From an uncultured Paracoccaceae bacterium (GTDB lineage: Bacteria; Pseudomonadota; Alphaproteobacteria; Rhodobacterales; Rhodobacteraceae): DNA of 64,000 nucleotides. Positions 1 through 64,000 of the stretch are shown one piece after another; the stretch's first letter is position 1, and each line of letters starts with the position of its first letter. The position numbers and the translations under genes are program-made. The stretch is from the NCBI GenBank assembly GCA_947494445.1, contig CANLVD010000015.1, positions 1-64,000 on the forward strand, in the 5' to 3' direction. The notes beneath the pieces are model-generated. The model ran no database searches. It saw only the letters and a program-made list of their open reading frames with translations, and was not told the origin of the DNA.

Positions 1-412
1 TTCGCATCTGTTTGCTCCTTCGAAAGGTTGAGCAAACTCTACATCAAACTGAGGGAAGTTTCGGGGGGCAGGTCAAACCGAAAACAGCGCTCAAATCAAA
101 TTTCAGCACCCAAAACGGGTCACTTATTTTGCGTTCAGCAAAATTTCTTTGGACAAAATGGCACATTTCACAAAAGTGATCTTGAGAAAAATACTATAAA
201 ATTCAGAGAGTTGGTCGAGCCTTTGTAGGGACGCCTGTAACATACTTGGTGCGGTACATCGCAAGTGCTTGAATGGACAGGGAAAAACTCGTCATTCGAA
301 ATGTGCGAAATTATCCAAGGCATTGATAATTAAAGATAAAATATTTGACTGATCGTTGGCTTGCAGGCTAGGTCGAAGCACCTGAACCAAGAAAGGAGGT
401 TGAGCTCGTAGG
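1..412. other. AT-rich non-coding end of an integrated element
   Basis: No convincing gene lies here. One open frame from a TTG at 28 to 228 has no ribosome binding site and resembles nothing I know. The base composition is clearly more AT-rich than the core genome that begins near 1.94 kb. A perfect 7-bp inverted repeat, ATTTTGC (126-132) and GCAAAAT (138-144) around a 5-nt loop, could be a weak terminator or an operator. The stretch probably belongs to the mobile element that carries the integrase at 670-1776. Confidence 0.5.
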
Positions 413-673
413 ATGAACAGTACGCTTTGGATGCTACAAGGGCGCTACGAATATATGCCCATCATTCCAGCCAAGAAGGTCGCACAAGACTTCTTTGGCA
501 TTGAGGAGCGTGCTTTCCTGCGAAAGGTGGACAGCGGCGATATCGATCTACCTATTGTCAAACTCGAACGCAGCCAAAAAGCGCTTAAGGGGGTGCACAT
601 AAAGGACTTGGCCGAGCTTATTGACCGCCGCGTCGAGTCCGCTCGTCGACAGCAAGAGCGCATATTTCACTAG
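413..673 (+). CDS. PrtN-like (pyocin activator family) transcriptional regulator
   Basis: The 86-residue protein resembles the PrtN family of small DNA-binding activators, best known for switching on pyocin genes in Pseudomonas. The recognisable core runs from about residue 18 to 75: an AKKVAQDFF segment, then FLRKVDSGDIDLPIVKLE, then SQKALKGVHIKDLAELID, ending in a basic helix. AGGAGG at 394-399 precedes the ATG by 13 nt, a slightly long spacing. The 3' end overlaps the convergent integrase by 4 bp. Small PrtN-like genes are often seen beside integrases of alphaproteobacterial islands, where they may control excision or cargo genes; that role is inferred. No bacteriocin gene is visible here. 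Confidence 0.7.
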   Translation: MNSTLWMLQGRYEYMPIIPAKKVAQDFFGIEERAFLRKVDSGDIDLPIVKLERSQKALKGVHIKDLAELIDRRVESARRQQERIFH

Positions 674-1776
674 GTTAGCTTAACCAACCAAGACCAATCT
701 TCGTAAATGTCGCCTTTGGCTCGAATGTGCTCGTATCGCTTTAATGAGTTCCAAGACCGATGACCTGTCGCATTGGCAACCCGTGGGATGTTCCAGTCCA
801 TTTCAAACAGTCTTGAGGTTCCTTCATGCCGAAGGTCATGAAAATGGAGGTCTTCGATTCCTAGGAACTTGCAAGCATCAGTAAAGCGCCTACTGACTGT
901 GTCGGAATGGAACGGAAAAATACGGTCGCTGTCATGGTTCCTACGCGACCACGCATCGATAATGTCTCTGCAAGGATCAGGTAGGGTGCACCATGTATCG
1001 TTGCCCTCTTTGTCGCCCGGGTGCTTCATATCTCGAACCAAAACCCGGGTTTCGTTTAGGCCTTCATCAGGTTCATAGTCTGCCCATTTGATCCTGCAAA
1101 TCTCGCCCTGCCTTCTCGTGCTAAAAATTGCAAAAGCAGTAATGATATCCATTGGAACTGCTCGAGGGTCATGAGCGCCGGAATTGCGAAAATGTGCCAT
1201 CAACTTGTCCACTTCGGCGAGCGTAGGGCGGCGATCCCGCTCTTTTGCTTTACCTCTCGTGCCCACTTGACCAAGGGCTTTCATCGCCCTTTTCATCTCG
1301 ATTTCATCAAGTGCGAACCCCCATAGGGCGTTGGCGACCGAGAAGACCCCGGAAAGATGTTGCAAATAGTTGTTTACTGTGGCGGCTGAGTTAACTCTTG
1401 GGCGTTGCCAAAGCTCATTAGCGAATTTGGAGATGTCGTTGCTCCTGATTTGATCGCAAGGCATTTTGGCTATGTCGTACTCATCGCGGATGGTGCGCAG
1501 GACCTGAGTTTTAGTAGCTCCCATCCCACGCCTATCCTCCTTTATGTAGCGATCAATGGCGTCTCCAAGAGTTCTACGTTTGCTGGTTCGCTTTTGAACC
1601 TTGAGACCTGCTGCTATGTCTTGATCAATTTCGTCTTCACGTTTGTCCGCCCAGCGCTTTGCTGCCTTCGCTGTGTCGAAAGTGCGGCTTTCCGGCTTCA
1701 TGTAGCCACGGCGTGTAATCTGGGCTAAATACCCCGTGCTACCGTTTTTGCGTTTTCTCTCAACGATGGTGGCCAT
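670..1776 (-). CDS. Tyrosine recombinase / phage-type integrase
   Basis: This site-specific recombinase (368 aa) would integrate and excise the element at the left edge of the window. The C-terminal catalytic domain shows the expected residues, numbered from the start at 1776: Arg222 in the RRQGE box, His313 and Arg316 in HDLRH, His339 in TGHRS and the nucleophile Tyr348 in RYEH. The N-terminal ~180 residues form the arm- and core-binding part. An in-frame ATG at 1818 would add 14 residues; I prefer 1776 (MATIVERK) because integrases of this group usually begin with that type of sequence. The gene is divergent from dusA, 85 bp away, the arrangement seen for dusA-targeting integrases. Base composition is lower in GC than the neighbouring core genes. 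Confidence 0.92.
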   Translation of the reverse strand: MATIVERKRKNGSTGYLAQITRRGYMKPESRTFDTAKAAKRWADKREDEIDQDIAAGLKVQKRTSKRRTLGDAIDRYIKEDRRGMGATKTQVLRTIRDEYDIAKMPCDQIRSNDISKFANELWQRPRVNSAATVNNYLQHLSGVFSVANALWGFALDEIEMKRAMKALGQVGTRGKAKERDRRPTLAEVDKLMAHFRNSGAHDPRAVPMDIITAFAIFSTRRQGEICRIKWADYEPDEGLNETRVLVRDMKHPGDKEGNDTWCTLPDPCRDIIDAWSRRNHDSDRIFPFHSDTVSRRFTDACKFLGIEDLHFHDLRHEGTSRLFEMDWNIPRVANATGHRSWNSLKRYEHIRAKGDIYEDWSWLVKLT

Positions 1777-1781
1777 GACCA

Positions 1782-1858
1782 GTATGATTCCGCGTCTATC
1801 TGTATGATTTCGAGTCACACTAACATGAAAAATAGACCGAAATAAGTCAAAATCATAC
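1782..1858. repeat. Three GTATGATT sites between integrase and dusA
   Basis: GTATGATT occurs at 1782-1789 and 1802-1809, 20 bp apart in the same orientation. The 9-bp form GTATGATTT (1802-1810) recurs inverted as AAATCATAC at 1850-1858. Sites of this size, spaced by two helical turns and lying between an integrase gene and its presumed attachment site, are typical of arm-type integrase, excisionase or repressor sites. That function is inferred. Confidence 0.45.
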
Positions 1859-1861
1859 GAA

Positions 1862-2902
1862 TTGTGCTACCAAAAAGTGAGCGATAAATCAACAAGAACC
1901 CAACAAAAACAGGACTTAGAGAGATCATCTCGCTTATCGGTCGCCCCGATGATGGATTGGACGGATCGGCACTGCCGGGTATTTCATCGCCAGTTTTCGC
2001 GGGTGGCCGAACTCTATACTGAAATGGTGACCTCGGCGGCTTTGGTGCGCGGCGATGCGCGGTTTTTACTGGAGCATGATCCAATTGAACATCCGCTTGT
2101 TTTGCAGCTGGGTGGGTCTGATCCGACCGAGCTCGCACAAGCTGTGAAGCTGGCCCTGCCTTTCGGGTTTTCGGGGTTCAATCTCAATGTCGGATGCCCG
2201 TCTGACCGAGTGCAATCGGGATCATTCGGGGCTGTTTTGATGGAGCGGCCAGATCTGGTTGCAGAGTGCATGTCTGCAATGGGCGAGGCAGCCGAGGGAC
2301 TTCCTGTAACCGTCAAGTGCCGCATCGGTGTCGATGATCAGGACCCCGACACAATCCTGCCCGCCTTTTTGGAGACAGTTTCAGCAAGTGGAGTCTCGCA
2401 TTTCGTGATCCATGCGCGCAAGGCCTGGTTGAAGGGGTTAAGCCCCAAGGAAAACAGGGATATTCCGCCTTTGGACTACCCGTTGGTTGAACGGATGGTG
2501 ACGGAGTTTCCGCATCTTGAGATTGCCATCAACGGCGGGATCATGTCTCTGGATCAGGCCAAGGCCTTTCTGGCCAAGGGCTTGCATGGTGTGATGATTG
2601 GAAGAGCGGCCTATCACGAGCCTGCTGCAATTCTGGGGTCTGCGGACCGCGAGATTTTCGGGGCTGACAGTCCCGATGTTTCCGCCGAAGACGCGGTTTT
2701 GGCAATGTATCCTTACATCGAGGCGCATTTGATCAACGGTGGAAGGCTCAACCAGATCACACGGCATATGTTGGGGGCCTTCTCCGGCAGACCCGGCGCA
2801 CGCTTCTGGAGGCGCACCTTGTCCGAGCGTGCAAGCAGGCCGGGCGCAGGTCTGGAAGTGCTGGATCTTGCCCTGTCAGGGCTTGAACTCAAAAGGGCCT
2901 GA
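1862..2902 (+). CDS. dusA: tRNA-dihydrouridine synthase A
   Basis: DusA uses FMN and NADPH to reduce uridine 20/20a in the D-loop of tRNAs. Family signatures are present in order: APMMDWTDRHCR (28-39), LQLGGSDP (81-88), NLNVGCPS with catalytic Cys112, and VKCRIG near 150. The length is normal for the family. The start is uncertain. The frame opens with TTG at 1862, a GTG lies at 1877, and neither has a good ribosome binding site. The first ~25 residues (rich in Lys, Gln, Ser and Thr) are AT-rich in codon use and were probably supplied by the integrated element, so the ancestral start lies at the other end of the island. The stop is 3 bp from the convergent DUF1289 gene. Confidence 0.93.
   Translation: MCYQKVSDKSTRTQQKQDLERSSRLSVAPMMDWTDRHCRVFHRQFSRVAELYTEMVTSAALVRGDARFLLEHDPIEHPLVLQLGGSDPTELAQAVKLALPFGFSGFNLNVGCPSDRVQSGSFGAVLMERPDLVAECMSAMGEAAEGLPVTVKCRIGVDDQDPDTILPAFLETVSASGVSHFVIHARKAWLKGLSPKENRDIPPLDYPLVERMVTEFPHLEIAINGGIMSLDQAKAFLAKGLHGVMIGRAAYHEPAAILGSADREIFGADSPDVSAEDAVLAMYPYIEAHLINGGRLNQITRHMLGAFSGRPGARFWRRTLSERASRPGAGLEVLDLALSGLELKRA
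1936..1972. other. Candidate attachment-site region inside the 5' end of dusA
   Basis: Around 1936-1950 the sequence changes from AT-rich to GC-rich, in the codons just before the conserved APMMDWTD segment of DusA. Elements with dusA-specific integrases are known to recombine in this part of the gene and to resupply the start of the reading frame. The exact core cannot be set without the other element end, which lies outside the window. Confidence 0.4.
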
Positions 2903-2905
2903 GCA

Positions 2906-3130
2906 TCAGCGCCGGGCCGCGCGTCCCTGACGTTTGCCTTTCAACAATCCGGTACGACTTGGCAATTCTTCCATGATCGATTTGCGTTCATCAGCAGAAT
3001 ACCGGGACCAGCGCGCGATTTCATTGCCTGTTCGCAGGCAACCGATGCAGATCTTGGCACCGGGGTGCAGCACACAGACCTTGACGCATGGGCTGTCGAT
3101 TTCATTGCGTTTCCAGACGTCGTCGCTCAT
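2906..3130 (-). CDS. DUF1289 family small cysteine protein
   Basis: This 74-residue protein matches the DUF1289 family: an opening DSPCVKVC, then CIGC, then a conserved RW..YSADER segment. Four cysteines (15, 19, 28, 31) suggest an iron-sulfur cluster or a zinc site. The basic C-terminus (KGKRQGRAARR) is typical of a flexible tail. Function is unknown. Its ATG overlaps the ruvX stop by 4 bp, so it is the last gene of the ccmI-ruvX operon and is probably translated by coupling. Confidence 0.85.
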   Translation of the reverse strand: MSDDVWKRNEIDSPCVKVCVLHPGAKICIGCLRTGNEIARWSRYSADERKSIMEELPSRTGLLKGKRQGRAARR

Positions 3131-3606
3131 GGACGGGCCTCACTGATAAAGCGCATCCGGTCGAGCGCTCCTTGCAAGATATAGCTTGCGGCGACATGAT
3201 CAATGACCTCCGCTCGACGTTTGCGGGAGGTATCGGCCTCCAGCAATGCGCGTTCTGCGGCAACCGTGGACAAACGTTCGTCCCAGAAGGCCATTGGCAG
3301 ATCGCTCAGCCGTTCCAGATTGCGGGCAAAAGCACGGGTGGATTGTACTCTTGGACCCTCGGAGGCATCCATGTTCAGCGGCAGCCCGAAGATCAGGCCG
3401 CCGACCTCCCGCGCTGTGCAGATCTCCAGAAGCGCATTGGCGTCGAGAGTGAATTTCTTCCGTTTGATTGTCTCCAGCGGCGTGGCCACCGACCAGAGCC
3501 TGTCGGAGATTGCAACACCAAGGGTCTTGGTACCCAGATCAAGTCCGAGTATTGGCAGTCCCGGTCGGATTGCTTCCAGAAACGGCTCGATCGGGTCGTG
3601 GATCAC
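3127..3606 (-). CDS. ruvX: Putative pre-16S rRNA nuclease, RuvX/YqgF family
   Basis: The protein (159 aa, full length) has the RNase H-like fold of YqgF: GLDLGTKTLGVAISD with catalytic Asp23, then LIFGLPLNMDASEG, then WDERLST with the second acid, and a closing IDHVAASYIL with the third. YqgF takes part in 5' maturation of 16S rRNA; older annotation calls it a Holliday junction resolvase. It overlaps ccmI by 4 bp upstream and the DUF1289 gene by 4 bp downstream, which indicates one transcript. Confidence 0.93.
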   Translation of the reverse strand: MIHDPIEPFLEAIRPGLPILGLDLGTKTLGVAISDRLWSVATPLETIKRKKFTLDANALLEICTAREVGGLIFGLPLNMDASEGPRVQSTRAFARNLERLSDLPMAFWDERLSTVAAERALLEADTSRKRRAEVIDHVAASYILQGALDRMRFISEARP

Positions 3607-4829
3607 TGGACAACCTCGGCATCGCGGGCCGCCTGACGGATGATGTTCAATGCCTGGGGTTCATCCGCATAGACAACGCGGGCCTCGTTCCATACGTCGG
3701 AGGCTGCGCGCAACTCTCCCAGAACACCATAGGCGCGGATCAGACGCGCCCATTCTTCGGGCAGGCCACCCTCAGTATTCAGCCGCTCGGCCAATTGGCT
3801 GACCATGCCGCGGATCATTTCCTGCCGGTCTTCAGGGGCCATGTCCTGTGCATCGGCAATGGCCTGTGCGTCCGGGCCCGGCAATGTGGAGGGCACAGGC
3901 AGGCCGGCGGCTGCCGCGACTTGCGGAATTTGTGCCTCGATCGCAGCAATCCATGGTGCGCCCGGCGGGCTGTCCATCAGAAGGTTGGCCCAAAGGTTAT
4001 AGGCCAGATCCGGGCGCCCGGCCTGCGCCAGCAAAAGCCCCGAATAGTACCGCCCTTTTGGATCAGCCTGCGCAAGGCGGACACCACGCGACAGCTGCGT
4101 TTCAGCCTCGGGCGAGACATATCCACCTGCGGACAGCACCATGTATTCAGCACTGTCGATGAAATCCCGGCCCGATGCCTCGCCTCCCAGAAGCTCCAGC
4201 AAATCCAGTTGGGCAACCGAAGCCTCGGACCACAGCCCCAACTGCCCCAGATTGTCGGCCAGAAGCCGGTGTCCGCGCACATCCATCGGACGTTCGGCCA
4301 GAACCGTGCGTAACTGGCCGATCAACTCAAGATGCCGTGGATCGGCTGGCGGCAGATCGGCAAATTCCGGCGAGCCTGCAAATGCGGCCTCAGCCTCGGC
4401 CTGCCGAGGGCGTTCGGCAAACTGGCGGGCCTGCTCGCTCAAACGCGCTTCAAGCGGCTGATCACGATAGCCCGGTGTGCCAAGTTGTGAATAGAGTATG
4501 CCGCCCCCGATCAACGTGAACGCCAGAAGGGCAAGCCCTGCAATTCTGCTGGCGGACTGAGGGGCAGGGGAGGCGGTCTTGGCGTCAACCTCGGCGGCCC
4601 CCAGCAAACGGCGGGACACTTCGGTGCGCGCAGCCTCAGCCTCCGTCGGGGCCAGAACGCCTCGTGCCAGATCCTTTTCAATCTCGCCCAGCTGATCCTT
4701 ATAGACCTGCACATCAAAGGCAGCATCAGGGGCCGTGCCCGCCCGACGTCTGAGCAGGGGCGCGCAGATCACATACAGGCTGACGGCTGTCAGCAGGGCC
4801 GCAAAAATCCAGAACACCCAGAACCTCAT
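3603..4829 (-). CDS. ccmI: Cytochrome c biogenesis protein CcmI
   Basis: CcmI is the apocytochrome c chaperone of the system I maturation complex in the cytoplasmic membrane. A transmembrane helix lies at the very N-terminus (FWVFWIFAALLTAVSLYVI), followed by the conserved VYKDQLGEIEKDLARG coiled segment, a second helix near residues 97-117, and a C-terminal TPR-like region of repeated helices. The start at 4829 puts the first helix at residue 2, as in homologues. In-frame ATGs at 4844 and 4910 would add 5 or 27 residues; none has a clear ribosome binding site. Other ccm genes are not in the window. Confidence 0.9.
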   Translation of the reverse strand: MRFWVFWIFAALLTAVSLYVICAPLLRRRAGTAPDAAFDVQVYKDQLGEIEKDLARGVLAPTEAEAARTEVSRRLLGAAEVDAKTASPAPQSASRIAGLALLAFTLIGGGILYSQLGTPGYRDQPLEARLSEQARQFAERPRQAEAEAAFAGSPEFADLPPADPRHLELIGQLRTVLAERPMDVRGHRLLADNLGQLGLWSEASVAQLDLLELLGGEASGRDFIDSAEYMVLSAGGYVSPEAETQLSRGVRLAQADPKGRYYSGLLLAQAGRPDLAYNLWANLLMDSPPGAPWIAAIEAQIPQVAAAAGLPVPSTLPGPDAQAIADAQDMAPEDRQEMIRGMVSQLAERLNTEGGLPEEWARLIRAYGVLGELRAASDVWNEARVVYADEPQALNIIRQAARDAEVVQ

Positions 4830-5004
4830 GTCGATGATCGCCATCGTTTGGCGGACCATACAGGCAGGGGTCTGGGAAGGGCAATGCGCCAATATGCGGC
4901 GGTCCGGCACAGGGCATCAAAATGTCGCGAACCGCCGCTGTTGTGACGGTCTTTGAGAGGGCGGATATGCGCACTTGAGGCAGAAGCGGTGTCAGGCCAT
5001 AAAC

Positions 5005-5040
5005 ATGCGTCCCGGAAGCGGTTCCGGAACGCACACGCAT
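5005..5040. promoter_or_regulatory. Inverted-repeat operator candidate before soxB
   Basis: CGTCCCGGAA (5008-5017) and TTCCGGAACG (5022-5031) form an inverted repeat with one mismatch and a 4-nt spacer. A flanking ATGCGT (5005-5010) pairs with ACGCAT (5035-5040). The array ends 17 bp before the soxB start, where a repressor or activator would act. The regulator is unknown. Confidence 0.4.
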
Positions 5041-5056
5041 GGGAGCAGGGTCAGTC

Positions 5057-6304
5057 ATGAAGCGATATTCAGCCTTTGCGATTGCACGCGAAGCGGCACG
5101 TCACCATACGGGCTGGGAACGCGCGTGGAGATCACCTGCGCCCAAAGACGAGTATGACGTGGTGATCGTTGGCGCTGGCGGACATGGTCTGGCCACGGCC
5201 TACTATCTGGCCAAGAACCACGGCATCCGCAAAGTGGCGGTGATCGAAAAGGGATGGCTGGGCGGTGGCAATACCGGGCGCAACACCACGATCATCCGCT
5301 CGAACTATCTGCAGGAGGCGTCGGCCGGGATCTATGAGAAGGCACGCGGCCTGTACGAGAACCTCAGCCAGGATCTGAACTACAACATCATGTTTTCCCC
5401 GCGCGGCGTGATGATGCTCTGCCAGACCGAGCATGAGTTGCGTGCCATGAAGCGCACGGCGCATGCCAACCGACTGGCCGGGATCGAGACCGAGATGGTC
5501 AGCCCGCGTCGCGTCAAGGAAATTGTCCCGATCATCGAAACCTCCGGTCCTCGGTTCCCGGTTCTGGGTGGCCTCTGGCAGCCGCGCGGCGGCACAGCGC
5601 GCCATGATGCGGTTGCATGGGGATATGCACGGGCCGCGTCCGATATGGGCGTCGACATCATCCAGCAATGCGAGGTCACCGGTGTCGACCGAGACGGCGA
5701 TCAAGTAACCGGCGTGCAGACCACCAAGGGTGCGATCAAGTGCAAGAAGCTTTGCATTGTGGTTGCAGGATCATCCGGCGTTCTGGCCGAGATGGCGGGT
5801 TTCCGTCTACCGGTGGAAAGCGTTGCCCTGCAAGCGCTGGTGTCCGAGCCGATCAAACCTTGCATGGATTGCGTGGTCATGGCCAACACGGTCCACGGCT
5901 ACATGAGCCAGTCCGACAAGGGCGAAATGGTCATTGGTGGCGGTGCGGATGGGTTCAACAACTACACCCAGCGCGGATCGTTCCAGCATCTGGAAGAAAC
6001 CGTGCGCGCACTTGTCGAAACCTTCCCGATGATCTCACGGCTCAAGATGTTGCGTCACTGGGGTGGGATCGTGGATATGACGGGCGACCGTTCGCCGATC
6101 ATTTCACGCACCCCGGTCAAGGGCATCTTCATCAACTGCGGGTGGGGAACCGGCGGGTTCAAGGCCATACCGGGCTCAGGCTGGGCAACCGCTGAACTGG
6201 TTGCAGATGGTGCGCCACGTGCCTTGGCCGCGCCCTTTGGACTGGACCGGTTTACCGAAGGGCGCATGATCGACGAAAGCGTCGCGGCAGCAGTGGCGCA
6301 CTGA
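5057..6304 (+). CDS. soxB: Sarcosine oxidase subunit beta
   Basis: The beta subunit (415 aa) of heterotetrameric sarcosine oxidase demethylates sarcosine to glycine, passing the one-carbon unit to tetrahydrofolate. The N-terminal MKRYSAFAIAREA matches the family. The FAD dinucleotide fold VIVGAGGHGLATAYYLAK lies at 36-54. His183 in GGTARHDAV is the likely covalent FMN attachment site by comparison with the Corynebacterium enzyme. I chose ATG 5057 over 5039 because homologues begin with MKRYS and GGAG lies 11 nt upstream. Unusually, soxD does not follow directly: ~660 bp with an opposite-strand gene intervene. Confidence 0.95.
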   Translation: MKRYSAFAIAREAARHHTGWERAWRSPAPKDEYDVVIVGAGGHGLATAYYLAKNHGIRKVAVIEKGWLGGGNTGRNTTIIRSNYLQEASAGIYEKARGLYENLSQDLNYNIMFSPRGVMMLCQTEHELRAMKRTAHANRLAGIETEMVSPRRVKEIVPIIETSGPRFPVLGGLWQPRGGTARHDAVAWGYARAASDMGVDIIQQCEVTGVDRDGDQVTGVQTTKGAIKCKKLCIVVAGSSGVLAEMAGFRLPVESVALQALVSEPIKPCMDCVVMANTVHGYMSQSDKGEMVIGGGADGFNNYTQRGSFQHLEETVRALVETFPMISRLKMLRHWGGIVDMTGDRSPIISRTPVKGIFINCGWGTGGFKAIPGSGWATAELVADGAPRALAAPFGLDRFTEGRMIDESVAAAVAH

Positions 6305-6354
6305 TCATGACATCAGCGCGCCAAAACTCTTTGTTTGAACGAAGAACCGTCGGT

Positions 6355-6597
6355 TCAGACGTTGCGACCGTAGTCGATCGCACCGAACTGCTTGCGGCGG
6401 TAATTCACGCTGCGTACCGGCTGTACCGCGCGGAAGACCACCAGCGACACCAGAAGGGTAATGACCATCAGGGCTGCATTGGCCATTGTGACGCTGGGCT
6501 CGATGCCAAGCGGCAGGAACAAAAACTCGGACACGATGTCACGTGCTTCTTGAATGACCCAAATGGATTCGGACTGTGCTTTATCAAGCTTACTCAT
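6355..6597 (-). CDS. Small single-span membrane protein, unknown
   Basis: The 80-residue protein has an acidic, soluble N-terminal third, one clear membrane helix near residues 38-61 (ANAALMVITLLVSLVVFRAV) and a basic tail (RSVNYRRKQ). The charge pattern suggests a cytoplasmic C-terminus. I do not recognise the family. It sits inside the sarcosine oxidase cluster on the opposite strand, between soxB and soxD. The long plus-strand frame that overlaps it has no family resemblance. A connection to sarcosine uptake or oxidation is possible but unproven. Confidence 0.6.
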   Translation of the reverse strand: MSKLDKAQSESIWVIQEARDIVSEFLFLPLGIEPSVTMANAALMVITLLVSLVVFRAVQPVRSVNYRRKQFGAIDYGRNV

Positions 6598-6965
6598 GCT
6601 TTCGCCCCCACGAAAACTAACAAAATGTACTGCGCCATAATTAGTTCAAATTGCTTGAAAAATCAAGAGAATCGTCATTTTTGGCGTGAGGCTGCCCGAG
6701 TTCTGCCCCATTTTCGCAAGGGATTTCAGGATTTTAGCCAGTTTACGCGCGAAGTGGTTGTTTTGACTGGTTTTCTCCTTCGTATAGGTTGTGGCGCTGC
6801 AATAACCAATTGTGGCGCAGTCCGGGCCATGGGATATGGCCAGCGACGGGGTGGAGACATCACAAATCCGGGTGATTCCGCCCGTCGAGCCGTGATTTTC
6901 AAGGTGAAGAATCGGTTTTTGCACGCTTTAGGCGAGCGGGGATCACATCAACCATGGGGGCTTAC
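6598..6965. promoter_or_regulatory. Intergenic region with direct repeat, promoter region of soxDAG
   Basis: No gene is supported in these 368 bp. They must hold promoters for both the minus-strand small gene and soxDAG. TTGTGGCGC occurs twice (6789-6797 and 6810-6818), 21 bp apart, so two helical turns. A TTGACT at 6763-6768 and TATAGG at 6783-6788 are 14 bp apart, too close for a good sigma-70 promoter. The tandem sites ~150 bp before soxD look like a binding site for a dimeric or AraC/LysR-type regulator; this is inferred. Confidence 0.45.
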
Positions 6966-7289
6966 ATGCTGAGTTTGACCTGTCCAAACTGTGGAGTTCA
7001 GGGCGAGGAGACCGAATTCGCGCCCGGTGGCGAGGCTCATCTCAAGCGTTTTGGTCCCGGCAGCGCTGAAGAGGCTTTTGAAGGCTATCTGTTCTACCGC
7101 AAGAACCCGCGGGGTGTGCATTTCGAGCGCTGGCGCCATGCGTTTGGCTGCGGAAAGTGGTTCCATGTGGCCCGTTGCACGGCAACGCTTGAGGTCTTCG
7201 GTAGCTACACGGCACAGACGTCAATTGTGCCGCAAAACATCATCGATGCCATCAAGGCACGCCGACCAGATTGGGAGATGGATCAATGA
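6966..7289 (+). CDS. soxD: Sarcosine oxidase subunit delta
   Basis: The delta subunit (107 aa) is the small zinc-binding part of heterotetrameric sarcosine oxidase. It opens MLSLTCPNCG, with the CxxC pair, and has the later CGKWFHVARC segment that supplies His and Cys ligands. I chose the ATG at 6966 over 6954 because GGGGG lies 5 nt upstream and homologues start at this Met. The stop overlaps the soxA start (ATGA). Confidence 0.95.
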   Translation: MLSLTCPNCGVQGEETEFAPGGEAHLKRFGPGSAEEAFEGYLFYRKNPRGVHFERWRHAFGCGKWFHVARCTATLEVFGSYTAQTSIVPQNIIDAIKARRPDWEMDQ

Positions 7290-10200
7290 GCACCCGTCTC
7301 GCCGCCAAGGGTCAGTTGATCGACCGGTCCAAGCCCATTGCATTCACGTTCAATGGCAATCGTTTCGTGGGGTATCAGGGCGACACACTTGCCTCGGCCC
7401 TGCTCGCGAATGGCCAGACGCTTGTTGGGCGGTCTTTCAAGTATCACCGGCCCAGGGGCATTGTGGCCTCGGGCGCGGAAGAGCCGAATGCGCTGGTCAA
7501 TCTGGGCTCGGGCTCGCGGTTCGAGCCGAACCAACGGGCAACCACGACAGAACTGTTCGAAGGGCTTGAGGCGAAAAGTCAGAACCATTGGCCCAGCCTT
7601 GAGTTCGACTTCGGTGCTATCAATGCCAAGCTCTCACGCTTTCTGCCTGCGGGCTTCTATTACAAGACTTTCATCCACCCGCGCGCGGCCTGGAAGCACA
7701 TCTTTGAGCCGGTGATCCGCCAGTCCGCAGGTCTGGGAGCCGCTCCCAGCAAACCGGATGCGGATCGGTACGAGCATTTCTATGCCTATGTCGATGTCCT
7801 GATCGTAGGCGGCGGTATGGCAGGTCTGACAGCAGCACTTGAGGCAGGCAAAGCCGGTGCCAAGGTTCTGCTGGTGGAGCAAACATCGCAATTCGGTGGT
7901 CGGTCGCTGGTCGATGGCGATGCCATAGATGGCGCGCCGGTGGATGAGTGGATCGCTCAGACACTGAACGCGCTCGAGGCCATGCCCAATGTCACGCTGC
8001 GCAAGCGGATGATGGGCACTGGCGTCTATGACCATGGGTATGCGCTGGCCTATGAGCGTGTCGCGGATCATCTGCCGGGTGCGGATCTTCCGCGCCACCG
8101 CCTCTGGCGCATTCGGGCTAGGCAGATCATCGCGGCAACCGGTGCGGTTGAGCGCCCGCTGGCCTTTGCGGGCAATGACATCCCCGGTGTGATGCTGGCA
8201 GGTGCTGTGCGCGATTACGTGTCCCTTTACGGGGTCAGCCCCGGGGACCGGACAGTGATCGTGACCAACAATGATGATGCTTACCGAACGGCGATTGCGC
8301 TGCGTGAGGCAGGTCTTGATGTGCCGGCCATCATCGATGCCCGCAACATGTCCACAGGTGCTTTAGCCGATCAGGCGCGTGCTCTGGGCATTCGGGTCGA
8401 GGTCGGGCGCGGGGTTGGCAAGGTGCTGGGCGGCAAAGCCGTGACCGGTGTCGCAATCAGCCCGCAGGCCGGTGAAGGGGCGGTGATCGAAACCATCGAA
8501 TGTGAATGCATTGCAATGTCCGGCGGCTGGTCCCCGGTCGTGCATCTCTGGTCCCATTGCGGCGGCAAGCTGACCTGGAACGAGGAGCTTGCCCATTTCC
8601 GCCCGGATCCCGAGCGTCCTCCGACCAGTGCTGACGGCAAGGGGTTTGTCATTTGCGCAGGCTCGGCCTCTGGTGCGCTGCTGTCAGATGAGTGTCTGGC
8701 AGATGCTTTTGACGCCGGGCGCAAGGCTGCCGGAAGCTGCGGGTTTGAACCAGAAGACAGCGTTGCTCCGCAAACGGATGCCATTGCCGAGCAGTTTCTG
8801 GAGCCTGTCTGGATCATGCCGCAGGGCGCCGACATCTCTCTGCGGTCCAAGGCGTTTCTGGACTACCAGAACGACGTCAAGGTCTCGGATGTGCAGCTTG
8901 CCGCACGAGAGGGGTATGAAAGCGTCGAACACACCAAGCGCTACACAACGCTTGGCATGGCCACCGATCAGGGCAAGTTGAGCAACATCAACGGTCTGGC
9001 CATTCTGGCTGATGCGCTGAATGCGCCGATCCCTGCCGTGGGCACCACGACTTTCCGCCCGCCTTATACGCCGATCTCCATGGGTTCGATTGCCGGTGAG
9101 GCACGAGGCGCTTTGTTCAAGCCGACCCGCAAGACCGCGATGGACGGCTGGCATGCTGAAAATGGTGCCCATTGGGAGCCTGTGGGCGATTGGCGCAGAC
9201 CCTATACTTTCCAGCGTGCAGGCGAGAGCATCTCGGCCTCGGTCACGCGTGAAATCCTGAACACGCGCAAGAATGTCGGCCTGCTTGATGCCTCGACCCT
9301 GGGAAAACTACTGGTCAAAGGGCCCGATGCGGCCAAGTTCCTCGACCTGCTTTACACCAACATGATGAGCAGTCTGAAACCCGGACGGTGCCGCTATGGC
9401 CTGATGTGCAACGAGAACGGATTTCTGTTCGACGACGGTGTGGTTGCCCGCATAGATGAGCAGACATTCCTGTGCCACACGACCTCGGGCGGGTCGGACA
9501 ATGTGCATGGCTGGATGGAAGAATGGCTGCAAACCGAATGGTGGGACATGCAGGTCTATGTCGCCAATATGACCGAGCAGTTCGCGCAAGTGGCAGTTGT
9601 CGGCCCCCATGCCCGCAAGGTTCTGGAAAAACTGGGCGGCATGGACGTCTCGAAAGAGGCATTGCCTTTCATGGGCTTTGCCGATGGAGAGTTGGCAGGC
9701 ATTCCGGCGCGGGCCTACAGGATCTCGTTCTCAGGTGAATTGAGCTACGAGATCGCCGTGCCTGCCACGCGCGGGCTGGAGTTCTGGCAGGCCTGTCTGG
9801 CCGCCGGGGCGGAATTTGGCATGCAGCCCTACGGTACAGAAGCCTTGCATGTTATGCGGGCTGAGAAGGGCTTCATCATGATCGGGGACGAGACCGACGG
9901 GACGGTGATCCCGCAGGATCTGAACCTTGGCTGGGCAGTGTCGAAGAAAAAAGAAGACTTCATCGGCAAACGCGCGCAGGAGCGCAGTTATCTGACCGCG
10001 CCCGATCGCAAACAACTGGTTGGCCTGTTGACCGAGGATCCCAAGACCGTGCTGCCAGATGGCGCGCATGCTGTTGAGGGTCCACCACAGGACAATGGGT
10101 TTGCCAGCGCCATCGGTCATGTCACCTCGACCTATTACTCACCTTCGCTGGACCGGTCGATCGCCATGGCGCTGATCAAGGGTGGGTCGGGCCGGATGGG

Positions 10201-10300
10201 CGACACGCTGGAATTTCCGGTCTCCAAAGATGTGACGATCAGGGCCAAAATCGTGGATCCGGTCTTCTTTGACAAGGAAGGGGAGCGTCAGAATGTCTGA
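7286..10300 (+). CDS. soxA: Sarcosine oxidase subunit alpha
   Basis: The alpha subunit (1004 aa) carries noncovalent NAD+ and the tetrahydrofolate site. The order of parts is an N-terminal 2Fe-2S-like/ubiquitin-type fold (YQGDTLASALLANG near 30-45), a pyridine-nucleotide-disulfide fold beginning VLIVGGGMAGLTAALEA near residue 172, and a C-terminal aminomethyltransferase (GcvT-like) half from about residue 615, with a folate-binding GTEALHVMRAEKGF segment. The length is normal for the family. The start at 7286 overlaps the soxD stop by 4 bp, and the soxG start lies inside its last codons. Confidence 0.96.
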   Translation: MSTRLAAKGQLIDRSKPIAFTFNGNRFVGYQGDTLASALLANGQTLVGRSFKYHRPRGIVASGAEEPNALVNLGSGSRFEPNQRATTTELFEGLEAKSQNHWPSLEFDFGAINAKLSRFLPAGFYYKTFIHPRAAWKHIFEPVIRQSAGLGAAPSKPDADRYEHFYAYVDVLIVGGGMAGLTAALEAGKAGAKVLLVEQTSQFGGRSLVDGDAIDGAPVDEWIAQTLNALEAMPNVTLRKRMMGTGVYDHGYALAYERVADHLPGADLPRHRLWRIRARQIIAATGAVERPLAFAGNDIPGVMLAGAVRDYVSLYGVSPGDRTVIVTNNDDAYRTAIALREAGLDVPAIIDARNMSTGALADQARALGIRVEVGRGVGKVLGGKAVTGVAISPQAGEGAVIETIECECIAMSGGWSPVVHLWSHCGGKLTWNEELAHFRPDPERPPTSADGKGFVICAGSASGALLSDECLADAFDAGRKAAGSCGFEPEDSVAPQTDAIAEQFLEPVWIMPQGADISLRSKAFLDYQNDVKVSDVQLAAREGYESVEHTKRYTTLGMATDQGKLSNINGLAILADALNAPIPAVGTTTFRPPYTPISMGSIAGEARGALFKPTRKTAMDGWHAENGAHWEPVGDWRRPYTFQRAGESISASVTREILNTRKNVGLLDASTLGKLLVKGPDAAKFLDLLYTNMMSSLKPGRCRYGLMCNENGFLFDDGVVARIDEQTFLCHTTSGGSDNVHGWMEEWLQTEWWDMQVYVANMTEQFAQVAVVGPHARKVLEKLGGMDVSKEALPFMGFADGELAGIPARAYRISFSGELSYEIAVPATRGLEFWQACLAAGAEFGMQPYGTEALHVMRAEKGFIMIGDETDGTVIPQDLNLGWAVSKKKEDFIGKRAQERSYLTAPDRKQLVGLLTEDPKTVLPDGAHAVEGPPQDNGFASAIGHVTSTYYSPSLDRSIAMALIKGGSGRMGDTLEFPVSKDVTIRAKIVDPVFFDKEGERQNV

Positions 10301-10856
10301 AGCCACAAGCGAAACCGTAGACATCTCTCGTCTGTCCGAACGCGGCATGATCACCGTACGCGGCGATCTGACCTCGGTTGATCTGCAATACCAACTGACT
10401 TCTCTGGCGGGCGTTGACATGCCCTCAGAGCGCGAGGCCAAGGTCGAGGATGGACGCGGACTTGTCTGGATGTCTCCAGATGAGGTCCTGATGGTCCTTC
10501 CGAAGTCTGATGTGGAGGGTGTGCTTGGCACATTTCGCGAAACACTGGGCGCTATTCACCATCTGGCGGTAGATGTCAGCGATGCACGCGCGGTCTTTGA
10601 ACTTAAGGGTCCCAAATGGCGTGAAGTGATCGCCAAGGGCGCACCGGTTGACCTGTCGCCTAAAGCCTTCGCGCTGGGTCAGATGCGCCGCACGCGCCTT
10701 GGGCAGGTGGCTGTGGCCTTCTGGATGACAGAGCCGGATACAGCCGAACTGGTCTGTTTCGCCTCGCTCGCCGAATTTGTTTCCAACTGGCTGAAAATGG
10801 CTGCAAAAGCGGGCAGTTTTCCGGATTACCTCAAGGAATACAAAAACGACGCTTGA
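10293..10856 (+). CDS. soxG: Sarcosine oxidase subunit gamma
   Basis: This 187-residue subunit resembles SoxG, a GcvT-like small subunit that completes the tetramer. It contains the family segments GMITVRGDL and, near the middle, VDVSDARAVFELKG, followed by LGQMRRTRLGQVAV. GGGGAG a few bases upstream of ATG 10293 supports this start over an upstream ATG at 10269. It overlaps the end of soxA by 8 bp. The next operon begins 54 bp downstream. Confidence 0.9.
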   Translation: MSEATSETVDISRLSERGMITVRGDLTSVDLQYQLTSLAGVDMPSEREAKVEDGRGLVWMSPDEVLMVLPKSDVEGVLGTFRETLGAIHHLAVDVSDARAVFELKGPKWREVIAKGAPVDLSPKAFALGQMRRTRLGQVAVAFWMTEPDTAELVCFASLAEFVSNWLKMAAKAGSFPDYLKEYKNDA

Positions 10857-10910
10857 CCTGCGTGGCTGGTCGGAGTGTTCTGCTTGGGTTAGTTAGAACG
10901 GAGACTGGTC

Positions 10911-11663
10911 ATGAAAAAGACCCTATGCGCTGCAGCAATGACGTTTGCCACTCTGGCAGGCGCGGCCTCAGCCGCAGACTTGAAGATCTGTGTCGAAGGG
11001 GCCTACCCACCATTTTCGGAAACCGCGACAGACGGGTCGGTAGTCGGGTTTGACATCGACATTGCCAATGCGCTTTGCGCCGATATGGGCAAGTCCTGCG
11101 AGATGCTCAAGACCGACTGGGATGGCATCATTCCGGCCCTGCTGGAGCGCAAGTGCGACGCCATCATCGCGTCAATGTCCATCACTGAAGAGCGCAAGCA
11201 AGTCATTGACTTCTCGGGGAAATATTACAATACGCCGGGCCGCTTCGTCGGCAAGGACGGCATGTCTGAAGATGATCTGTCTGGCAAGACTGTCGGCGTC
11301 CAGCGTGGCACCATTCATCAGGCGTTCATGGAAGGTGAGTTTCCAGATGTCGAGTTGAAGCTCTATGGCTCTCAGGACGAGGTTTATCTCGATCTGGTTG
11401 CTGGCCGTATCGATGCCTCAATGGCCGATAGCATTGCCCAGCTTGACGGTTTCCTGAACACGGAAGCGGGCGACGGGTTCGGGTTCTTCGGCGGGTCCTA
11501 CTCGATCCCCAAATACCACGGTGATGGGGCCGGGATTGGTGTGAGAAAAGCCGACACGGAATTGCGGGACGCCTTCTCGACCTCGATTTCGAACATCCGG
11601 ACGTCGGGCGAGTATGAAACGATCAACTCTAAATACTTCGCATTTGACATTTATGGCGGCTGA
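10911..11663 (+). CDS. Polar amino-acid ABC transporter substrate-binding protein (family 3)
   Basis: This is an exported periplasmic binding protein (250 aa). Signal peptide residues 1-21 end in ASA. Family signatures follow: LKICVEGAYPPFSE, GFDIDIANALC, CDAIIASMSITEERK with DFSGKYYNTPGRFV. Members bind lysine, arginine, ornithine, histidine or opines. Its place directly behind soxBDAG suggests a methylated or basic amino compound, but the substrate cannot be told from sequence. Two permease genes follow; a stem-loop separates it from the first. No ATPase gene is nearby. Confidence 0.9.
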   Translation: MKKTLCAAAMTFATLAGAASAADLKICVEGAYPPFSETATDGSVVGFDIDIANALCADMGKSCEMLKTDWDGIIPALLERKCDAIIASMSITEERKQVIDFSGKYYNTPGRFVGKDGMSEDDLSGKTVGVQRGTIHQAFMEGEFPDVELKLYGSQDEVYLDLVAGRIDASMADSIAQLDGFLNTEAGDGFGFFGGSYSIPKYHGDGAGIGVRKADTELRDAFSTSISNIRTSGEYETINSKYFAFDIYGG

Positions 11664-11673
11664 CGCCGTCTTG

Positions 11674-11699
11674 CCCGCATCTGTGACATCAGGTGCGGG
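11674..11699 (+). promoter_or_regulatory. Intercistronic stem-loop after binding-protein gene
   Basis: CCCGCATCTG (11674-11683) pairs with CAGGTGCGGG (11690-11699) with one G-U pair and a 6-nt loop. No T run follows, so it is more likely an RNA-stabilising or attenuating hairpin than a full terminator. It would raise binding protein over permease. Confidence 0.55.
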
Positions 11700-11707
11700 T
11701 TCCCTAA

Positions 11708-12394
11708 ATGGCTGACCTGATTTCATATATGCCGCTTTTGATGCGCGGCATGGTGACAACAATCCTGCTTGCGATACTGGGTCTCGCTCTGGCGACGGTC
11801 TTTGGTGGTCTTGGCGCAGCGGGAAAGCTCAGCGGTGGTCGCATCGCAAAGCGGGTTGTCTGGCTTTACACCAGCATCGTGCGCGGCATCCCTGACATCG
11901 TGATGCTGCTCTTGCTTTATTTCGGAGGGCAGCGGCTGATCAATGACATCGGCGGTATGCTAGGCTGGGACTATGTGGAATTGTCCAAGTTTCTGTCAGG
12001 TGTGCTGACCATTGGTTTCATCTACGGTGCCTACCTGACCGAAACGTTTCGCGGGGCTTATCTGACCATCCCGCGCGGTCAGGTCGAGGCAGCTCAGGCG
12101 CTTGGCCTGCGGCCGTTTACAACATTGATCAAAGTCTCCATCCCGCAACTAGTTCGCTTTGCGCTGCCTGGCTACGCCAATGTCTGGCAAGTGCTGGTTA
12201 AGTCTACAGCCGTCGTCTCGATCATCGGGCTTCAGGATCTGGTGGGGCTTGCCAATGACGCAGGCAAGACTGTTCGCCAGCCATTTGTGTTCTTTTCCTT
12301 CGTGCTGTTGGCCTATCTGTGCATCACTTTTGTCTCGACCACATTGTTTGACTGGTTGGAGCGGCGCACGGCGCTGAAGACCCATGAATCCTGA
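11708..12394 (+). CDS. Amino-acid ABC transporter permease (HisQ type)
   Basis: This inner-membrane permease (228 aa) has about five hydrophobic spans and the HisMQ-type ABC-coupling motif region SVRGIPDIVMLLLLYFG-like, seen here as VRGIPDIVML near residue 59, followed by EAAQALGL (the EAA loop that contacts the ATPase) near residue 128. It pairs with the next gene, overlapping it by 11 bp. The expected ATP-binding partner is missing from this operon, so it probably uses an ATPase encoded elsewhere. Confidence 0.9.
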   Translation: MADLISYMPLLMRGMVTTILLAILGLALATVFGGLGAAGKLSGGRIAKRVVWLYTSIVRGIPDIVMLLLLYFGGQRLINDIGGMLGWDYVELSKFLSGVLTIGFIYGAYLTETFRGAYLTIPRGQVEAAQALGLRPFTTLIKVSIPQLVRFALPGYANVWQVLVKSTAVVSIIGLQDLVGLANDAGKTVRQPFVFFSFVLLAYLCITFVSTTLFDWLERRTALKTHES

Positions 12395-13073
12395 TCTGGT
12401 CCTGCAAAACTGGCAGTTGTTTGCAAGCGGTGTCTGGATGACTCTGCAGCTTACCTTCCTGTCGCTGCTCATCGGATTCCTGATTGCACTGCCCTTCGGC
12501 ATCATGCGGGCAAGGCGGGTGAAATACATCTCGCCGCTGATCAACGGCTATGTCTATCTGTTCCGCGGCACGCCGCTTCTGGTTCAGCTCTATCTGATCT
12601 ACTACGGCTTCAGCCAGTTTGAGGCCGTCCGGGAAAGTATACTCTGGCCGATCCTGCGCGAGGCATGGTGGTGCGCGCTGATCACTTTCGCCCTGAATTC
12701 CGGGGCATACGCGACCGAAATAATTCGCGGGGCGATTTCGACCACTCCAAAAGGAGAAACCGAGGCCGCAACCGCCCTTGGCATGTCGCCCTTTCAGGTC
12801 ACCTCGTTGGTTCTGGTTCCTTCGGCCCTGCGCCGGGCCTTGCCGCAATACGGCAATGAAGTGGTCTTCATGTTGCATGGCTCTGCCGTGGCCAGCATCA
12901 TCACCATTCAGGATATTCTGGGGGCCGGGCGCACGCTGAACGCCAAATTCTATGTCGCCTATGAAGGCTTCATTACAGCCGCGCTACTTTACATGGCGAT
13001 CACCTTCTGTCTGGTGGGCATTTTCCGCCAACTGGAGAAACGCTTCCTCAAACACCTTGATTTAAAGCGTTAA
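12384..13073 (+). CDS. Amino-acid ABC transporter permease (HisM type)
   Basis: This is the second permease (229 aa) of the heterodimeric membrane channel. It shows LFRGTPLLVQLYLIYYG near residue 54, NSGAYATEIIRGAI in the middle, and the EAA loop GETEAATALGMSPFQ. About five transmembrane spans are visible. Translation probably couples to the preceding gene, whose last 11 bp it overlaps. A hairpin 10 bp after the stop appears to end the operon; no ATPase follows. Confidence 0.9.
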   Translation: MNPDLVLQNWQLFASGVWMTLQLTFLSLLIGFLIALPFGIMRARRVKYISPLINGYVYLFRGTPLLVQLYLIYYGFSQFEAVRESILWPILREAWWCALITFALNSGAYATEIIRGAISTTPKGETEAATALGMSPFQVTSLVLVPSALRRALPQYGNEVVFMLHGSAVASIITIQDILGAGRTLNAKFYVAYEGFITAALLYMAITFCLVGIFRQLEKRFLKHLDLKR

Positions 13074-13083
13074 CGGCCAAGCC

Positions 13084-13108
13084 ATGCGTCAGGCGCATAT
13101 CGGTTTTT
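13084..13108 (+). terminator. Weak intrinsic terminator after ABC permeases
   Basis: ATGCG (13084-13088) pairs with CGCAT (13094-13098) around TCAGG, and a run of five T lies at 13104-13108. The stem is short, so the call is tentative. Confidence 0.35.
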
Positions 13109-13197
13109 CGGTATTGTGCGCTGCAATAATTTCCTCACTGCCTATGTTGTCAGTCAAGCGATGAGCGTAACCGACACACCAGTGAGAAAGAAATCCG

Positions 13198-13368
13198 ATG
13201 ACCGAGAAGACATCCTTCCCATCCTATATCGAAGTCCTCAGCTATGAGGAAAAAGCCAACGCTTTGCGCGCCGAAGCCATCCGCAATGGGTTCTCGACAT
13301 TTGTTGCGATGATCGCAGGCCTTCCAGCCGCCATCGCCAATGCCCTGCGCCCGACCGCGCACGGCTGA
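13198..13368 (+). CDS. Small protein, 56 aa, Rhodobacterales type
   Basis: The 56-residue frame begins MTEKTSFPSYIEVLSYEEKA, then LRAEAIRNGF and a hydrophobic stretch, STFVAMIAGLPAAIANALRP. GAGAAAG lies 7 nt before the ATG. The LRAEAIRNG-like segment resembles small conserved Rhodobacterales proteins (the RSP_7527 type), but I hold that assignment loosely. The amphipathic C-terminal half could touch a membrane. It stands alone before the RNA methyltransferase gene. Confidence 0.55.
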   Translation: MTEKTSFPSYIEVLSYEEKANALRAEAIRNGFSTFVAMIAGLPAAIANALRPTAHG

Positions 13369-13449
13369 TAGATTACCTGTCCTCCCAGACAGTGGCCCAT
13401 CATTGCGATCGGCCCTTTTTATTTGCGGCCAGAGGCGTTAGGGGCAGGC

Positions 13450-14637
13450 ATGGATATGCCAGTGATCAGACTTCGCCCCAAGGGCCCCTCGCAAGCGCTG
13501 CGCTTTGGCGCGCCCTGGGCCTATACCGATACGCTTGTGATGGACCGGCGGACCCGCAACATCCCGCCAGGCACAATTGTCCGGCTTGAGGATGAGAATC
13601 GCGCCCATATCGGCACGGGCGGGTTCAATGCGGCATCCAAGATCGGGTTTCGCATGCTCGACCGTCTGGACGGTGTCCAGATCAATGCCGATTGGCTGAA
13701 AGCACGGATCGAGACAGCGCTGAGTCTGCGGACACGCCTTTATGCTGAGCCCTTCTACCGTCTGATCCATGCCGAAGCTGACGGGATGCCCGGTGTCGTG
13801 GTCGACCGTTTTGGCGATGCGGCCGTGATCCAGCCCAATGCTGCCTGGGCCGATCTTCTGCTACCCCAGATTGCCGATGTGCTGGCTTCTGTCACCGGCG
13901 TCACCACGATCTACAAGAACGCATCGGGCCGGTCGCGGGCGCTTGAAGGGCTGGATGACGAGAGTCTGTTTCTGGCGGGCAGTCTGGATGGGCCTGTAGA
14001 CGTGCCGATGAACGGGGCGATCTACAAGGCTGATATCACCGGTGGGCAGAAAACCGGCCTGTTCTTTGATCAACGCCCCAACCATGCCTTTGCCGCACAG
14101 CTGGCCAAGGGCCAAGACATTCTGGATATGTTCAGCCATGTGGGTGGCTTTTCTCTGGCGGCACTGGCCGCTGGCGCCGCGTCTGCCCATGCGGTTGATG
14201 CATCCGAACCTGCGCTTGAGCTTGCGCGTGCAGGTGCCGCAGCCAGTGGATTTGCGAAGCAATTCACGACGCAGTCAGGTGACGCCTTCGCAGCCCTTGA
14301 CGGGTTTGAGAAAGAAGCTCGACAGTTTGGCATTGTGGTCTGTGACCCGCCAGCCTTTGCGCCCGCAAAGCCAGCTTTGGAGGCGGGTTTGCGGGCCTAC
14401 GAGCGTGTGGCGCGGCGCGCTGCACCGCTGGTGTCTCAGGGCGGGTATCTTGTGCTGTGCTCCTGCTCCCATGCAGCCGATCTTGCCAAGTTCCGTGAAG
14501 TGTCCCTGCGCGGGGTCAGCAAGGCCGGACGCCGGGCGCAGATCCTGCACACTGGCGCTGCCGGTCCTGATCATCCGACCCATCCCTATCTGGCCGAAAG
14601 CAGTTACCTCAAGGCGCTGTTCCTGCGGCTGAATTGA
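13450..14637 (+). CDS. Class I SAM-dependent rRNA methyltransferase, RlmI-like
   Basis: The 395-residue protein has the RlmI architecture: an N-terminal PUA-like part (residues 1-70), a central linker ending in YKADITGGQKTGLFFDQRPN, and a Rossmann methyltransferase domain with DMFSHVGGFSLAALAAGA (SAM motif I) and VVCDPPAFAP. The C-terminal CSCSHA segment holds the cysteine expected of m5C methyltransferases. RlmI methylates C1962 of 23S rRNA in E. coli; the target here is inferred. I chose ATG 13450, which follows AGGGGCAGGC; ATG 13456 is also possible. The PIN gene starts 1 bp after its stop. Confidence 0.88.
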   Translation: MDMPVIRLRPKGPSQALRFGAPWAYTDTLVMDRRTRNIPPGTIVRLEDENRAHIGTGGFNAASKIGFRMLDRLDGVQINADWLKARIETALSLRTRLYAEPFYRLIHAEADGMPGVVVDRFGDAAVIQPNAAWADLLLPQIADVLASVTGVTTIYKNASGRSRALEGLDDESLFLAGSLDGPVDVPMNGAIYKADITGGQKTGLFFDQRPNHAFAAQLAKGQDILDMFSHVGGFSLAALAAGAASAHAVDASEPALELARAGAAASGFAKQFTTQSGDAFAALDGFEKEARQFGIVVCDPPAFAPAKPALEAGLRAYERVARRAAPLVSQGGYLVLCSCSHAADLAKFREVSLRGVSKAGRRAQILHTGAAGPDHPTHPYLAESSYLKALFLRLN

Positions 14638-14638
14638 C

Positions 14639-15175
14639 ATGAAGCTGGTTCTGGACGCCTGCGTTCTGTTCCCCACCATCATGCGAGAGATGTTGCTCGG
14701 GGCGGCTGAGAACGGGCTGTTTCAACCGCTCTGGTCCGAGCGGATCCTTGAAGAATGGGCACGCGCCACCAAACGTTTGGGGCCTGAGGCTGAACCGATC
14801 GCGAGGGTCGAAATTGCGTTGATGAAAGCACGCTGGCCCGATGCTCTTGTGCCAGTCGCACCCGATCTGGAAGCCACGCTCAGCCTGCCGGACGAGGATG
14901 ACCGGCATGTGCTGGCCTCTGCAATCACAGGTCAGGCAGAGGCTATCGTTACCAAAAACCTGTCAGATTTCCCGACCCGAACACTGGCACAGCACAGCAT
15001 CTTGCGGCGTGATCCCGACGGGCTGTTGCTGGAGGCCTTTCAGGCCGGAGCGAGCGATATTACTGGCGTGGCGGACAAGATGGCCGCACGGGCTGTGGCA
15101 GCTGGCGGGCAGGGTGACATTGCGCGTTTGCTCAAACGTTCGGGCCTGCCGCGCTTGGCCAAGCAGTTTCGTTAG
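14639..15175 (+). CDS. PIN-domain protein, RSP_2648-like
   Basis: The 178-residue protein has a PIN-type ribonuclease fold. Conserved acids are visible: Asp7 in LVLDACVLF, Glu39/40 in RILEEWARA, Asp in DEDDRHVLASA near 88, and Asp in TKNLSDFP near 107. The C-terminal ~60 residues form a helical extension absent from short VapC toxins. No antitoxin gene is next to it. Instead it is coupled to the rRNA methyltransferase gene (1-bp gap), so a role in rRNA or tRNA processing is as likely as toxicity. The 3' end overlaps the convergent M48 peptidase gene by 4 bp. Confidence 0.82.
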   Translation: MKLVLDACVLFPTIMREMLLGAAENGLFQPLWSERILEEWARATKRLGPEAEPIARVEIALMKARWPDALVPVAPDLEATLSLPDEDDRHVLASAITGQAEAIVTKNLSDFPTRTLAQHSILRRDPDGLLLEAFQAGASDITGVADKMAARAVAAGGQGDIARLLKRSGLPRLAKQFR

Positions 15176-15858
15176 GTCTCAGCCTCGATCCATTTGCGCT
15201 CAAGGGTCTGGATCGCTTTGATCCGCTCCTCGGTCTTGGGGTGGCTCATCATCCAGGCCAGTTGACCGCCACCGCCCGTCATACCGTCAAGCTTTTCAAA
15301 AAGCCTGATCTGCGGGCCCACGCCAAACCCTGCGCGGGTCATCAGGGCTGCCGCATAGGCATCCGCCTCATATTCATCCTGACGCGACAGGCGGGCTGCC
15401 AACAGGCTTGTGATGAAGCCTGCCAGATAGACGCCAACAAAGGGAATGAAGCGCCCCAGAATGGTCGACAGCACCATACGGATCGCGTTCTGGCCGGAGA
15501 AGTCGATCATGCGGCGCTTGGAATGGCCTAGGGCCACATGGCCCAACTCGTGCGCGATGACCGAGGCCAGCTCTTCGGCGGAAACTTCGCCTGCACGATA
15601 CTTGTTGAAAAATCCGCGGGTTATGAAAATGCGCCCATCTGGAGCCGCCAGTCCGTTGACCGGGTCAATTTCGTAGATGTGCACTTTCAGGCGCTTGAGG
15701 TCCAACTGCTCGGCCATCTTGCCTGTCAGTTTCAGCAAGACCGGATCGGCAAGTTCGGTTGAGCGGGCATCAAGCTCCCGCCCGGTGCGCCAGGCCGAAA
15801 AGCGGTACATGATGTAGCCCATCACAATGGTGAGCAGGATCGGGGTCAATTTCAGCAT
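15172..15858 (-). CDS. M48 family zinc metallopeptidase
   Basis: This protein (228 aa) has an N-terminal membrane helix (LTPILLTIVMGYIMYRF), the zinc site HELGH (HExxH) and the third ligand in DEYEADAYA. A second hydrophobic segment follows the HExxH motif (FIPFVGVYLAGFITSLLA). The layout is like HtpX and other M48B peptidases, which clear damaged membrane proteins. I chose ATG 15858, directly before the helix. It follows the DUF6653-like gene by 1 bp on the same strand. Confidence 0.9.
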   Translation of the reverse strand: MLKLTPILLTIVMGYIMYRFSAWRTGRELDARSTELADPVLLKLTGKMAEQLDLKRLKVHIYEIDPVNGLAAPDGRIFITRGFFNKYRAGEVSAEELASVIAHELGHVALGHSKRRMIDFSGQNAIRMVLSTILGRFIPFVGVYLAGFITSLLAARLSRQDEYEADAYAAALMTRAGFGVGPQIRLFEKLDGMTGGGGQLAWMMSHPKTEERIKAIQTLERKWIEAET

Positions 15859-15859
15859 G

Positions 15860-16366
15860 TCAGCGCATCCAGGCCTGATACATCGGGTGGTGGGGTCGCA
15901 TGTCGTCAAACAGCCAGACCATGCGGTCGATAAACCACAGTTTGCCGCCGACCACCATCACCAGCCCCAGAAGTGTGGGCCAGATGGACAATGTCCATAG
16001 ACCATAGATGAGCGGGATGAGACCAAGCGCGGTGAATCCGTTCAGAACCCGCGCGGCCATCTTGTGATGGCCGGGGATCGGAAGACGCGCATCGTTGAGC
16101 CAGACCCGCTCTCCCATCACTCCCTTGGAGGCCCAGTTGTCGGTGCTGGTGGGTGGCCCGAAGGCACGCGGGTTGATCCATGTCCAGAACATCAGGGCTG
16201 CTATGGGGAAAAGGCAAAACCACCCAAGCCAGACACGCGCCCAGATTGCCAAGGCCAAAAGCGGCAAAACCGGCACACGTGTCCAGACGCTCAACGGATT
16301 GGCGTGGCTCTGCCAGACAGCGTCATCCATGCCATGCAGGCGGGCGAGGGTCGAGGTTTGGTCCAT
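15860..16366 (-). CDS. Membrane protein, DUF6653-like
   Basis: The 168-residue protein has four probable membrane helices in two pairs, near 30-70 and 110-145. Its opening MDDAVWQSHANPLSVWTR and the WTWINPRAFGPP segment resemble the DUF6653 family as I recall it; I have not confirmed the assignment. Met13 (16330) is an alternative start. It is followed at 1 bp by the M48 peptidase gene, so the two are probably made together. Function is unknown. Confidence 0.7.
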   Translation of the reverse strand: MDQTSTLARLHGMDDAVWQSHANPLSVWTRVPVLPLLALAIWARVWLGWFCLFPIAALMFWTWINPRAFGPPTSTDNWASKGVMGERVWLNDARLPIPGHHKMAARVLNGFTALGLIPLIYGLWTLSIWPTLLGLVMVVGGKLWFIDRMVWLFDDMRPHHPMYQAWMR

Positions 16367-16404
16367 GAAGAGTATTTGGGGCGTTCAAGCCACCCCGACA
16401 AGGC

Positions 16405-16695
16405 CTAGCTGCGCTTGCGCTCCTTGCGACGGCGGATCAGGTAGAAAAACAGGCCGATCACGAAGAGAATAACAGCCAGTGGCAGGCCCAGAATGGTGGA
16501 CAGGACCGGGTCCCAGTAAGCGCTGGCTTCAAGGATCGGAAACCAGCTTTGATAGGTGCCCGGTGACAGGACCTCCCATTGGGTTTGGGTCGATGACAGA
16601 CGATAGGCGTTGCCCTCTCCCATGGTGGCTTGCCAGTCCCGCCAGCCCTGAACGGCGCTGAGCACGAAGAACAGATATGCAAGCAGATGACGCAT
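16405..16695 (-). CDS. Small membrane protein, unknown
   Basis: The 96-residue protein starts with a hydrophobic segment that could be a signal or anchor (MRHLLAYLFFVLSAVQG), has a soluble middle rich in Trp and Ser, and ends in a second membrane helix (TILGLPLAVILFVIGLFFYLI) with a very basic tail (RRRKERKRS). The frame is open far upstream, but nothing there looks like protein, so I place the start at 16695. It lies 38 bp upstream of the DUF6653-like gene on the same strand. Confidence 0.65.
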   Translation of the reverse strand: MRHLLAYLFFVLSAVQGWRDWQATMGEGNAYRLSSTQTQWEVLSPGTYQSWFPILEASAYWDPVLSTILGLPLAVILFVIGLFFYLIRRRKERKRS

Positions 16696-16797
16696 GGCAG
16701 GCCCTTGGGTTTGACCGATTTTCTGTGACCCTAGCAAGACTTGACCTTTCCCGCAATTCGGTTGAGCGTTGCGGCAGATTTCCGCAAAGGGTTCAGA

Positions 16798-18594
16798 ATG
16801 TTCCAGAAATTCACCACGCAAACCTCGCCCGCGACGGGCAAACCACGGGTTGCAGCCTTGCGAGAGGCGATGAAAGCCAAGGGCGTGCACGGCTTTCTGG
16901 TGCCGCGCGCGGATGCTCATCAGGGTGAAAACGTGGCCCCCCGGGACGAGCGTCTGGCTTGGCTGACGGGCTTCACCGGGTCGGCCGGTTTTGCAGCGGT
17001 TTCTGAGCAGGACGCTGTGCTTTTTGTCGATGGACGCTACACGCTGCAATCGCGCAGCCAGTGCGACGGAGACGTGTTTCAATTTCAGTCCATCCCGAGT
17101 GACAAGCTGTCTGACTGGGTCATCGACCATCTGGGGGAGGGTGATGTGTTTGCCTATGATCCATGGCTGCATGGCAAGGCGCAAATTGATGCGCTCTCGG
17201 AAGCTCTGGCGAAAGCCGGTATCACGCTGACACCGGTCGACAATCTGATAGATGCGGTTTGGGAGGATCAGCCCGATCCACCAGCAGGTGAGATTTATGC
17301 TCAGGATCAGTCGCTTGCAGGGAAGTCCTCAGATCAGAAACGGCAGGAGATTGGTGCTGCAATTGCCGAAAGCGGGGCCAAGGCTGCCGTGCTGAACCTG
17401 CCTGACAGCATTGCCTGGCTGCTCAACATCCGGGGCAGTGACATTGCGCGCACCCCGGTGCCGCTGGCCTTTGCGATTGTTGAGGAGGGCGGGCAGGTTG
17501 CGCTTTTCACCAACCCGGACAAGGTCGGGACAGAGGTCGAGACCCATCTGGGGCAAGACGTCACGGTGCAACCGCCAGAGGCGTTCGAGGCAGCGCTTGA
17601 GGCGCTTAAAGGCCCGGTATTGCTCGATAAAACTTCAGCGCCCGTGCGAGTGGCGCAATGCCTTGAAGGACAGGAGATCATCTGGGATCGTGATCCCTGC
17701 ATTCTGCCCAAGGCGATCAAAACCGGGGCTGAACTTGCGGGCACACGGGCAGCGCATCTGAGGGATGGTGCGGCAATGGCAGAGTTTCTCGCTTGGCTTG
17801 ACCGGGAAGCGCCCAAAGGCAACCTGACCGAGATCGACGTGGTTCGTGAGTTGGAAGGGTTTCGGCGAGCAACCAACAGCCTGCGTGACATCTCTTTTGA
17901 GACGATCAGCGGGGCCGGGGCCAACGGGGCGATTGTGCATTACCGGGTCTCTGAGGACAGCAATGCGGCGGTTGTTCCGGGCTCGCTTCTGTTGGTGGAT
18001 TCAGGTGGGCAATATGTCGATGGCACCACCGATATCACACGGACCATTTCCATAGGCCCTGTGATGCAGGAAGCCATGCGCCCCTTCACACTTGTCCTCA
18101 AAGGTATGATTTCATTGACTTTGGCGCGCTGGCCCGAAGGTCTGGCCGGGCGTGATCTGGATGCGTTGGCGCGTCAGGCGCTTTGGCAGGCAGGGCTGGA
18201 TTACGATCATGGCACGGGCCATGGCGTGGGCGTCTATCTGGGCGTTCACGAGGGGCCGCAGAACCTGTCGCGTCGGGGTGTGGAGCCGTTGCAGGCTGGC
18301 ATGATCCTGTCCAATGAGCCGGGATATTACCGCGAGGGTGCCTTCGGGATCCGCATCGAGAATCTGGTCATCGTGACAGAGGTCGAGGTGATCCTTGGCG
18401 GGGACCGCCCCATGATGGGGTTTGAGACGCTGACATTTGCGCCCATCGACCGGCGGTTGATTGATGCCTCTCTGCTCAGCCGGGCCGAACGGGATTGGCT
18501 CAATGGCTATCATGCCCTTGTCAAAGACCGGCTTGGCCCCTTAGTCTCTGACCAAACCCAAGCATGGCTGTCTGCCGCATGTGCGCCGCTTTGA
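16798..18594 (+). CDS. Aminopeptidase P family protein (M24 Xaa-Pro peptidase)
   Basis: This metallopeptidase (598 aa) removes N-terminal residues before proline. It has two creatinase-like N-terminal domains (residues 1-300) and a C-terminal pita-bread catalytic domain. The metal ligands can be followed: Asp in LLVDSGGQY, Asp in GTTDITRT, His in GTGHGVGVYLGVHEGPQ, Glu in SNEPGYY and Glu in GIRIENL. The ~600-residue length fits the large three-domain aminopeptidase P group. AAGGG lies 9 nt before ATG 16798; upstream in-frame sequence from 16741 lacks protein character. Confidence 0.93.
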   Translation: MFQKFTTQTSPATGKPRVAALREAMKAKGVHGFLVPRADAHQGENVAPRDERLAWLTGFTGSAGFAAVSEQDAVLFVDGRYTLQSRSQCDGDVFQFQSIPSDKLSDWVIDHLGEGDVFAYDPWLHGKAQIDALSEALAKAGITLTPVDNLIDAVWEDQPDPPAGEIYAQDQSLAGKSSDQKRQEIGAAIAESGAKAAVLNLPDSIAWLLNIRGSDIARTPVPLAFAIVEEGGQVALFTNPDKVGTEVETHLGQDVTVQPPEAFEAALEALKGPVLLDKTSAPVRVAQCLEGQEIIWDRDPCILPKAIKTGAELAGTRAAHLRDGAAMAEFLAWLDREAPKGNLTEIDVVRELEGFRRATNSLRDISFETISGAGANGAIVHYRVSEDSNAAVVPGSLLLVDSGGQYVDGTTDITRTISIGPVMQEAMRPFTLVLKGMISLTLARWPEGLAGRDLDALARQALWQAGLDYDHGTGHGVGVYLGVHEGPQNLSRRGVEPLQAGMILSNEPGYYREGAFGIRIENLVIVTEVEVILGGDRPMMGFETLTFAPIDRRLIDASLLSRAERDWLNGYHALVKDRLGPLVSDQTQAWLSAACAPL

Positions 18595-18666
18595 TCAAGG
18601 CAGCGCATGTCGTCTGACTGTCACTCTTGAGGCTTAGATTTGAATAAATTTGTGGGAGGCGAGAGC

Positions 18667-19011
18667 ATGGCGACTGACAAGATTTCGATTGTGAAGGCAG
18701 AAGGTACCTGGGTTGTGCGCGCCGGTGGCGCGGTTATTGGAGAGACCCGTAACGCATTGGAATTGCATGAAAATGGGCATGATCCGGTGATTTATTTCCC
18801 GCGCGATGATGTCGAGATGGCCTTTCTGGATACTTCTGATCACACGTCTCATTGTCCCCATAAGGGCGATGCATCCTACTTTGATCTGGTGGCCAAAAGC
18901 GGGTCGCTCAGCAATGCCGCATGGTCCTATGAGACCCCCAAGGAGGAGGTCTCGCGGATCAAGGGGCATATCGCATTTTACACCGACAAGGCGGCGGTGG
19001 AGCAGCTTTAA
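18667..19011 (+). CDS. DUF427 domain protein
   Basis: The 114-residue protein is a compact DUF427 domain: WVVRAGGAVIGETRNALEL, VIYFPRDDVEM, then THxSHCPHKGDASYFDL, seen as TSHCPHKGDASYF, and AWSYETPKEEVSRIKGHIAFY at the end. The family forms a small beta barrel of unknown role with a conserved Cys/His. GGGAGG lies ahead of ATG 18667, preferred over a start at 18640. The stop overlaps the convergent VOC gene by 4 bp. Confidence 0.9.
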   Translation: MATDKISIVKAEGTWVVRAGGAVIGETRNALELHENGHDPVIYFPRDDVEMAFLDTSDHTSHCPHKGDASYFDLVAKSGSLSNAAWSYETPKEEVSRIKGHIAFYTDKAAVEQL

Positions 19012-19577
19012 TCCCTGTCTGACAACGATTTGCGCGACGATTTCGCAAGGGCTTCAAGTGCGTCGGCCAGATGGTGATCGGCAATGCTCGGGTCACCTGA
19101 GGCTGTGCGGATCAGATGGGCCTGCAGGAGCACATCGGCGTGGCTGTGGCCAGCGGGGGGTTCGAACTTGTAGCAGGCAAGCTCGATCAACAGGCCAAGC
19201 GGGTCCTTGAAGTAGATCGAGTGCATGAAACCGCGATCCTTGACGCCGGAATGATCGATCCCGCGCGCCGCCAACCGGTCGGGGACCTGCTGGAATGTGG
19301 CATAGCTGACAGCAAAGGCCAGATGATGCACGCAGCCCGGATCGGTTGGCGTGCGTGTGCCGTCTACGTCTCTGCTTTCATTGGTGAAAATCGTGATCAG
19401 ACGACCATCGCCAGGATCGAAATAGAGGTGGTTTTCATCTGGATTGTCGAGGTTTGGCTGCTCGAAAATGAAGGGCATGCCGAGCAGTCCCTCCCAGAAA
19501 TCGATGGAGGTCTGGCGGTCTGCGCCGGTCAGAGTGACGTGGTGAAGGCCCTGGGCCTGCAATCGGGGTTGGGTCAT
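19008..19577 (-). CDS. VOC family (glyoxalase/dioxygenase fold) protein
   Basis: The protein (189 aa) carries two beta-alpha-beta-beta-beta modules of the vicinal-oxygen-chelate fold: LHHVTLTGADRQTSIDFWEGLLG at the N-terminus and CVHHLAFAVSYATFQQV in the second half, with a probable metal Glu in DPLGLLIELACYKF. This looks like a ring-cleavage dioxygenase or glyoxalase relative. A helical tail of ~45 residues follows. The substrate cannot be told from sequence. Confidence 0.85.
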   Translation of the reverse strand: MTQPRLQAQGLHHVTLTGADRQTSIDFWEGLLGMPFIFEQPNLDNPDENHLYFDPGDGRLITIFTNESRDVDGTRTPTDPGCVHHLAFAVSYATFQQVPDRLAARGIDHSGVKDRGFMHSIYFKDPLGLLIELACYKFEPPAGHSHADVLLQAHLIRTASGDPSIADHHLADALEALAKSSRKSLSDRD

Positions 19578-19757
19578 GTCGGGAAGCCTCCGTTTTCAGC
19601 GACGCAGACTAGTTGGCATGGACAGCAAGAGCGAGGGCCAGCTTGGAAAAGGTTTGGTTAAGCTTCGTCAACAAAGGATGAATTTTGGCAGCGTTTTTGC
19701 TCGAATTCGTGGTTCTGGCCTAAAAATGCCAGTGAGGTGCAGTTTACCAGAAATCCC

Positions 19758-20975
19758 TTAAGAAACTGTCATGCGGATCAGTGCAGCCACACGCTCTGCC
19801 GCGCGACCGTCGCCGCGATAGGCGGTCATCTGGTCCGTGCCTCGCGCATTCAACGCCTCATCAATCGTTGCGCAAAGCGTCTGGGGGTCATGGCAGGGAC
19901 GTGTCACGCCAAGCTCCGCAAGGGAGAAGGTGGCCTTGGGGTGGTGAGAATATTCCAGTGAAATCGAAGGCTTGCCGATCATCGCGGCCTCCAGCCCGAC
20001 AGTGGAGTTCTGCACAAGAACGGCGCTGGCAGCCCAAAGAAGCGGATGCAGGGGCTCATCTGGCGGGGGGCTGACATGGATGCGGGGATGGGCGTGACCC
20101 GTGGGAAACAGATGCCAGTCGCTGGGGTGATAGCGCAGGATGAGCGCGAGATCGGGGTTGGCATCGACATGCGCGCGGAGCAACGCCTCGGCCTCAAGCG
20201 GGATTTTCTGGGCCTCGCCGTTGGGTGCGCGATGCTCGCTGACACCGGCAAAGAGGATCGGCCTGAGGCCTTGCCACCCTTTTTGTTTCAGGAAGTCATC
20301 AGCCGCTTCCCGGGTGGCCGGATCAAAGAGGGTGTCAAAGGCGGGATTGCCGGTATTGTGAATGGTATCAGGGGGTTGCCCACCTGAAATCAGACGTTCC
20401 GCCACGGTGTTTGCGATGACGCAGACGGCGTCAGGCTTGTGGGGGCGGGTCATGAAGGGCTCTGGCTGGCGGTCGAAAAGATCGACCAGCGCGAGGTTGG
20501 GCACGCCCAGATCGGTGGCGGCACTCAGGGCGGCCACTTCCGAGCGGGGGGAATTGGTTGTGACCACGAGATCGGGCTTGAGATGGGCGATCACACGGCG
20601 GAAAAACGCCCGTGGCGCAAAACCGCCGCGGCCCTTTCTGGCATAGTGATCGGCTGCCCCGGCCTCGCCAAATTCTTCAATCAAATCAAGGTAGTTGATG
20701 CCGTGATAGGCGTGATTTTCTCGCTCGGATATGGATGGATTGCCACTGGTGGGCGCGAGGGTGCGGCCCCATCGCAAGGCCTGTTCACTGTCAACCAGAT
20801 CCAGCATTTCGGCATATCCGAAAGGGGCCTCGCCTGCGGCTTCGGCCTTTGCGCGCCCGATGGTCAGGGCCATTAAATCCTGTTTGATATCAGAGGCTTG
20901 AGCGCGCAGTGCCGCCATCACAGGCAGGATCATTGCGACATGTCCGCCGCCATAGGTGACGTAGAGCACGCGCAT
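19758..20975 (-). CDS. GT-B fold glycosyltransferase/epimerase-like protein, unknown
   Basis: The 405-residue protein looks like a two-domain GT-B enzyme. It starts MRVLYVTYGGGHVAMILPV, the glycine-rich N-terminal loop, and later has ILFAGVSEHRAP and LVQNSTVGLEAAMIGKPSISLEYSH, which resembles the nucleotide-sugar site of UDP-GlcNAc 2-epimerases and CDP-glycerol-type transferases. There are no membrane spans. It is a single gene, not part of a polysaccharide cluster. Two copies of the GAGTTAYGAAAGAACT motif lie 78-120 bp upstream. The acceptor and donor are unknown. Confidence 0.65.
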   Translation of the reverse strand: MRVLYVTYGGGHVAMILPVMAALRAQASDIKQDLMALTIGRAKAEAAGEAPFGYAEMLDLVDSEQALRWGRTLAPTSGNPSISERENHAYHGINYLDLIEEFGEAGAADHYARKGRGGFAPRAFFRRVIAHLKPDLVVTTNSPRSEVAALSAATDLGVPNLALVDLFDRQPEPFMTRPHKPDAVCVIANTVAERLISGGQPPDTIHNTGNPAFDTLFDPATREAADDFLKQKGWQGLRPILFAGVSEHRAPNGEAQKIPLEAEALLRAHVDANPDLALILRYHPSDWHLFPTGHAHPRIHVSPPPDEPLHPLLWAASAVLVQNSTVGLEAAMIGKPSISLEYSHHPKATFSLAELGVTRPCHDPQTLCATIDEALNARGTDQMTAYRGDGRAAERVAALIRMTVS

Positions 20976-21047
20976 CAGATCGGGCCTTGGGGCAAGTGTG
21001 ACATTTCGGTTTTTTGCCCGGTTTGGGCGGGTTTGGGAAGGTCAAAG

Positions 21048-21095
21048 CGAAAGAGTTCTTTCGTAACTCAAACGTAGTTCTTTCATAACTCTTTC
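21048..21095. repeat. Tandem GAGTTAYGAAAGAACT dyads between GT-B gene and folB
   Basis: Read on the minus strand, GAGTTATGAAAGAACT (21091-21076) and GAGTTACGAAAGAACT (21069-21054) repeat every 22 bp. Each is a dyad with GAGTT and AACT(C/A) arms 7 bp apart. At the plus-strand left end CGAAAGAGTTCTTTCG (21048-21063) is also palindromic. The first copy is part of a 23-bp sequence (21073-21095) repeated exactly at 48861-48883 before dctP. The spacing by two helical turns suggests cooperative binding of one regulator. Confidence 0.6.
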
Positions 21096-21270
21096 AAAAC
21101 AGCCCAGGCTTGTGGCGCATTGGCACCACCGCGTGTGGTTTTGGCCACGTATCGGGCGGCACACCGACCATGGTCTGTCGCAAAACACGTCGCTCTGGCC
21201 GCAACCTGCCTTGCCCCAACGCGCGCTTGGACTTAATCAGGCGGGGATTTGACGAAAGAGACCCGTGCCG

Positions 21271-22203
21271 ATGGATGAACAGATCAAAGCCTTCTCGCCT
21301 CCCCATGCGATGACCGCCGGTGTTGATCCGCGTGACCGGATTTCGGTGCGGGACTATATCGTGAGTGTGGAAATCGGTGCGTTTTCGTCCGAGCGCGGTG
21401 TTACCCAGCGGATCCGCTTTAATGTGGTGCTGGAAGTGGCAGCGCATACGGCCGCCAGCACGGATGACGTGGACAAGGTGCTGAGCTACGACACGATCAC
21501 GGCGGCCATCGACACGCAGCTTGCGACCGAGCGGATCAATCTGCTTGAGACATTGGCCGAGCGGGTGGCGGAACGTCTGCTGGATGATCGCCGGGTGTAT
21601 CGCGCCTTCGTGCGGATCGAAAAGCTGGACCGCATCCCGGGAGCCCTTGGGATCGAGATTGTGCGGACCCGGCGCGATGCCGCCGTGGGTGTGATTGGCG
21701 ATGTGGCCGAAGATGCGGCACAAGACGTACCTGCGCCGCAAGTGGTTCTGATCTCGAACGCGGTGATGGCGTCGCCTGTGCGGGAGCGCTGGATCGATGC
21801 GATCAGCAGCACCGGCACGCCGACGATCCTGTGTCTTGAGGTGATGCCGGGTTTTGATAGCGATGCGCCGGGCTGGCCGGGCAGGCGGGTGGCCTTGCTG
21901 TCGGTCGAGCAGAATGCGTGGTCTCTGGCCTCGGGCGATGACCGCTGCAAGGTGGTCGCGAGCCGGACGGAACTGGATTATGTGCTTAAAGAGGGCCAGC
22001 TTGCGGTCTGGGCACCATCCAAGATCGTGACCGACACGCTGGAGCGGCCGAACATTGATCCGCGCGATGCATTTGCGCTGGTGCACTGGTTCGCAGGTCA
22101 GGTCGAGGCGCGGCGGATTGTGGCCGTCGGAGACTGGGCCGACCGTACGGAAGGGACCGAGACGCTTCACATCGCGCAAGATGAGGCGTACATCTGCGAT
22201 TGA
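21271..22203 (+). CDS. folB: Dihydroneopterin aldolase with C-terminal extension
   Basis: Residues ~20-135 form the FolB domain, which cleaves dihydroneopterin in folate synthesis: DYIVSVEIGAFSSERG with the catalytic Glu, KVLSYDTI, NLLETLAERVAERLL and VRIEKLDRIPGA with the active Lys. The protein is 310 aa, more than twice the E. coli enzyme. The remaining ~170 residues (from about DVPAPQVVLISNAVM) are not recognised; they could be a second domain. I chose ATG 21271 over the GTG at 21265. folP follows after one gene, so this is a folate operon. Confidence 0.88.
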   Translation: MDEQIKAFSPPHAMTAGVDPRDRISVRDYIVSVEIGAFSSERGVTQRIRFNVVLEVAAHTAASTDDVDKVLSYDTITAAIDTQLATERINLLETLAERVAERLLDDRRVYRAFVRIEKLDRIPGALGIEIVRTRRDAAVGVIGDVAEDAAQDVPAPQVVLISNAVMASPVRERWIDAISSTGTPTILCLEVMPGFDSDAPGWPGRRVALLSVEQNAWSLASGDDRCKVVASRTELDYVLKEGQLAVWAPSKIVTDTLERPNIDPRDAFALVHWFAGQVEARRIVAVGDWADRTEGTETLHIAQDEAYICD

Positions 22204-22230
22204 GCTTGTCCCCGGACCCGGAGGTGCCCC

Positions 22231-22776
22231 ATGGCCCAACCTGATGATCTGACCCTTGGTGCCGATGCACCTGAGTTCAACCTGCCCGGCGTTGATGGCA
22301 GACGCTGGGGCATCGGAGACATCCGGGGGCCGCGCGGTCTGCTGGTGGTGTTCATCTGCAATCATTGCCCCTATGTGAAGTCGATCACCCACAAGCTGGT
22401 GCGTGACGGGCAGGCGCTGATGGATATGGGCTTTGGCGTGGTGGCGATCAATTCAAACGACGCCGTGACCTATCCCGAGGACAGTTTTGACAAGATGGTC
22501 AGCTTCGCGCGCGATGCGGGCTTTCCGTTTCCTTATCTGCACGACGAGGATCAGGCCGTTGCGCGTGCCTATGGTGCGGTCTGCACGCCGGATTTCTTTG
22601 GCTATAACGCGTTTCTGGAGTTGCAGTACCGGGGGCGGCTGGATGCCTCGGGTGCGAGCGGTCAGGATGCACCCTCGGAGCTGGTTCCCGCGATGGAGCG
22701 GATTGCGTTGAGGGGCAAGGGGCCTGTGGATCAGGTGCCGACCATGGGCTGTTCGATCAAGTGGAAGAAAGACTGA
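22231..22776 (+). CDS. Thioredoxin-fold / AhpC-TSA family protein
   Basis: The 181-residue protein has a peroxiredoxin/thioredoxin fold: FNLPGVDGRRWGIGDI, then FICNHCPYVKS with a CxxC pair, and CTPDFFGYNAFLELQYRG. It belongs to the thioredoxin-like proteins with a CNHCPYV motif. No signal peptide is visible, so it should be cytoplasmic. GGAGG lies 5 nt before the ATG. It sits between folB and folP, 8 bp before folP. A redox role is expected; its link to folate is unknown. Confidence 0.85.
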   Translation: MAQPDDLTLGADAPEFNLPGVDGRRWGIGDIRGPRGLLVVFICNHCPYVKSITHKLVRDGQALMDMGFGVVAINSNDAVTYPEDSFDKMVSFARDAGFPFPYLHDEDQAVARAYGAVCTPDFFGYNAFLELQYRGRLDASGASGQDAPSELVPAMERIALRGKGPVDQVPTMGCSIKWKKD

Positions 22777-22784
22777 CGCCCGCG

Positions 22785-23795
22785 ATGAGCGGCGCGTATT
22801 TCCGTCCGATCATTGCGCGTGATCCGGCCCTTGGCGGCAAGCCGCTTGCCGGAGGCTGGGCGCGGTTTGCGCATGTGGAGATATTGCGGCGGGATGGGTC
22901 GGCTGAGGTTGTCAGCGCCGAGGACCTGCCTGAGGGCGTCTTGACCCGCTTGACGGAGGCGCGCGCTCCAATCGCCGGGATGGGCCTGGACCGCCCGCGC
23001 CTGATGGGCATCGTCAACGCAACCCCTGACAGTTTTTCAGATGGCGGCCAGTTCGAGACGACCGAGACAGCCGTCGCGCAAGGTGCACGTCTGATCGCAC
23101 AAGGTGCGGATATGGTCGATGTGGGCGGTGAGAGCACGCGCCCGGGTGCTGCTTTCGTGAGCGCGGCGGAGGAACTGACCCGCGTTTTGCCGGTGATCGA
23201 GGCGTTGGCTGCACGCGGTGACGTTCCGGTCTCGGTGGACACCCGCAAGCCTGAGGTGGCGCGAGAGGCCGTGGCCGCAGGTGCGGGGCTGTTCAACGAT
23301 GTCTCGGCCCTCAGTTTTGCGGCAGAAAGCGTGACGGAGGCCGCGTCTCTGGGCGTGCCGGTCTGTCTGATGCATGCCTCTGGCGACCCCAAGACCATGC
23401 AGGACAATCCGCAGTATGAAAACGTGTTGCTGGATGTTTACGACTATCTGGAGGGGCGGGTGCAGGCCTGTGAGGCTGCGGGCATCGCGCGCTCGGATAT
23501 CGTCATTGATCCGGGTATAGGATTTGGCAAGACAGTTGCGCATAATCTGGCGCTGATCAGCGGGCTGAGCCTGTTTCACGGGCTGGGCTGTGCGATCCTT
23601 CTGGGCGCTTCGCGCAAGCGGTTCATCGGCACATTGGGCGGGGCCGAGGGTGCACAAGACCGGGTGGCGGGCTCAATCGCTGTGGGGCTGGAGGCGCTGG
23701 CGCAGGGGGTACAGATCCTGCGCGTTCATGATATGGCAGAGACAAAACAGGCAATGCGCCTTTGGCAGGCGCTGCAGGACGGGACGAGCAGATGA
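22785..23795 (+). CDS. folP: Dihydropteroate synthase
   Basis: FolP joins p-aminobenzoate to dihydropterin pyrophosphate and is the target of sulfonamides. The whole set of motifs is present: [50 protein letters not shown] and [11 protein letters not shown] ~65-residue N-terminal extension precedes the barrel (336 aa against ~280 usual). ATG 22785 is chosen; a GTG at 22761 would overlap the thioredoxin-like gene. The last codons overlap glmM by 4 bp. Confidence 0.94.
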
Positions 23796-25135
23796 GCAGG
23801 AAATTCTTTGGCACCGATGGCGTGCGCGGCAAGGCCAACACCCACCCGATGACCGCGGAGATGGCGTTGAAACTGGGGGCTGCGGTCGGGCATTTCTTTG
23901 GTCGCGAGAACGCTCATCGCAGCCGGGTGGTGATCGGCAAGGACACGCGGCGCTCGGGCTATATGCTGGAAAATGCGCTGACGGCGGGGCTGACCTCCGT
24001 GGGCGCGGATGTGTTTCTGCTGGGGCCGGTGCCCACACCGGCTGTGGGGATGCTGACGCGCTCCATGCGGGCCGATCTGGGGGTGATGATTTCGGCCTCG
24101 CACAATCCCTATTACGACAACGGGATCAAGTTCTTCGGGCCTGATGGATTCAAGCTGTCGGATGAGGCCGAGATGGAACTTGAGGCGCTGCTGGAGGCCG
24201 ATGTGCCGCTGGCGGCCGCCGAAGAAATCGGACGGGCCAACCGGATCGAGGGGGACCGCGCGCGCTACATCGAATTTGCCAAGACCACCTTTCCGCGCCG
24301 CCAGCGGCTGGACGGGCTGAAGGTTGTGGTTGATTGCGCGAATGGTGCAGCCTACCGCACAGCGCCCGAGGTGTTGTGGGAACTGGGCGCGGAAGTGGTG
24401 ACCGTCGGCGTCTCGCCCAACGGGTACAACATCAACGACAAATGCGGATCGACCAACACCGAGCTTGCGGCGGAAACCGTGGTGTCCCATGGGGCCGATC
24501 TTGGGATCTGTCTTGATGGTGACGCAGACCGGATCATGATTTTGGATGAGACCGGACAGGTGGCCGATGGCGATCAGATCATGGCGCTGATTGCCGGGCT
24601 CTGGGCGCGGGAGGGCAAGCTGGAGCAAGGCACGCTGGTTGCAACCGTGATGTCCAATCTGGGGTTGGAGCGGCATCTGGCGGGGCAGGGTCTGACCCTC
24701 AAGCGCACCGCCGTGGGGGATCGTTATGTGGTCGAGGAGATGCGGCGCGGCGGCTATAATCTGGGGGGCGAGCAGTCGGGTCACATCGTGATGACGGACT
24801 ATGCGACCACCGGTGACGGGCTGATCGCGGGCCTGCAATTCCTGTCGGCAATGGTGGCTGAAGAGCGCCCGGCCTCGGCCCTTACGCGGCAATTCGAGGC
24901 GGTGCCGCAGCTTTTGAAAAATGTGCGCTACACAGCCGGTGCCGTGCCGCTGGATGCGGATGCCGTCAAGGCAGCGATTGCATCAGGCGAAGAGAAACTG
25001 GCAGGGCAGGGTCGTTTGTTGATCCGCAAGTCAGGCACCGAGCCGCTGGTCCGGGTGATGGGCGAGGCAGAGGATCAGGCACTTCTTGAGCGTGTGATCG
25101 ACGACATCGCCGGTGAGGTTGCAAAGGCCGGGTAG
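23792..25135 (+). CDS. glmM: Phosphoglucosamine mutase
   Basis: GlmM converts glucosamine-6-phosphate to glucosamine-1-phosphate for peptidoglycan and LPS. At 447 aa it is full length. The phosphoserine loop ISASHNP has catalytic Ser103, the metal loop is DGDADR, and the sugar-binding GGEQSGH and phosphate-binding [12 protein letters not shown] segments follow. It begins [13 protein letters not shown], and its ATGA overlaps the folP stop. folP-glmM adjacency is widespread in proteobacteria. Confidence 0.96.
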
Positions 25136-25142
25136 GGCGCTC

Positions 25143-25904
25143 ATGGACCCATGTCAGGCCTATATCATCTGCACCAGTCCGCGCAGCGGCAGCACGCTTT
25201 TGTGCCGTCTGCTGGCCGCCACCGGCGTGGCAGGCAATCCGCATTCGCATTTCCACAGGCCAGACCTTGAGAGCTGGCTGAGAAGCTATGAGTTGGCGCG
25301 TGGGGATTTTGCCTCGGAACGCGACGCGGTTGCGGCTGTGTTCCGGGAGGCGATTGCCTTCGGCAAGGGCCAGACCGACATGTTTGGTCTGCGTCTGCAA
25401 CGTGGCAGTTTCGGGTTTTTCATGGAGCAGACAGCGCGGCTTCATCCCGGCCTTGCCAATGATCCAGCCCGGCTTGAGGCGGCGTTCGGGCGCACAAGGC
25501 TGATCTGGCTGACCCGTGAGAATAAGCTGGATCAGGCGATTTCCTACATCAAGGCGCAGCAGACGGGGTTGTGGCACAAAGCGCCCGACGGGACCGAGAT
25601 CGAACGTCAGTCAGCGCCTGAGCCGCCGGTCTATGACCGGGCGCGCATTGCCGATCAGATCGCGAAATTCGAGGCGATGGACCGGGCCTGGCAGGACTGG
25701 TTCGCGGGTGAGAACCTGCGACCGATCAGGCTGAGCTATGAGGCGCTTGCAGCATCCCCTCATGAGGCGTTGCGCGATGTGCTCCGCGGGCTTGGGGTGG
25801 ACGAGGACAAGGGACGCGACGTGGCCATACCCGTGGCCAAGCTGGCCGATGGGGTAAGCCGCGATTGGGCGGTGCGGTTTCGCGACGAGAACGGTATTTC
25901 CTGA
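25143..25904 (+). CDS. Stf0-type sulfotransferase
   Basis: The 253-residue protein resembles the Stf0 family, which uses PAPS to sulfate sugars such as trehalose. The N-terminal PAPS loop reads IICTSPRSGSTLLCRLL. A helix-rich middle and the later LIWLTRENKLDQAISYIKA segment, which contributes the 3'-phosphate site, match the family. It starts 7 bp after glmM. No glycolipid or capsule genes are near, so the acceptor is unknown. The downstream 416 bp contain no gene. Confidence 0.85.
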   Translation: MDPCQAYIICTSPRSGSTLLCRLLAATGVAGNPHSHFHRPDLESWLRSYELARGDFASERDAVAAVFREAIAFGKGQTDMFGLRLQRGSFGFFMEQTARLHPGLANDPARLEAAFGRTRLIWLTRENKLDQAISYIKAQQTGLWHKAPDGTEIERQSAPEPPVYDRARIADQIAKFEAMDRAWQDWFAGENLRPIRLSYEALAASPHEALRDVLRGLGVDEDKGRDVAIPVAKLADGVSRDWAVRFRDENGIS

Positions 25905-26320
25905 CAATTCAGATGCATCCACGGGGGTGTTATCAATAGAATTTTACAGAAACTGTTCCCAAACCTATCCCTTGGGCGATGAAGCGGTCACAATCTGGGC
26001 GCATTTTCCATCAATTTAATTCAACTGTATTGAGCCGTGTGTTTGGCGGGTCTGGTGCGTGATTAAAGGGTGGGGGCCCGAGGGCTCTGATAGGCGTGGG
26101 TGACGAACGCTTGGTGGCCGGTAGGGACCGGTGAAGCGCGGATCAATAGCTGACAATCTTGACAATCAGGCACTTGGCCACCGGGTGGGCCGGTCTTTGG
26201 ATCGTTTCGTTCTGAACCGGCGCGTGGCGTTCGAATGCCCGTCTTCACCGCAGGAGACGGGACAGGGCGAAGTGCTGGTGAACGGCCCGTGGGGGCGCTG
26301 ATCCCGGTGCTTCGCCCGCT
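25905..26320. other. Gene-free region with several hairpins
   Basis: No gene is supported in these 416 bp between two convergent units. Structures include a 7-bp perfect stem, CCCGTCT (26238-26244) with AGACGGG (26255-26261), the repeats TGACAATC at 26151-26158 and 26160-26167, and CTTCGCCC near 26310 matching an upstream GGGCGAAG near 26265. These could end both transcripts or mark a small RNA. A short open frame on the minus strand lacks support. Confidence 0.4.
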
Positions 26321-27196
26321 TTACTTGTGGCGCGTGGGGGCGGTACGTGACAACAGCAGGCCCGAGACGATCAACCCGTAAGCCAAGGCCGCGCGCCAGC
26401 CCGGGGTCTCTGCCAGAAAGACAATGCCAAGGATCGCGGCCCAGATCGGGATCAGATAACCCACGATGGAGACAAAAACCGGGCCTGCGCGCTTGACGGT
26501 GAAGTAGCGCAGCAATTGTGCAAGACCGGTTTGCAACACGCCCAGCACCAGAAGGGCCAGCACCGGTGCTGCCAGTGGCAGGGCTTCTGGCAAATGCATC
26601 AGCCCGAACGGCAGGGTCAGAAGGCTGGCGGTCAGCGTGCTGCCTGCAGTGGCCGTGACCGGGTGCATGGGTGGCATGAGACGCACAAGGATCGAGGCGC
26701 AGCCGTAGGATGCGGCCGCACCCAGACAGGCAAGCGCTGCCAGACCGTTGGAATTTTCAAACAGGGCCGGGCCGGGATCAACCAGCCAGACCAATCCCAG
26801 AAACCCGATGGCAAAACCGCCCCATTGCCGGGGGCGTATCGGGTCACCCAAGGCAAACCGGGACAGGGCCAGAATGAACAGCGGCGTGCCTGCGATGAAG
26901 ATCGAGGCGATCGAGCTGTCGACGAATTGCTGACCCCAGCTGAGCAGCGAGAAGGGCACGGCGAGAGAGAAGACCCCAAGAATGCCGCAGGCGCGCCATT
27001 GCGCGCGTCCAACCGGCAGGCCCGCCCCGGTGATCCGTGCTGCCAGCAGCATCGCGCAGGCCGCAAGGCAGACCCGGCCTGTGGCCAGAGCCATGGGGTG
27101 AAAGCCGCGCAGGGCGACCTCGGTCAGGGCAAATGATGCGCCCCAGATCATGGTCAGGCCCGCGACGCCTGCCCAGGACAGCCAGTCGGTTTTCAC
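26321..27196 (-). CDS. EamA/DMT family transporter
   Basis: This ten-helix inner-membrane exporter (291 aa) has two EamA repeats: the first begins GVAGLTMIWGASFALTEVAL, the second is in the C-terminal half (LACLGAAASYGCASILV). The start is a GTG at 27196 that overlaps the stop of the upstream EamA gene by 4 bp. A longer open frame to 27466 is antisense-like and lacks protein character. The substrate is unknown; members export amino acids or metabolites. Confidence 0.85.
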   Translation of the reverse strand: MKTDWLSWAGVAGLTMIWGASFALTEVALRGFHPMALATGRVCLAACAMLLAARITGAGLPVGRAQWRACGILGVFSLAVPFSLLSWGQQFVDSSIASIFIAGTPLFILALSRFALGDPIRPRQWGGFAIGFLGLVWLVDPGPALFENSNGLAALACLGAAASYGCASILVRLMPPMHPVTATAGSTLTASLLTLPFGLMHLPEALPLAAPVLALLVLGVLQTGLAQLLRYFTVKRAGPVFVSIVGYLIPIWAAILGIVFLAETPGWRAALAYGLIVSGLLLSRTAPTRHK

Positions 27197-28092
27197 GGGC
27201 GAAACCGCCAGATCCGGGCCTGTGCGATGGCCAGCCCCAGAAGGATCAGGCCAAGGGCTGCCAGAAAGCTGGGGGGCAGGTCCTCTCCCAGCACGAGGAC
27301 GCCCAGAAGCGTGGCCCAGACCGGCACCTGATAATTGACCATGCTCATGAAGCTGGGACCTGCGGATTGCACGATGCGCACCAGAAGGATGGTCGCAAGG
27401 GCCGTGGGGAAGACGCCGAGATAAATCACGCCTGCCAGCGCGCCTGCGGGGATGTCTGCGGGCCATGGCTCAAGCATCAGGGCCAGCGGGGTCAGCGTGA
27501 GGCTTGCGACCAGCAGGGCGGCGGCGGAAAAGCTGATGAGCGGGCCCTTGGGGCAGAGCCGCGTGATGATCGAGCCGCAGGCATAACAGGCCGAGGCGGC
27601 GACACAGGCAAATTGCGCGAGCAGAAGGCTGGAGCCGGTCAGATTGTCCGGACCGATCAGCACGGCCACGCCGATGAAGCCGGTGATGAAGCCTGCGATC
27701 TTGCGCGGGCTCAGCCGCTCGCCAGGGACAAAGAGATGGGCGAGCGGCAGGACCAGAAGCGGGACCACAGCCATGGAGATGCCAGCAAATCCGGAGGTGA
27801 CATGGACCTGACCCCAGCTGAGCAGCGAAAAGGGGATGGCATTTGACATCATGCCCATGCCGGCTGCATGCAACCAGATCCGCCTGCCGGTGGGGGTCTT
27901 GTGGTCGGGAAAGCCCGGACCGGCGAGCGCCACGGCACCGATCAGGATGGCGGCAAGAAGGATGCGGATAGAGGCCACGGTCAGCGGGCCGAAGCCTGTC
28001 AGCGCCATCTCGACGCCCAGAAAGGACGCGCCCCAGATCAGGCCCAGCACGCAGAGCAGGATCCAGTTCAGGGTGTTGGATTGGGCGGGCAT
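27193..28092 (-). CDS. EamA/DMT family transporter
   Basis: This second DMT exporter (299 aa) lies directly upstream of the other. Its two repeats start LCVLGLIWGASFLGVEMAL and LLAQFACVAASACYACGSI. Ten membrane helices are expected. It and the downstream gene overlap by 4 bp (GTGA), so they are a pair, either two homologous exporters or a heterodimer. It diverges from serC, whose leader lies ~170 bp away. Confidence 0.88.
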   Translation of the reverse strand: MPAQSNTLNWILLCVLGLIWGASFLGVEMALTGFGPLTVASIRILLAAILIGAVALAGPGFPDHKTPTGRRIWLHAAGMGMMSNAIPFSLLSWGQVHVTSGFAGISMAVVPLLVLPLAHLFVPGERLSPRKIAGFITGFIGVAVLIGPDNLTGSSLLLAQFACVAASACYACGSIITRLCPKGPLISFSAAALLVASLTLTPLALMLEPWPADIPAGALAGVIYLGVFPTALATILLVRIVQSAGPSFMSMVNYQVPVWATLLGVLVLGEDLPPSFLAALGLILLGLAIAQARIWRFRP

Positions 28093-28258
28093 GAAACCTC
28101 ACGGGATGTGACTTTCCGGCTCTATCATTTGGGTGAGAAAGGGCAAGGGGGTGCGAATTTCCCATAGGAAACGTGCCGGTGCAGGAAATGTCGCAATTGG
28201 GCTGTTTTTGGTCTTGTGAGGTCCTTGTCTCAGGCGTATTCGGAATGTGGGCAGGTCG

Positions 28259-28320
28259 TCGGGTTACGGGCGAGCGGCGGCAGGCTCAGCAATTTCGCCC
28301 TGACGATGGAGCCGTCCATG
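28259..28320 (+). ncRNA. serC-type leader RNA
   Basis: A serC leader motif is known from alphaproteobacterial serC-serA operons; its last stem covers the serC ribosome binding site. Here GGGCGA (28268-28273) can pair with TCGCCC (28295-28300), and GGCTC (28283-28287) with GAGCC (28309-28313), which overlaps the GGAG ribosome binding site. The two pairings interleave, so they are alternatives or a pseudoknot. Position and architecture fit; the ligand, if any, is unknown. Confidence 0.7.
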
Positions 28321-29490
28321 AGCTTCCCCAAACCGCGCAGCACGCCTGCGCGACCCGAATTTTCATCTGGTCCCTGTCCAAAACGCCCCGGCTGGTCCGC
28401 CGCCCGGGTGGCAGAGCTTGCCTTTCTGGGCCGCTCGCACAGGGCCAAGGAGCCCAAGGCACAGCTGAAGGCCGTGATCGATCAGATCACGCGGCTTCTG
28501 GGCGTGCCTGAGGGCTATAAGGTGGGCATTGTGCCCGCCTCTGACACCGGTGCTTTCGAGATGGCCATGTGGTCGATGCTGGGCGCGCGTGCCGTCGATA
28601 TGCTGGTCTGGGAAAGCTTTGGCGCAGGCTGGGCCACGGATGCCGTCAAACAGTTGAAACTGGAAGACTGCCGGGTGCTTGAGGCCGGGTACGGTGAATT
28701 GTCAGACATTTTAAGTGTCAGAAAAGACGCAGATATTTGCTTTACCTGGAATGGCACGACTTCGGGTGCACGGGTGCCCGATGCCGACTGGATTGCCGCG
28801 GATCGAAAAGGTCTGACATTTTGCGATGCAACCTCTGCGGCCTTTGCCCAGCCGCTGGACTGGGACAAGCTGGATGTCACGACATTCTCCTGGCAGAAGG
28901 CAATGGGGGGCGAAGGTGCGCATGGCGTGCTGATCCTGAGCCCGCGTGCGGTGGAGCGGCTGGAAAGTTTCACACCGGACCGGCCATTGCCAAAGATTTT
29001 CCGCCTGACCAAGGGCGGCAAGCTGATCGACGGGATCTTTACCGGGGCGACGATCAACACGCCCTCCATGCTGGCGGTGGCCGATGCGCAGGACGCGCTG
29101 AACTGGATCGAGGAGATCGGCGGCCTGACTGCGACGATGGCCCGTGCGGACGCGAATTTCACAGCGCTTCAGGCTTGGGTTGATCGCTCCGACTGGGTGG
29201 AAAATCTGGTGGCCGCGCCATCACTGCGGTCGAACACGTCCGTTTGCCTGAAAATCACCGATGCCGATGTCGCGGCCATGGATGACGCGGGCCAGAAGGC
29301 CTTCACCAAGGAGATGGTGGGGCTGCTGGAGGCCGAGGCTGCGGCCTATGACATCAACGGTTATCGCGATGCCCCGGCAGGTCTGCGGATCTGGTGTGGT
29401 GCGACCGTGGACACAGCAGACATCGAGGCGCTGACACCATGGCTGGACTGGGCGTTTGCCACCGTCAAAGCCGCGCGTGCGGCAGCCTGA
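28318..29490 (+). CDS. serC: Phosphoserine aminotransferase
   Basis: SerC converts 3-phosphohydroxypyruvate to phosphoserine with glutamate and PLP. At 390 aa it belongs to the longer alphaproteobacterial group, beginning [20 protein letters not shown]. The PLP lysine is in [20 protein letters not shown] 28318 is preferred to 28306 because GGAG (28308-28311) lies 6 nt ahead and the leader stem covers it. serA follows 49 bp later, making a serine synthesis operon; expression is probably controlled by the leader RNA. Confidence 0.94.
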
Positions 29491-29539
29491 TCAATTCACA
29501 TTCCGACAGCCCGATGTGGCGTCGATAAAGGACTAAGAC

Positions 29540-31132
29540 ATGCCCAAAGTATTGATTTCCGACAAGCTGAGCGAAGCTGCCGTGCAGATTTTCCGCGACA
29601 ATGGTGTGGAGGTGGATTTCCAGCCGGATCTTGGCAAGGATCCCGAAAAGCTCGCCTCCATCATTGGTGACTATGATGGTCTGGCGATCCGGTCGGCCAC
29701 CAAGGCGACCGCTGATCTGATCGCAAGGGCCGACAATCTGAAGGTCATTGGCCGGGCTGGGATCGGCGTGGACAACGTGGATATCCCAGCGGCTTCGGCC
29801 AAGGGGATCGTGGTGATGAACACGCCTTTTGGCAATTCGATCACCACGGCGGAACACGCGATTGCGATGATGTTTGCCGTGGCGCGTCAGATCCCGGCGG
29901 CTGATGCCTCCACTCAGGCCGGCAAATGGGAGAAGTCGCGCTTCATGGGCTCCGAGATCACCGGCAAGACGCTGGGTCTGATCGGGGCGGGCAACATCGG
30001 CTCGGTCGTGGCAAGCCGGGCGCTGGGGTTGAAGATGAAGGTGATTGCCTTTGATCCTTTCCTGTCGGCGGACCGCGCGCAGGAGATGGGTGTGGAGAAG
30101 ATCGACGCGCTTGAGGATCTGGTGGCACGGGCCGATTTCATCACCCTGCATCTGCCCAAGACCGAGAAGACGGCGAATATTCTGTCTGCGGAGGTGATCG
30201 CCAAGATCAAGCCCGGTGCGAGGCTGGTCAATTGCGCGCGCGGTGGTCTGGTTGACGAGGCGGCTGTGGCGGAGGCGCTGAAATCGGGCCAGTTGGCTGG
30301 CGCTGCCTTTGACGTCTTCTCGGTCGAACCTGCAACCGAAAGCCCGCTTTTTGGACTGCCCAACGTGGTGTGTACGCCGCATCTGGGCGCTGCCACCACG
30401 GAAGCACAGGAGAATGTCGCCCTGCAGGTGGCCGAACAGATGAGCGATTATCTGATCAAGGGGGCGGTGTCGAACGCGCTGAATGCGCCATCGGTGACAG
30501 CCGAAGAAGCGCCGATCCTGAAACCATGGATCGAGTTGGCCGAGATGCTGGGCGGCTTTGCCGGTCAGGTCACGGACACGGCCATTCGCGAGATCGAGAT
30601 CGAATTCGTGGGCCGGGTCGGCGAGCTGAACCTCAAGCCTCTGACCGCGGCAATCACGGCCAGCCTGATGAAGCCCGTGGTGGGCGAGGGCGGGGTCAAC
30701 ATGGTTTCGGCCCCGGTTGTGGCGCGCGAGCGTGGCATCAAGATCTCGGAGACTCGCAAGGATGCGCAGGGCGCTTTCGGGTCGTATATGCGGTTGATCG
30801 TGGTGTCGGAGACCCAGACCCGCTCGGTCGCGGGGACGATCTATTCCGACGGGCGGCCCCGGTTCATCCAGATCAAGGGGATCAACCTTGAGGCCGAACC
30901 GATGCCCTTCATGCTTTACACCACCAACACCGACACGCCGGGATATATCGGCGCGCTGGGGACAAAGCTTGGGGATCTGGGCATCAACATCGCGACCTTT
31001 GCGCTGGGCCGTGCCGGTCAGGGCGGCGAGGCGATCGCGCTTCTGGGCGTCGATGGCGGGCTGGAGCAGAAGATGCTGGATGAGATCGCGGCCCTGCCTC
31101 AGGTGACCCAGGCCAAGGCCATCGTCTATTGA
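29540..31132 (+). CDS. serA: D-3-phosphoglycerate dehydrogenase
   Basis: SerA makes the first committed step of serine synthesis. The 530-residue protein has the substrate and NAD domains (LGLIGAGNIGSVVASRALG near 149), the catalytic residues in NCARGGLVDE and TPHLGAATTEA, an intervening ASB domain (from ~320) and a C-terminal ACT domain (NTDTPGYIGALGTKLGDLG) that usually binds serine for feedback control. AAAGGA lies 8 nt before the ATG. It is followed by a strong inverted repeat. Confidence 0.96.
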   Translation: MPKVLISDKLSEAAVQIFRDNGVEVDFQPDLGKDPEKLASIIGDYDGLAIRSATKATADLIARADNLKVIGRAGIGVDNVDIPAASAKGIVVMNTPFGNSITTAEHAIAMMFAVARQIPAADASTQAGKWEKSRFMGSEITGKTLGLIGAGNIGSVVASRALGLKMKVIAFDPFLSADRAQEMGVEKIDALEDLVARADFITLHLPKTEKTANILSAEVIAKIKPGARLVNCARGGLVDEAAVAEALKSGQLAGAAFDVFSVEPATESPLFGLPNVVCTPHLGAATTEAQENVALQVAEQMSDYLIKGAVSNALNAPSVTAEEAPILKPWIELAEMLGGFAGQVTDTAIREIEIEFVGRVGELNLKPLTAAITASLMKPVVGEGGVNMVSAPVVARERGIKISETRKDAQGAFGSYMRLIVVSETQTRSVAGTIYSDGRPRFIQIKGINLEAEPMPFMLYTTNTDTPGYIGALGTKLGDLGINIATFALGRAGQGGEAIALLGVDGGLEQKMLDEIAALPQVTQAKAIVY

Positions 31133-31138
31133 TCTGAA

Positions 31139-31190
31139 CTGACGCCCGCCAAAGAGGGCGGGCGTCAGGCCTCCGGCGGGAGTATTTTTG
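31139..31190 (+). terminator. Terminator after serA with dispersed repeat
   Basis: A perfect 12-bp stem, CTGACGCCCGCC (31139-31150) with GGCGGGCGTCAG (31157-31168), is followed by GCCTCCGGCGGGAGTATTTTTGG (31169-31191), which has its own small hairpin and a T run. The second part recurs almost unchanged at 36336-36360. Confidence 0.75.
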
Positions 31191-31243
31191 GAAAATCGAA
31201 GGCGGGGTGCGGGCAGTTTTTCGCGCCGCGTCGAATTGACTGT

Positions 31244-31271
31244 TTGGCATCGCTGGCTGCCTCTGTATAAG
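31244..31271 (+). promoter_or_regulatory. Sigma-70-like promoter of purA
   Basis: TTGGCA (31244-31249) and TATAAG (31266-31271) are 16 bp apart and end 30 bp before the purA ATG. Confidence 0.45.
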
Positions 31272-31301
31272 CACAGCGGACCAGAAAAATGAGGGCAGTC
31301 T

Positions 31302-32594
31302 ATGGCGAATGTGGTGGTTGTCGGCGCGCAGTGGGGCGACGAGGGCAAAGGCAAGATCGTGGACTGGCTGAGCGAGCGGGCCGATGTGATCGCCCGGTTT
31401 CAGGGTGGCCATAATGCGGGTCATACGCTGGTCATTGACGGCGAGGTGTTCAAACTGTCGCTTTTGCCATCTGGCATCGTGCGCAAGGGCAAGTTGAGTG
31501 TGATCGGCAATGGTGTTGTGCTGGATCCATGGGCCTTTGTCAGCGAGATGGACAAGCTGATCGCCCAGGGGGTCGAGATCACGCCTGACAGTCTGATGAT
31601 TGCGGAGAACACGCCGCTGATCCTGCCGGTGCACGGCGAGTTGGACCGGGCGCGCGAGACGTCAAATGCGGTGGCCAAGATCGGCACCACGGGGCGCGGG
31701 ATCGGGCCTGCTTATGAAGACAAGGTCGGGCGGCGCGCCATCCGGGTGGCAGATCTGGCCGATCCTGCAACGCTTGAGGCACGTGTTGACCGCTTGCTCA
31801 CCCATCATGATGCGCTGCGTCGGGGGTTGGGCATGGAGCCTGTTGACCGGGCCGTGCTGATTTCCGCGCTGAGCGAGATCGCACCCAAGATCCTGCCCTT
31901 TGCGGCCCCTGTCTGGAAAGAACTGGCGGAGCGGCGCAAGGCGGGTCAGCGGATCCTGTTCGAGGGCGCACAGGGCGCGCTTCTGGACATTGATTTCGGG
32001 ACCTATCCCTTTGTCACGTCATCAAACACCATGGCAGGGATGGCCGCGACCGGCACCGGCATGGGGCCGGGGTCGGTCGATTTCGTGCTGGGCATCGTCA
32101 AGGCCTATACGACACGGGTGGGCGAGGGACCGTTTCCGGCAGAACAGCTGAACGCCGATGGCCAGCGTCTGGGCGAGCGGGGCCATGAATTCGGCACTGT
32201 CACGGGGCGCCAGCGGCGGTGCGGCTGGTTCGATGCGGTTCTGGTGCGCCAGACCTGCACGACCTCGGGCGTCTCTGGCATCGCGCTGACCAAGCTGGAT
32301 GTGCTTGATGGCTTCGAGGAGTTGAAGATCTGCACCGGTTACATGCTGGATGGAAAGCTGATCGATTACCTGCCCACGGCCGCTGATCATCAAGCCCGCG
32401 TCGAGCCGGTCTATGAGACCATGAAGGGCTGGTCCGACAGCACCGAGGGCGCACGCTCCTGGGCTGATCTGCCGGCTGAGGCGATCAAATATGTGCGCCG
32501 TGTGGAAGAGTTGATCGGCTGTCCGGTCGCGCTTCTGTCCACCTCGCCGGAGCGGGATGACACCATTCTGGTGACCGACCCGTTTGCCGACTGA
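31302..32594 (+). CDS. purA: Adenylosuccinate synthetase
   Basis: PurA uses GTP to join IMP and aspartate in AMP synthesis. It is full length (430 aa). The family signatures are [18 protein letters not shown] with catalytic Asp, [11 protein letters not shown] with catalytic His, [14 protein letters not shown] and [20 protein letters not shown] lies ahead of the ATG. It shares its last base with the DUF2842 gene start (TGATG), so the pair is cotranscribed. Confidence 0.97.
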
Positions 32595-32821
32595 TGGCGC
32601 TGAGCTACAAGGCCCGGCGGCGCTGGTCGCTGTTCATCCTGATCATCGGGCTGCCGCTTTACATCATCGTGGCAGTCAATCTGGTGGAGCTGTTTGACCG
32701 GCCGCCGATTCTGGTGGAGCTGGGGATTTTTGTTGTCCTTGGCATCCTCTGGGCCTTGCCCTTCAAGTTCGTCTTCAAGGGCGTGGGCAAGGATGACCCG
32801 GGACAGGATGATGGCAATTAA
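32594..32821 (+). CDS. DUF2842 small membrane protein
   Basis: This 75-residue protein has two membrane helices (SLFILIIGLPLYIIVAVNLV and LGIFVVLGILWALPF) linked by an FDRPP turn and closed by a hydrophilic tail with KFVFKGVGKDDP. It matches the DUF2842 family of alphaproteobacteria. Its ATG overlaps the purA stop by one base. Function is unknown. Confidence 0.85.
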   Translation: MALSYKARRRWSLFILIIGLPLYIIVAVNLVELFDRPPILVELGIFVVLGILWALPFKFVFKGVGKDDPGQDDGN

Positions 32822-32900
32822 GTTGTCTATCTGTCTGTTTTCAAAATAAGAAAACCATTCTCAAGTTAGTCCTGGAACCTGCCGTCTTCGAAAATGATGG

Positions 32901-32941
32901 GCGTACCTCAAAAATATCTGGACTTGAGGTGCGTACCTCAA
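32901..32941. promoter_or_regulatory. LacI-type operator pair before the sugar operon
   Basis: TTGAGGTGCGTACCTCAA (32924-32941) is a palindrome with one mismatch pair and the central CG typical of LacI-family operators. A second copy of the right half, GCGTACCTCAAA, begins at 32901, exactly 30 bp (three helical turns) before the same half at 32931. The array ends 74 bp before the binding-protein start. The likely ligand is the LacI regulator at 40689. Confidence 0.65.
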
Positions 32942-33015
32942 ATAGCGTGAAGAGGTCACAACGGACGAATCGGGGCAACGACCCTGAACCTTATGTTCAC
33001 CTTGGGAGGACCATT

Positions 33016-34335
33016 ATGAGAATTCTTAATCTGGCAACGGTCAGCGCCATCGGGCTGGCGGCTGCGGGCTTCGGGCAAAGCGCTCAGGCCGAAGACCTGA
33101 CACTGTGTTGGGCAGCCTGGGATCCGGCAAATGCGCTGGTTGAACTGAGCAAGGAATTCGAGGCCTCAAGCGGCCATTCCATGAGCTTTGAATTTGTGCC
33201 CTGGCCGAATTTCGCGGACCGGATGCTCAACGAATTGAACTCCGGCGGTAAGCTCTGTGATTTGCTGATCGGCGACAGCCAGTGGATTGGCGGCGGGGCA
33301 GAGAACGGCCACTACGTCAAGCTGAATGATTTCTTCGACAATGAAGGCATCAGCATGGACGATTTCGCGCCTGCGACCGTTTATGCCTATTCGACCTGGC
33401 CCAAGGGCACACCGAACTATTACGCACTGCCTGCCATGGGTGATGCGAACGGCTGGTTCTATCGCAAGGACTGGTTTGGCCGCGAAGACATTCAGGCCGC
33501 CTTCAAGGAGGCAACCGGCCGTGATCTGGCCGAGCCGAAGTCGCAAAAGGAACTGCTGGAAATCGCACAGTTTTTCCAGGGTCGCGAGATCGACGGCAAC
33601 ACCGTCTATGGCGCTGCAATCTTCACCGAGCGTGGATCCGAAGGGATCACCATGGGTGTGACCGGCGCGCTGTATCCTTGGGGTTTCAAGTATGAAAACA
33701 CCCCGGGTGAATATGACATGGAAGGTGCCGTGAACTCACCCGAAGCGGTGGAAGCGCTTGAATTCTATAAAGAATTCTACCAGACAGCGACCCCTCCGGG
33801 CTATACCAACTCCTATATGGGTGAAAGCCTTGATGCGTTCAAATCCGGTCAGGTCGCCATGGCGATGAACTGGTTTGCCTTCTTCCCCGGGCTTTATGCC
33901 GATCCCGACACCGGTGGCGACAAGATCGATTTCTTCGTCAACCCGCCACAAAATCAGGCCGGTTCAACGCTTGGCGGTCAGGGCATCTCGGTGGTCAGCT
34001 ATTCCGACAAGCAGGATGCTGCACTTGAGTACATCAAGTGGTTCGCCCAGCCTGATGTGCAGGCGAAATGGTGGTCGCTTGGTGGCTATTCGGCGCATAA
34101 CTCGGTCCTGAACGATCCGGGCTTTGTCGACAGCCAGCCCTTTGCCGGTGACTTCCTTGAAGCCATGGGCGCGGTGCAGGATTTCTGGCAGGAGCCGGCC
34201 TATGCCGAATTGCTGCTGGCGATGCAGAAGCGCATGCATGACTATGTCGTGGCCGATCAGGGCACAGCCAAGGAAGCGCTCGACAAACTGATCGAGGACT
34301 GGACGGAAGTCTTTGAAGATGAGGGCAAGCTCTAG
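33016..34335 (+). CDS. Sugar/polyol ABC transporter substrate-binding protein (family 1)
   Basis: This exported binding protein (439 aa) has a signal peptide over residues 1-25 (ending SAQA) and a mature start at EDLTLCWAAWDP. The family 1 layout shows LVELSKEFEASSGH, the hinge-region LPAMGDANGWFYRKDWF, and an aromatic C-terminal lobe (MNWFAFFPGLYAD). Such proteins bind carbohydrates, but the ligand here is unknown. GGGAGGA lies 5 nt before the ATG. It starts an eleven-gene run; a hairpin separates it from the permeases. Confidence 0.9.
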   Translation: MRILNLATVSAIGLAAAGFGQSAQAEDLTLCWAAWDPANALVELSKEFEASSGHSMSFEFVPWPNFADRMLNELNSGGKLCDLLIGDSQWIGGGAENGHYVKLNDFFDNEGISMDDFAPATVYAYSTWPKGTPNYYALPAMGDANGWFYRKDWFGREDIQAAFKEATGRDLAEPKSQKELLEIAQFFQGREIDGNTVYGAAIFTERGSEGITMGVTGALYPWGFKYENTPGEYDMEGAVNSPEAVEALEFYKEFYQTATPPGYTNSYMGESLDAFKSGQVAMAMNWFAFFPGLYADPDTGGDKIDFFVNPPQNQAGSTLGGQGISVVSYSDKQDAALEYIKWFAQPDVQAKWWSLGGYSAHNSVLNDPGFVDSQPFAGDFLEAMGAVQDFWQEPAYAELLLAMQKRMHDYVVADQGTAKEALDKLIEDWTEVFEDEGKL

Positions 34336-34349
34336 AGCTGCCTCCTCAA

Positions 34350-34381
34350 CCCTCGTCCCGGTGATCCCCCCGGGGCGAGGG
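34350..34381 (+). promoter_or_regulatory. Intercistronic stem-loop after sugar-binding-protein gene
   Basis: CCCTCGTCCCGG (34350-34361) pairs with CCGGGGCGAGGG (34370-34381) through 12 bp with one G-U pair and an 8-nt loop. No T run follows. It probably protects or attenuates the transcript to favour the binding protein over the permeases. Confidence 0.6.
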
Positions 34382-34424
34382 GCCCAACTTGGCCCGCGTT
34401 TCAAATCCGCTCAGGATCTCAGAC

Positions 34425-35372
34425 ATGACCCAGACGTTACCCGACCGCGCGGCGCAAGCCACGCCGCCCAAGGTTGCACGCAAGATCAAAGGCCTGTCAG
34501 ACCGCGCGATTGCGTGGATCTTTGTCGGCCCGACGATTTTCCTGCTGCTGGCGATCAACATCTTCCCGCTGATCTGGACGATCAATCTGAGTTTCACCAA
34601 CTTCAAGGCCAACCGCACCAATCGCGCGGTTGAATACATCGGGACCCGCAATTACGAGCGCATCCTGACTGATAGCGACATATGGCTGTCGATGCAGGCG
34701 ACCGCGCATTTCCTGATCTGGACCATCGTCTTTCAGGTGCTGATCGGGTTCACGCTGGCCTGGCTGATCAACAAGAAATTCCGCGGCAATGATCTGTGGA
34801 CCACGATCATCGTGCTGCCGATGATGCTGAGCCCGGCGGTGGTCGGCAATTTCTGGACTTTCCTCTACCAGCCGCAGATCGGTCTGTTCAATTACGTCAT
34901 CACGTTTTTCACCGGGGGCGATCCATCGGGGTTTCAGATGCTGGGCTCGGTCGATCTGGCACCATGGTCGATCGTGATCGTGGACACGTGGATGTGGACA
35001 CCATTCGTGATGCTGATCTGTCTGGCGGGCCTGAGATCGATACCGGATTACATCTATGAAGCAGCCGAAATCGACCGGGCCTCGAAACTGAGGCAATTCT
35101 TCACCATCACCATCCCCATGGTGCTGCCCTTCCTGATGCTGGCGGTGCTGTTCCGGGGCATCGAGAATTTCAAGATGTTCGATCTGGTGGTGCAGCTTAC
35201 CGGCGGCGGGCCGGGATCGACGACGGAACTGGCCTCCATCAACCTCAAGCGCGAGGCGTTCGAGAAATGGCGGACCGGCTATTCCTCGGCCTTTGCGATC
35301 ATCCTGTTTGTCACCGTCTTCGGCCTTGCGTCGATCTATGTCAAAGCGCTGAACAAGGTCAAAGAGAGATGA
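34425..35372 (+). CDS. Sugar ABC transporter permease (MalF type)
   Basis: This inner-membrane permease (315 aa) has six membrane spans, a hydrophilic N-terminal tail of ~35 residues and the EAA loop IYEAAEIDRASKLRQFFTITIPMVLP near 215 that contacts the ATPase. It starts at ATG 34425, 9 nt after AGGA. Its stop overlaps the next permease start by 4 bp. Confidence 0.92.
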   Translation: MTQTLPDRAAQATPPKVARKIKGLSDRAIAWIFVGPTIFLLLAINIFPLIWTINLSFTNFKANRTNRAVEYIGTRNYERILTDSDIWLSMQATAHFLIWTIVFQVLIGFTLAWLINKKFRGNDLWTTIIVLPMMLSPAVVGNFWTFLYQPQIGLFNYVITFFTGGDPSGFQMLGSVDLAPWSIVIVDTWMWTPFVMLICLAGLRSIPDYIYEAAEIDRASKLRQFFTITIPMVLPFLMLAVLFRGIENFKMFDLVVQLTGGGPGSTTELASINLKREAFEKWRTGYSSAFAIILFVTVFGLASIYVKALNKVKER

Positions 35373-36307
35373 GCTTTTCGATCACAGAACCGACCCCGCG
35401 CGCCAAATGGATTTCCGGCACGCTGGTGATCACCTATGCGCTGATCACGCTGATCCCGCTGGTCTGGATCTTCATGACCGGCTTCAAGACGCCACCTGAC
35501 AGCATCAGCTATCCGCCCAAGGTGTTCTATGAACCCTCGCTTGAGGGTTATGTGAACCTGTTCACGACCCGCACCCGTGTCTCACCCGAGGCGCTGGACG
35601 CGTTGCCGCCCCCTGCGAATTTCGCCGAAGAGATCGTGCGCAACCGCAATATGGTGATTGCCGGTCCGTCGAAGTTCGGCGAGCGGTTCATGAATTCGGT
35701 CATCATCGGGTTCGGCTCGACCTTCCTGAGCATTTTTCTGGGAACGCTGGCGGCCTATGCCTTCTCGCGCTTCAAGATCCCTCTGGCTGATGATCTGCTG
35801 TTCTTCATTCTCAGCACGCGGATGATGCCGCCCATCGCAGTCGCTATTCCGATCTTCCTGATGTACCGAAATCTGGGGCTGAGCGACACACATCTGGGGA
35901 TGATCCTGCTCTATACGGCCGTGAACATCTCGCTCGCGGTGTGGCTTCTGAAAGGTTTCATCGACGAGATCCCGCGAGAATATGAAGAGGCAGCCCTGAT
36001 CGATGGCTACACGCGGTTTCAGGCCTTTTACAAGGTGGTGCTGCCACAGGCCGCGACCGGCATCGCCTCGACCGCGATCTTCTGTCTGATCTTTGCCTGG
36101 AATGAATATGCCTTTGCGGTGCTTCTGACGTCAGGCACAGCGCAGACCGCACCGCCGTTCATTCCGACCATCATCGGGGTCGGTGGGCTGGACTGGCCTG
36201 CGGTGGCTGCGGGGGCGACGATCTTCCTGCTGCCGGTGATGATCTTCACGATCCTGCTGCGCAAACATCTTCTCAGAGGGATCACCTTCGGGGCGGTGCG
36301 CAAATGA
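35369..36307 (+). CDS. Sugar ABC transporter permease (MalG type)
   Basis: This second permease (312 aa) has six spans and the EAA loop YEEAALIDGYTRFQAFYKVVLPQ. A periplasmic insertion of ~60 residues between spans 1 and 2 (around TRTRVSPEALDALPP) is longer than usual. It begins at ATG 35369, overlapping the previous gene by 4 bp. A repeat element with a hairpin lies between it and the next small gene. Confidence 0.92.
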   Translation: MSFSITEPTPRAKWISGTLVITYALITLIPLVWIFMTGFKTPPDSISYPPKVFYEPSLEGYVNLFTTRTRVSPEALDALPPPANFAEEIVRNRNMVIAGPSKFGERFMNSVIIGFGSTFLSIFLGTLAAYAFSRFKIPLADDLLFFILSTRMMPPIAVAIPIFLMYRNLGLSDTHLGMILLYTAVNISLAVWLLKGFIDEIPREYEEAALIDGYTRFQAFYKVVLPQAATGIASTAIFCLIFAWNEYAFAVLLTSGTAQTAPPFIPTIIGVGGLDWPAVAAGATIFLLPVMIFTILLRKHLLRGITFGAVRK

Positions 36308-36335
36308 CCCGGATCCGTGTGGTGCAAATGTCATG

Positions 36336-36360
36336 CCGCCTCCGGCGGGAGTTTTTTGGG
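36336..36360. repeat. Second copy of the dispersed terminator-like repeat
   Basis: CCGCC (36336-36340), TCC and GGCGG (36344-36348) form a 5-bp stem followed by GAGTTTTTTGGG. The element matches the one after serA (31169-31191), including the trailing AAAATCGAA. It lies inside the sugar operon, so if it terminates it may reduce the distal genes; it may also be only a dispersed repeat. Confidence 0.6.
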
Positions 36361-36382
36361 GAAAATCGAAAGGGGCGGGCGC

Positions 36383-36577
36383 ATGTCTGAGTTCTTCAAC
36401 GGATTGCTGAAGTTTCGCCGTGGCCCCTGGGAGATGGTGGCGACGGTTCTGATCGCGCTTGGCGTCTTCATGCTGATGCAGCCCTTTGCCTTGTGGATGT
36501 TCACCTATTCCTTTGTCACCACACTGGTGGGCACGGTGATGTTCATCATCGTGAGCCATTTTCCGGAGGGGGATTGA
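36383..36577 (+). CDS. Small two-span membrane protein in the sugar operon
   Basis: The 64-residue protein opens MSEFFNGLLKFRRGPWEMVA and has two hydrophobic helices, TVLIALGVFMLMQPFALWMF and VTTLVGTVMFIIVSHF. I do not recognise a family. The position between permease and VOC/ATPase genes resembles the small DUF2160-type membrane protein seen with glycerol ABC transporters, though the sequence is shorter. ATG 36383 follows GGGGCGGGC, and the last base overlaps the next gene start. Confidence 0.65.
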   Translation: MSEFFNGLLKFRRGPWEMVATVLIALGVFMLMQPFALWMFTYSFVTTLVGTVMFIIVSHFPEGD

Positions 36578-36951
36578 TGGAGTTTCAATCGCTTTGCCCG
36601 ATCCTGCCGGCCCGTGATCTGGATCAGACCCGCGCCTTTTACGAGGCGATCGGGTTCGAGACCGAAGGGGTGTGGGAGGATTACGGATATCTGATCATGC
36701 GCCGCGATGGTGCGGAGGTGCATTTCACCCATCGTCCCCAGATGCAGGCGGTTGCGGGCGAACATGCGGGCTATCTCAGGGTGCGCGAGATAGATGCGCT
36801 GTCCGATCACATCGCGGGGCTTGGTCTGCCCGGTGACGGCATGCCCAGCTTTTGTGCCGCGGCCGACATGCCCTGGGGCATGCGCGAGGCCTCCTGGATC
36901 GACCCGAACGGAACATTTATCAGGGCAGGGGCCTTCATCGATCATGGCTGA
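36577..36951 (+). CDS. VOC / bleomycin-resistance-like protein in the sugar operon
   Basis: The 124-residue protein has a single VOC fold: LCPILPARDLDQTRAFYEAIGF, DYGYLIMRRDGAEVHFTHRP and a terminal SWIDPNGTFIRAG. The dimeric bleomycin-binding group has this length. Its ATG shares one base with the previous stop, and it overlaps the ATPase gene by 8 bp. Tight coupling suggests a catabolic or isomerase role in this pathway rather than drug resistance; that is inferred. Confidence 0.8.
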   Translation: MEFQSLCPILPARDLDQTRAFYEAIGFETEGVWEDYGYLIMRRDGAEVHFTHRPQMQAVAGEHAGYLRVREIDALSDHIAGLGLPGDGMPSFCAAADMPWGMREASWIDPNGTFIRAGAFIDHG

Positions 36952-38041
36952 GATTGTCATCAAGAACGTCCGCAAGGAATTCGGCGATTTTGTCGCCGTG
37001 AAGGAAAGCTCGTTTACCATCGAGGATGGCGAGTTTTTCATGCTGCTTGGCCCCTCGGGCTGCGGCAAGACCACCACATTGCGGATGATTGCAGGGTTGG
37101 AACTGCCCACAAGCGGCGAGATTTTCCTTGATGGGGAAGAGATCAGCCAGCGCCCGCCGTCCCAGCGCGACATTGCCTTCGTGTTCCAGATGTTTGCGCT
37201 TTATCCGCATATGAATGTGCGCAAGAACATCTCGTACCCGCTGATCAGTCAGGGCATGCCCAAAGCGCAGGTCAAGGCCAAGGTCGATGAGATTGCGGGC
37301 ATCCTTGGCATTGGTGACATCCTGAACCGTCCCGTTGGGGGACTGTCGGGCGGGGATCGTCAGCGGGTGGCGCTTGGGCGCGCGATTGTGCGCGATCCCA
37401 AGGCCTTCATGATGGATGAGCCGCTGGGTGCACTGGATGCGGAGTTCCGTGAGCATATGGCCGAGGAATTGCGTGCGCTGCATGACCGGATGAACGCGAC
37501 CACGGTCTATGTGACCCATGACCAGCTCGAGGCCATGCAGATGGGCGACAAGATCGTGGTGATGAACAACGCGGTTGTCGAGCAGTTCGGCACACCGCAG
37601 GAGATTTATGACAAGCCCGCGACCATGTTCGTGGCCGACTTCATCGGCTCGCCGTCGATGAACTTTCTGCCCTTTGAAGGGGCACTGGATGCAGGTGCCG
37701 CCAGCGTATCCCTGCATGATCAGACCATGTCGGTGCCGCAACAGCGCGAAGCGGCCTCGGGCAGGCTGGTTTTTGGGGTGCGGCCTGAACATGTGCGGCT
37801 GAGCGATGCCGGGGCCTATCGCGGCGAAGTGCTGGCCAGCGAATATCTCGGCACGACCCAGATCGTCACGCTGGAGACGGCCAATGGGCCCCTGAAGGCG
37901 CGTGTCGGCTCGGAACAGGTGGCCAAGGTGGGTGAAAAGGTCGGCCTGTCATTCCGCCCGGAGACGGTCACGCTCTTTGACGAGGCCTCGGGCCGCGCGC
38001 TTAGATCCGAACTCAATGAAGGGGTGCTCGCCCATGGCTGA
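36944..38041 (+). CDS. Sugar ABC transporter ATP-binding protein 1 (UgpC/MalK type)
   Basis: The 365-residue ATPase has Walker A GPSGCGKTT near 36, signature LSGGDRQRVALGRA, Walker B FMMDEPLGALDA and switch His in VTHDQLEAM. The C-terminal TOBE domain (from ~240) is the regulatory part common to MalK-like proteins. The signature is LSGGD rather than LSGGQ. A second, different ATPase follows directly, so the transporter likely uses a heterodimer. It begins at ATG 36944, overlapping the VOC gene. Confidence 0.92.
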   Translation: MAEIVIKNVRKEFGDFVAVKESSFTIEDGEFFMLLGPSGCGKTTTLRMIAGLELPTSGEIFLDGEEISQRPPSQRDIAFVFQMFALYPHMNVRKNISYPLISQGMPKAQVKAKVDEIAGILGIGDILNRPVGGLSGGDRQRVALGRAIVRDPKAFMMDEPLGALDAEFREHMAEELRALHDRMNATTVYVTHDQLEAMQMGDKIVVMNNAVVEQFGTPQEIYDKPATMFVADFIGSPSMNFLPFEGALDAGAASVSLHDQTMSVPQQREAASGRLVFGVRPEHVRLSDAGAYRGEVLASEYLGTTQIVTLETANGPLKARVGSEQVAKVGEKVGLSFRPETVTLFDEASGRALRSELNEGVLAHG

Positions 38042-39029
38042 GGTTGTTCTGAACGATGTCTCCAAGTCTTTCGGCAAGACCGTGGCTGTTGACGGCATCT
38101 CCATGACCATCCCGGATGGTGCTTTTGTTGTCATGCTGGGGCCCACAGGAGCGGGCAAGACCACGACCTTGCGGCTGATTGCGGGGCTGGAGAAACTGGA
38201 CCGAGGGTCTGTGAGCATCGGCGGGCGCGATGTCGGAGAAGAGACACCCGCGCAGCGTGATGTCGCCATGGTGTTCCAGCAGTATTCGCTTTATCCGCAT
38301 CTGAGCGTGCGGGACAATCTGGCCTTTCCGCTCCGCTCGCCCATCCTCAAAACGCCCGAAGCCGAGATCACCCGCAAAGTGGCGGATGTGGCAGATGTTC
38401 TGCAGATCTCGCACAAGCTGGACAACAAGGCGACGGAATTATCGGGTGGTGAGATGCAGCGCGTCTCGATCGGGCGGGCCTTGGTGCGCGATCCCGCGAT
38501 CTACCTGATGGATGAGCCGCTCTCCTCGCTTGATGCCAAGCTGCGCACCGATTTGCGGGTGGAGCTTAAGCGCATCCAGGCAAGTCTTGGTGCGACGCTT
38601 CTATATGTGACCCATGACCAGATCGAGGCGATGACCATGGCCACCCATGTGGGAGTGCTGAACGAGGGCAGGCTGGTGCAGTTCGGCACCCCGCGCGAGA
38701 TCTACGAGAACCCCAATTCGCTTTATGTGGCCAGCCGTCTTGGCCTGCCGCGCATCAACATTCTGCCGGCGGACATCTTCGGGTCCGCCCCCAACGGGGC
38801 AACCCAGATCGGTCTGCGGCCCGAGCACATCACTCAAGGAGAAGGCACGCCAGCGGAAGTGCGCCGGGTCGAACATCTGGGTGATCAGACGCGGCTGCAC
38901 TTGCGTCTGCAGGGTCATGAGGTGATCACGCTGGCGCAGGACGGGCATGATTATGCCCCCGGCGCCACGCTCAACATCGCCCCACGCAATCCTTTGTCCT
39001 TTGACGCAAACGGCAATCGCCTGTCCTGA
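38034..39029 (+). CDS. Sugar ABC transporter ATP-binding protein 2 (UgpC/MalK type)
   Basis: The 331-residue ATPase has Walker A GPTGAGKTT, signature LSGGEMQRVSIGRA, Walker B YLMDEPLSSLDA and VTHDQIEAM. Its C-terminal TOBE part (from ~240) is shorter than that of the first ATPase. Overlap with the previous gene is 8 bp. Two ATPases in one operon also occur in the rhizobial glycerol transporter GlpSTPQV, which points to a short polyol or a related substrate. Confidence 0.92.
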   Translation: MAEVVLNDVSKSFGKTVAVDGISMTIPDGAFVVMLGPTGAGKTTTLRLIAGLEKLDRGSVSIGGRDVGEETPAQRDVAMVFQQYSLYPHLSVRDNLAFPLRSPILKTPEAEITRKVADVADVLQISHKLDNKATELSGGEMQRVSIGRALVRDPAIYLMDEPLSSLDAKLRTDLRVELKRIQASLGATLLYVTHDQIEAMTMATHVGVLNEGRLVQFGTPREIYENPNSLYVASRLGLPRINILPADIFGSAPNGATQIGLRPEHITQGEGTPAEVRRVEHLGDQTRLHLRLQGHEVITLAQDGHDYAPGATLNIAPRNPLSFDANGNRLS

Positions 39030-39050
39030 ACATCTGCAAGGAGATCACTC

Positions 39051-40670
39051 ATGAGCCAGTTCCTGAACCTCAAAGACGCGCTTGTCACGGATGCGATTGA
39101 CGGGTTGTTGCAAGGCGCAGGCGGGGCGCTGACCCGGCTGGATGGCTATCCGCACATCAAGGTCGTCTGCCGGGCCGATTGGGACAAATCCCGGGTCGCG
39201 CTGATCTCGGGCGGTGGATCGGGACATGAGCCGGCGCATGCGGGTTTCGTGGGCGAGGGGATGCTGACGGCGGCTGTTTGCGGCGAGGTTTTCGCCTCGC
39301 CGTCTGTCGATGCGGTGCTGGCAGGCATTCTGGCAGTGACCGGTGAGGCTGGCTGTCTCTTGATCGTCAAGAACTACACCGGCGACCGGCTGAATTTCGG
39401 ACTGGCAGCGGAACGGGCGCGCGCCTTTGGCCTTAAGGTCTCCATGGTGGTGGTTGATGATGACGTGGCCCTGCCGGATCTGCCTCAGGCGCGCGGTGTG
39501 GCAGGCACACTTTTTGTCCACAAGATCGCGGGCGCGATGGCAGAGGATGGCGCGGATCTGGCCGCGATTACAAGGGCCGCGGAAGACGCGATCACCGGCA
39601 TGGCCTCCATCGGCATGTCGCTTGACACCTGCACCGTGCCGGGGTCCGTCAAGGAAGACCGGATCGCGGCTGGCATGGCTGAACTGGGCCTTGGCATCCA
39701 TGGCGAGGCGGGCGTGGAACAGGTTGATTTTTCCAATGCGGCCTCGGCCATGCACATGGTCATGAGCAAGCTTGCCCCCCATATGGGTGATGGCCCGGTG
39801 GTGGCGCTTTTGAACAATCTGGGCGGCACCACACCCCTTGAGATGTCCGTTCTGGCGGGTGAAATGGCCCGTGAAAACCCGCAGATCCGTTTCGTGATCG
39901 GGCCTGCGCCGATGATGACCTCGCTTGATATGCACGGGTTTTCGGTCTCAATCCTGCCCCTGAGCAGCGAGACCGAGGCGCATCTGGCCCGCCCCGTGCC
40001 GCTCAGCGCGTGGCCCGGTATGCAGGCAACCGGCATGCCCAAACCCTGGCCGCTGCCCGATGGGTTGAGCCCGATCAAGCCAATCCCTTCGGACAATCCC
40101 AAGACCCGCGACGTGATCGAGGCCTGTTGTGACCTGCTGATTGCGTCCGAGGATGATCTGAACCTGCTTGATGCCAAATCCGGCGATGGCGACACCGGCT
40201 CGACCCTGTCCACAGCGTCGCGTGCCCTGAAAGGTGCGCTCGACCGGATGCCGCTTGCGGATCTCACCCAGCTGTTCCGCGCCGTGGGCAATGAGCTGAG
40301 CCAGACCATGGGCGGCTCGTCAGGTGTGATCCTCGCGATTTTCTTTGGGGCAACGGGGGATGCCTGCGCAAATGGCCAGCCGGTCGACAAGGCGCTGATG
40401 TTGGGGCTTGAGCGGATTTCGCAAGTGGGCGGTGCCAAGGCAGGTGACCGGACCATGATCGACGCGCTGGAACCGGCCCTGACCGCCCTTGGACAGGGCA
40501 TCGGGGCAGCGGCGGCCGCCGCGCGCAAAGGCGCAGACGCGACCGCCTCCATCGGTCAGGCCAAGGCCGGACGGGCGTCCTATGTGCCCGAGGAAAACCT
40601 CATTGGCCACAATGATCCCGGGGCCGAGGCCGTAGCCCGTCTGTTTGAGGGGCTTGCCGCCCGGTTGTAA
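39051..40670 (+). CDS. Fused DhaK-DhaL dihydroxyacetone-kinase family protein
   Basis: This ATP-dependent ketose kinase (539 aa) has an N-terminal DhaK domain (~1-330): ISGGGSGHEPAHAGFVGEG and His217 in GIHGEAG, the residue that forms a hemiaminal with the ketose. A C-terminal DhaL domain (~350-539) has the metal loop SGDGDTGS and the MGGSSGV phosphate loop. Fused kinases of this type phosphorylate dihydroxyacetone, glyceraldehyde or C4 ketoses such as erythrulose. The substrate here is unknown. AAGGAG lies 7 nt before the ATG. Confidence 0.9.
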   Translation: MSQFLNLKDALVTDAIDGLLQGAGGALTRLDGYPHIKVVCRADWDKSRVALISGGGSGHEPAHAGFVGEGMLTAAVCGEVFASPSVDAVLAGILAVTGEAGCLLIVKNYTGDRLNFGLAAERARAFGLKVSMVVVDDDVALPDLPQARGVAGTLFVHKIAGAMAEDGADLAAITRAAEDAITGMASIGMSLDTCTVPGSVKEDRIAAGMAELGLGIHGEAGVEQVDFSNAASAMHMVMSKLAPHMGDGPVVALLNNLGGTTPLEMSVLAGEMARENPQIRFVIGPAPMMTSLDMHGFSVSILPLSSETEAHLARPVPLSAWPGMQATGMPKPWPLPDGLSPIKPIPSDNPKTRDVIEACCDLLIASEDDLNLLDAKSGDGDTGSTLSTASRALKGALDRMPLADLTQLFRAVGNELSQTMGGSSGVILAIFFGATGDACANGQPVDKALMLGLERISQVGGAKAGDRTMIDALEPALTALGQGIGAAAAAARKGADATASIGQAKAGRASYVPEENLIGHNDPGAEAVARLFEGLAARL

Positions 40671-40688
40671 GGAGAGCGCACAGCGCAG

Positions 40689-41744
40689 ATGTCGCAGGAC
40701 GCCAACATAACCAGCACGCCAACGGTCAATGACATTGCCCGTGTCGCTCAGGTCTCGCTTGCCACGGTGGACCGGGTTCTGAACGCGCGTCCGGGTGTGC
40801 GCAAGATCACCGTCGACAAGGTCAACAAGGCGATCGAGGATCTGGGCTATGTTCGCGACACGGCTGCGGCCAATCTTGCGCGCGGGCGGATCTACAATCT
40901 TGTGTTCATCCTGCCCGACACAACAAACGAGTTTATCCGCTCGCTGGAACTGGAAATCGCAGCCCTGACGGATGTGCTCAAACGCGACCGCACCAAGATC
41001 ACCAACATGCGGGTCGCAGCCTTTGATCCGATGGCGCTGTCACGCGCGATGAATGAAATCGATCCGGCCAAGGTCGACGGCGTGGCGATCTTCGGCCCCG
41101 AAACCCCGTCCGTGCGCGACAGCATCGCACGGCTCCGCGCGAGCGGCATTTCGGTCGTCTCGCTGGTCGCCGACATCCCAAGTTCCGAGCGTGATCATTA
41201 CATCGGCGTGGACAACATTGCTGCCGGGCGCACGGCAGCGCAGCTTCTGGGACGTTTTGTCGGTGACAAGGCAGGGCGCATTCTGGTGCTCACAGGCTCC
41301 ATGCTGGCACGCGACCATCTGGAACGCAGGCTCGGCTTTGACGAGGTGATTTCCCGCGATTTCCCTCATCTTGACGTCATGGCCTCGCTTGAGGGGCGCG
41401 ATGACCCGGCGCTGGTCGAAACCCTTCTGCCGATTGCCCTGAAGGGTGCACGCGACGTGATCGGCATCTATTCCTCGGCTGCGGGCAATGACGGGCTGGT
41501 GCGCTATCTGGACGCCCATCCCGAGCACAGCCAGTTGAAGATTATTGCCCATGAATTGACGCCGCTGTCGCGCATGGCCCTTGGCAAAGGCCAGTTTGAT
41601 GCGGTCATATCACAAAATGCCGGACATCTCGTGCGCTCGGCGGTGCGGGTGCTCAGGGCCTATAGTGACAAACTGCCGATCAACTCGGCACAGGAACAGA
41701 TACGGATCGACATTTACCTGAAAGAAAACATGCCGCTTGATTGA
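40689..41744 (+). CDS. LacI family transcriptional regulator
   Basis: The 351-residue regulator has an N-terminal HTH (VNDIARVAQVSLATVDRVLNA, residues ~10-30), a hinge helix (TAAANLARG) and a periplasmic-binding-like effector domain. It is encoded inside the operon it should control, between the kinase and isomerase genes. The palindrome at 32924-32941 has the central CG expected of its operator. It likely represses the operon until its sugar ligand binds. Confidence 0.92.
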   Translation: MSQDANITSTPTVNDIARVAQVSLATVDRVLNARPGVRKITVDKVNKAIEDLGYVRDTAAANLARGRIYNLVFILPDTTNEFIRSLELEIAALTDVLKRDRTKITNMRVAAFDPMALSRAMNEIDPAKVDGVAIFGPETPSVRDSIARLRASGISVVSLVADIPSSERDHYIGVDNIAAGRTAAQLLGRFVGDKAGRILVLTGSMLARDHLERRLGFDEVISRDFPHLDVMASLEGRDDPALVETLLPIALKGARDVIGIYSSAAGNDGLVRYLDAHPEHSQLKIIAHELTPLSRMALGKGQFDAVISQNAGHLVRSAVRVLRAYSDKLPINSAQEQIRIDIYLKENMPLD

Positions 41745-41765
41745 CCACGGCAAAGGGGAGAACAG

Positions 41766-42821
41766 ATGAAAACCATCAAGGGACCAGCGCTGTTTCTGGC
41801 GCAATTCGCAGGCGATGACGCGCCGTTCAATTCCTGGGATGCGATTACCAAATGGGCAGCCGATTGCGGATACAAGGGCGTGCAGGTGCCAAGTTGGGAC
41901 GGCCGTCTGATCGATCTTAACAAGGCCGCGACCTCAAGGGACTATTGCGACGAATTCAAGGGTGTGGCCACTGCCAATGGCGTTGAGGTGACTGAATTGT
42001 CCACCCATCTGCAAGGCCAGCTGGTCGCGGTGCACCCGGCCTATGACGATGCCTTCGACGGCTTTGCCGACCCGTCCGTACGCGGCAATCCCGCTGCCCG
42101 TCAAGTCTGGGCTGTGGATCAGGTCAAAAAGGCCTTGTCTGCCTCCAAGAACATGGGGATCGGCGCGCATGCGACCTTCTCCGGCGCGCTTGCCTGGCCA
42201 TATGTCTACCCCTGGCCCCAGCGCCCCGCCGGTCTGGTCGAGACCGCCTTTGACGAACTGGCCAGCCGCTGGCGGCCCATTCTGGACCATGCAGAGGAGT
42301 GCGGCGTGGATGTCTGCTATGAAATCCACCCCGGCGAAGATCTGCATGACGGTGCAACATTTGAGATGTTTCTGGAACGCGTGGACAATCATGCCCGCTG
42401 CAACATGCTCTACGATCCCTCGCACTACGTCCTGCAATGCCTTGATTACATTGACAACATCGACATCTACAAGGACCGCATCAAGATGTTCCACGTCAAG
42501 GATGCCGAGTTCAACCCGACAGGGCGTCAGGGCGTCTACGGCGGGTTCCAGTCCTGGGTCGACCGGGCGGGCCGGTTCCGCTCGCTTGGCGACGGGCAGG
42601 TCGATTTCTCGGCGATCTTCTCGAAAATGGCCGCCAATGACTTCGACGGCTGGGCCGTTGTGGAATGGGAATGCTGTCTCAAGCACCCCGAAGATGGCGC
42701 ACGTGAAGGCGCGCAATTCGTTGCGGATCACATCATCCGCGTGACCGAACGGGCCTTTGACGATTTTGCCGATGGGGGCACGGATGAGGCGGCAAACCGC
42801 AAGATGCTGGGGATTTCATGA
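41766..42821 (+). CDS. Sugar phosphate isomerase/epimerase family TIM-barrel protein
   Basis: The 351-residue protein belongs to the xylose isomerase-like TIM-barrel (AP-endonuclease 2) superfamily. Metal-ligand candidates are Glu in CYEIHPGEDLHD, Asp and His in LYDPSHYVLQ, His in FHVKDAEF and Glu in VVEWECCL. Homologues commonly accompany Gfo/Idh/MocA dehydrogenases and act on keto- or inosose-type sugars. AAGGGGAG lies ahead of the ATG. Overlap with the dehydrogenase gene is 4 bp. Confidence 0.88.
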   Translation: MKTIKGPALFLAQFAGDDAPFNSWDAITKWAADCGYKGVQVPSWDGRLIDLNKAATSRDYCDEFKGVATANGVEVTELSTHLQGQLVAVHPAYDDAFDGFADPSVRGNPAARQVWAVDQVKKALSASKNMGIGAHATFSGALAWPYVYPWPQRPAGLVETAFDELASRWRPILDHAEECGVDVCYEIHPGEDLHDGATFEMFLERVDNHARCNMLYDPSHYVLQCLDYIDNIDIYKDRIKMFHVKDAEFNPTGRQGVYGGFQSWVDRAGRFRSLGDGQVDFSAIFSKMAANDFDGWAVVEWECCLKHPEDGAREGAQFVADHIIRVTERAFDDFADGGTDEAANRKMLGIS

Positions 42822-43951
42822 TGGCAAATCGCATCAAACTGGGCATGGTCGGCGGCGGCAATGATGCCTTCATCGGTGGCGTTCACCGCATCGCGAGCCG
42901 CATTGACGACCGGTTCGAACTGGTCGCGGGCGCGCTGTCGTCCACGCCCGAGAAAAGCCGTGCCTCGGGCGAGGCGCTGGGCCTGCCGCGGATCTATGAC
43001 GACTTCAAGTCCATGGCCATCCGCGAGGCCCGCCTGAAGGACGGCATCAGGGCGGTCGCAATCGTGACCCCTAATCACATGCACTACCCGGCCGCGCGCG
43101 AATTCCTCAAACGCGGCATCCACGTGATCTGCGACAAGCCGCTCACCTCGACCCTTGGGGATGCCAAGAAGCTGGTGAAGGCGGTCGAGGCATCTGATGC
43201 ACTTTTCGTGCTCACCCATAATTACACAGGCTATCCGATGATCCGGCAGGCCCGCGAGATGGTGGCAGCCGGTGACATCGGAGCGATCCGCGTGGTGCAG
43301 GTCGAATATCCGCAGGATTGGCTGACGGTTGATCAGGACATCAAACAGGCGCGCTGGCGCACGGATCCGGCACGGTCGGGCGCGGGCGGATCCACAGGCG
43401 ACATCGGCACCCATGCCTATAATCTGGCAAGCTTCGTGACCGGGCTGGAACTGGATAGCCTTGCCGCCGACCTGCAATCCTTTGTCTCTGGCCGTCAGCT
43501 TGATGACAACGCCCATGTGATGCTGCGCTTCAAGGGCGGGGCGCGGGGCATGCTCTGGTCCTCGCAGGTCGCACCGGGCAATGAAAATTCGCTCAAGCTC
43601 AGGGTCTATGGTGAGACGGGCGGTCTGGAATGGTCACAGGAAGATCCCAACTATCTGCACCACACCCCCTTTGGCGAGCCGAAACGCCTGATCACCCGGG
43701 GCGGTGCGGGTGCAGGAGCAGCCGCAGGCCGGGTCAGCCGCATCCCGCCGGGCCATCCCGAGGGCTATCTCGAAGGCTTCGCGACCATCTATTCCGAGGC
43801 GGCCGAGGCGATCACGGCCCATGAGGCCGGCACGTCATGCCCGGATGGCGTGGTTTATCCGGATGTCTATGACGGCTTGCGTGGCATCCAGTTTGTCGAT
43901 GCCTGTGTACGATCGTCTGCGCGCAATGCGGCTTGGGTGAGTTTGGGCTGA
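42818..43951 (+). CDS. Gfo/Idh/MocA family oxidoreductase
   Basis: The 377-residue NAD(P)-dependent dehydrogenase has an N-terminal Rossmann fold (LGMVGGGNDAFIGGVHRIA), the IVTPNHMHYPAAREFLKRG region, and the catalytic Lys in CDKPLTST. The C-terminal half binds sugar (GDIGTHAYNLASFV, with a conserved Asp and His). Start codons at 42818 and 42821 are both possible. It is the last gene of the operon; a GC-rich hairpin follows 12 bp later. Confidence 0.9.
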   Translation: MMANRIKLGMVGGGNDAFIGGVHRIASRIDDRFELVAGALSSTPEKSRASGEALGLPRIYDDFKSMAIREARLKDGIRAVAIVTPNHMHYPAAREFLKRGIHVICDKPLTSTLGDAKKLVKAVEASDALFVLTHNYTGYPMIRQAREMVAAGDIGAIRVVQVEYPQDWLTVDQDIKQARWRTDPARSGAGGSTGDIGTHAYNLASFVTGLELDSLAADLQSFVSGRQLDDNAHVMLRFKGGARGMLWSSQVAPGNENSLKLRVYGETGGLEWSQEDPNYLHHTPFGEPKRLITRGGAGAGAAAGRVSRIPPGHPEGYLEGFATIYSEAAEAITAHEAGTSCPDGVVYPDVYDGLRGIQFVDACVRSSARNAAWVSLG

Positions 43952-43963
43952 CCGGACGTTCCC

Positions 43964-43978
43964 GGGGGCAGCGCCCCC
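43964..43978. terminator. GC-rich hairpin between convergent genes
   Basis: GGGGGC (43964-43969) pairs with GCCCCC (43973-43978) around AGC. It sits at the meeting point of the sugar operon and the P450 gene and could serve both. Confidence 0.55.
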
Positions 43979-45147
43979 TACATTCTGACCATCAGGCGCT
44001 CCAGCCCGTGGAAGTGATACGTGTCAGCGTAGCGTGGTGGCGTTGTGATCGTCAGGTCGGGACAGCGATCAAACAACACCTTCAGGCCGATCTCGAGTTC
44101 CAGCCGCGCCAGCGGTGCGCCGACGCAGAAATGAATGCCTGCGCCAAAGGCCAGATGCTGGGGCTTTACCCGTTCGGCATCAAACCTGGCCGGGTCAGGA
44201 TTGGCGCTTGCATCAAGACCGGCGGCCCCCAAGAGCACACCCACCTGATCGCCCCGGGCAAACCTGTGGCCTGCAATCTCGATGTCTTCCAGCGCGTAGC
44301 GGGTGAACATGTGCAAGGGTGGATCGAAGCGCAGGATCTCTTCCACCAGCCCTGGCGTGACCATGCTGACGCCATGTTCCAGCATGGCTTTCGCGCCATT
44401 GCCCAACGTGTGCACGGTCGCCTCATGGCCTGCATTCAGCAACAGGATCGCGGTCGTGATCATCTCTGCCTCGCTCAGCCGGTCGCCTTCGTCATGGGCG
44501 CGGATCAGGGCACTGAGCAGATCTTCGCCCGGGCGTTTGCGCCGCTCGGCGATGATGTCTTTCAGATAGTCCGTGAACGCCAGACTTGCCGCAACCGCCC
44601 GGTCTTCCACCGCCCGGTCCCGGCTCGCCTGATACATCGCGACCATTGCGTGCGACCAGTCGAGCAACTGATCAGCCATGGCATCGGGCAGGCCCAGCAG
44701 GCGGGCGATCACGATCACCGGCAGGCGTTCGGCATAGGATTTCAGCAGATCAAAAGGCTCGTCAGGAAACCGGTCTATCAATTGCTGCGCAAGCGTCTCG
44801 ATCTCAGGGGCAAGATTGGCCACCCGACGCGAGGTGAACTCGCGGAGCACCAGACCGCGCAACCTTGTGTGGCCCGGCGGCTCGCGTTCCAGCATGGAAT
44901 GGGCCTCGATCTCGTAGAACGGGATCAGATGCTCAGGCACCGGCGTCCTGAATTCTGCAGGTTGCTCACGCCCGAACCGGCGATCTTTCAGGATCCCATT
45001 GCCCATCTCGAACCGGGCAGCACAGGCAAAGCCGTAATCGTCCCAGTGAAACAGCGGACCCAGCGCGCGGGCACGGTCATAGAACGGGTAAGGGTTCTGC
45101 ACAAACTCGGGCGCGCGGGGCGATTGGCTCAGACGCGGCAGGCTCAC
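43978..45147 (-). CDS. Cytochrome P450
   Basis: The 389-residue soluble bacterial P450 has the I-helix oxygen-binding AGHEAT (239-244), the ExxR pair Glu270/Arg273 in EEILRFDPP, and the heme-binding FGAGIHFCVGAPLARLE with Cys341. No membrane anchor is present. The substrate is unknown. No ferredoxin or reductase gene is adjacent. Its start overlaps the end of the PLP enzyme gene by 4 bp, so the pair is cotranscribed on the minus strand. Confidence 0.94.
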   Translation of the reverse strand: MSLPRLSQSPRAPEFVQNPYPFYDRARALGPLFHWDDYGFACAARFEMGNGILKDRRFGREQPAEFRTPVPEHLIPFYEIEAHSMLEREPPGHTRLRGLVLREFTSRRVANLAPEIETLAQQLIDRFPDEPFDLLKSYAERLPVIVIARLLGLPDAMADQLLDWSHAMVAMYQASRDRAVEDRAVAASLAFTDYLKDIIAERRKRPGEDLLSALIRAHDEGDRLSEAEMITTAILLLNAGHEATVHTLGNGAKAMLEHGVSMVTPGLVEEILRFDPPLHMFTRYALEDIEIAGHRFARGDQVGVLLGAAGLDASANPDPARFDAERVKPQHLAFGAGIHFCVGAPLARLELEIGLKVLFDRCPDLTITTPPRYADTYHFHGLERLMVRM

Positions 45148-46292
45148 AGCGCGCGCTCCAGCGCCTGTGCCAGATCGGCGCGCAGATCATCGATGTCTTC
45201 GATCCCGGTTGAGATCCGGATCAGCGTCTCGGGCACGACCGAAAACGGGCCTTCGACCACCTTGCGATGCTCGATCAGGCTCTCGACCCCCCCAAGCGAA
45301 GTGGCAGGCACGAACACCTCGCAAAACCGCACCACGTCGCAGGTCTGTTCCACTGTGCCTTTGACCAGAACCGACAACATCCCGCCAAAACCGCCGGTCA
45401 TCTGGCGTTTGGCAACCTCATAGCCCGGGTGCGAGGGTAGCCCGGGATAGAGCACCTTGCTTATGCCCGGATGCCCCTCCAGCCATTCCGCCAGCGCCAG
45501 CGCGTTTTCCGATGCCCGCTCATAGCGCAGGAACAGCGTTCGCATGCCGCGCACCATCAGCCATGCCGGAAACGGGCTGAGGATCGTGCCCATCAGCTTG
45601 CGCACCGTGGCAACCTCGGCCCATGTCTCGTCAACCTGATTGGTGCTGAGCACGCCTGCCGTCAGATCGGAATGCCCGCCCAGATATTTCGTGCCGGACT
45701 GAAAGGCGTAATCCGCCCCCAGTTCCAGCGCCAGTTGCGTGCAGGGCGGGGCGGCTGTGCAATCCACCGCCAGCCGCGCACCGGCTGCATGGGTCGCCGC
45801 TGCCACCGCACCGATATCGACCACATCCCAGCTTGGGTTGGCTGGTGTCTCGGCCCAGACCAGACGGGTCTGACCGGGCCTGATTGCGGCCTCCAGCGCG
45901 CCCGGCTGGCTTGCATCCACCAGATCAACCTCCAGCCCGCGCAACTCAGCCATCCGCATCAGCCAGCCGACCACGCCGTGGTACATCACCTCGGGCGCAA
46001 CCACATGATCGCCTGCGCGCAATGTCTCGAACAGGGCCACGGCCGCGCTCATGCCGGAGGCAAAGCCAAGTGCAGCCTCGGCCCCGTCAAGCGAGGCCAG
46101 CACCGCTTCGGCATGGGCAAGCGTCGGGCCGCCCTCACGTCCGTAGATGTTGCCCTGTCGCAGCGCATAATCAGCATCACGCGCATAGGTGCTCGACAGA
46201 TCCAGCGGCGGGACGACCGCGCCCGTCACCTCGTCAATCATCCGCAACGCCTGCGCTGCCCGCGTGGCCGGTGACAAAGATCGGTTGCGCAT
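45144..46292 (-). CDS. Cys/Met-metabolism PLP-dependent enzyme (cystathionine gamma-lyase/synthase type)
   Basis: The 382-residue protein belongs to the fold type I trans-sulfuration family. It shows GNIYGREGGPTLAHAEA, GFASGMSAAV, the PLP lysine Lys202 in QSGTKYLGGHSD, and ATSLGGVESLIEHR near the C-terminus. Family members make or break C-S bonds (cystathionine gamma-lyase, O-acetylhomoserine sulfhydrylase, methionine gamma-lyase); which one applies is unclear. It is coupled to the P450 gene, an unusual partnership. Confidence 0.88.
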   Translation of the reverse strand: MRNRSLSPATRAAQALRMIDEVTGAVVPPLDLSSTYARDADYALRQGNIYGREGGPTLAHAEAVLASLDGAEAALGFASGMSAAVALFETLRAGDHVVAPEVMYHGVVGWLMRMAELRGLEVDLVDASQPGALEAAIRPGQTRLVWAETPANPSWDVVDIGAVAAATHAAGARLAVDCTAAPPCTQLALELGADYAFQSGTKYLGGHSDLTAGVLSTNQVDETWAEVATVRKLMGTILSPFPAWLMVRGMRTLFLRYERASENALALAEWLEGHPGISKVLYPGLPSHPGYEVAKRQMTGGFGGMLSVLVKGTVEQTCDVVRFCEVFVPATSLGGVESLIEHRKVVEGPFSVVPETLIRISTGIEDIDDLRADLAQALERAL

Positions 46293-46355
46293 CAGCCCGG
46301 CTCCCCGCTAAATCTCAGACATGGTTCGACCTCACATATCCCGCTCCGGCCTGCA

Positions 46356-48170
46356 ATGGCAACGTCCATGCCCGCGCGTCTGATCCGCATTGCACTGGCT
46401 GTGCTGGTGCTGGCGACGCTCTTTGTGGCGGGGGCCGCACTTGGCTATCGCACCGGCATCACAGCGCTGGCGGACCGGGGCCGTGCGGACCTGACCCGCG
46501 CCGTAGACAGGCTCAACTCCCAGATGGAGCGCTACGCGACCCTTCCCGCCGTGCTGGGCGAGCATCCGCTTCTGCAATCCCTGTCGCTCAATCCCGCGCC
46601 CGGGCAGGTTCTTCAGGCCAACCGACTGCTGGAACGCGCAACCGGCCATTCGGGCGCGCTCGACATCTACCTCAAGGACATCACCGGCACAGTGATCGCC
46701 ACCTCCAACCACGCTTTGCCGCGCAGCTTCATGGGGCGCAATTACGACTGGAGGCCCTATTTCATCGACGCCATGGCGGGCGAGCTTGCCGGGTATCACG
46801 CGGTTGGCGTCGCCTCTGACCAGCGCGGATATTACTTCTCGCATACCGTATCCGCGCAAAGCCGGGTGACCGGTGTGCTGACCGTCAAGGTCGATCTGGA
46901 AGGGATCGAGGATGTCTGGCGAGACGACCCCCAGACCCTGTTCTTTTCCGACCGCAACGACGTCATCTTCCTGTCCAATCGGGAGGCGTTCCTGCTGCGC
47001 CGTCTGGGCGATGCCAACAGCCCGCTGCCCGAACGCCAATATGCCGAGCGGGACATCACCGCCTTGCCTGAGATCTCGCAATCCATGCATTTCGGCCAGC
47101 GGATCTGGGATTTCACCGATACTGACATCCTGCCCGGGCGCGCTGTGCTGATCACCATGCCGGTGGACCGCATTGATATGACCGGGCACATCCTTCTGCC
47201 AAGTGATGCGGCCGAAGCTCAGGCGCTCATCTGGGGTGCGCTTGCGGCCACACTTGGCGGCATCATCGTGCTCACGCTCACCGTTCTTTCGCTCCGCCGC
47301 CGTGCACTGGCGCGCGAGCTTGCCCGCGAGGAACAGGCCAAGGCAGAGCTTGAACAACAGGTCGCGCGCCGCACGAAGGCACTGCGTGAAACCAACGCAC
47401 AGCTTTTTGCCGAAGTCGAAGAACGCAAACAGGCCGAGGCCACGCTCAGGCGTGTGCAGGATGAGCTGGTGCAGGCCGGAAAACTGACCTCGCTGGGCGA
47501 GATGGCCGCAGGCATAAGCCATGAACTGAACCAGCCGCTTACCGCGATGCAGACCCTTGCCGACAGCACCGCGATTTTGATCCAGCGCGAGCGTTTTGAC
47601 GACGTGATCGCCAACACCGGAAAGATTGCCCAGCTTGCCACTCGCATGGGCCGGATCATCAAGAACCTGCGTGCATTTGCCCGCAAGGAAGGGGAGCCTG
47701 CCACGGATGTCGATCTGGTCGCAGTCGTGAATGACGCGCTCGGCCTCAGCGAAGGGCGGCTGACCAAAGCAGGTGCACTGGTGATCTGGTCACCGCCTGC
47801 GGATCCCGTGCTTGTGCGCGGTGGTCAGGTGCGTCTGCAACAGGTGGTGATCAATCTGATCTCGAACGCGCTCGATGCCATGGCAGGCCAGACCGGGCCG
47901 CAAACCCTGACCCTGACGCTGTATGAAGGGGCGGAGGCCACGACGCTCAGCCTGCGCGACAGTGGCCCGGGGCTGAGCGCGCCTGATCGTGTCTTCGATC
48001 CCTTCTATTCCACCAAGACCGTGGGCGAGGGGCTGGGCCTTGGCCTTTCGATTTCCTACGGCATTGTGCAAAGCTTCGGCGGGCGGATCACCGGGCAGAA
48101 CTATCCCGAAGGCGGCGCGATCTTCACCATGACCTTGACGCCTGTCAGTCTGAACCGGGCCGTGGCATGA
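46356..48170 (+). CDS. DctB-type sensor histidine kinase
   Basis: The 604-residue kinase has a membrane helix at 9-30, a periplasmic double-Cache sensor (~35-285) containing NYDWRPYF and RGYYFSHTV, a second helix (~292-312), a coiled linker and the catalytic core: H-box with His389 in AGISHELNQPLTAM, N-box NLISNALDAM and G-box GLGLGLSISYGIV. DctB-type sensors detect C4-dicarboxylates. Met5 at 46368 is an alternative start. The response-regulator gene overlaps by 4 bp. Confidence 0.9.
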   Translation: MATSMPARLIRIALAVLVLATLFVAGAALGYRTGITALADRGRADLTRAVDRLNSQMERYATLPAVLGEHPLLQSLSLNPAPGQVLQANRLLERATGHSGALDIYLKDITGTVIATSNHALPRSFMGRNYDWRPYFIDAMAGELAGYHAVGVASDQRGYYFSHTVSAQSRVTGVLTVKVDLEGIEDVWRDDPQTLFFSDRNDVIFLSNREAFLLRRLGDANSPLPERQYAERDITALPEISQSMHFGQRIWDFTDTDILPGRAVLITMPVDRIDMTGHILLPSDAAEAQALIWGALAATLGGIIVLTLTVLSLRRRALARELAREEQAKAELEQQVARRTKALRETNAQLFAEVEERKQAEATLRRVQDELVQAGKLTSLGEMAAGISHELNQPLTAMQTLADSTAILIQRERFDDVIANTGKIAQLATRMGRIIKNLRAFARKEGEPATDVDLVAVVNDALGLSEGRLTKAGALVIWSPPADPVLVRGGQVRLQQVVINLISNALDAMAGQTGPQTLTLTLYEGAEATTLSLRDSGPGLSAPDRVFDPFYSTKTVGEGLGLGLSISYGIVQSFGGRITGQNYPEGGAIFTMTLTPVSLNRAVA

Positions 48171-48793
48171 GCACGCGCGGGCCCATCCTGTTTCTCGACG
48201 ATGATGCGGATGTCCGCATGGCCATCAGCCAGTCGCTTGATCTGGCAGGCTTCGAGGTGCGGGCCTGTCGCGCCGTGATCGAGGCGACAGACCACCTGTC
48301 ACCGGGCTTTCCCGGCGTCGTGCTCACAGACATTCGCATGCCGGGCAAGGACGGCTTTGCCTTTCTCGATCGGTGCCAGCGGATGGATGCGGACCTGCCT
48401 GTTGTGGTCCTGACCGGTGAGGGAGATGTGCCCATGGCCGTGGAGGCCATGAGCGCGGGGGCGTTCGGATTTCTGGAAAAGCCCTGTGCGCCTCAGATCC
48501 TGATCGAGACGCTTGACCGGGCGCTGGCCGCGCGGACCGGGACGCTGACCCGCAGGCGAGAGCTTGCCGGGGGGATCGCCCGGATCGCGCTGGAACGCGG
48601 GGCCGGGCAGGGCGCATTGGCCACCCAGATGGAAATGGTCGAAAAGCTCCTGATCGAGGCCGAGCTGACCCATCACGGCGGTCGGGTTGCGGCGGTGGCT
48701 GAGGCGCTGGGCCTGCCGCGCAAGACGCTCTATGACAAGTTGAAACGGCATCATCTGGATCCGGCTGAGTTTCGGGACATCACGAATCGCTAG
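48167..48793 (+). CDS. Short response regulator, receiver plus Fis-type HTH
   Basis: The 208-residue regulator starts with a receiver domain: ILFLDDDADVR acidic pocket, phospho-acceptor Asp55 in VVLTDIRMPG, Thr in VVVLTGEGDV and Lys in GFLEKPC. A C-terminal Fis-type HTH (RVAAVAEALGLPRKTLYDKLKRH) resembles the end of DctD. The AAA+ sigma54-interaction domain that full DctD carries between them is absent, leaving a linker of ~40 residues, as in RegA/PrrA-type regulators. It therefore cannot activate sigma54 promoters in the usual way. It lies between the DctB-type kinase and dctPQM. Confidence 0.88.
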   Translation: MSTRGPILFLDDDADVRMAISQSLDLAGFEVRACRAVIEATDHLSPGFPGVVLTDIRMPGKDGFAFLDRCQRMDADLPVVVLTGEGDVPMAVEAMSAGAFGFLEKPCAPQILIETLDRALAARTGTLTRRRELAGGIARIALERGAGQGALATQMEMVEKLLIEAELTHHGGRVAAVAEALGLPRKTLYDKLKRHHLDPAEFRDITNR

Positions 48794-48822
48794 TCTAGAC
48801 CAGTGCACCCCGGTGTTGCGTC

Positions 48823-48842
48823 TTGTGCGGATTTCCGCACAA
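48823..48842. promoter_or_regulatory. DctD-like palindrome before dctP
   Basis: TTGTGCGGATTTCCGCACAA is a palindrome with 9-bp arms and two central bases. It closely resembles the dyads bound by rhizobial DctD upstream of dctA, as I recall them. It begins 30 bp after the response-regulator gene and ends 174 bp before dctP. The adjacent short regulator, whose HTH resembles DctD, is the expected ligand. Confidence 0.65.
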
Positions 48843-48860
48843 ACGCCATGATCCTGACTC

Positions 48861-48883
48861 GAAAGAGTTATGAAAGAACTACG
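48861..48883. repeat. Exact second copy of the GAGTTATGAAAGAACT motif
   Basis: These 23 bases match 21073-21095 on the opposite strand exactly. The copy is 18 bp downstream of the DctD-like palindrome and 133 bp before dctP, oriented toward dctP as the other is toward the GT-B gene. Confidence 0.6.
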
Positions 48884-49016
48884 CAAAAACTACAGAAAAC
48901 ACTCACTTTTTCAGCCCCACCGTACGCTGCTTCAATTCCTGTTAGACAGCGCCCTTTGTCGCTCTATCCTATCTCGCAACCCGGCCCACCGGTCCGGGCA
49001 ACACTGGGAGAGAAAC

Positions 49017-50018
49017 ATGAAAAAGATCATGACCTTTGCGGCAGCCGTCGCAATGTCCTTCGGCGCATCCAGCGCCATTGCAGCCTGTGATGCAGGCGAA
49101 GAAGTTATCAAGTTCAGCCACGTCACCAACACCGACCGTCACCCCAAGGGGATCGCGGCATCCTTGCTGGCAGAGCGGGTCAATTCCGAGATGAACGGCA
49201 AAGCCTGTATGGAGGTTTTCCCCTCCTCTCAGCTTTACAATGACGATCAGGTGCTTGAGGCGATGCTGAACGGCGACGTACAGCTTGCAGCCCCATCGCT
49301 GTCCAAGTTCGAAGCCTTCACCAAGCAGTTCCGCATCTTCGATTTGCCGTTTATGTTCAAGAACATCGACGCGGTTGATGCCTTCCAGGCGTCAGACACC
49401 GGACAGGCCATGAAAGACAGCATGCAGCGCCGCGGCCTGCAGGGTCTGGCCTTCTGGCACAATGGCATGAAGCAGATGTCGGCCAAAGTGCCGTTGATCC
49501 TGCCGACGGACGCGAACGGCCTGAAGTTCCGGGTTCAGACATCCGACGTGCTGAAAGCCCAAATGGCTGCAATTGGTGGTTCACCTCAGCCAATGGCCTT
49601 CTCCGAGGTTTATGGCGCGCTCCAGACCGGCGTTGTGGACGGACAGGAAAACACATGGTCCAACATTTACGGCCAGAAGTTCTTCGAAGTGCAGGACGGC
49701 ATCACCGAAACCAATCACGGCATCATCGACTACCTTGTCGTGACTTCCGTCGAGTGGATGGAAGGCCTTGATGCAGACGTGCGCGATCAGTTCGTGACGA
49801 TCCTCAACGAAGTGACCGAGACCCGCAACAAGGAAGCCTTTGCAGTCAACGAGCAGGCCAAAGCAGCCATCGTTGAAGCAGGCGGCGTGATCCGTCAGCT
49901 GGACGCAACCCAGCGTCAGGCATGGGTTGATGCGATGAAACCTGTCTGGTCCGAGTTCGAAGGTGATGTTGGCAAGGACAACATCATGGCGGCTCAGGAA
50001 ATGAACGCAAACTACTGA
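49017..50018 (+). CDS. dctP: TRAP transporter solute-binding protein, DctP family
   Basis: The 333-residue exported protein has a signal peptide (1-22, ending AIA) and the DctP fold: IKFSHVTNTDRHPKGIAA, VFPSSQLYNDDQVLEAMLNGDVQL, LKFRVQTSDV with the carboxylate-binding Arg, and GVVDGQENTWSNIY. These features fit an organic-acid ligand such as C4-dicarboxylates, in line with the DctB-like sensor. GGGAGAG lies 5 nt ahead of ATG 49017; earlier in-frame starts lack protein character. Confidence 0.94.
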   Translation: MKKIMTFAAAVAMSFGASSAIAACDAGEEVIKFSHVTNTDRHPKGIAASLLAERVNSEMNGKACMEVFPSSQLYNDDQVLEAMLNGDVQLAAPSLSKFEAFTKQFRIFDLPFMFKNIDAVDAFQASDTGQAMKDSMQRRGLQGLAFWHNGMKQMSAKVPLILPTDANGLKFRVQTSDVLKAQMAAIGGSPQPMAFSEVYGALQTGVVDGQENTWSNIYGQKFFEVQDGITETNHGIIDYLVVTSVEWMEGLDADVRDQFVTILNEVTETRNKEAFAVNEQAKAAIVEAGGVIRQLDATQRQAWVDAMKPVWSEFEGDVGKDNIMAAQEMNANY

Positions 50019-50035
50019 TACCAGTAGAATAATGA

Positions 50036-50060
50036 CCGGCGGCCCACTGATGGCCGCCGG
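50036..50060 (+). promoter_or_regulatory. Intercistronic stem-loop after dctP
   Basis: CCGGCGGCC (50036-50044) pairs perfectly with GGCCGCCGG (50052-50060) around a 7-nt loop. No T run follows. It lies 20 bp ahead of dctQ and probably sets the dctP to dctQM ratio. Confidence 0.65.
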
Positions 50061-50080
50061 CATCTAACAGGGAGAGTGTC

Positions 50081-50800
50081 ATGTCTCAGTCGTCTGGGAA
50101 CGCGCCCGGTGCAACCGTCACCGACCGGTTGGAAGAAACCTTCATAGCCATCATACTTGGTGCCATGACGGTGTTGACCTTTGTCAACGTGATCTTCCGC
50201 TACACCTTTGACTGGGGGATCGTGAACTGGCTTGAGGCCACCCTGAATTTCACATGGCCTGACAGCATCCCGTGGGGCTATGAAACCACCCTGATCCTGT
50301 TTTCCTGGCTGGTGCTGTTCGGCATGAGCTATTGCGTGAAGAAGACAGCGCATCTGGGCGTCGACGCGGTCATCAACGTGTTGTCAGCACCCAGCCGCCG
50401 CATTCTCGCGCTGGTCGCGGGCGCCTGCTGCATCCTCTATACCTACCTGCTGATCAAAGGGTCGTGGGACTATTTCGCGCCCTTTGTGAACCTGCCCGGC
50501 ACCACGGGTCACTGGTTCCCAACCGGTCTGGAAGAGATGAGTTTCCGCAATCGTCGTGCTTTCTACACATTTGATGAGATCGGTATGCCTGCCTTCCTCA
50601 GTTGGCTGGGGCCGGTCTTTGGCGAGGAATTCGAGAAGCTGCCGCGTTTCGTAGGCTACATGATCCTGCCCATCGGCACCGTTCTTCTGATGGTCCGCTT
50701 TATTCAGGCCACCCGTCGGGTGTGGATGGAAAAAGCAGACCGGATCATCGCGGCACATGAGGTCGAAGACGATCTCGAAACTCTCAAGAAAGAGCATTAA
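50081..50800 (+). CDS. dctQ: TRAP transporter small permease, DctQ
   Basis: The 239-residue membrane protein has the four-span DctQ layout: AIILGAMTVLTFVNVIFRY, then TTLILFSWLVLFGMSYCVKKTAHLGVDAV, ILALVAGACCILYTYLL and GYMILPIGTVLLMVRFI. It is longer than typical DctQ (~170 aa), owing to periplasmic loops around NFTWPDSIPWG and GTTGHWFPTG. GGGAG precedes the ATG. dctM begins 3 bp after its stop. Confidence 0.9.
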   Translation: MSQSSGNAPGATVTDRLEETFIAIILGAMTVLTFVNVIFRYTFDWGIVNWLEATLNFTWPDSIPWGYETTLILFSWLVLFGMSYCVKKTAHLGVDAVINVLSAPSRRILALVAGACCILYTYLLIKGSWDYFAPFVNLPGTTGHWFPTGLEEMSFRNRRAFYTFDEIGMPAFLSWLGPVFGEEFEKLPRFVGYMILPIGTVLLMVRFIQATRRVWMEKADRIIAAHEVEDDLETLKKEH

Positions 50801-50803
50801 GTC

Positions 50804-52207
50804 ATGGAAGTTGCTATCCTATTTGCGATGATCATCGGCTTCTTGCTGATCGGCGTCCCCATCGCCGTATCCCTTGGCCTGAGTTCAATCCTGTTCCTTC
50901 TGGTGCTCTCGGACACCTCGCTTGCCTCCATCGCACAGTCGCTGTTTCAGGCCATGTACGGCCATGCCACGCTGATGGCGATCCCGTTTTTCATTCTGGC
51001 CTCGACCTTCATGACAACGGGAGGGGTCTCGCGCAGGATCATCGATTTCTCGATTGCCTGCGTGGGACATTTCCCCGGAGGACTGGCGATTGCGGGCGTT
51101 TTTGCCTGTATGATGTTCGCGGCCCTCTCAGGCTCATCACCTGCAACCGTTGTGGCCATCGGGTCCATCGTGATCGTGGCCATGAAGAAGGTCGGCTACA
51201 CCAAGGATTTCGCCGCCGGTGTGATCTGTACCGCAGGCACGCTGGGCATCCTGATCCCGCCATCCATCGTGATGGTTGTCTATGCCTCCGTCACGGATGT
51301 GTCCGTTGGGCGGATGTTCCTTGCAGGTGTTGTGCCCGGCGTCATGGCCGGTCTGATGCTGATGATTGCGATCTATATCACAGCCCGGATCAGGAACCTG
51401 CCAAAGGGTGAATGGAAGGGCTGGGGTGAGATCTTCGACACCGGTGCGCGCGCCTTCTGGGGCCTGATGCTGATCGTCGTGATTATGGTAGGCATCTACG
51501 GCATTCCGGGGCTGATCCCGGCGATTTTCACGCCCACAGAGGCCGCAGCCGTGTCGGCGGTTTATGCCTTTGTTGTGGCCTGTTTCGTCTACCGGGACAT
51601 GGGGCCATTGAAACCGGCCGAGGACGACCCGACCCAGACGCCCCTGCCGCTTTACAGCAAGCCCTATGCGCTGGTGACGTCGTTCTTTCACGCCGACACC
51701 AGGCATGTGTTGTTCGAATCCGGCAAATTGACCACGACGCTGCTTTTCATCATCGCCAACGCCTTGATCCTGAAGCATGTTCTGACCGATGAGCAGATCC
51801 CGCAGGCGATTGCCGCGAGCATGCTAGAGGCGGGATATGGCGCGGTGATGTTCCTAGTGATCGTGAACCTGATCCTGCTGATCGGCGGTCAGTTCATGGA
51901 GCCGTCGGGACTGATCGTGATCGTCGCGCCGCTGGTCTTTCCCATTGCCATCGAACTTGGGATCGACCCGATTCACCTGGGCATCATCATGGTGGTAAAC
52001 ATGGAGATCGGGATGATCACGCCGCCTGTTGGTCTGAACCTCTTCGTGACCTCGGGCGTGGCAGGCATGCCGATGATGCGGGTTGTGCGCGCAGCCTTCC
52101 CGTGGCTGTGCATCCTCTTTGTCTTCCTGATCATGGTTACGTACATTCCCGAGATTTCGCTGATGTTGCCAACAGCGATAATGGGACCGGAAACGATCAT
52201 CAAATAG
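50804..52207 (+). CDS. dctM: TRAP transporter large permease, DctM
   Basis: The 467-residue permease has about twelve spans and the sodium/substrate transport signatures of DctM, including FAALSGSSPATVVAIGSI near 105-122 and the C-terminal LGIIMVVNMEIGMITPPVGLNLFV. A cytoplasmic loop near residues 275-300 (PAEDDPTQTPLPLY) is longer than in most homologues. DctQ and DctM form the membrane complex fed by DctP. Confidence 0.94.
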   Translation: MEVAILFAMIIGFLLIGVPIAVSLGLSSILFLLVLSDTSLASIAQSLFQAMYGHATLMAIPFFILASTFMTTGGVSRRIIDFSIACVGHFPGGLAIAGVFACMMFAALSGSSPATVVAIGSIVIVAMKKVGYTKDFAAGVICTAGTLGILIPPSIVMVVYASVTDVSVGRMFLAGVVPGVMAGLMLMIAIYITARIRNLPKGEWKGWGEIFDTGARAFWGLMLIVVIMVGIYGIPGLIPAIFTPTEAAAVSAVYAFVVACFVYRDMGPLKPAEDDPTQTPLPLYSKPYALVTSFFHADTRHVLFESGKLTTTLLFIIANALILKHVLTDEQIPQAIAASMLEAGYGAVMFLVIVNLILLIGGQFMEPSGLIVIVAPLVFPIAIELGIDPIHLGIIMVVNMEIGMITPPVGLNLFVTSGVAGMPMMRVVRAAFPWLCILFVFLIMVTYIPEISLMLPTAIMGPETIIK

Positions 52208-52215
52208 AGAGAAAA

Positions 52216-52237
52216 GGGGTGGCTTACGGGCCGCCCC
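52216..52237. terminator. Bidirectional hairpin between dctM and gpt
   Basis: GGGGTGGC (52216-52223) pairs with GCCGCCCC (52230-52237), one wobble, around TTACGG. On the plus strand it starts 8 bp after dctM; it also covers the end of gpt. Confidence 0.55.
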
Positions 52238-52727
52238 GGTACGGTTCTACGTATTGCAGAGCCATGTCCCATGGGAAAAAGATCCATGTGTCCTGACTGA
52301 CCTCGGTGATGAACGTATCCACCATGGGCCGACCTTTGGGCTTGGCATAGACGGTTGCGAAATGTGCCTTGGGATAAAGCGCACGCACAAGTTCAAGAGT
52401 TTTCCCGCTGTCCACCAAATCATCCAGGATCAGAATGCCTGTGCCATCGCCCATCAACTCGGCGTCCGGCGCTTTCAAGACCTTGGCCGACGATTGCTGC
52501 TGATGATCGTACGACTTGACCGAGATCGTATCGACGGTGCGAATGTCCAACTCCCGCGCGACGATCATTGCAGGTGCCATACCACCACGTGTGATCGCCA
52601 CCACAGCACGCCATGCGCCGTCACCCGGACCATTACCATCCAGTCGCCAGGCCAATGCCCGGCTGTCCCGGTGGATCTGGTCCCAGGAGATGTGGAAACC
52701 TTTTTCATGAGGAAGACGGTCAGACAT
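52224..52727 (-). CDS. gpt: Xanthine phosphoribosyltransferase
   Basis: The 167-residue enzyme salvages xanthine and guanine using PRPP. Visible motifs are [17 protein letters not shown] near the N-terminus and the PRPP-binding [17 protein letters not shown]. The C-terminal WIFFPWDM segment contacts the base. Length and motifs match Gpt. It lies 14 bp downstream of fabI on the same strand. Confidence 0.93.
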
Positions 52728-52740
52728 CGCGCGTTCTCCT

Positions 52741-53559
52741 TTATTTGCGTCCAGTTACCACATCAATGTCAGGCGCATCTTCGGCCTTCATTCCGACCAC
52801 GTGATAGCCTGCATCAACATGATGGGTCTCGCCGGTGACACCTGACGACAGATCAGACAGCAGATAGAGCGCCGATTTGCCGACATCGGTTTGCGTCACA
52901 TTGCGGCGGAGCGGCGAATTCAACTCGTTCCACTTCATGATATAGCGGAAATCCCCGATGCCCGAGGCCGCAAGCGTCTTGATCGGACCAGCAGACAGTG
53001 CATTCACGCGGATGCCCTTGGGACCAAGGTCCATCGCCATATATTTGACCGAGACCTCCAGCCCCGCCTTGGCAATACCCATGACATTATAGTGCGGCAT
53101 GACTTTCTCCGCGCCATAGTAGGTCAGCGTCAGCATTGATCCGCCTTCGGGCATCATCTTTTCAGCCCTCTGGGCAACGGCTGTGAAACTGTAGACCGAA
53201 ATGTTCATGGTCATCGCGAAATTATCAGCCGTGGTATCAACGTACCGGCCGCGAAGTTCGTTTTTATCAGAAAATCCAATGGCATGGACCAGAAAATCAA
53301 TCTCACCCCACTTGTCTTTCAGAGTGTCGAAAACCCGGTCGATGGAGCCGTCATCGGTGACGTCGCATTCCAGAACTGTGTTGGACCCTAGGCTTTCGGC
53401 CAGTGGGGTGACGCGTTTGCCCAACGCCTCTCCCTGATAGGTAAAGGCCATTTCGGCCCCTTGCTCGGCGCAGGCCTTTGCAATGCCCCAAGCGATTGAC
53501 CTTTCGTTGGCCACGCCCATGATCAGGCCCTTTTTGCCGCTCATCAGACCTTGCGTCAT
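52741..53559 (-). CDS. fabI: Enoyl-[acyl-carrier-protein] reductase (NADH)
   Basis: FabI reduces the enoyl intermediate in each round of fatty acid elongation. The 272-residue SDR has the cofactor loop [13 protein letters not shown], the catalytic YNVMGIAK (Tyr-x6-Lys) after [12 protein letters not shown], and the substrate loop [19 protein letters not shown] directly before ATG 53559 decides the start over 53574. Confidence 0.95.
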
Positions 53560-53688
53560 GTCTTGCTCCTCCATGCACCTTATTTGACCCTGCTCTATGC
53601 CAAAGCCTCGTCCGCATCAAGCACACTTGGCCGGTGGGCATGATCGGACTATGTGGAGTGCAAAGAACAACAGGGATGGTAACGCCTC

Positions 53689-54291
53689 ATGGAACGAGAT
53701 GGAATTTTTGCGGGCGAAGACCCGTTTGCCATTGCGCGAAGTTGGTTGCAGGAAGCGACTGAGTCCGAGCTGAATGATCCCAACGCAATCGCCTTGTCCA
53801 CCGTGGATGAGGCAGGTTTGCCAAACGTGCGGATTGTTCTGCTCAAGGACATCGAGGCAGACGCGTTCGTGTTCTACACCAACTATGACAGTGCCAAGGG
53901 CCGGGAAATCACAGCCTCTGGCAAGGCCGCCTTCGTCATGCACTGGAAATCGCTGCACCGACAGATCAGGGTCCGGGGCAATGTCAGCCGCGAGGACGGA
54001 GAGGTTGCGGACCGCTATTACAAATCCCGCGCCCTGCAAAGCCGTCTTGGGGCATGGGCATCCAAACAGTCACAGCCGCTGGATAGCCGGGCAAAACTGA
54101 TGGCAGATGTGGCCAAACTGGGCGTGACCAAAGGCACCGATCCTGACCGTCCACCGTTCTGGGGCGGGTTCCGGCTGGTGCCGATCGAAATGGAATTCTG
54201 GGCCGATGGTGCCTTTCGGTTGCATGACCGGTTTCGCTGGACCAGAGTGGAAGCAGATACAGACTGGACGGTCACGCGGCTCAACCCCTGA
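53689..54291 (+). CDS. pdxH: Pyridoxamine 5'-phosphate oxidase
   Basis: PdxH makes pyridoxal 5'-phosphate with FMN. Its 200 residues show [19 protein letters not shown], the [16 protein letters not shown]-phosphate segment, [20 protein letters not shown] and the C-terminal [20 protein letters not shown] with RLNP at the end. It begins divergently from fabI, 129 bp away. Confidence 0.95.
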
Positions 54292-54333
54292 CAGGCGGGG
54301 CAGCGGACCCGGATTTGGGAAAGTTTCGCGGAC

Positions 54334-55062
54334 ATGGGCAAGACGCTGCTGCTTACAGGGGCCAGTCGGGGCATCGGACATGCCACGGTCAAACGCTTCT
54401 CCTCCGCTGGCTGGCGGGTGATCACCTGTTCACGTCACCCTTTCCCCGAAGACTGCCCGTGGGAAGCGGGTGAGGAGGATCACATTCAGGTTGATCTGTC
54501 CGATCCCAAAAGCACGATTGAGGCCGTGGCCGAGATCAAGCGCCGGCTGAATGGCGGTCCGCTGGAGGCTTTGGTCAACAACGCGGGCATTTCTCCCAAA
54601 GGGCCGGAAGGAGAGCGGCTGAGCACCATGACCACGGATCTGCGGACATGGGGGCATGTGTTCCACGTAAATTTCTTTGCGTCAGTCGTGCTGGCGCGCG
54701 GTTTGGTGGACGAACTGGAAGCGGCACAAGGCGCAATTGTCAACGTGACGTCCATTGCCGGATCACGGGTGCATCCCTTTGCTGGTGCGGCCTATGCCAC
54801 GTCAAAAGCAGCCCTTGCAGCGCTCACGCGGGAAATGGCCCATGATCTTGGACCGCGTGGCATTCGTGTCAATGCCATCGCACCTGGCGAGATCGAGACC
54901 GATATTCTGAGTGCCGGAACCGATGCTATTGTCGAGAAGCTTCCCTTGCGCCGTTTGGGCAAACCAGAAGAGGTTGCACGCACGATTTACTATCTGTGTA
55001 CCAGCGAAAGTTCTTATGTTTCAGGGGTCGAGATCGAGATAAACGGCGGTCAGCACGTGTGA
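54334..55062 (+). CDS. Short-chain dehydrogenase/reductase
   Basis: The 242-residue classical SDR has GASRGIGH (8-15) for NAD(P), LVNNAGIS, the catalytic Ser in VNVTSIAGS and YATSKAALAAL (Tyr-x3-Lys). The C-terminal SSYVSGVEIEINGGQHV is typical of FabG-like reductases. The cofactor Arg/Asp pattern after the loop does not settle NAD versus NADP. It follows pdxH by 42 bp. The substrate is unknown. Confidence 0.9.
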   Translation: MGKTLLLTGASRGIGHATVKRFSSAGWRVITCSRHPFPEDCPWEAGEEDHIQVDLSDPKSTIEAVAEIKRRLNGGPLEALVNNAGISPKGPEGERLSTMTTDLRTWGHVFHVNFFASVVLARGLVDELEAAQGAIVNVTSIAGSRVHPFAGAAYATSKAALAALTREMAHDLGPRGIRVNAIAPGEIETDILSAGTDAIVEKLPLRRLGKPEEVARTIYYLCTSESSYVSGVEIEINGGQHV

Positions 55063-55181
55063 CCTTGCGCAAAACTTGTGCGAGTGGTTGCCAACCAATT
55101 CGCGCCAAAATTGTACCCCTTGGGCCGACTTCGGCGAAAAAGTGCCGCAAATCCGGCTTCTAAGTCCCGTTATTTGCTGTA

Positions 55182-55208
55182 TTTTGTGACCGTGCTATTG
55201 TCACAAAA
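55182..55208. promoter_or_regulatory. Inverted repeat in the cold-shock gene leader
   Basis: TTTTGTGAC (55182-55190) and GTCACAAAA (55200-55208) are perfect inverted repeats with 9 bp between. They lie ~115 bp before the start codon. A smaller stem, ATCAC (55245-55249) with GTGAT (55256-55260), follows in the leader. Either could be an operator or part of a temperature-sensitive leader. Confidence 0.45.
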
Positions 55209-55320
55209 GCACTCAGGTGCGAAACATATCCTTGCGTATAGGGAATCACACGTAAGTGATCAGTCGAAAGGTATGGGGCAACGTCTTTCGGCCAGGGTTG
55301 CTAGAAAAAGTGAGCGTAGA

Positions 55321-55872
55321 ATGAATAACAATGAAACAGGGCTCGATGTTTACATGATTAAGGGTCACGTAAAGTGGTTTGACTCGACCAAAGGCTACGG
55401 CTTTGTGGTCGTCGAAGACGGACAGGGGGATGTGTTGCTCCATGCCAATGTCCTTCGCAATTTCGGCAGAAGTTCTGTGGCCGAAGGTGCCGAGATTTCC
55501 ATGGAAGTGCAGGGCACCGACCGTGGACGTCAGGCTGTTGAAATTCTGGACATCTCGGCGACAGTTGCTCCGGTTGAGGAGGCTGAGTCACCGCTCGCCT
55601 CGTTCCTGGACGTCGGTGGCGAGGGCGATCTGGAGCCGTGCCGGGTCAAGTGGTTTGACAAGGCAAAGGGCTTTGGCTTCGTTAATGTCTTTGGCAATCC
55701 CGAAGATATCTTCGTGCACATGGAAGTGCTGCGTCTGTGCGGTCTGTCCGACCTGCAACCGGGCGAGGCCGTTTGTGTGCGATTGAAGCAGGGTCCACGC
55801 GGTAAGATGGCTGCCGAAATCAGGTCATGGGACCACGCGGTTCTGGCTGCCACCTCGCGCGAGCGGGATTGA
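55321..55872 (+). CDS. Double cold-shock-domain protein
   Basis: The 183-residue protein has two cold-shock domains: GHVKWFDSTKGYGFVVV (~14-30), with RNP-1-like KGYGFV and an RNP-2-like DVLLHANV, and CRVKWFDKAKGFGFVNV (~110-126) with DIFVHMEV. Single-stranded RNA or DNA binding is expected. A ~25-residue acidic linker joins them. ATG 55321 is chosen, and Met12 is also possible. The 258-bp leader upstream is typical of cold-shock genes. Confidence 0.9.
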   Translation: MNNNETGLDVYMIKGHVKWFDSTKGYGFVVVEDGQGDVLLHANVLRNFGRSSVAEGAEISMEVQGTDRGRQAVEILDISATVAPVEEAESPLASFLDVGGEGDLEPCRVKWFDKAKGFGFVNVFGNPEDIFVHMEVLRLCGLSDLQPGEAVCVRLKQGPRGKMAAEIRSWDHAVLAATSRERD

Positions 55873-55876
55873 TACA

Positions 55877-56344
55877 CTGAAACTGGGACTTCTTGTCGGC
55901 GCGGGATTGTATCTTGCGGCGCCCATTGCGTTTGCGGATTGTGCGTCTGATGTGGTCGAGTTTCGGGGCGATGGCCTGTCAGCCCGCTTCACAGTTGAGC
56001 TTGCCACCACCCCCGAAGAACGCAGCCGTGGTCTGATGTTTCGCGAGGCCATGGCCCTGAGCGCGGGCATGCTGTTTGTCTACCCCAAGGCACAGTCGGT
56101 CAGTTTCTGGATGAAAAACACGCTCATCCCTCTCGATATGATCTTCATGGATGAAACCGGCACGGTTGTCTCGGTCGGGGCAAACGCAGTGCCCGGTGAT
56201 CTGAGCCCGGTCCATGGCGGGAACAACATCCAGTATGTGCTGGAAATCAATGGCGGCTTCTCCGAAACGCTTGGCCTTGATGCGGGCGACCAGATGCAGC
56301 ATCCGGTCATCAATCCCGAAATCGCAGCCTGGCCGTGCGAGTAA
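55877..56344 (+). CDS. DUF192 family exported protein
   Basis: The mature part (~130 aa) is a DUF192 domain: FTVELATTPEERSRGLMFRE, SFWMKNTLIPLDMIFMD and GNNIQYVLEINGGF. A good signal peptide (KLGLLVGAGLYLAAPIAFA) precedes it, but no ATG does. The first standard candidate is a TTG at 55907, which would cut the signal in half. The signal fits a CTG start at 55877, 5 nt after the csp stop, so translational coupling is likely. Confidence 0.82.
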   Translation: MKLGLLVGAGLYLAAPIAFADCASDVVEFRGDGLSARFTVELATTPEERSRGLMFREAMALSAGMLFVYPKAQSVSFWMKNTLIPLDMIFMDETGTVVSVGANAVPGDLSPVHGGNNIQYVLEINGGFSETLGLDAGDQMQHPVINPEIAAWPCE

Positions 56345-56406
56345 GCGTGCGATTGCGCGTTTTGCCTCTTTTCAAGCCTGACAGGTTCCGTTAAGCAGAC
56401 GCCGTT

Positions 56407-56483
56407 CGGGGCGTGGCGCAGCCTGGTAGCGCGACGGTTTTGGGTACCGTAGGTCGTAGGTTCGAATCCTATCGCCCCGACCA
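56407..56483 (+). tRNA. tRNA-Pro (anticodon TGG)
   Basis: The cloverleaf is complete. The acceptor CGGGGCG (56407-56413) pairs with CGCCCCG (56473-56479), followed by A and an encoded CCA. The anticodon stem ACGGT/ACCGT encloses TTTGGGT with anticodon TGG. The T-arm holds GTTCGAATC. Confidence 0.97.
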
Positions 56484-56628
56484 TCTTCTTCATGGATGTT
56501 GATCACCAGGTCACTGGTACTGAGCGCGCGCTATAGGGCGTGACAATGACCTTTGCTTGTCTCATACAGACGGCAAATCACAGCGGTGCTGACTGCGTTC
56601 GGGACCAAACCAAAACTGGGAGACTGAT

Positions 56629-57501
56629 ATGGCCAAACTCGCATTTCTCGGACTGGGTGTCATGGGGTACCCGATGGCAGGACATCTTGCGGCCGCAGGC
56701 CATGATGTGACGGTCTACAACCGCACGGCATCGAAATCGGAGGCCTGGGTCGAGCAACATGGCGGAGCGTCTGCTGCAACGCCAGCGGCCGCTGCAACAG
56801 GCGCAGATATGGTCATGGCCTGTGTTGGCAATGATGATGATCTGCGCGGAGTGTGTCTTGGTGCGGATGGCGCATTTGCAGGTATGGCCTCGGGCGCTCT
56901 GTTTGTTGACCACACAACCGTGTCCGCCGCCGTGACCCGTGAATTGTTTGCAGCCGCAGCAGGTAAAGGCATCGGCTTCGTGGATGCGCCGGTTTCAGGC
57001 GGGCAGGCGGGTGCCGAGAATGGCGCGTTGTCGGTGATGTGCGGTGGCAATCAGGCTGAGTATGATCGTGCCGAGCCGGTGATCGATGCCTACGCCAAGC
57101 TCTGCCGTAGACTGGGCGACAGCGGTGCCGGGCAGTTGACCAAGATGAGCAACCAGATCGCGATTGCGGGTCTGGTGCAAGGCTTGTCAGAGGCGCTCCA
57201 TTTCGCTGACAAGGCAGGACTGGACGGCAAAGCAGTGGTTGAAGTGATCAGCCAGGGTGCAGCCGGCAGCTGGCAGATGTCCAACCGTTACGAGACCATG
57301 CTGGATGATCATTTCGAGCATGGATTTGCAGTGGACTGGATGCGAAAGGATCTTGGGATCTGTCTTGATACTGCCGATGAGAATGGTGCGAGCCTGCCGG
57401 TAACCGCCTTGGTGGACCAGTTCTACAAGGATGTGCAGAAGATGGGTGGCGGTCGGTGGGATACGTCTGCGCTGTTCAAACGCCTCAAGGCGCTGGACTG
57501 A
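56629..57501 (+). CDS. NAD(P)-dependent oxidoreductase, 3-hydroxyisobutyrate dehydrogenase-like
   Basis: The 290-residue beta-hydroxyacid dehydrogenase has AFLGLGVMGYPMAGHL (NAD fold), FVDAPVSGGQAGAENGAL (substrate segment) and Lys in GAGQLTKMSNQI as general acid. Family members act on 3-hydroxyisobutyrate, tartronate semialdehyde or sulfolactaldehyde. The substrate here cannot be told. It begins 145 bp after the tRNA gene. Confidence 0.9.
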   Translation: MAKLAFLGLGVMGYPMAGHLAAAGHDVTVYNRTASKSEAWVEQHGGASAATPAAAATGADMVMACVGNDDDLRGVCLGADGAFAGMASGALFVDHTTVSAAVTRELFAAAAGKGIGFVDAPVSGGQAGAENGALSVMCGGNQAEYDRAEPVIDAYAKLCRRLGDSGAGQLTKMSNQIAIAGLVQGLSEALHFADKAGLDGKAVVEVISQGAAGSWQMSNRYETMLDDHFEHGFAVDWMRKDLGICLDTADENGASLPVTALVDQFYKDVQKMGGGRWDTSALFKRLKALD

Positions 57502-57507
57502 TCAATA

Positions 57508-57546
57508 GGGCGAGGCGTGCAACACATGCGCGCCTCCCGACATCGC
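57508..57546 (+). terminator. Hairpin after the oxidoreductase gene
   Basis: GAGGCGTGC (57512-57520) pairs with GCGCGCCTC (57528-57536), one wobble, around a 7-nt loop. Outer bases GGGCGA and TCGCCC can extend it. No T run follows. Confidence 0.4.
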
Positions 57547-57664
57547 CCAATGGGCAGAAAACAGGCAGGGCGAGAATTCTTATCAACCGCGATGCAATTT
57601 CGGGTTGTGGTTGACTGACAGTCGTGAAGTCTGGGTTCATTGATTTGAACAAGGACCTATTTTC

Positions 57665-58102
57665 ATGAAAAGAATGATCACGCTGGCTGGCGTCCTTTTG
57701 ACGCTCGCAGCTTGTGCCGAGACGACTTCGGGATTGAGCCAGAACATCACGATGCGCCCCCTTCAGCCCGGATTTGCCAGTTGGGGAACCTCGTGGAATA
57801 CCGGTGCCACCCTCGTGCTTGTTGCCCAGCTTGAAGAGGTTGACGGCAAGGTGGCTGTGTGCGGAGCAAAGCACCAGACCGGGAATTCTGCCGTGCTGAA
57901 TTTCGAGTTGCTGAGAAAGACATATTTCACATCCAATGGCGTAAACCTGATGTCGAACCTCAATTACTTCGCTGTGGTCAAGGATCCGGACCGTCTGGAC
58001 AAGGTTCAGGTCGCCTGCAAGCAGACTGATATCGACTGGGATGACAAGTACAGCGACCAGAACTGGGAGATGGATTCCCGCCAGAGTGTTTTCCGCGTTT
58101 AG
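57665..58102 (+). CDS. Putative lipoprotein, unknown
   Basis: The 145-residue protein has a lipoprotein signal peptide: MKRMITLAGVLLTLAAC with lipobox LAAC, giving lipid-anchored Cys17. The mature part is ~129 residues, rich in beta-type sequence with two further cysteines (in AVCGAKH and QVACKQT) that may pair in the periplasm. No family is recognised. Its stop overlaps the convergent MCP-like gene by 4 bp. Confidence 0.75.
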   Translation: MKRMITLAGVLLTLAACAETTSGLSQNITMRPLQPGFASWGTSWNTGATLVLVAQLEEVDGKVAVCGAKHQTGNSAVLNFELLRKTYFTSNGVNLMSNLNYFAVVKDPDRLDKVQVACKQTDIDWDDKYSDQNWEMDSRQSVFRV

Positions 58103-58755
58103 GCAATCCGGTCCTTGATGCTTCTGAGCGACGTGCGTGAACGTTTTGACAGCGTCTGGATCTCTTCCGCGATGACGGCAAACCCGCGTCCGGCATAGCC
58201 GGCGCGGGCTGCCTCAACAGATGCGTTAATCGAGATCAGGTTGATCGAGTCGCTGATCTCGTCAATCTCGTTCATGGCCTTGCGCACGAATACGGCCTCA
58301 TCCTGGGCCTGTTTTCGATTGGCGCTGGCGATATGAGCGTTGAATGCCTCGATAAATGTGGTGATCTTGTTCCACAGGTCGTTTCGGCAATGCTCAAGCG
58401 CCGGCAGGAACCGATCCAGCTTGCCAGGCGCGCTTCCCTGGGAGCTGTTCAGATCGTTCAGCAGGGATTGTAAACTATCGATGGTTCTGAGTGCTTGAAA
58501 GATTTGATCGTGCAATTCGTCCGACGCCGGAATTCCGAGTTGGGCGAAGAGTTGGGGCACTTCGTTTCGGAGCAGGGATTTCGCGTTTTCGAAATGGAGC
58601 GTGATGCTTTGAAGGTCCCGTTTCAGATCGTCATTGGCAGGCAGGCCATCGCTCAGGATCATCAACGACAGATACTCGAAACACTTGGCACGACAGGTTG
58701 CGACCACAGCGTTGACCGTGCGGGCTGTTTCGTCGGTGTTTGGGGCCTCGGACAT
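58099..58755 (-). CDS. Truncated methyl-accepting chemotaxis-like protein
   Basis: The 218-residue protein ends with an MCP hairpin-tip sequence: ISDSINLISINASVEAARAGYAGRGFAVIAEEIQTLSKRS. About 20 residues after the tip the protein stops, so most of the descending coiled coil is missing. The N-terminal 150 residues are helical (with DELHDQIFQALRTIDSLQS) and lack membrane helices. It might be a soluble CheA/CheW-binding protein or a decayed receptor. No other chemotaxis genes are in the window. It follows leuB by 53 bp on the same strand. Confidence 0.8.
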   Translation of the reverse strand: MSEAPNTDETARTVNAVVATCRAKCFEYLSLMILSDGLPANDDLKRDLQSITLHFENAKSLLRNEVPQLFAQLGIPASDELHDQIFQALRTIDSLQSLLNDLNSSQGSAPGKLDRFLPALEHCRNDLWNKITTFIEAFNAHIASANRKQAQDEAVFVRKAMNEIDEISDSINLISINASVEAARAGYAGRGFAVIAEEIQTLSKRSRTSLRSIKDRIA

Positions 58756-58808
58756 CGTTTGTCAGTCCTGCGTTCACAAATGCGTGACACAGGACTGACG
58801 ATAAACAG

Positions 58809-59924
58809 TTAAGCTTGGTTTAAACTGTCGAGGCTTTTGAGGATTTCATCGCCCATCTGGATGGTGGTGAGCGGCGTGCGGCCCTCTTCCCCGATCAGAT
58901 CGGGTGTGCGGTGACCCGCGGCCAGGACAGCTTCAATGGCATTTTCCAAAAGACTTGCCGCGTCGCCCTCATCAAAAGAATAGCGCAGCGCCATGGCAAA
59001 GCTGAGGATACAGGCAATCGGATTTGCCTTGCCTTGGCCCGCAATATCAGGCGCTGAGCCGTGTACCGGCTCGTAAAGCGCTTTGGGGCGTCCGGTTTCG
59101 CTCGGAGCGCCGATGGAGGCCGAAGGCAGCATCCCAAGGCTGCCGGTCAACATGGCCGCGCAATCGCTCAGAATGTCGCCAAACAGGTTGTCGGTGACGA
59201 TCACATCGAACTGCTTTGGCCAGCGAACGAGCTGCATGGCGCCTGCGTCTGCATACATGTGGCTCAATTCCACATCGGGGTATTCATTGTCATGCACCCA
59301 CTGCACCTCTTCGCGCCACAGAATGCCGCTTTCCATCACGTTGGCCTTCTCCATCGAGCAGACCTTGTTGGAGCGTTTGCGCGCAAGTTCGAACGCAGAC
59401 CGGGCCACACGGCGGATCTCGTCCGTGGTGTAGCGCTGGGTGTTCACGCCCACACGACCGCCCTGATTGTCCTCGATGATGCCGCGCGGTTCACCAAAGT
59501 AGATGCCAGAGGTCAACTCACGGATGATCATGATGTCGAGGCCCGAGACGATCTCGGACTTGAGGGATGAGAACCCTGCGAGCGCGTCAAAACACTGGGC
59601 CGGGCGCAGGTTGGAATAGAGATCCATTTCCTTGCGCAGGCGCAGAAGGCCGCGTTCGGGCTTCACCGAGAAATCCAGATCGTCGTATTTCGGACCGCCG
59701 ACAGCACCCAGGAGCACTGCGTCAACTTCCATGGCCTTGGCCATCGTCTCATCCGTGAGCGGCGTGCCATGGGCATCATAGGCCGCACCACCAACCAGAT
59801 CTTCGGTCACGTCGAAATTCAGACCGCGGTTCGCACCAAACCAGTCGATGACCCGGCGCACTTCGACCATGACCTCGGGGCCGATCCCGTCGCCGGGCAA
59901 GATAAGAATGGAAGGGTTTGACAT
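58809..59924 (-). CDS. leuB: 3-isopropylmalate dehydrogenase
   Basis: LeuB oxidises and decarboxylates 3-isopropylmalate in leucine synthesis. The 371-residue enzyme has [12 protein letters not shown] at the start, [13 protein letters not shown], the catalytic Tyr/Lys region ([13 protein letters not shown]), and [17 protein letters not shown] with metal-binding Asp residues. It diverges from the MscS gene. leuD lies 3.5 kb away on the same strand. Confidence 0.96.
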
Positions 59925-60083
59925 CGAAAATCCTCGCTTTTGTCTTTGCCATGTCGCTAGCGAGTTGGCGGGGTCCGGTCAAGGTGGCGAAGCGGCTTAG
60001 TTGCCAGCATCAATTGGGTCTGTTCTTTTGGTAAAATCCGGGGCAAAGACTGAGCCAAGCAAGAAGAAATCCGAGGGAAGCAA

Positions 60084-61409
60084 ATGCTGGAGACGGTGCA
60101 AGGCTATTTGATGCAGGGTCAGGAGATAGCCCTGAAGTGGCTGACCAGCCCAGCTGCTCTGTCGCAGTTCGGCCTTTTGGTGGTTGCTTATCTGATCGCG
60201 TATTTTGTCACCAGACGCACGCGCCCGACCATCGAACGCCTGCTCGATCCCGGTGAGGCTGACGGCTATCTGGCAACGATCCGCCGTTTTGTGCTGCAGT
60301 TCACACCCCTTATCCTGCCGCTTCTGGCCTATGTTCTGATCGGTCTGGGCGAGCAGGTTGTTGTGCAGATGTTCGGCAAAGGACCGGTCATCGCCTTTGG
60401 CAAGCGCGTGTTCATCTTCCTGGCGGTTCGGCAGGCGGTTCTGTACATCATCTCTGACCCATTCCTGAAAATGCTGGGGCGCTATGTCTTTGTGCCAATG
60501 GCGGCTCTCTATGCACTGGGTCTGCTGGAGCCTGCACAGGTCTGGCTGGGAGAAACGGTCGTAGGTGTCGGCGATATCCGCTTTTCGCTTCTGTCGGTTC
60601 TCAGGGCCGCAATCGTCGGCAGTATCCTGTTCTGGCTCGGTCGTTGGTCCTCTGACACAGGCACAGGCTATATCCGCTCGCAGGAAGAGATGCGCCCGCC
60701 CACACGGGAACTGGCTGCCAAGGCTTTCGAGATGGGCGTATTTGCGATTGCCTTCCTGCTCTTGGTCAACATTCTGGGTCTCGATCTGTCCGCACTTGCG
60801 CTTCTGTCAGGTGCCATCGGCGTGGGTCTGGGCTTTGGCTTGCAGAAAATCGCCTCGAACTTCATCTCGGGGATCATTCTGTTGCTTGAGGGGCAGGCCA
60901 CGGTTGGTGATTTTGTCGAGCTTGATGGCGGGGAAAGCGGGACAATCGTAAAGATGATGGCGCGCGCCACGATCCTTGAGACGTTTGACGGAAAGTGGAT
61001 TGTTGTTCCCAATGAAGACTTCATCACCAGCCGGATCATCAACTGGTCCGATGCAGGCTCGGGCAACCGCTATGAAGCCGAATTCTCGGTGTCCTACGAG
61101 ACTGACATCAATCTGGTGCCCGACATCATTCAGGCAGCCGTGTCAAAGCACCCCGATGTGCGGCAAGTGCCTGAGCCGCCGGATTGCGAGCTCAGAGGCT
61201 TTGGCGACAGTGGAGTGAATTTTGCAGTGGAGTTCTGGGTTGAGGGCATTGACGACGGCAAGAACAAGTTCACATCGGATGTTCTGTTCCTGATCTGGAA
61301 CGCGCTGAAGGACAACAACATCGAAATACCGTTCCCTCAACGCGAATTGCGTCTGCGCGAGCCGCATAACCTGATGGCTGTTCGGCAGCTTAGCGGTCCG
61401 GAAAACTGA
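60084..61409 (+). CDS. MscS-type mechanosensitive ion channel
   Basis: The 441-residue membrane protein has about five spans before the MscS domain. The pore-lining helix and following region read ALLSGAIGVGLGFGLQKIASNF (near 250-271), then the beta domain (EGQATVGDFVEL) and a C-terminal vestibule. It is larger than E. coli MscS (286 aa), with extra N-terminal helices. It should vent solutes on hypo-osmotic shock. Its 3' end overlaps the convergent EEP gene by 20 bp. Confidence 0.93.
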   Translation: MLETVQGYLMQGQEIALKWLTSPAALSQFGLLVVAYLIAYFVTRRTRPTIERLLDPGEADGYLATIRRFVLQFTPLILPLLAYVLIGLGEQVVVQMFGKGPVIAFGKRVFIFLAVRQAVLYIISDPFLKMLGRYVFVPMAALYALGLLEPAQVWLGETVVGVGDIRFSLLSVLRAAIVGSILFWLGRWSSDTGTGYIRSQEEMRPPTRELAAKAFEMGVFAIAFLLLVNILGLDLSALALLSGAIGVGLGFGLQKIASNFISGIILLLEGQATVGDFVELDGGESGTIVKMMARATILETFDGKWIVVPNEDFITSRIINWSDAGSGNRYEAEFSVSYETDINLVPDIIQAAVSKHPDVRQVPEPPDCELRGFGDSGVNFAVEFWVEGIDDGKNKFTSDVLFLIWNALKDNNIEIPFPQRELRLREPHNLMAVRQLSGPEN

Positions 61410-62547
61410 TATCGACCCAGACGAGGTGATGATCAGACGTTGGCCTCTTGCCAGCGCTGAGCAGGCTGGCCTTTGGATCATCCGTGTCTGGCCAGAATAC
61501 GCCTGCGCCCTCAACCACCAGATCGCTTGAGGGCAGGGCATAATCGACCCGCAGATTGCCGGGCCCGCGGGTGTCATTCCAGTCGGATGTGTCCAACGCG
61601 GGGTCACCTTTATGTTTCGTGTTTGCTCCCTTTTGATCACGGGCCGCTTGAAGCGCACCGGCACTTTTCGCCTCAGGGTCGGTTACCCGTGGATGGGACA
61701 GCAGGGCGCGAATGCCCTGCAAGCGGCCATCGCCATCCATTGGGTCGGCATTCAGATCACCAAGAATGACAAAGGGCGTTTTGCCAGGTGATGATGTGCG
61801 GCCCTGATCATCAACCGGTGCATAGCCATCCAGATAGCGTGTCCAGAAGGTGATCTCATCATGATTGCGCAGACCATTTGCATCCTCCGGCCCGTCAAAG
61901 ACCGGTGGCGTCGGGTGGGAGGCAAAGATTCGCAACGGGCCATCAGGCGTGGCTATTGAAACATCCCAATGTGATTTCGATGACAGACGAAAGGCTGCAT
62001 GGGCCTCTGGCGAGGGAAAGGCCGATCCGTCGGTGTTGGTTGGCAACTGCGCATCAGGCAGGCCGCTCCAAAGCAGGTTTTGAAAGCTGCGGGTCTGGTC
62101 GGGATCGATGGGAAAGCGCGACAGCAACGCCATGCCGTACTGACCGGGAAATCGCCCGAAGCCGTACGCATCCGCTGGATCGGTGGTTGTGCCGTCTCCA
62201 TCCAGATCAACGCCCGAAGGCAGACCAGTGTTTGACGGACCGGCATAGTAGTAGGGATAGTCAATCCCTTCGGACGAACCGGCCAGAAGGGTACGGAAGG
62301 CGTCCAGGGCCACAGCATCCAGATCATGATCAAATTCATTGAGCAGCAGAATATCCGGCCGTACTTCGCGAATGATGGCTGCGACATTTGCGATTTGCCG
62401 GGATTTTCCCCGCAGGATGTCTTGCAGCAAAAGACCGGGACCGGAGCGGGTGAGGGATGCGTTATACGTGGCCACGCGCAGCGTCTCGGCATGCACAGGG
62501 TGGCCTAGCAACAGCAGGATCAGACAAAGCCGTCCTGCGCCCATCAT
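61390..62547 (-). CDS. Exported endonuclease/exonuclease/phosphatase family protein
   Basis: The 385-residue protein has a signal peptide (MGAGRLCLILLLLGHPVHA) and an EEP fold: TLRVATYNASL, DILLLNEFDHD (metal-binding Asn/Glu), FVILGDLNADPMDGDG (catalytic Asp and Asn) and SDHHLVWVDISFP (catalytic His). It is probably a periplasmic nuclease or phosphodiesterase. Starts at 62547 or 62544 both fit; both lie within the last bases of the upstream gene region. Confidence 0.9.
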   Translation of the reverse strand: MMGAGRLCLILLLLGHPVHAETLRVATYNASLTRSGPGLLLQDILRGKSRQIANVAAIIREVRPDILLLNEFDHDLDAVALDAFRTLLAGSSEGIDYPYYYAGPSNTGLPSGVDLDGDGTTTDPADAYGFGRFPGQYGMALLSRFPIDPDQTRSFQNLLWSGLPDAQLPTNTDGSAFPSPEAHAAFRLSSKSHWDVSIATPDGPLRIFASHPTPPVFDGPEDANGLRNHDEITFWTRYLDGYAPVDDQGRTSSPGKTPFVILGDLNADPMDGDGRLQGIRALLSHPRVTDPEAKSAGALQAARDQKGANTKHKGDPALDTSDWNDTRGPGNLRVDYALPSSDLVVEGAGVFWPDTDDPKASLLSAGKRPTSDHHLVWVDISFPDR

Positions 62548-62548
62548 G

Positions 62549-63349
62549 TCAGGGGTTCCGCGTCCGGCGCACCAGCCAAGCAACTTTCAGAATCGCAGCG
62601 CCGCGAATGACCAGCGAGCCTGCAACAAAGGCCCAGAGCGTCGCACCCCAGACAAGTGGCTGATAGTTCAGCAGCACAGATGGGTCAAACCAGCCACTGG
62701 CACGGCTGATCATGACGGGCAGAAGATACAGGAACCCAAGACCGATGAAGATATTGATCATCCCGTCGCGGTGAAGACGACGCTCAACATCGCGGCCATA
62801 GCCGGGTTCGAATGTCGGCAGATTGACCCAGAGGTTGAAATCCCGCCGTCCGACAGGCCACCGGAACAGCCACAAAAGCAGGGCAAAAAACACCAGCGAT
62901 ACAAAGGTGATCAGGAAGCTCAGCGCTGCCGCGCGCTTGATCAGCGTCACGAACTCGTCGCTTTCGCCGACCGCAATCATGCTCGCAGCGATATTGACCG
63001 GGCTGAGGCTGAAGTTCAGAAGGGCGATGCCCTGATCGGCCAGATCCAGAAGGTCCTGCGAGAAGGCATCGACGCCTTCGGTCGCGCGACACAGAAACAC
63101 GAGGCTGAGCACCTGTGCCGCGAAAGCCGTGAAGCGAACCCGGTTGTAAGGGGGCGCAAAGCGGAAATCGATCAAACCGGGATGAGTTGAGGCATATTCA
63201 AACAGCGTGAAGGCCGCAGCGATCCCGCCCACGATGAGCGAGATCTCCTGAGAAGCAACCGAAACGCCGGGCAACAGAAAGGCAGGGGCGGAGATGACCA
63301 CCACAACCAAAAACGCCCGGATCAGCGCACCTAAAAGCCGTGAGAACAA
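62549..63349 (-). CDS. Multi-span membrane protein, unknown
   Basis: The 266-residue protein has about six hydrophobic helices: one near the N-terminus (LLGALIRAFLVVVVISAPAFLL), SLIVGGIAAAFTLFEYAST, a cluster around 145-165 and two near the C-terminus. No family motif is recognised. Residues 170-195 form a soluble loop (FNLWVNLPTFEPGYG). It lies between leuD and the EEP gene, on their strand, and shares its stop region with the EEP start. Confidence 0.7.
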   Translation of the reverse strand: MFSRLLGALIRAFLVVVVISAPAFLLPGVSVASQEISLIVGGIAAAFTLFEYASTHPGLIDFRFAPPYNRVRFTAFAAQVLSLVFLCRATEGVDAFSQDLLDLADQGIALLNFSLSPVNIAASMIAVGESDEFVTLIKRAAALSFLITFVSLVFFALLLWLFRWPVGRRDFNLWVNLPTFEPGYGRDVERRLHRDGMINIFIGLGFLYLLPVMISRASGWFDPSVLLNYQPLVWGATLWAFVAGSLVIRGAAILKVAWLVRRTRNP

Positions 63350-63391
63350 GCACCCCTCCCGTGATCTCGGCCTAAAAGCTCGACAATCAGA

Positions 63392-63997
63392 TCATGCCCA
63401 AGGGGCTTGAGCCTCATATCTGGCTTCGAAAGTATCAATCGCTTCAGCCTTTTTCATCGTCAAACCGATGTCATCCAATCCGTTCAACAAACAATCCTTT
63501 TTGAAGGGATCGACATCAAATGAAATCTCACCCCCATCCGGTCCGGTGATGGTCTGGCTCTCCAGATCAACACTGACAACCGCATTGGCCCCACGTTGGG
63601 CGTCATCCATCAATTTATCAACCTCTTCTTGAGGCAACACTATGGGAAGGATGCCGTTTTTGAAGCAGTTGTTGAAGAAAATATCCGCAAAAGAGGTAGA
63701 TATCACACATCTGATGCCGAAATCAGCCAATGCCCAAGGCGCGTGCTCACGGCTTGAGCCGCAGCCGAAATTGTCGCCTGCCACCAATATCTTGGCTTCG
63801 CGGTAGGCTGGCTGGTTGAGTACGAACTCGGGTATTTCCGAGCCATCCTGATTGAAGCGCATCTCGTCGAAGAGATTTGCGCCCAGACCAGAGCGTTTGA
63901 TGGTCTTCAGAAACTGCTTCGGGATGATCATATCGGTGTCGATGTTGACCAGCGGCATTGGTGCGGCGACGCCGCTGAGTTTGGTAAACTTATCCAT
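63392..63997 (-). CDS. leuD: 3-isopropylmalate dehydratase small subunit
   Basis: LeuD (201 aa) is the swivelling small subunit of isopropylmalate isomerase. Family motifs are [35 protein letters not shown] and [21 protein letters not shown]. The gene is complete, starting at 63997. leuC is expected just beyond the window edge. Confidence 0.96.
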
Positions 63998-64000
63998 GGC

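Follow-up and report, generated by a model that had tools for sequence, protein, structure and literature searches.

Our analysis points, at a probability of about 0.72, to a DctB/DctD-type system in the window (the whole 64-kb stretch of DNA analysed) that works with neither sigma54 nor an AAA+ domain: a phosphorylated regulator dimer on one box would activate a sigma70-type dctPQM promoter. Because the motor domain and the special sigma factor are both missing, these genes are probably switched on in a simpler way than is usual for such switches. The features concerned are:

46356-48170, + strand: DctB-type sensor histidine kinase, 604 aa (Pfam; PDB matches to DctB sensor domains)
48167-48793, + strand: response regulator, 208 aa, with receiver, helical linker and Fis-type HTH (Pfam, AlphaFold model, short-form alignment)
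48823-48842, no strand assigned: DctD-type box TTGTGCGGATTTCCGCACAA, perfect 8+8 bp palindrome in single copy (pattern match, conservation ahead of dctP)
48869-48881, + strand: weak IHF-like match, 2 mismatches of 9, away from the relatives' place at +57/58
48942-48948, + strand: predicted -35 region TTAGACA (hexamer TAGACA, 48943-48948), a consensus match only
48965-48970, + strand: predicted -10 TATCCT, 16 bp from the -35 (9/12 consensus matches)
49017-50018, + strand: dctP, TRAP solute-binding protein, 333 aa (PF03480 above cut-off)
50081-50800, + strand: dctQ, TRAP small permease, 239 aa (PF04290 above cut-off)
50804-52207, + strand: dctM, TRAP large permease, 467 aa (PF06808 above cut-off)

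The kinase, the regulator and the box

The kinase carried HisKA and HATPase_c domains above the Pfam cut-offs, while its periplasmic sensor matched dCache_1 at 41.7 bits, slightly below the cut-off of 45. In the PDB, the sensor part matched 3by9 ('Sensor protein', E 2.5e-31) as well as the DctB chains 2zbb and 3e4o. The start of the regulator (48167) overlaps the kinase stop (48170). Pfam recognised a receiver (PF00072, residues 7-116) and a Fis-family HTH (PF02954, HTH_8, residues 155-194) in the regulator, and no other family at E <= 0.001, Sigma54_activat included. The latter was also not found by Pfam in three other regulators of this AAA+-less kind (hereafter short forms) that were scanned, and was found in Sinorhizobium DctD.

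An AlphaFold model of the 208-aa protein (5-row alignment; mean pLDDT 83.6, pTM 0.61) consisted of the receiver, a single long helix (109-145) and the HTH helices. The best solved relatives were the S. meliloti DctD receiver structures 1l5y and 1qkk (E ~1e-29, residues 7-130), and the recognition helix, PRKTLYDKLKRH, is almost the same as that of Sinorhizobium, PRKTFYDKLQRH. Alignment of five short forms revealed 84 (nearly) invariant columns, including the receiver acid pocket; the phosphorylation-site region and the recognition helix were invariant.

Downstream, the consecutive dctP, dctQ and dctM genes form a TRAP transporter, DctPQM, with C4-dicarboxylates as its putative substrate. The first gene begins at 49017, behind a Shine-Dalgarno sequence (GGGAGAG, 49006-49012). 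The box matched the pattern TTGTGCGG-N4-CCGCACAA without mismatch, and its centre lies 184 bp from the dctP ATG. Two further sites in the window had 3 mismatches each, where shuffles give 0.57 sites with <=3 mismatches. Genome-wide, no site but the box had fewer than 2 mismatches, and 19 sites had <=3. As a reversed-pattern control gave 53 such sites, weaker boxes are not enriched across the genome and we rejected a regulon elsewhere in it.

Ahead of the canonical dctA of Sinorhizobium sp. B11 stand two boxes of this kind with a 33-bp spacing, a perfect -24/-12 and an IHF consensus match, and the regulator there has GAFTGA. The box is therefore a DctD box, and the pairing of boxes is therefore old. 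A preliminary description of this DNA had proposed a DctB-like kinase, a regulator reduced to a receiver and a DctD-like Fis-type HTH, and a near-perfect DctD-type palindrome ahead of dctP; all three hold, and the palindrome is in fact perfect.

Sigma54 in the genome and at the promoter

The genome is a draft of 4.36 Mb in 33 contigs (99.98% complete). RpoN was not detected in it, with no match to either PF04552 (Sigma54_DBD) or PF00309 (Sigma54_AID), in a search for which four of 14 control genomes were positive. Eight Sigma54_activat matches were present, four of which we read as NtrC-family from their sequences (NtrC-like, NtrX-like, a second DctD-like protein and PAS-AAA+); GAFTGA was found in none of these four. 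The last of them, a PAS-AAA+-HTH protein (L036; contig C8:142491-142994 of the own genome, G000), has GAFAGA at that place even though RpoN was not detected.

The preliminary description had named a sigma54 promoter at dctP as a feature to look for. Between the box and dctP, there was no -24/-12 site with <=2 mismatches, the best having 4, and we rejected such a promoter on this ground. The 64-kb window as a whole held 41 sites with <=2 mismatches (45 expected). Across 78 proximal regions, sites with <=3 mismatches occurred in 35% (37% in shuffles); two regions had a site with 1 mismatch and seven a site with 2, and a raw count of GG-N10-GC gave 36 of the 78. With no RpoN, no GAFTGA and no -24/-12 ahead of dctP, sigma54 control of this gene is very unlikely. 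RpoN is patchy in the family, scoring above the cut-off in 44 of 149 sampled genomes (48 at E <= 0.001); some of the 149 have several copies.

Short and long relatives

In a family sample of 394 genomes, nearly all of different genera, short forms called at E <= 1e-50 occurred in seven, the own genome included (G000, G001, G063, G074, G146, G230 and G364). These span six genera and their proteins have diverged to 50-63% identity, with receiver, HTH, frame, synteny and box kept in all seven. An alignment search of named genomes returned at least 535 relatives, and the best 80 were used. Two of them (L043 and L044) were G364 and G063 again and were dropped; the other 78 (L045-L122) were long forms of ~404 to 434 aa. 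Among these best matches of the at least 535, GAFTGA was deleted in 78 of 78 and the Walker A lysine was lost in 68 and kept in 10. Three long forms were scanned with Pfam, and all still gave a Sigma54_activat match. The three canonical outgroups (Azospirillum twice, Sinorhizobium) kept both the lysine and GAFTGA.

The kinase–regulator pair and the box were found across Rhodobacteraceae, mostly beside dctPQM. The kinase adjoins the regulator in the 110 loci examined, and a co-directional dctP follows in 79 of 85. No dctP was seen at that place in the other six (L053, L055, L086, L104, L105 and L112); several of these loci are contig ends.

Two proteins lie apart from this set. A DctD-like protein of Sphingomonas parapaucimobilis (L125, 4983-6299), encoded beside a dctA-type symporter, keeps the Walker A lysine and has no GAFTGA. 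Two weak boxes with a 32-bp spacing precede this dctA, and the protein reads as a case of leaving sigma54 on its own. Another receiver-Fis regulator that has no AAA+ (L146, 4092-4676), highly divergent at 42% identity, occurs in G139 and is possibly an independent loss of the domain. That genome has no detectable RpoN, its dctPQM lies on the strand opposite to the kinase, and an inverted repeat, TTTCGCA-N4-TGCGAAA, stands between dctP and the kinase.

Order of events

In a receiver+HTH tree (quick method without bootstrap; G230 on a long branch), the seven short forms lay on one side of a branch with SH-aLRT 97. A quick kinase tree grouped six short-form kinases at 98 and left G230 outside; a tree with all seven held together had a log-likelihood 42 units above the free tree (p-AU 0.972). 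A single origin of the seven is likely on these sequence trees.

As the long forms already lack GAFTGA, and mostly the Walker A lysine, loss of the AAA+ domain came after independence from sigma54. By this comparison, sigma54 independence is placed first and removal of the decayed ATPase later. GAFTGA would have been lost in the Rhodobacteraceae DctD lineage and the Walker A lysine then in most members. The whole domain would then have been removed in one small lineage, with receiver, HTH and DNA target retained. RpoN was present in two of the seven short-form genomes, G074 and G146, and not detected in G001, of the same genus as the own genome. Of 30 genomes checked, six were RpoN-positive, and GAFTGA-less long forms occur there too. 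Sigma54 independence in these two sets thus rests on the missing GAFTGA or AAA+.

These results divide the earlier proposal of a Dct system rewired from sigma54 to a sigma70-type promoter through loss of AAA+. What stands is the absence of any sign of sigma54 use here (RpoN, GAFTGA or -24/-12) and the conservation, across the family, of a box upstream of dctP. What does not stand is AAA+ loss as the rewiring step, because all 78 long relatives examined (from the best 80 of at least 535) were already without GAFTGA and RpoN is still present in two of the seven genomes whose regulator lacks AAA+.

DNA layout and predicted promoter

A best box with <=3 mismatches stood ahead of dctP in 7/7 short and 70/72 long loci (the latter from the best 80 of at least 535 relatives); shuffles reach <=2 mismatches in 0.26%. 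The misses were L054 and L064, the latter having a box ahead of a second dctP. A second box (<=4 mismatches) 31 to 33 bp off was present in 57/70 long versus 0/7 short loci (Fisher p 3.2e-5), and in ~1% of shuffles. The distance from box to ATG was 169 to 188 bp in short loci, and had a median of 197 for the proximal box of two-box loci. Long forms that keep the Walker A lysine may sit near the short forms, and 5 of the 8 such loci examined had a single box. Since the rows are related and this group is also often single-boxed, we take the single box and AAA+ loss as an association only, and rejected the one as a direct result of the other.

Downstream of the proximal box, CTTG fell within +100 to +111 in 37 of the 70 long loci, where eleven control windows gave 1 to 8; 32 cases had its first base at +106 to +108. 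We take it to be a putative sigma70-type -35. IHF-like sites (<=1 mismatch of 9, one orientation, position from the proximal box) piled up at +56 to +58 (18 matches), +45 to +47 (6) and +106/107 (5), against 0.24 per 10-bp bin expected from mononucleotide shuffles. The box pair, often an IHF-like site and the sharply placed CTTG appear as an enhancer-like layout of the long-form loci. G074 and G146 were the only short forms with an IHF-like site at <=1 mismatch; the window has none, and its weaker match at 48869-48881 may be chance.

Between 48700 and 49100, TTAGACA and TATCCT, at +109 and +132 from the box, were the sole pair resembling a promoter (shuffles give 0.2 such sites), and TTAGACA takes the place that CTTG has relative to the box in long-form loci. 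Their positions lead us to predict a dctP start near 48977 and a box position near -144. The window -35 is imperfect, and the long-form CTTG occurs at that place in 0/7 short forms; a hexamer like TATCCT lies at +129 to +133 in 4/7, and a TATnnT-like -10 is missing in 3/7. An inverted repeat (CCCGGCCCACCGGTCCGGG, 48980-48998) stands directly ahead of the dctP Shine-Dalgarno, and several relatives have a stem there. As a candidate 5'-UTR hairpin it was rejected (mean z -1.4 over 78 loci against mononucleotide shuffles, with little signal in several short forms).

Proposed mechanism and alternatives

The DctB-type sensor and the adjoining dctPQM suggest C4-dicarboxylates as the ligand that the kinase would sense. 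It would then phosphorylate the 208-aa regulator, which would bind the single palindrome at 48823-48842 as a dimer. The bound dimer would recruit or assist sigma70 RNA polymerase at the predicted promoter (48942-48970), without ATP hydrolysis. We infer activation, not repression, of dctPQM. If proteins of this lineage activate at all, ATP-driven remodelling cannot be their general means of doing so, judging from an AAA+ domain that is gone here and an ATP site that is broken in most relatives. The predicted box position, about -144, is an enhancer-like distance, away from RNA polymerase and far for a dimer without AAA+; the direct control proposed earlier is for this reason only a possibility. 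We offer only tentatively the stronger statement that an NtrC-family regulator can activate a sigma70 promoter from there without AAA+, such that receiver, HTH, one box and DNA bending would suffice and the AAA+ of its relatives would be a passenger at most.

The direction of control is the point on which sequence is silent, and GAFTGA-less members of the NtrC family are able to repress sigma70 promoters, as the available text of one study has it for Caulobacter NtrC at hvyA and sciP (PMC10274813). The regulator might thus be an anti-activator or repressor that blocks something at the box while another factor drives dctPQM. We consider this unlikely, because the predicted promoter elements lie ~100 bp downstream, uncovered by the box, and the conserved distance from box to promoter and ATG suits activation. 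It is more doubtful still that the regulator borrows an AAA+ domain by mixed assembly with another NtrC-family protein. The genome does have a second DctB/DctD-like pair (L147, 3138-6264; contig C3 of G000), whose 464-aa regulator keeps AAA+. That regulator is likewise without GAFTGA, however, its receiver differs (47% identity over 139 aa), only one box precedes dctP and the 13 kb around the second pair hold no box with <=3 mismatches.

Decay to a functionless, pseudogene-like remnant would account for the domain loss as such and for the rarity of short forms (7/394 genomes). We regard it as highly improbable, given that the frame, the receiver, the HTH, the synteny and the box persist in seven genomes from six genera at 50-63% identity and that so many columns are (nearly) invariant in the five aligned short forms. 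Scarcely any probability attaches to a sigma54 system whose RpoN was missed, or which a divergent sigma54 serves. The assembly is a draft in 33 contigs and RpoN is patchy in the family (44/149); yet completeness is 99.98%, two RpoN domain models were silent here while controls were positive, RpoN was not detected in G001 either, the regulator has no AAA+ and there is no -24/-12 site. Activation by a phosphorylated dimer at a sigma70-type promoter is the reading that we retain.

Relation to known systems

Among solved structures, the rhizobial DctB sensor and DctD receiver are closest to those of the window, and the recognition helix and palindromic box are shared. Rhizobial DctB/DctD is sigma54-dependent, whereas the window system has no AAA+, GAFTGA, RpoN or -24/-12; its target is dctA with two boxes, whereas the window regulator has dctPQM (TRAP) with one. 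The redox regulators RegA/ActR/PrrA also consist of a receiver and a Fis-type HTH without AAA+, so the bare architecture is not new. Their partner kinase and target differ from those of the window regulator, of which the NCBIfam ActR/PrrA model (NF033791) matched the receiver only, at 56.6 bits against a cut-off of 250. Rhodobacter DctR is a LuxR/FixJ-type HTH protein and is set apart by that description. The likeness of Rhodobacter DctS/DctR to the window system is that dctPQM is under two-component control, as given in one paper (PMC4268860) and in an entry of the reference list of another (PMC8276074).

According to the accessible parts of one study (PMC10274813), the GAFTGA-less NtrC of Rhodobacter capsulatus acts from an enhancer-like site to activate sigma70 RNA polymerase and is reported to need ATP binding; GAFTGA-less NtrC acting with sigma70 in other Rhodobacterales, and Caulobacter NtrC, are published there too. 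The R. capsulatus and Caulobacter proteins resemble the window regulator as alphaproteobacterial NtrC-family members that left sigma54, in their case via L1 loop loss, but they retain AAA+. Our closest long relatives fit this GAFTGA-less NtrC-type class in sequence; in the window protein the AAA+ domain is absent altogether. In the portion available, a survey of sigma54 activators sets aside paralogues with a broken GAFTGA and places HupR of R. capsulatus among regulators that left sigma54 (PMC3162934). The open-licence literature, to the extent of its available text, yielded no account of a DctD from which GAFTGA or AAA+ has gone. Sigma54-free NtrC-family proteins are already known, and a DctD-type system without AAA+ is a variant of them.

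How Caulobacter NtrC activates sigma70 RNA polymerase is called unclear by the authors in the available text (PMC10274813), and the role of AAA+ in NtrC-family proteins that left sigma54 is a question on which the graded DctD series bears. Within one orthologous system, Walker A is intact without GAFTGA in some members, the lysine is lost in others and the domain is gone in a few, with the DNA target kept throughout. Such graded states, compared at one promoter, would be suited to show what the ATPase is for.
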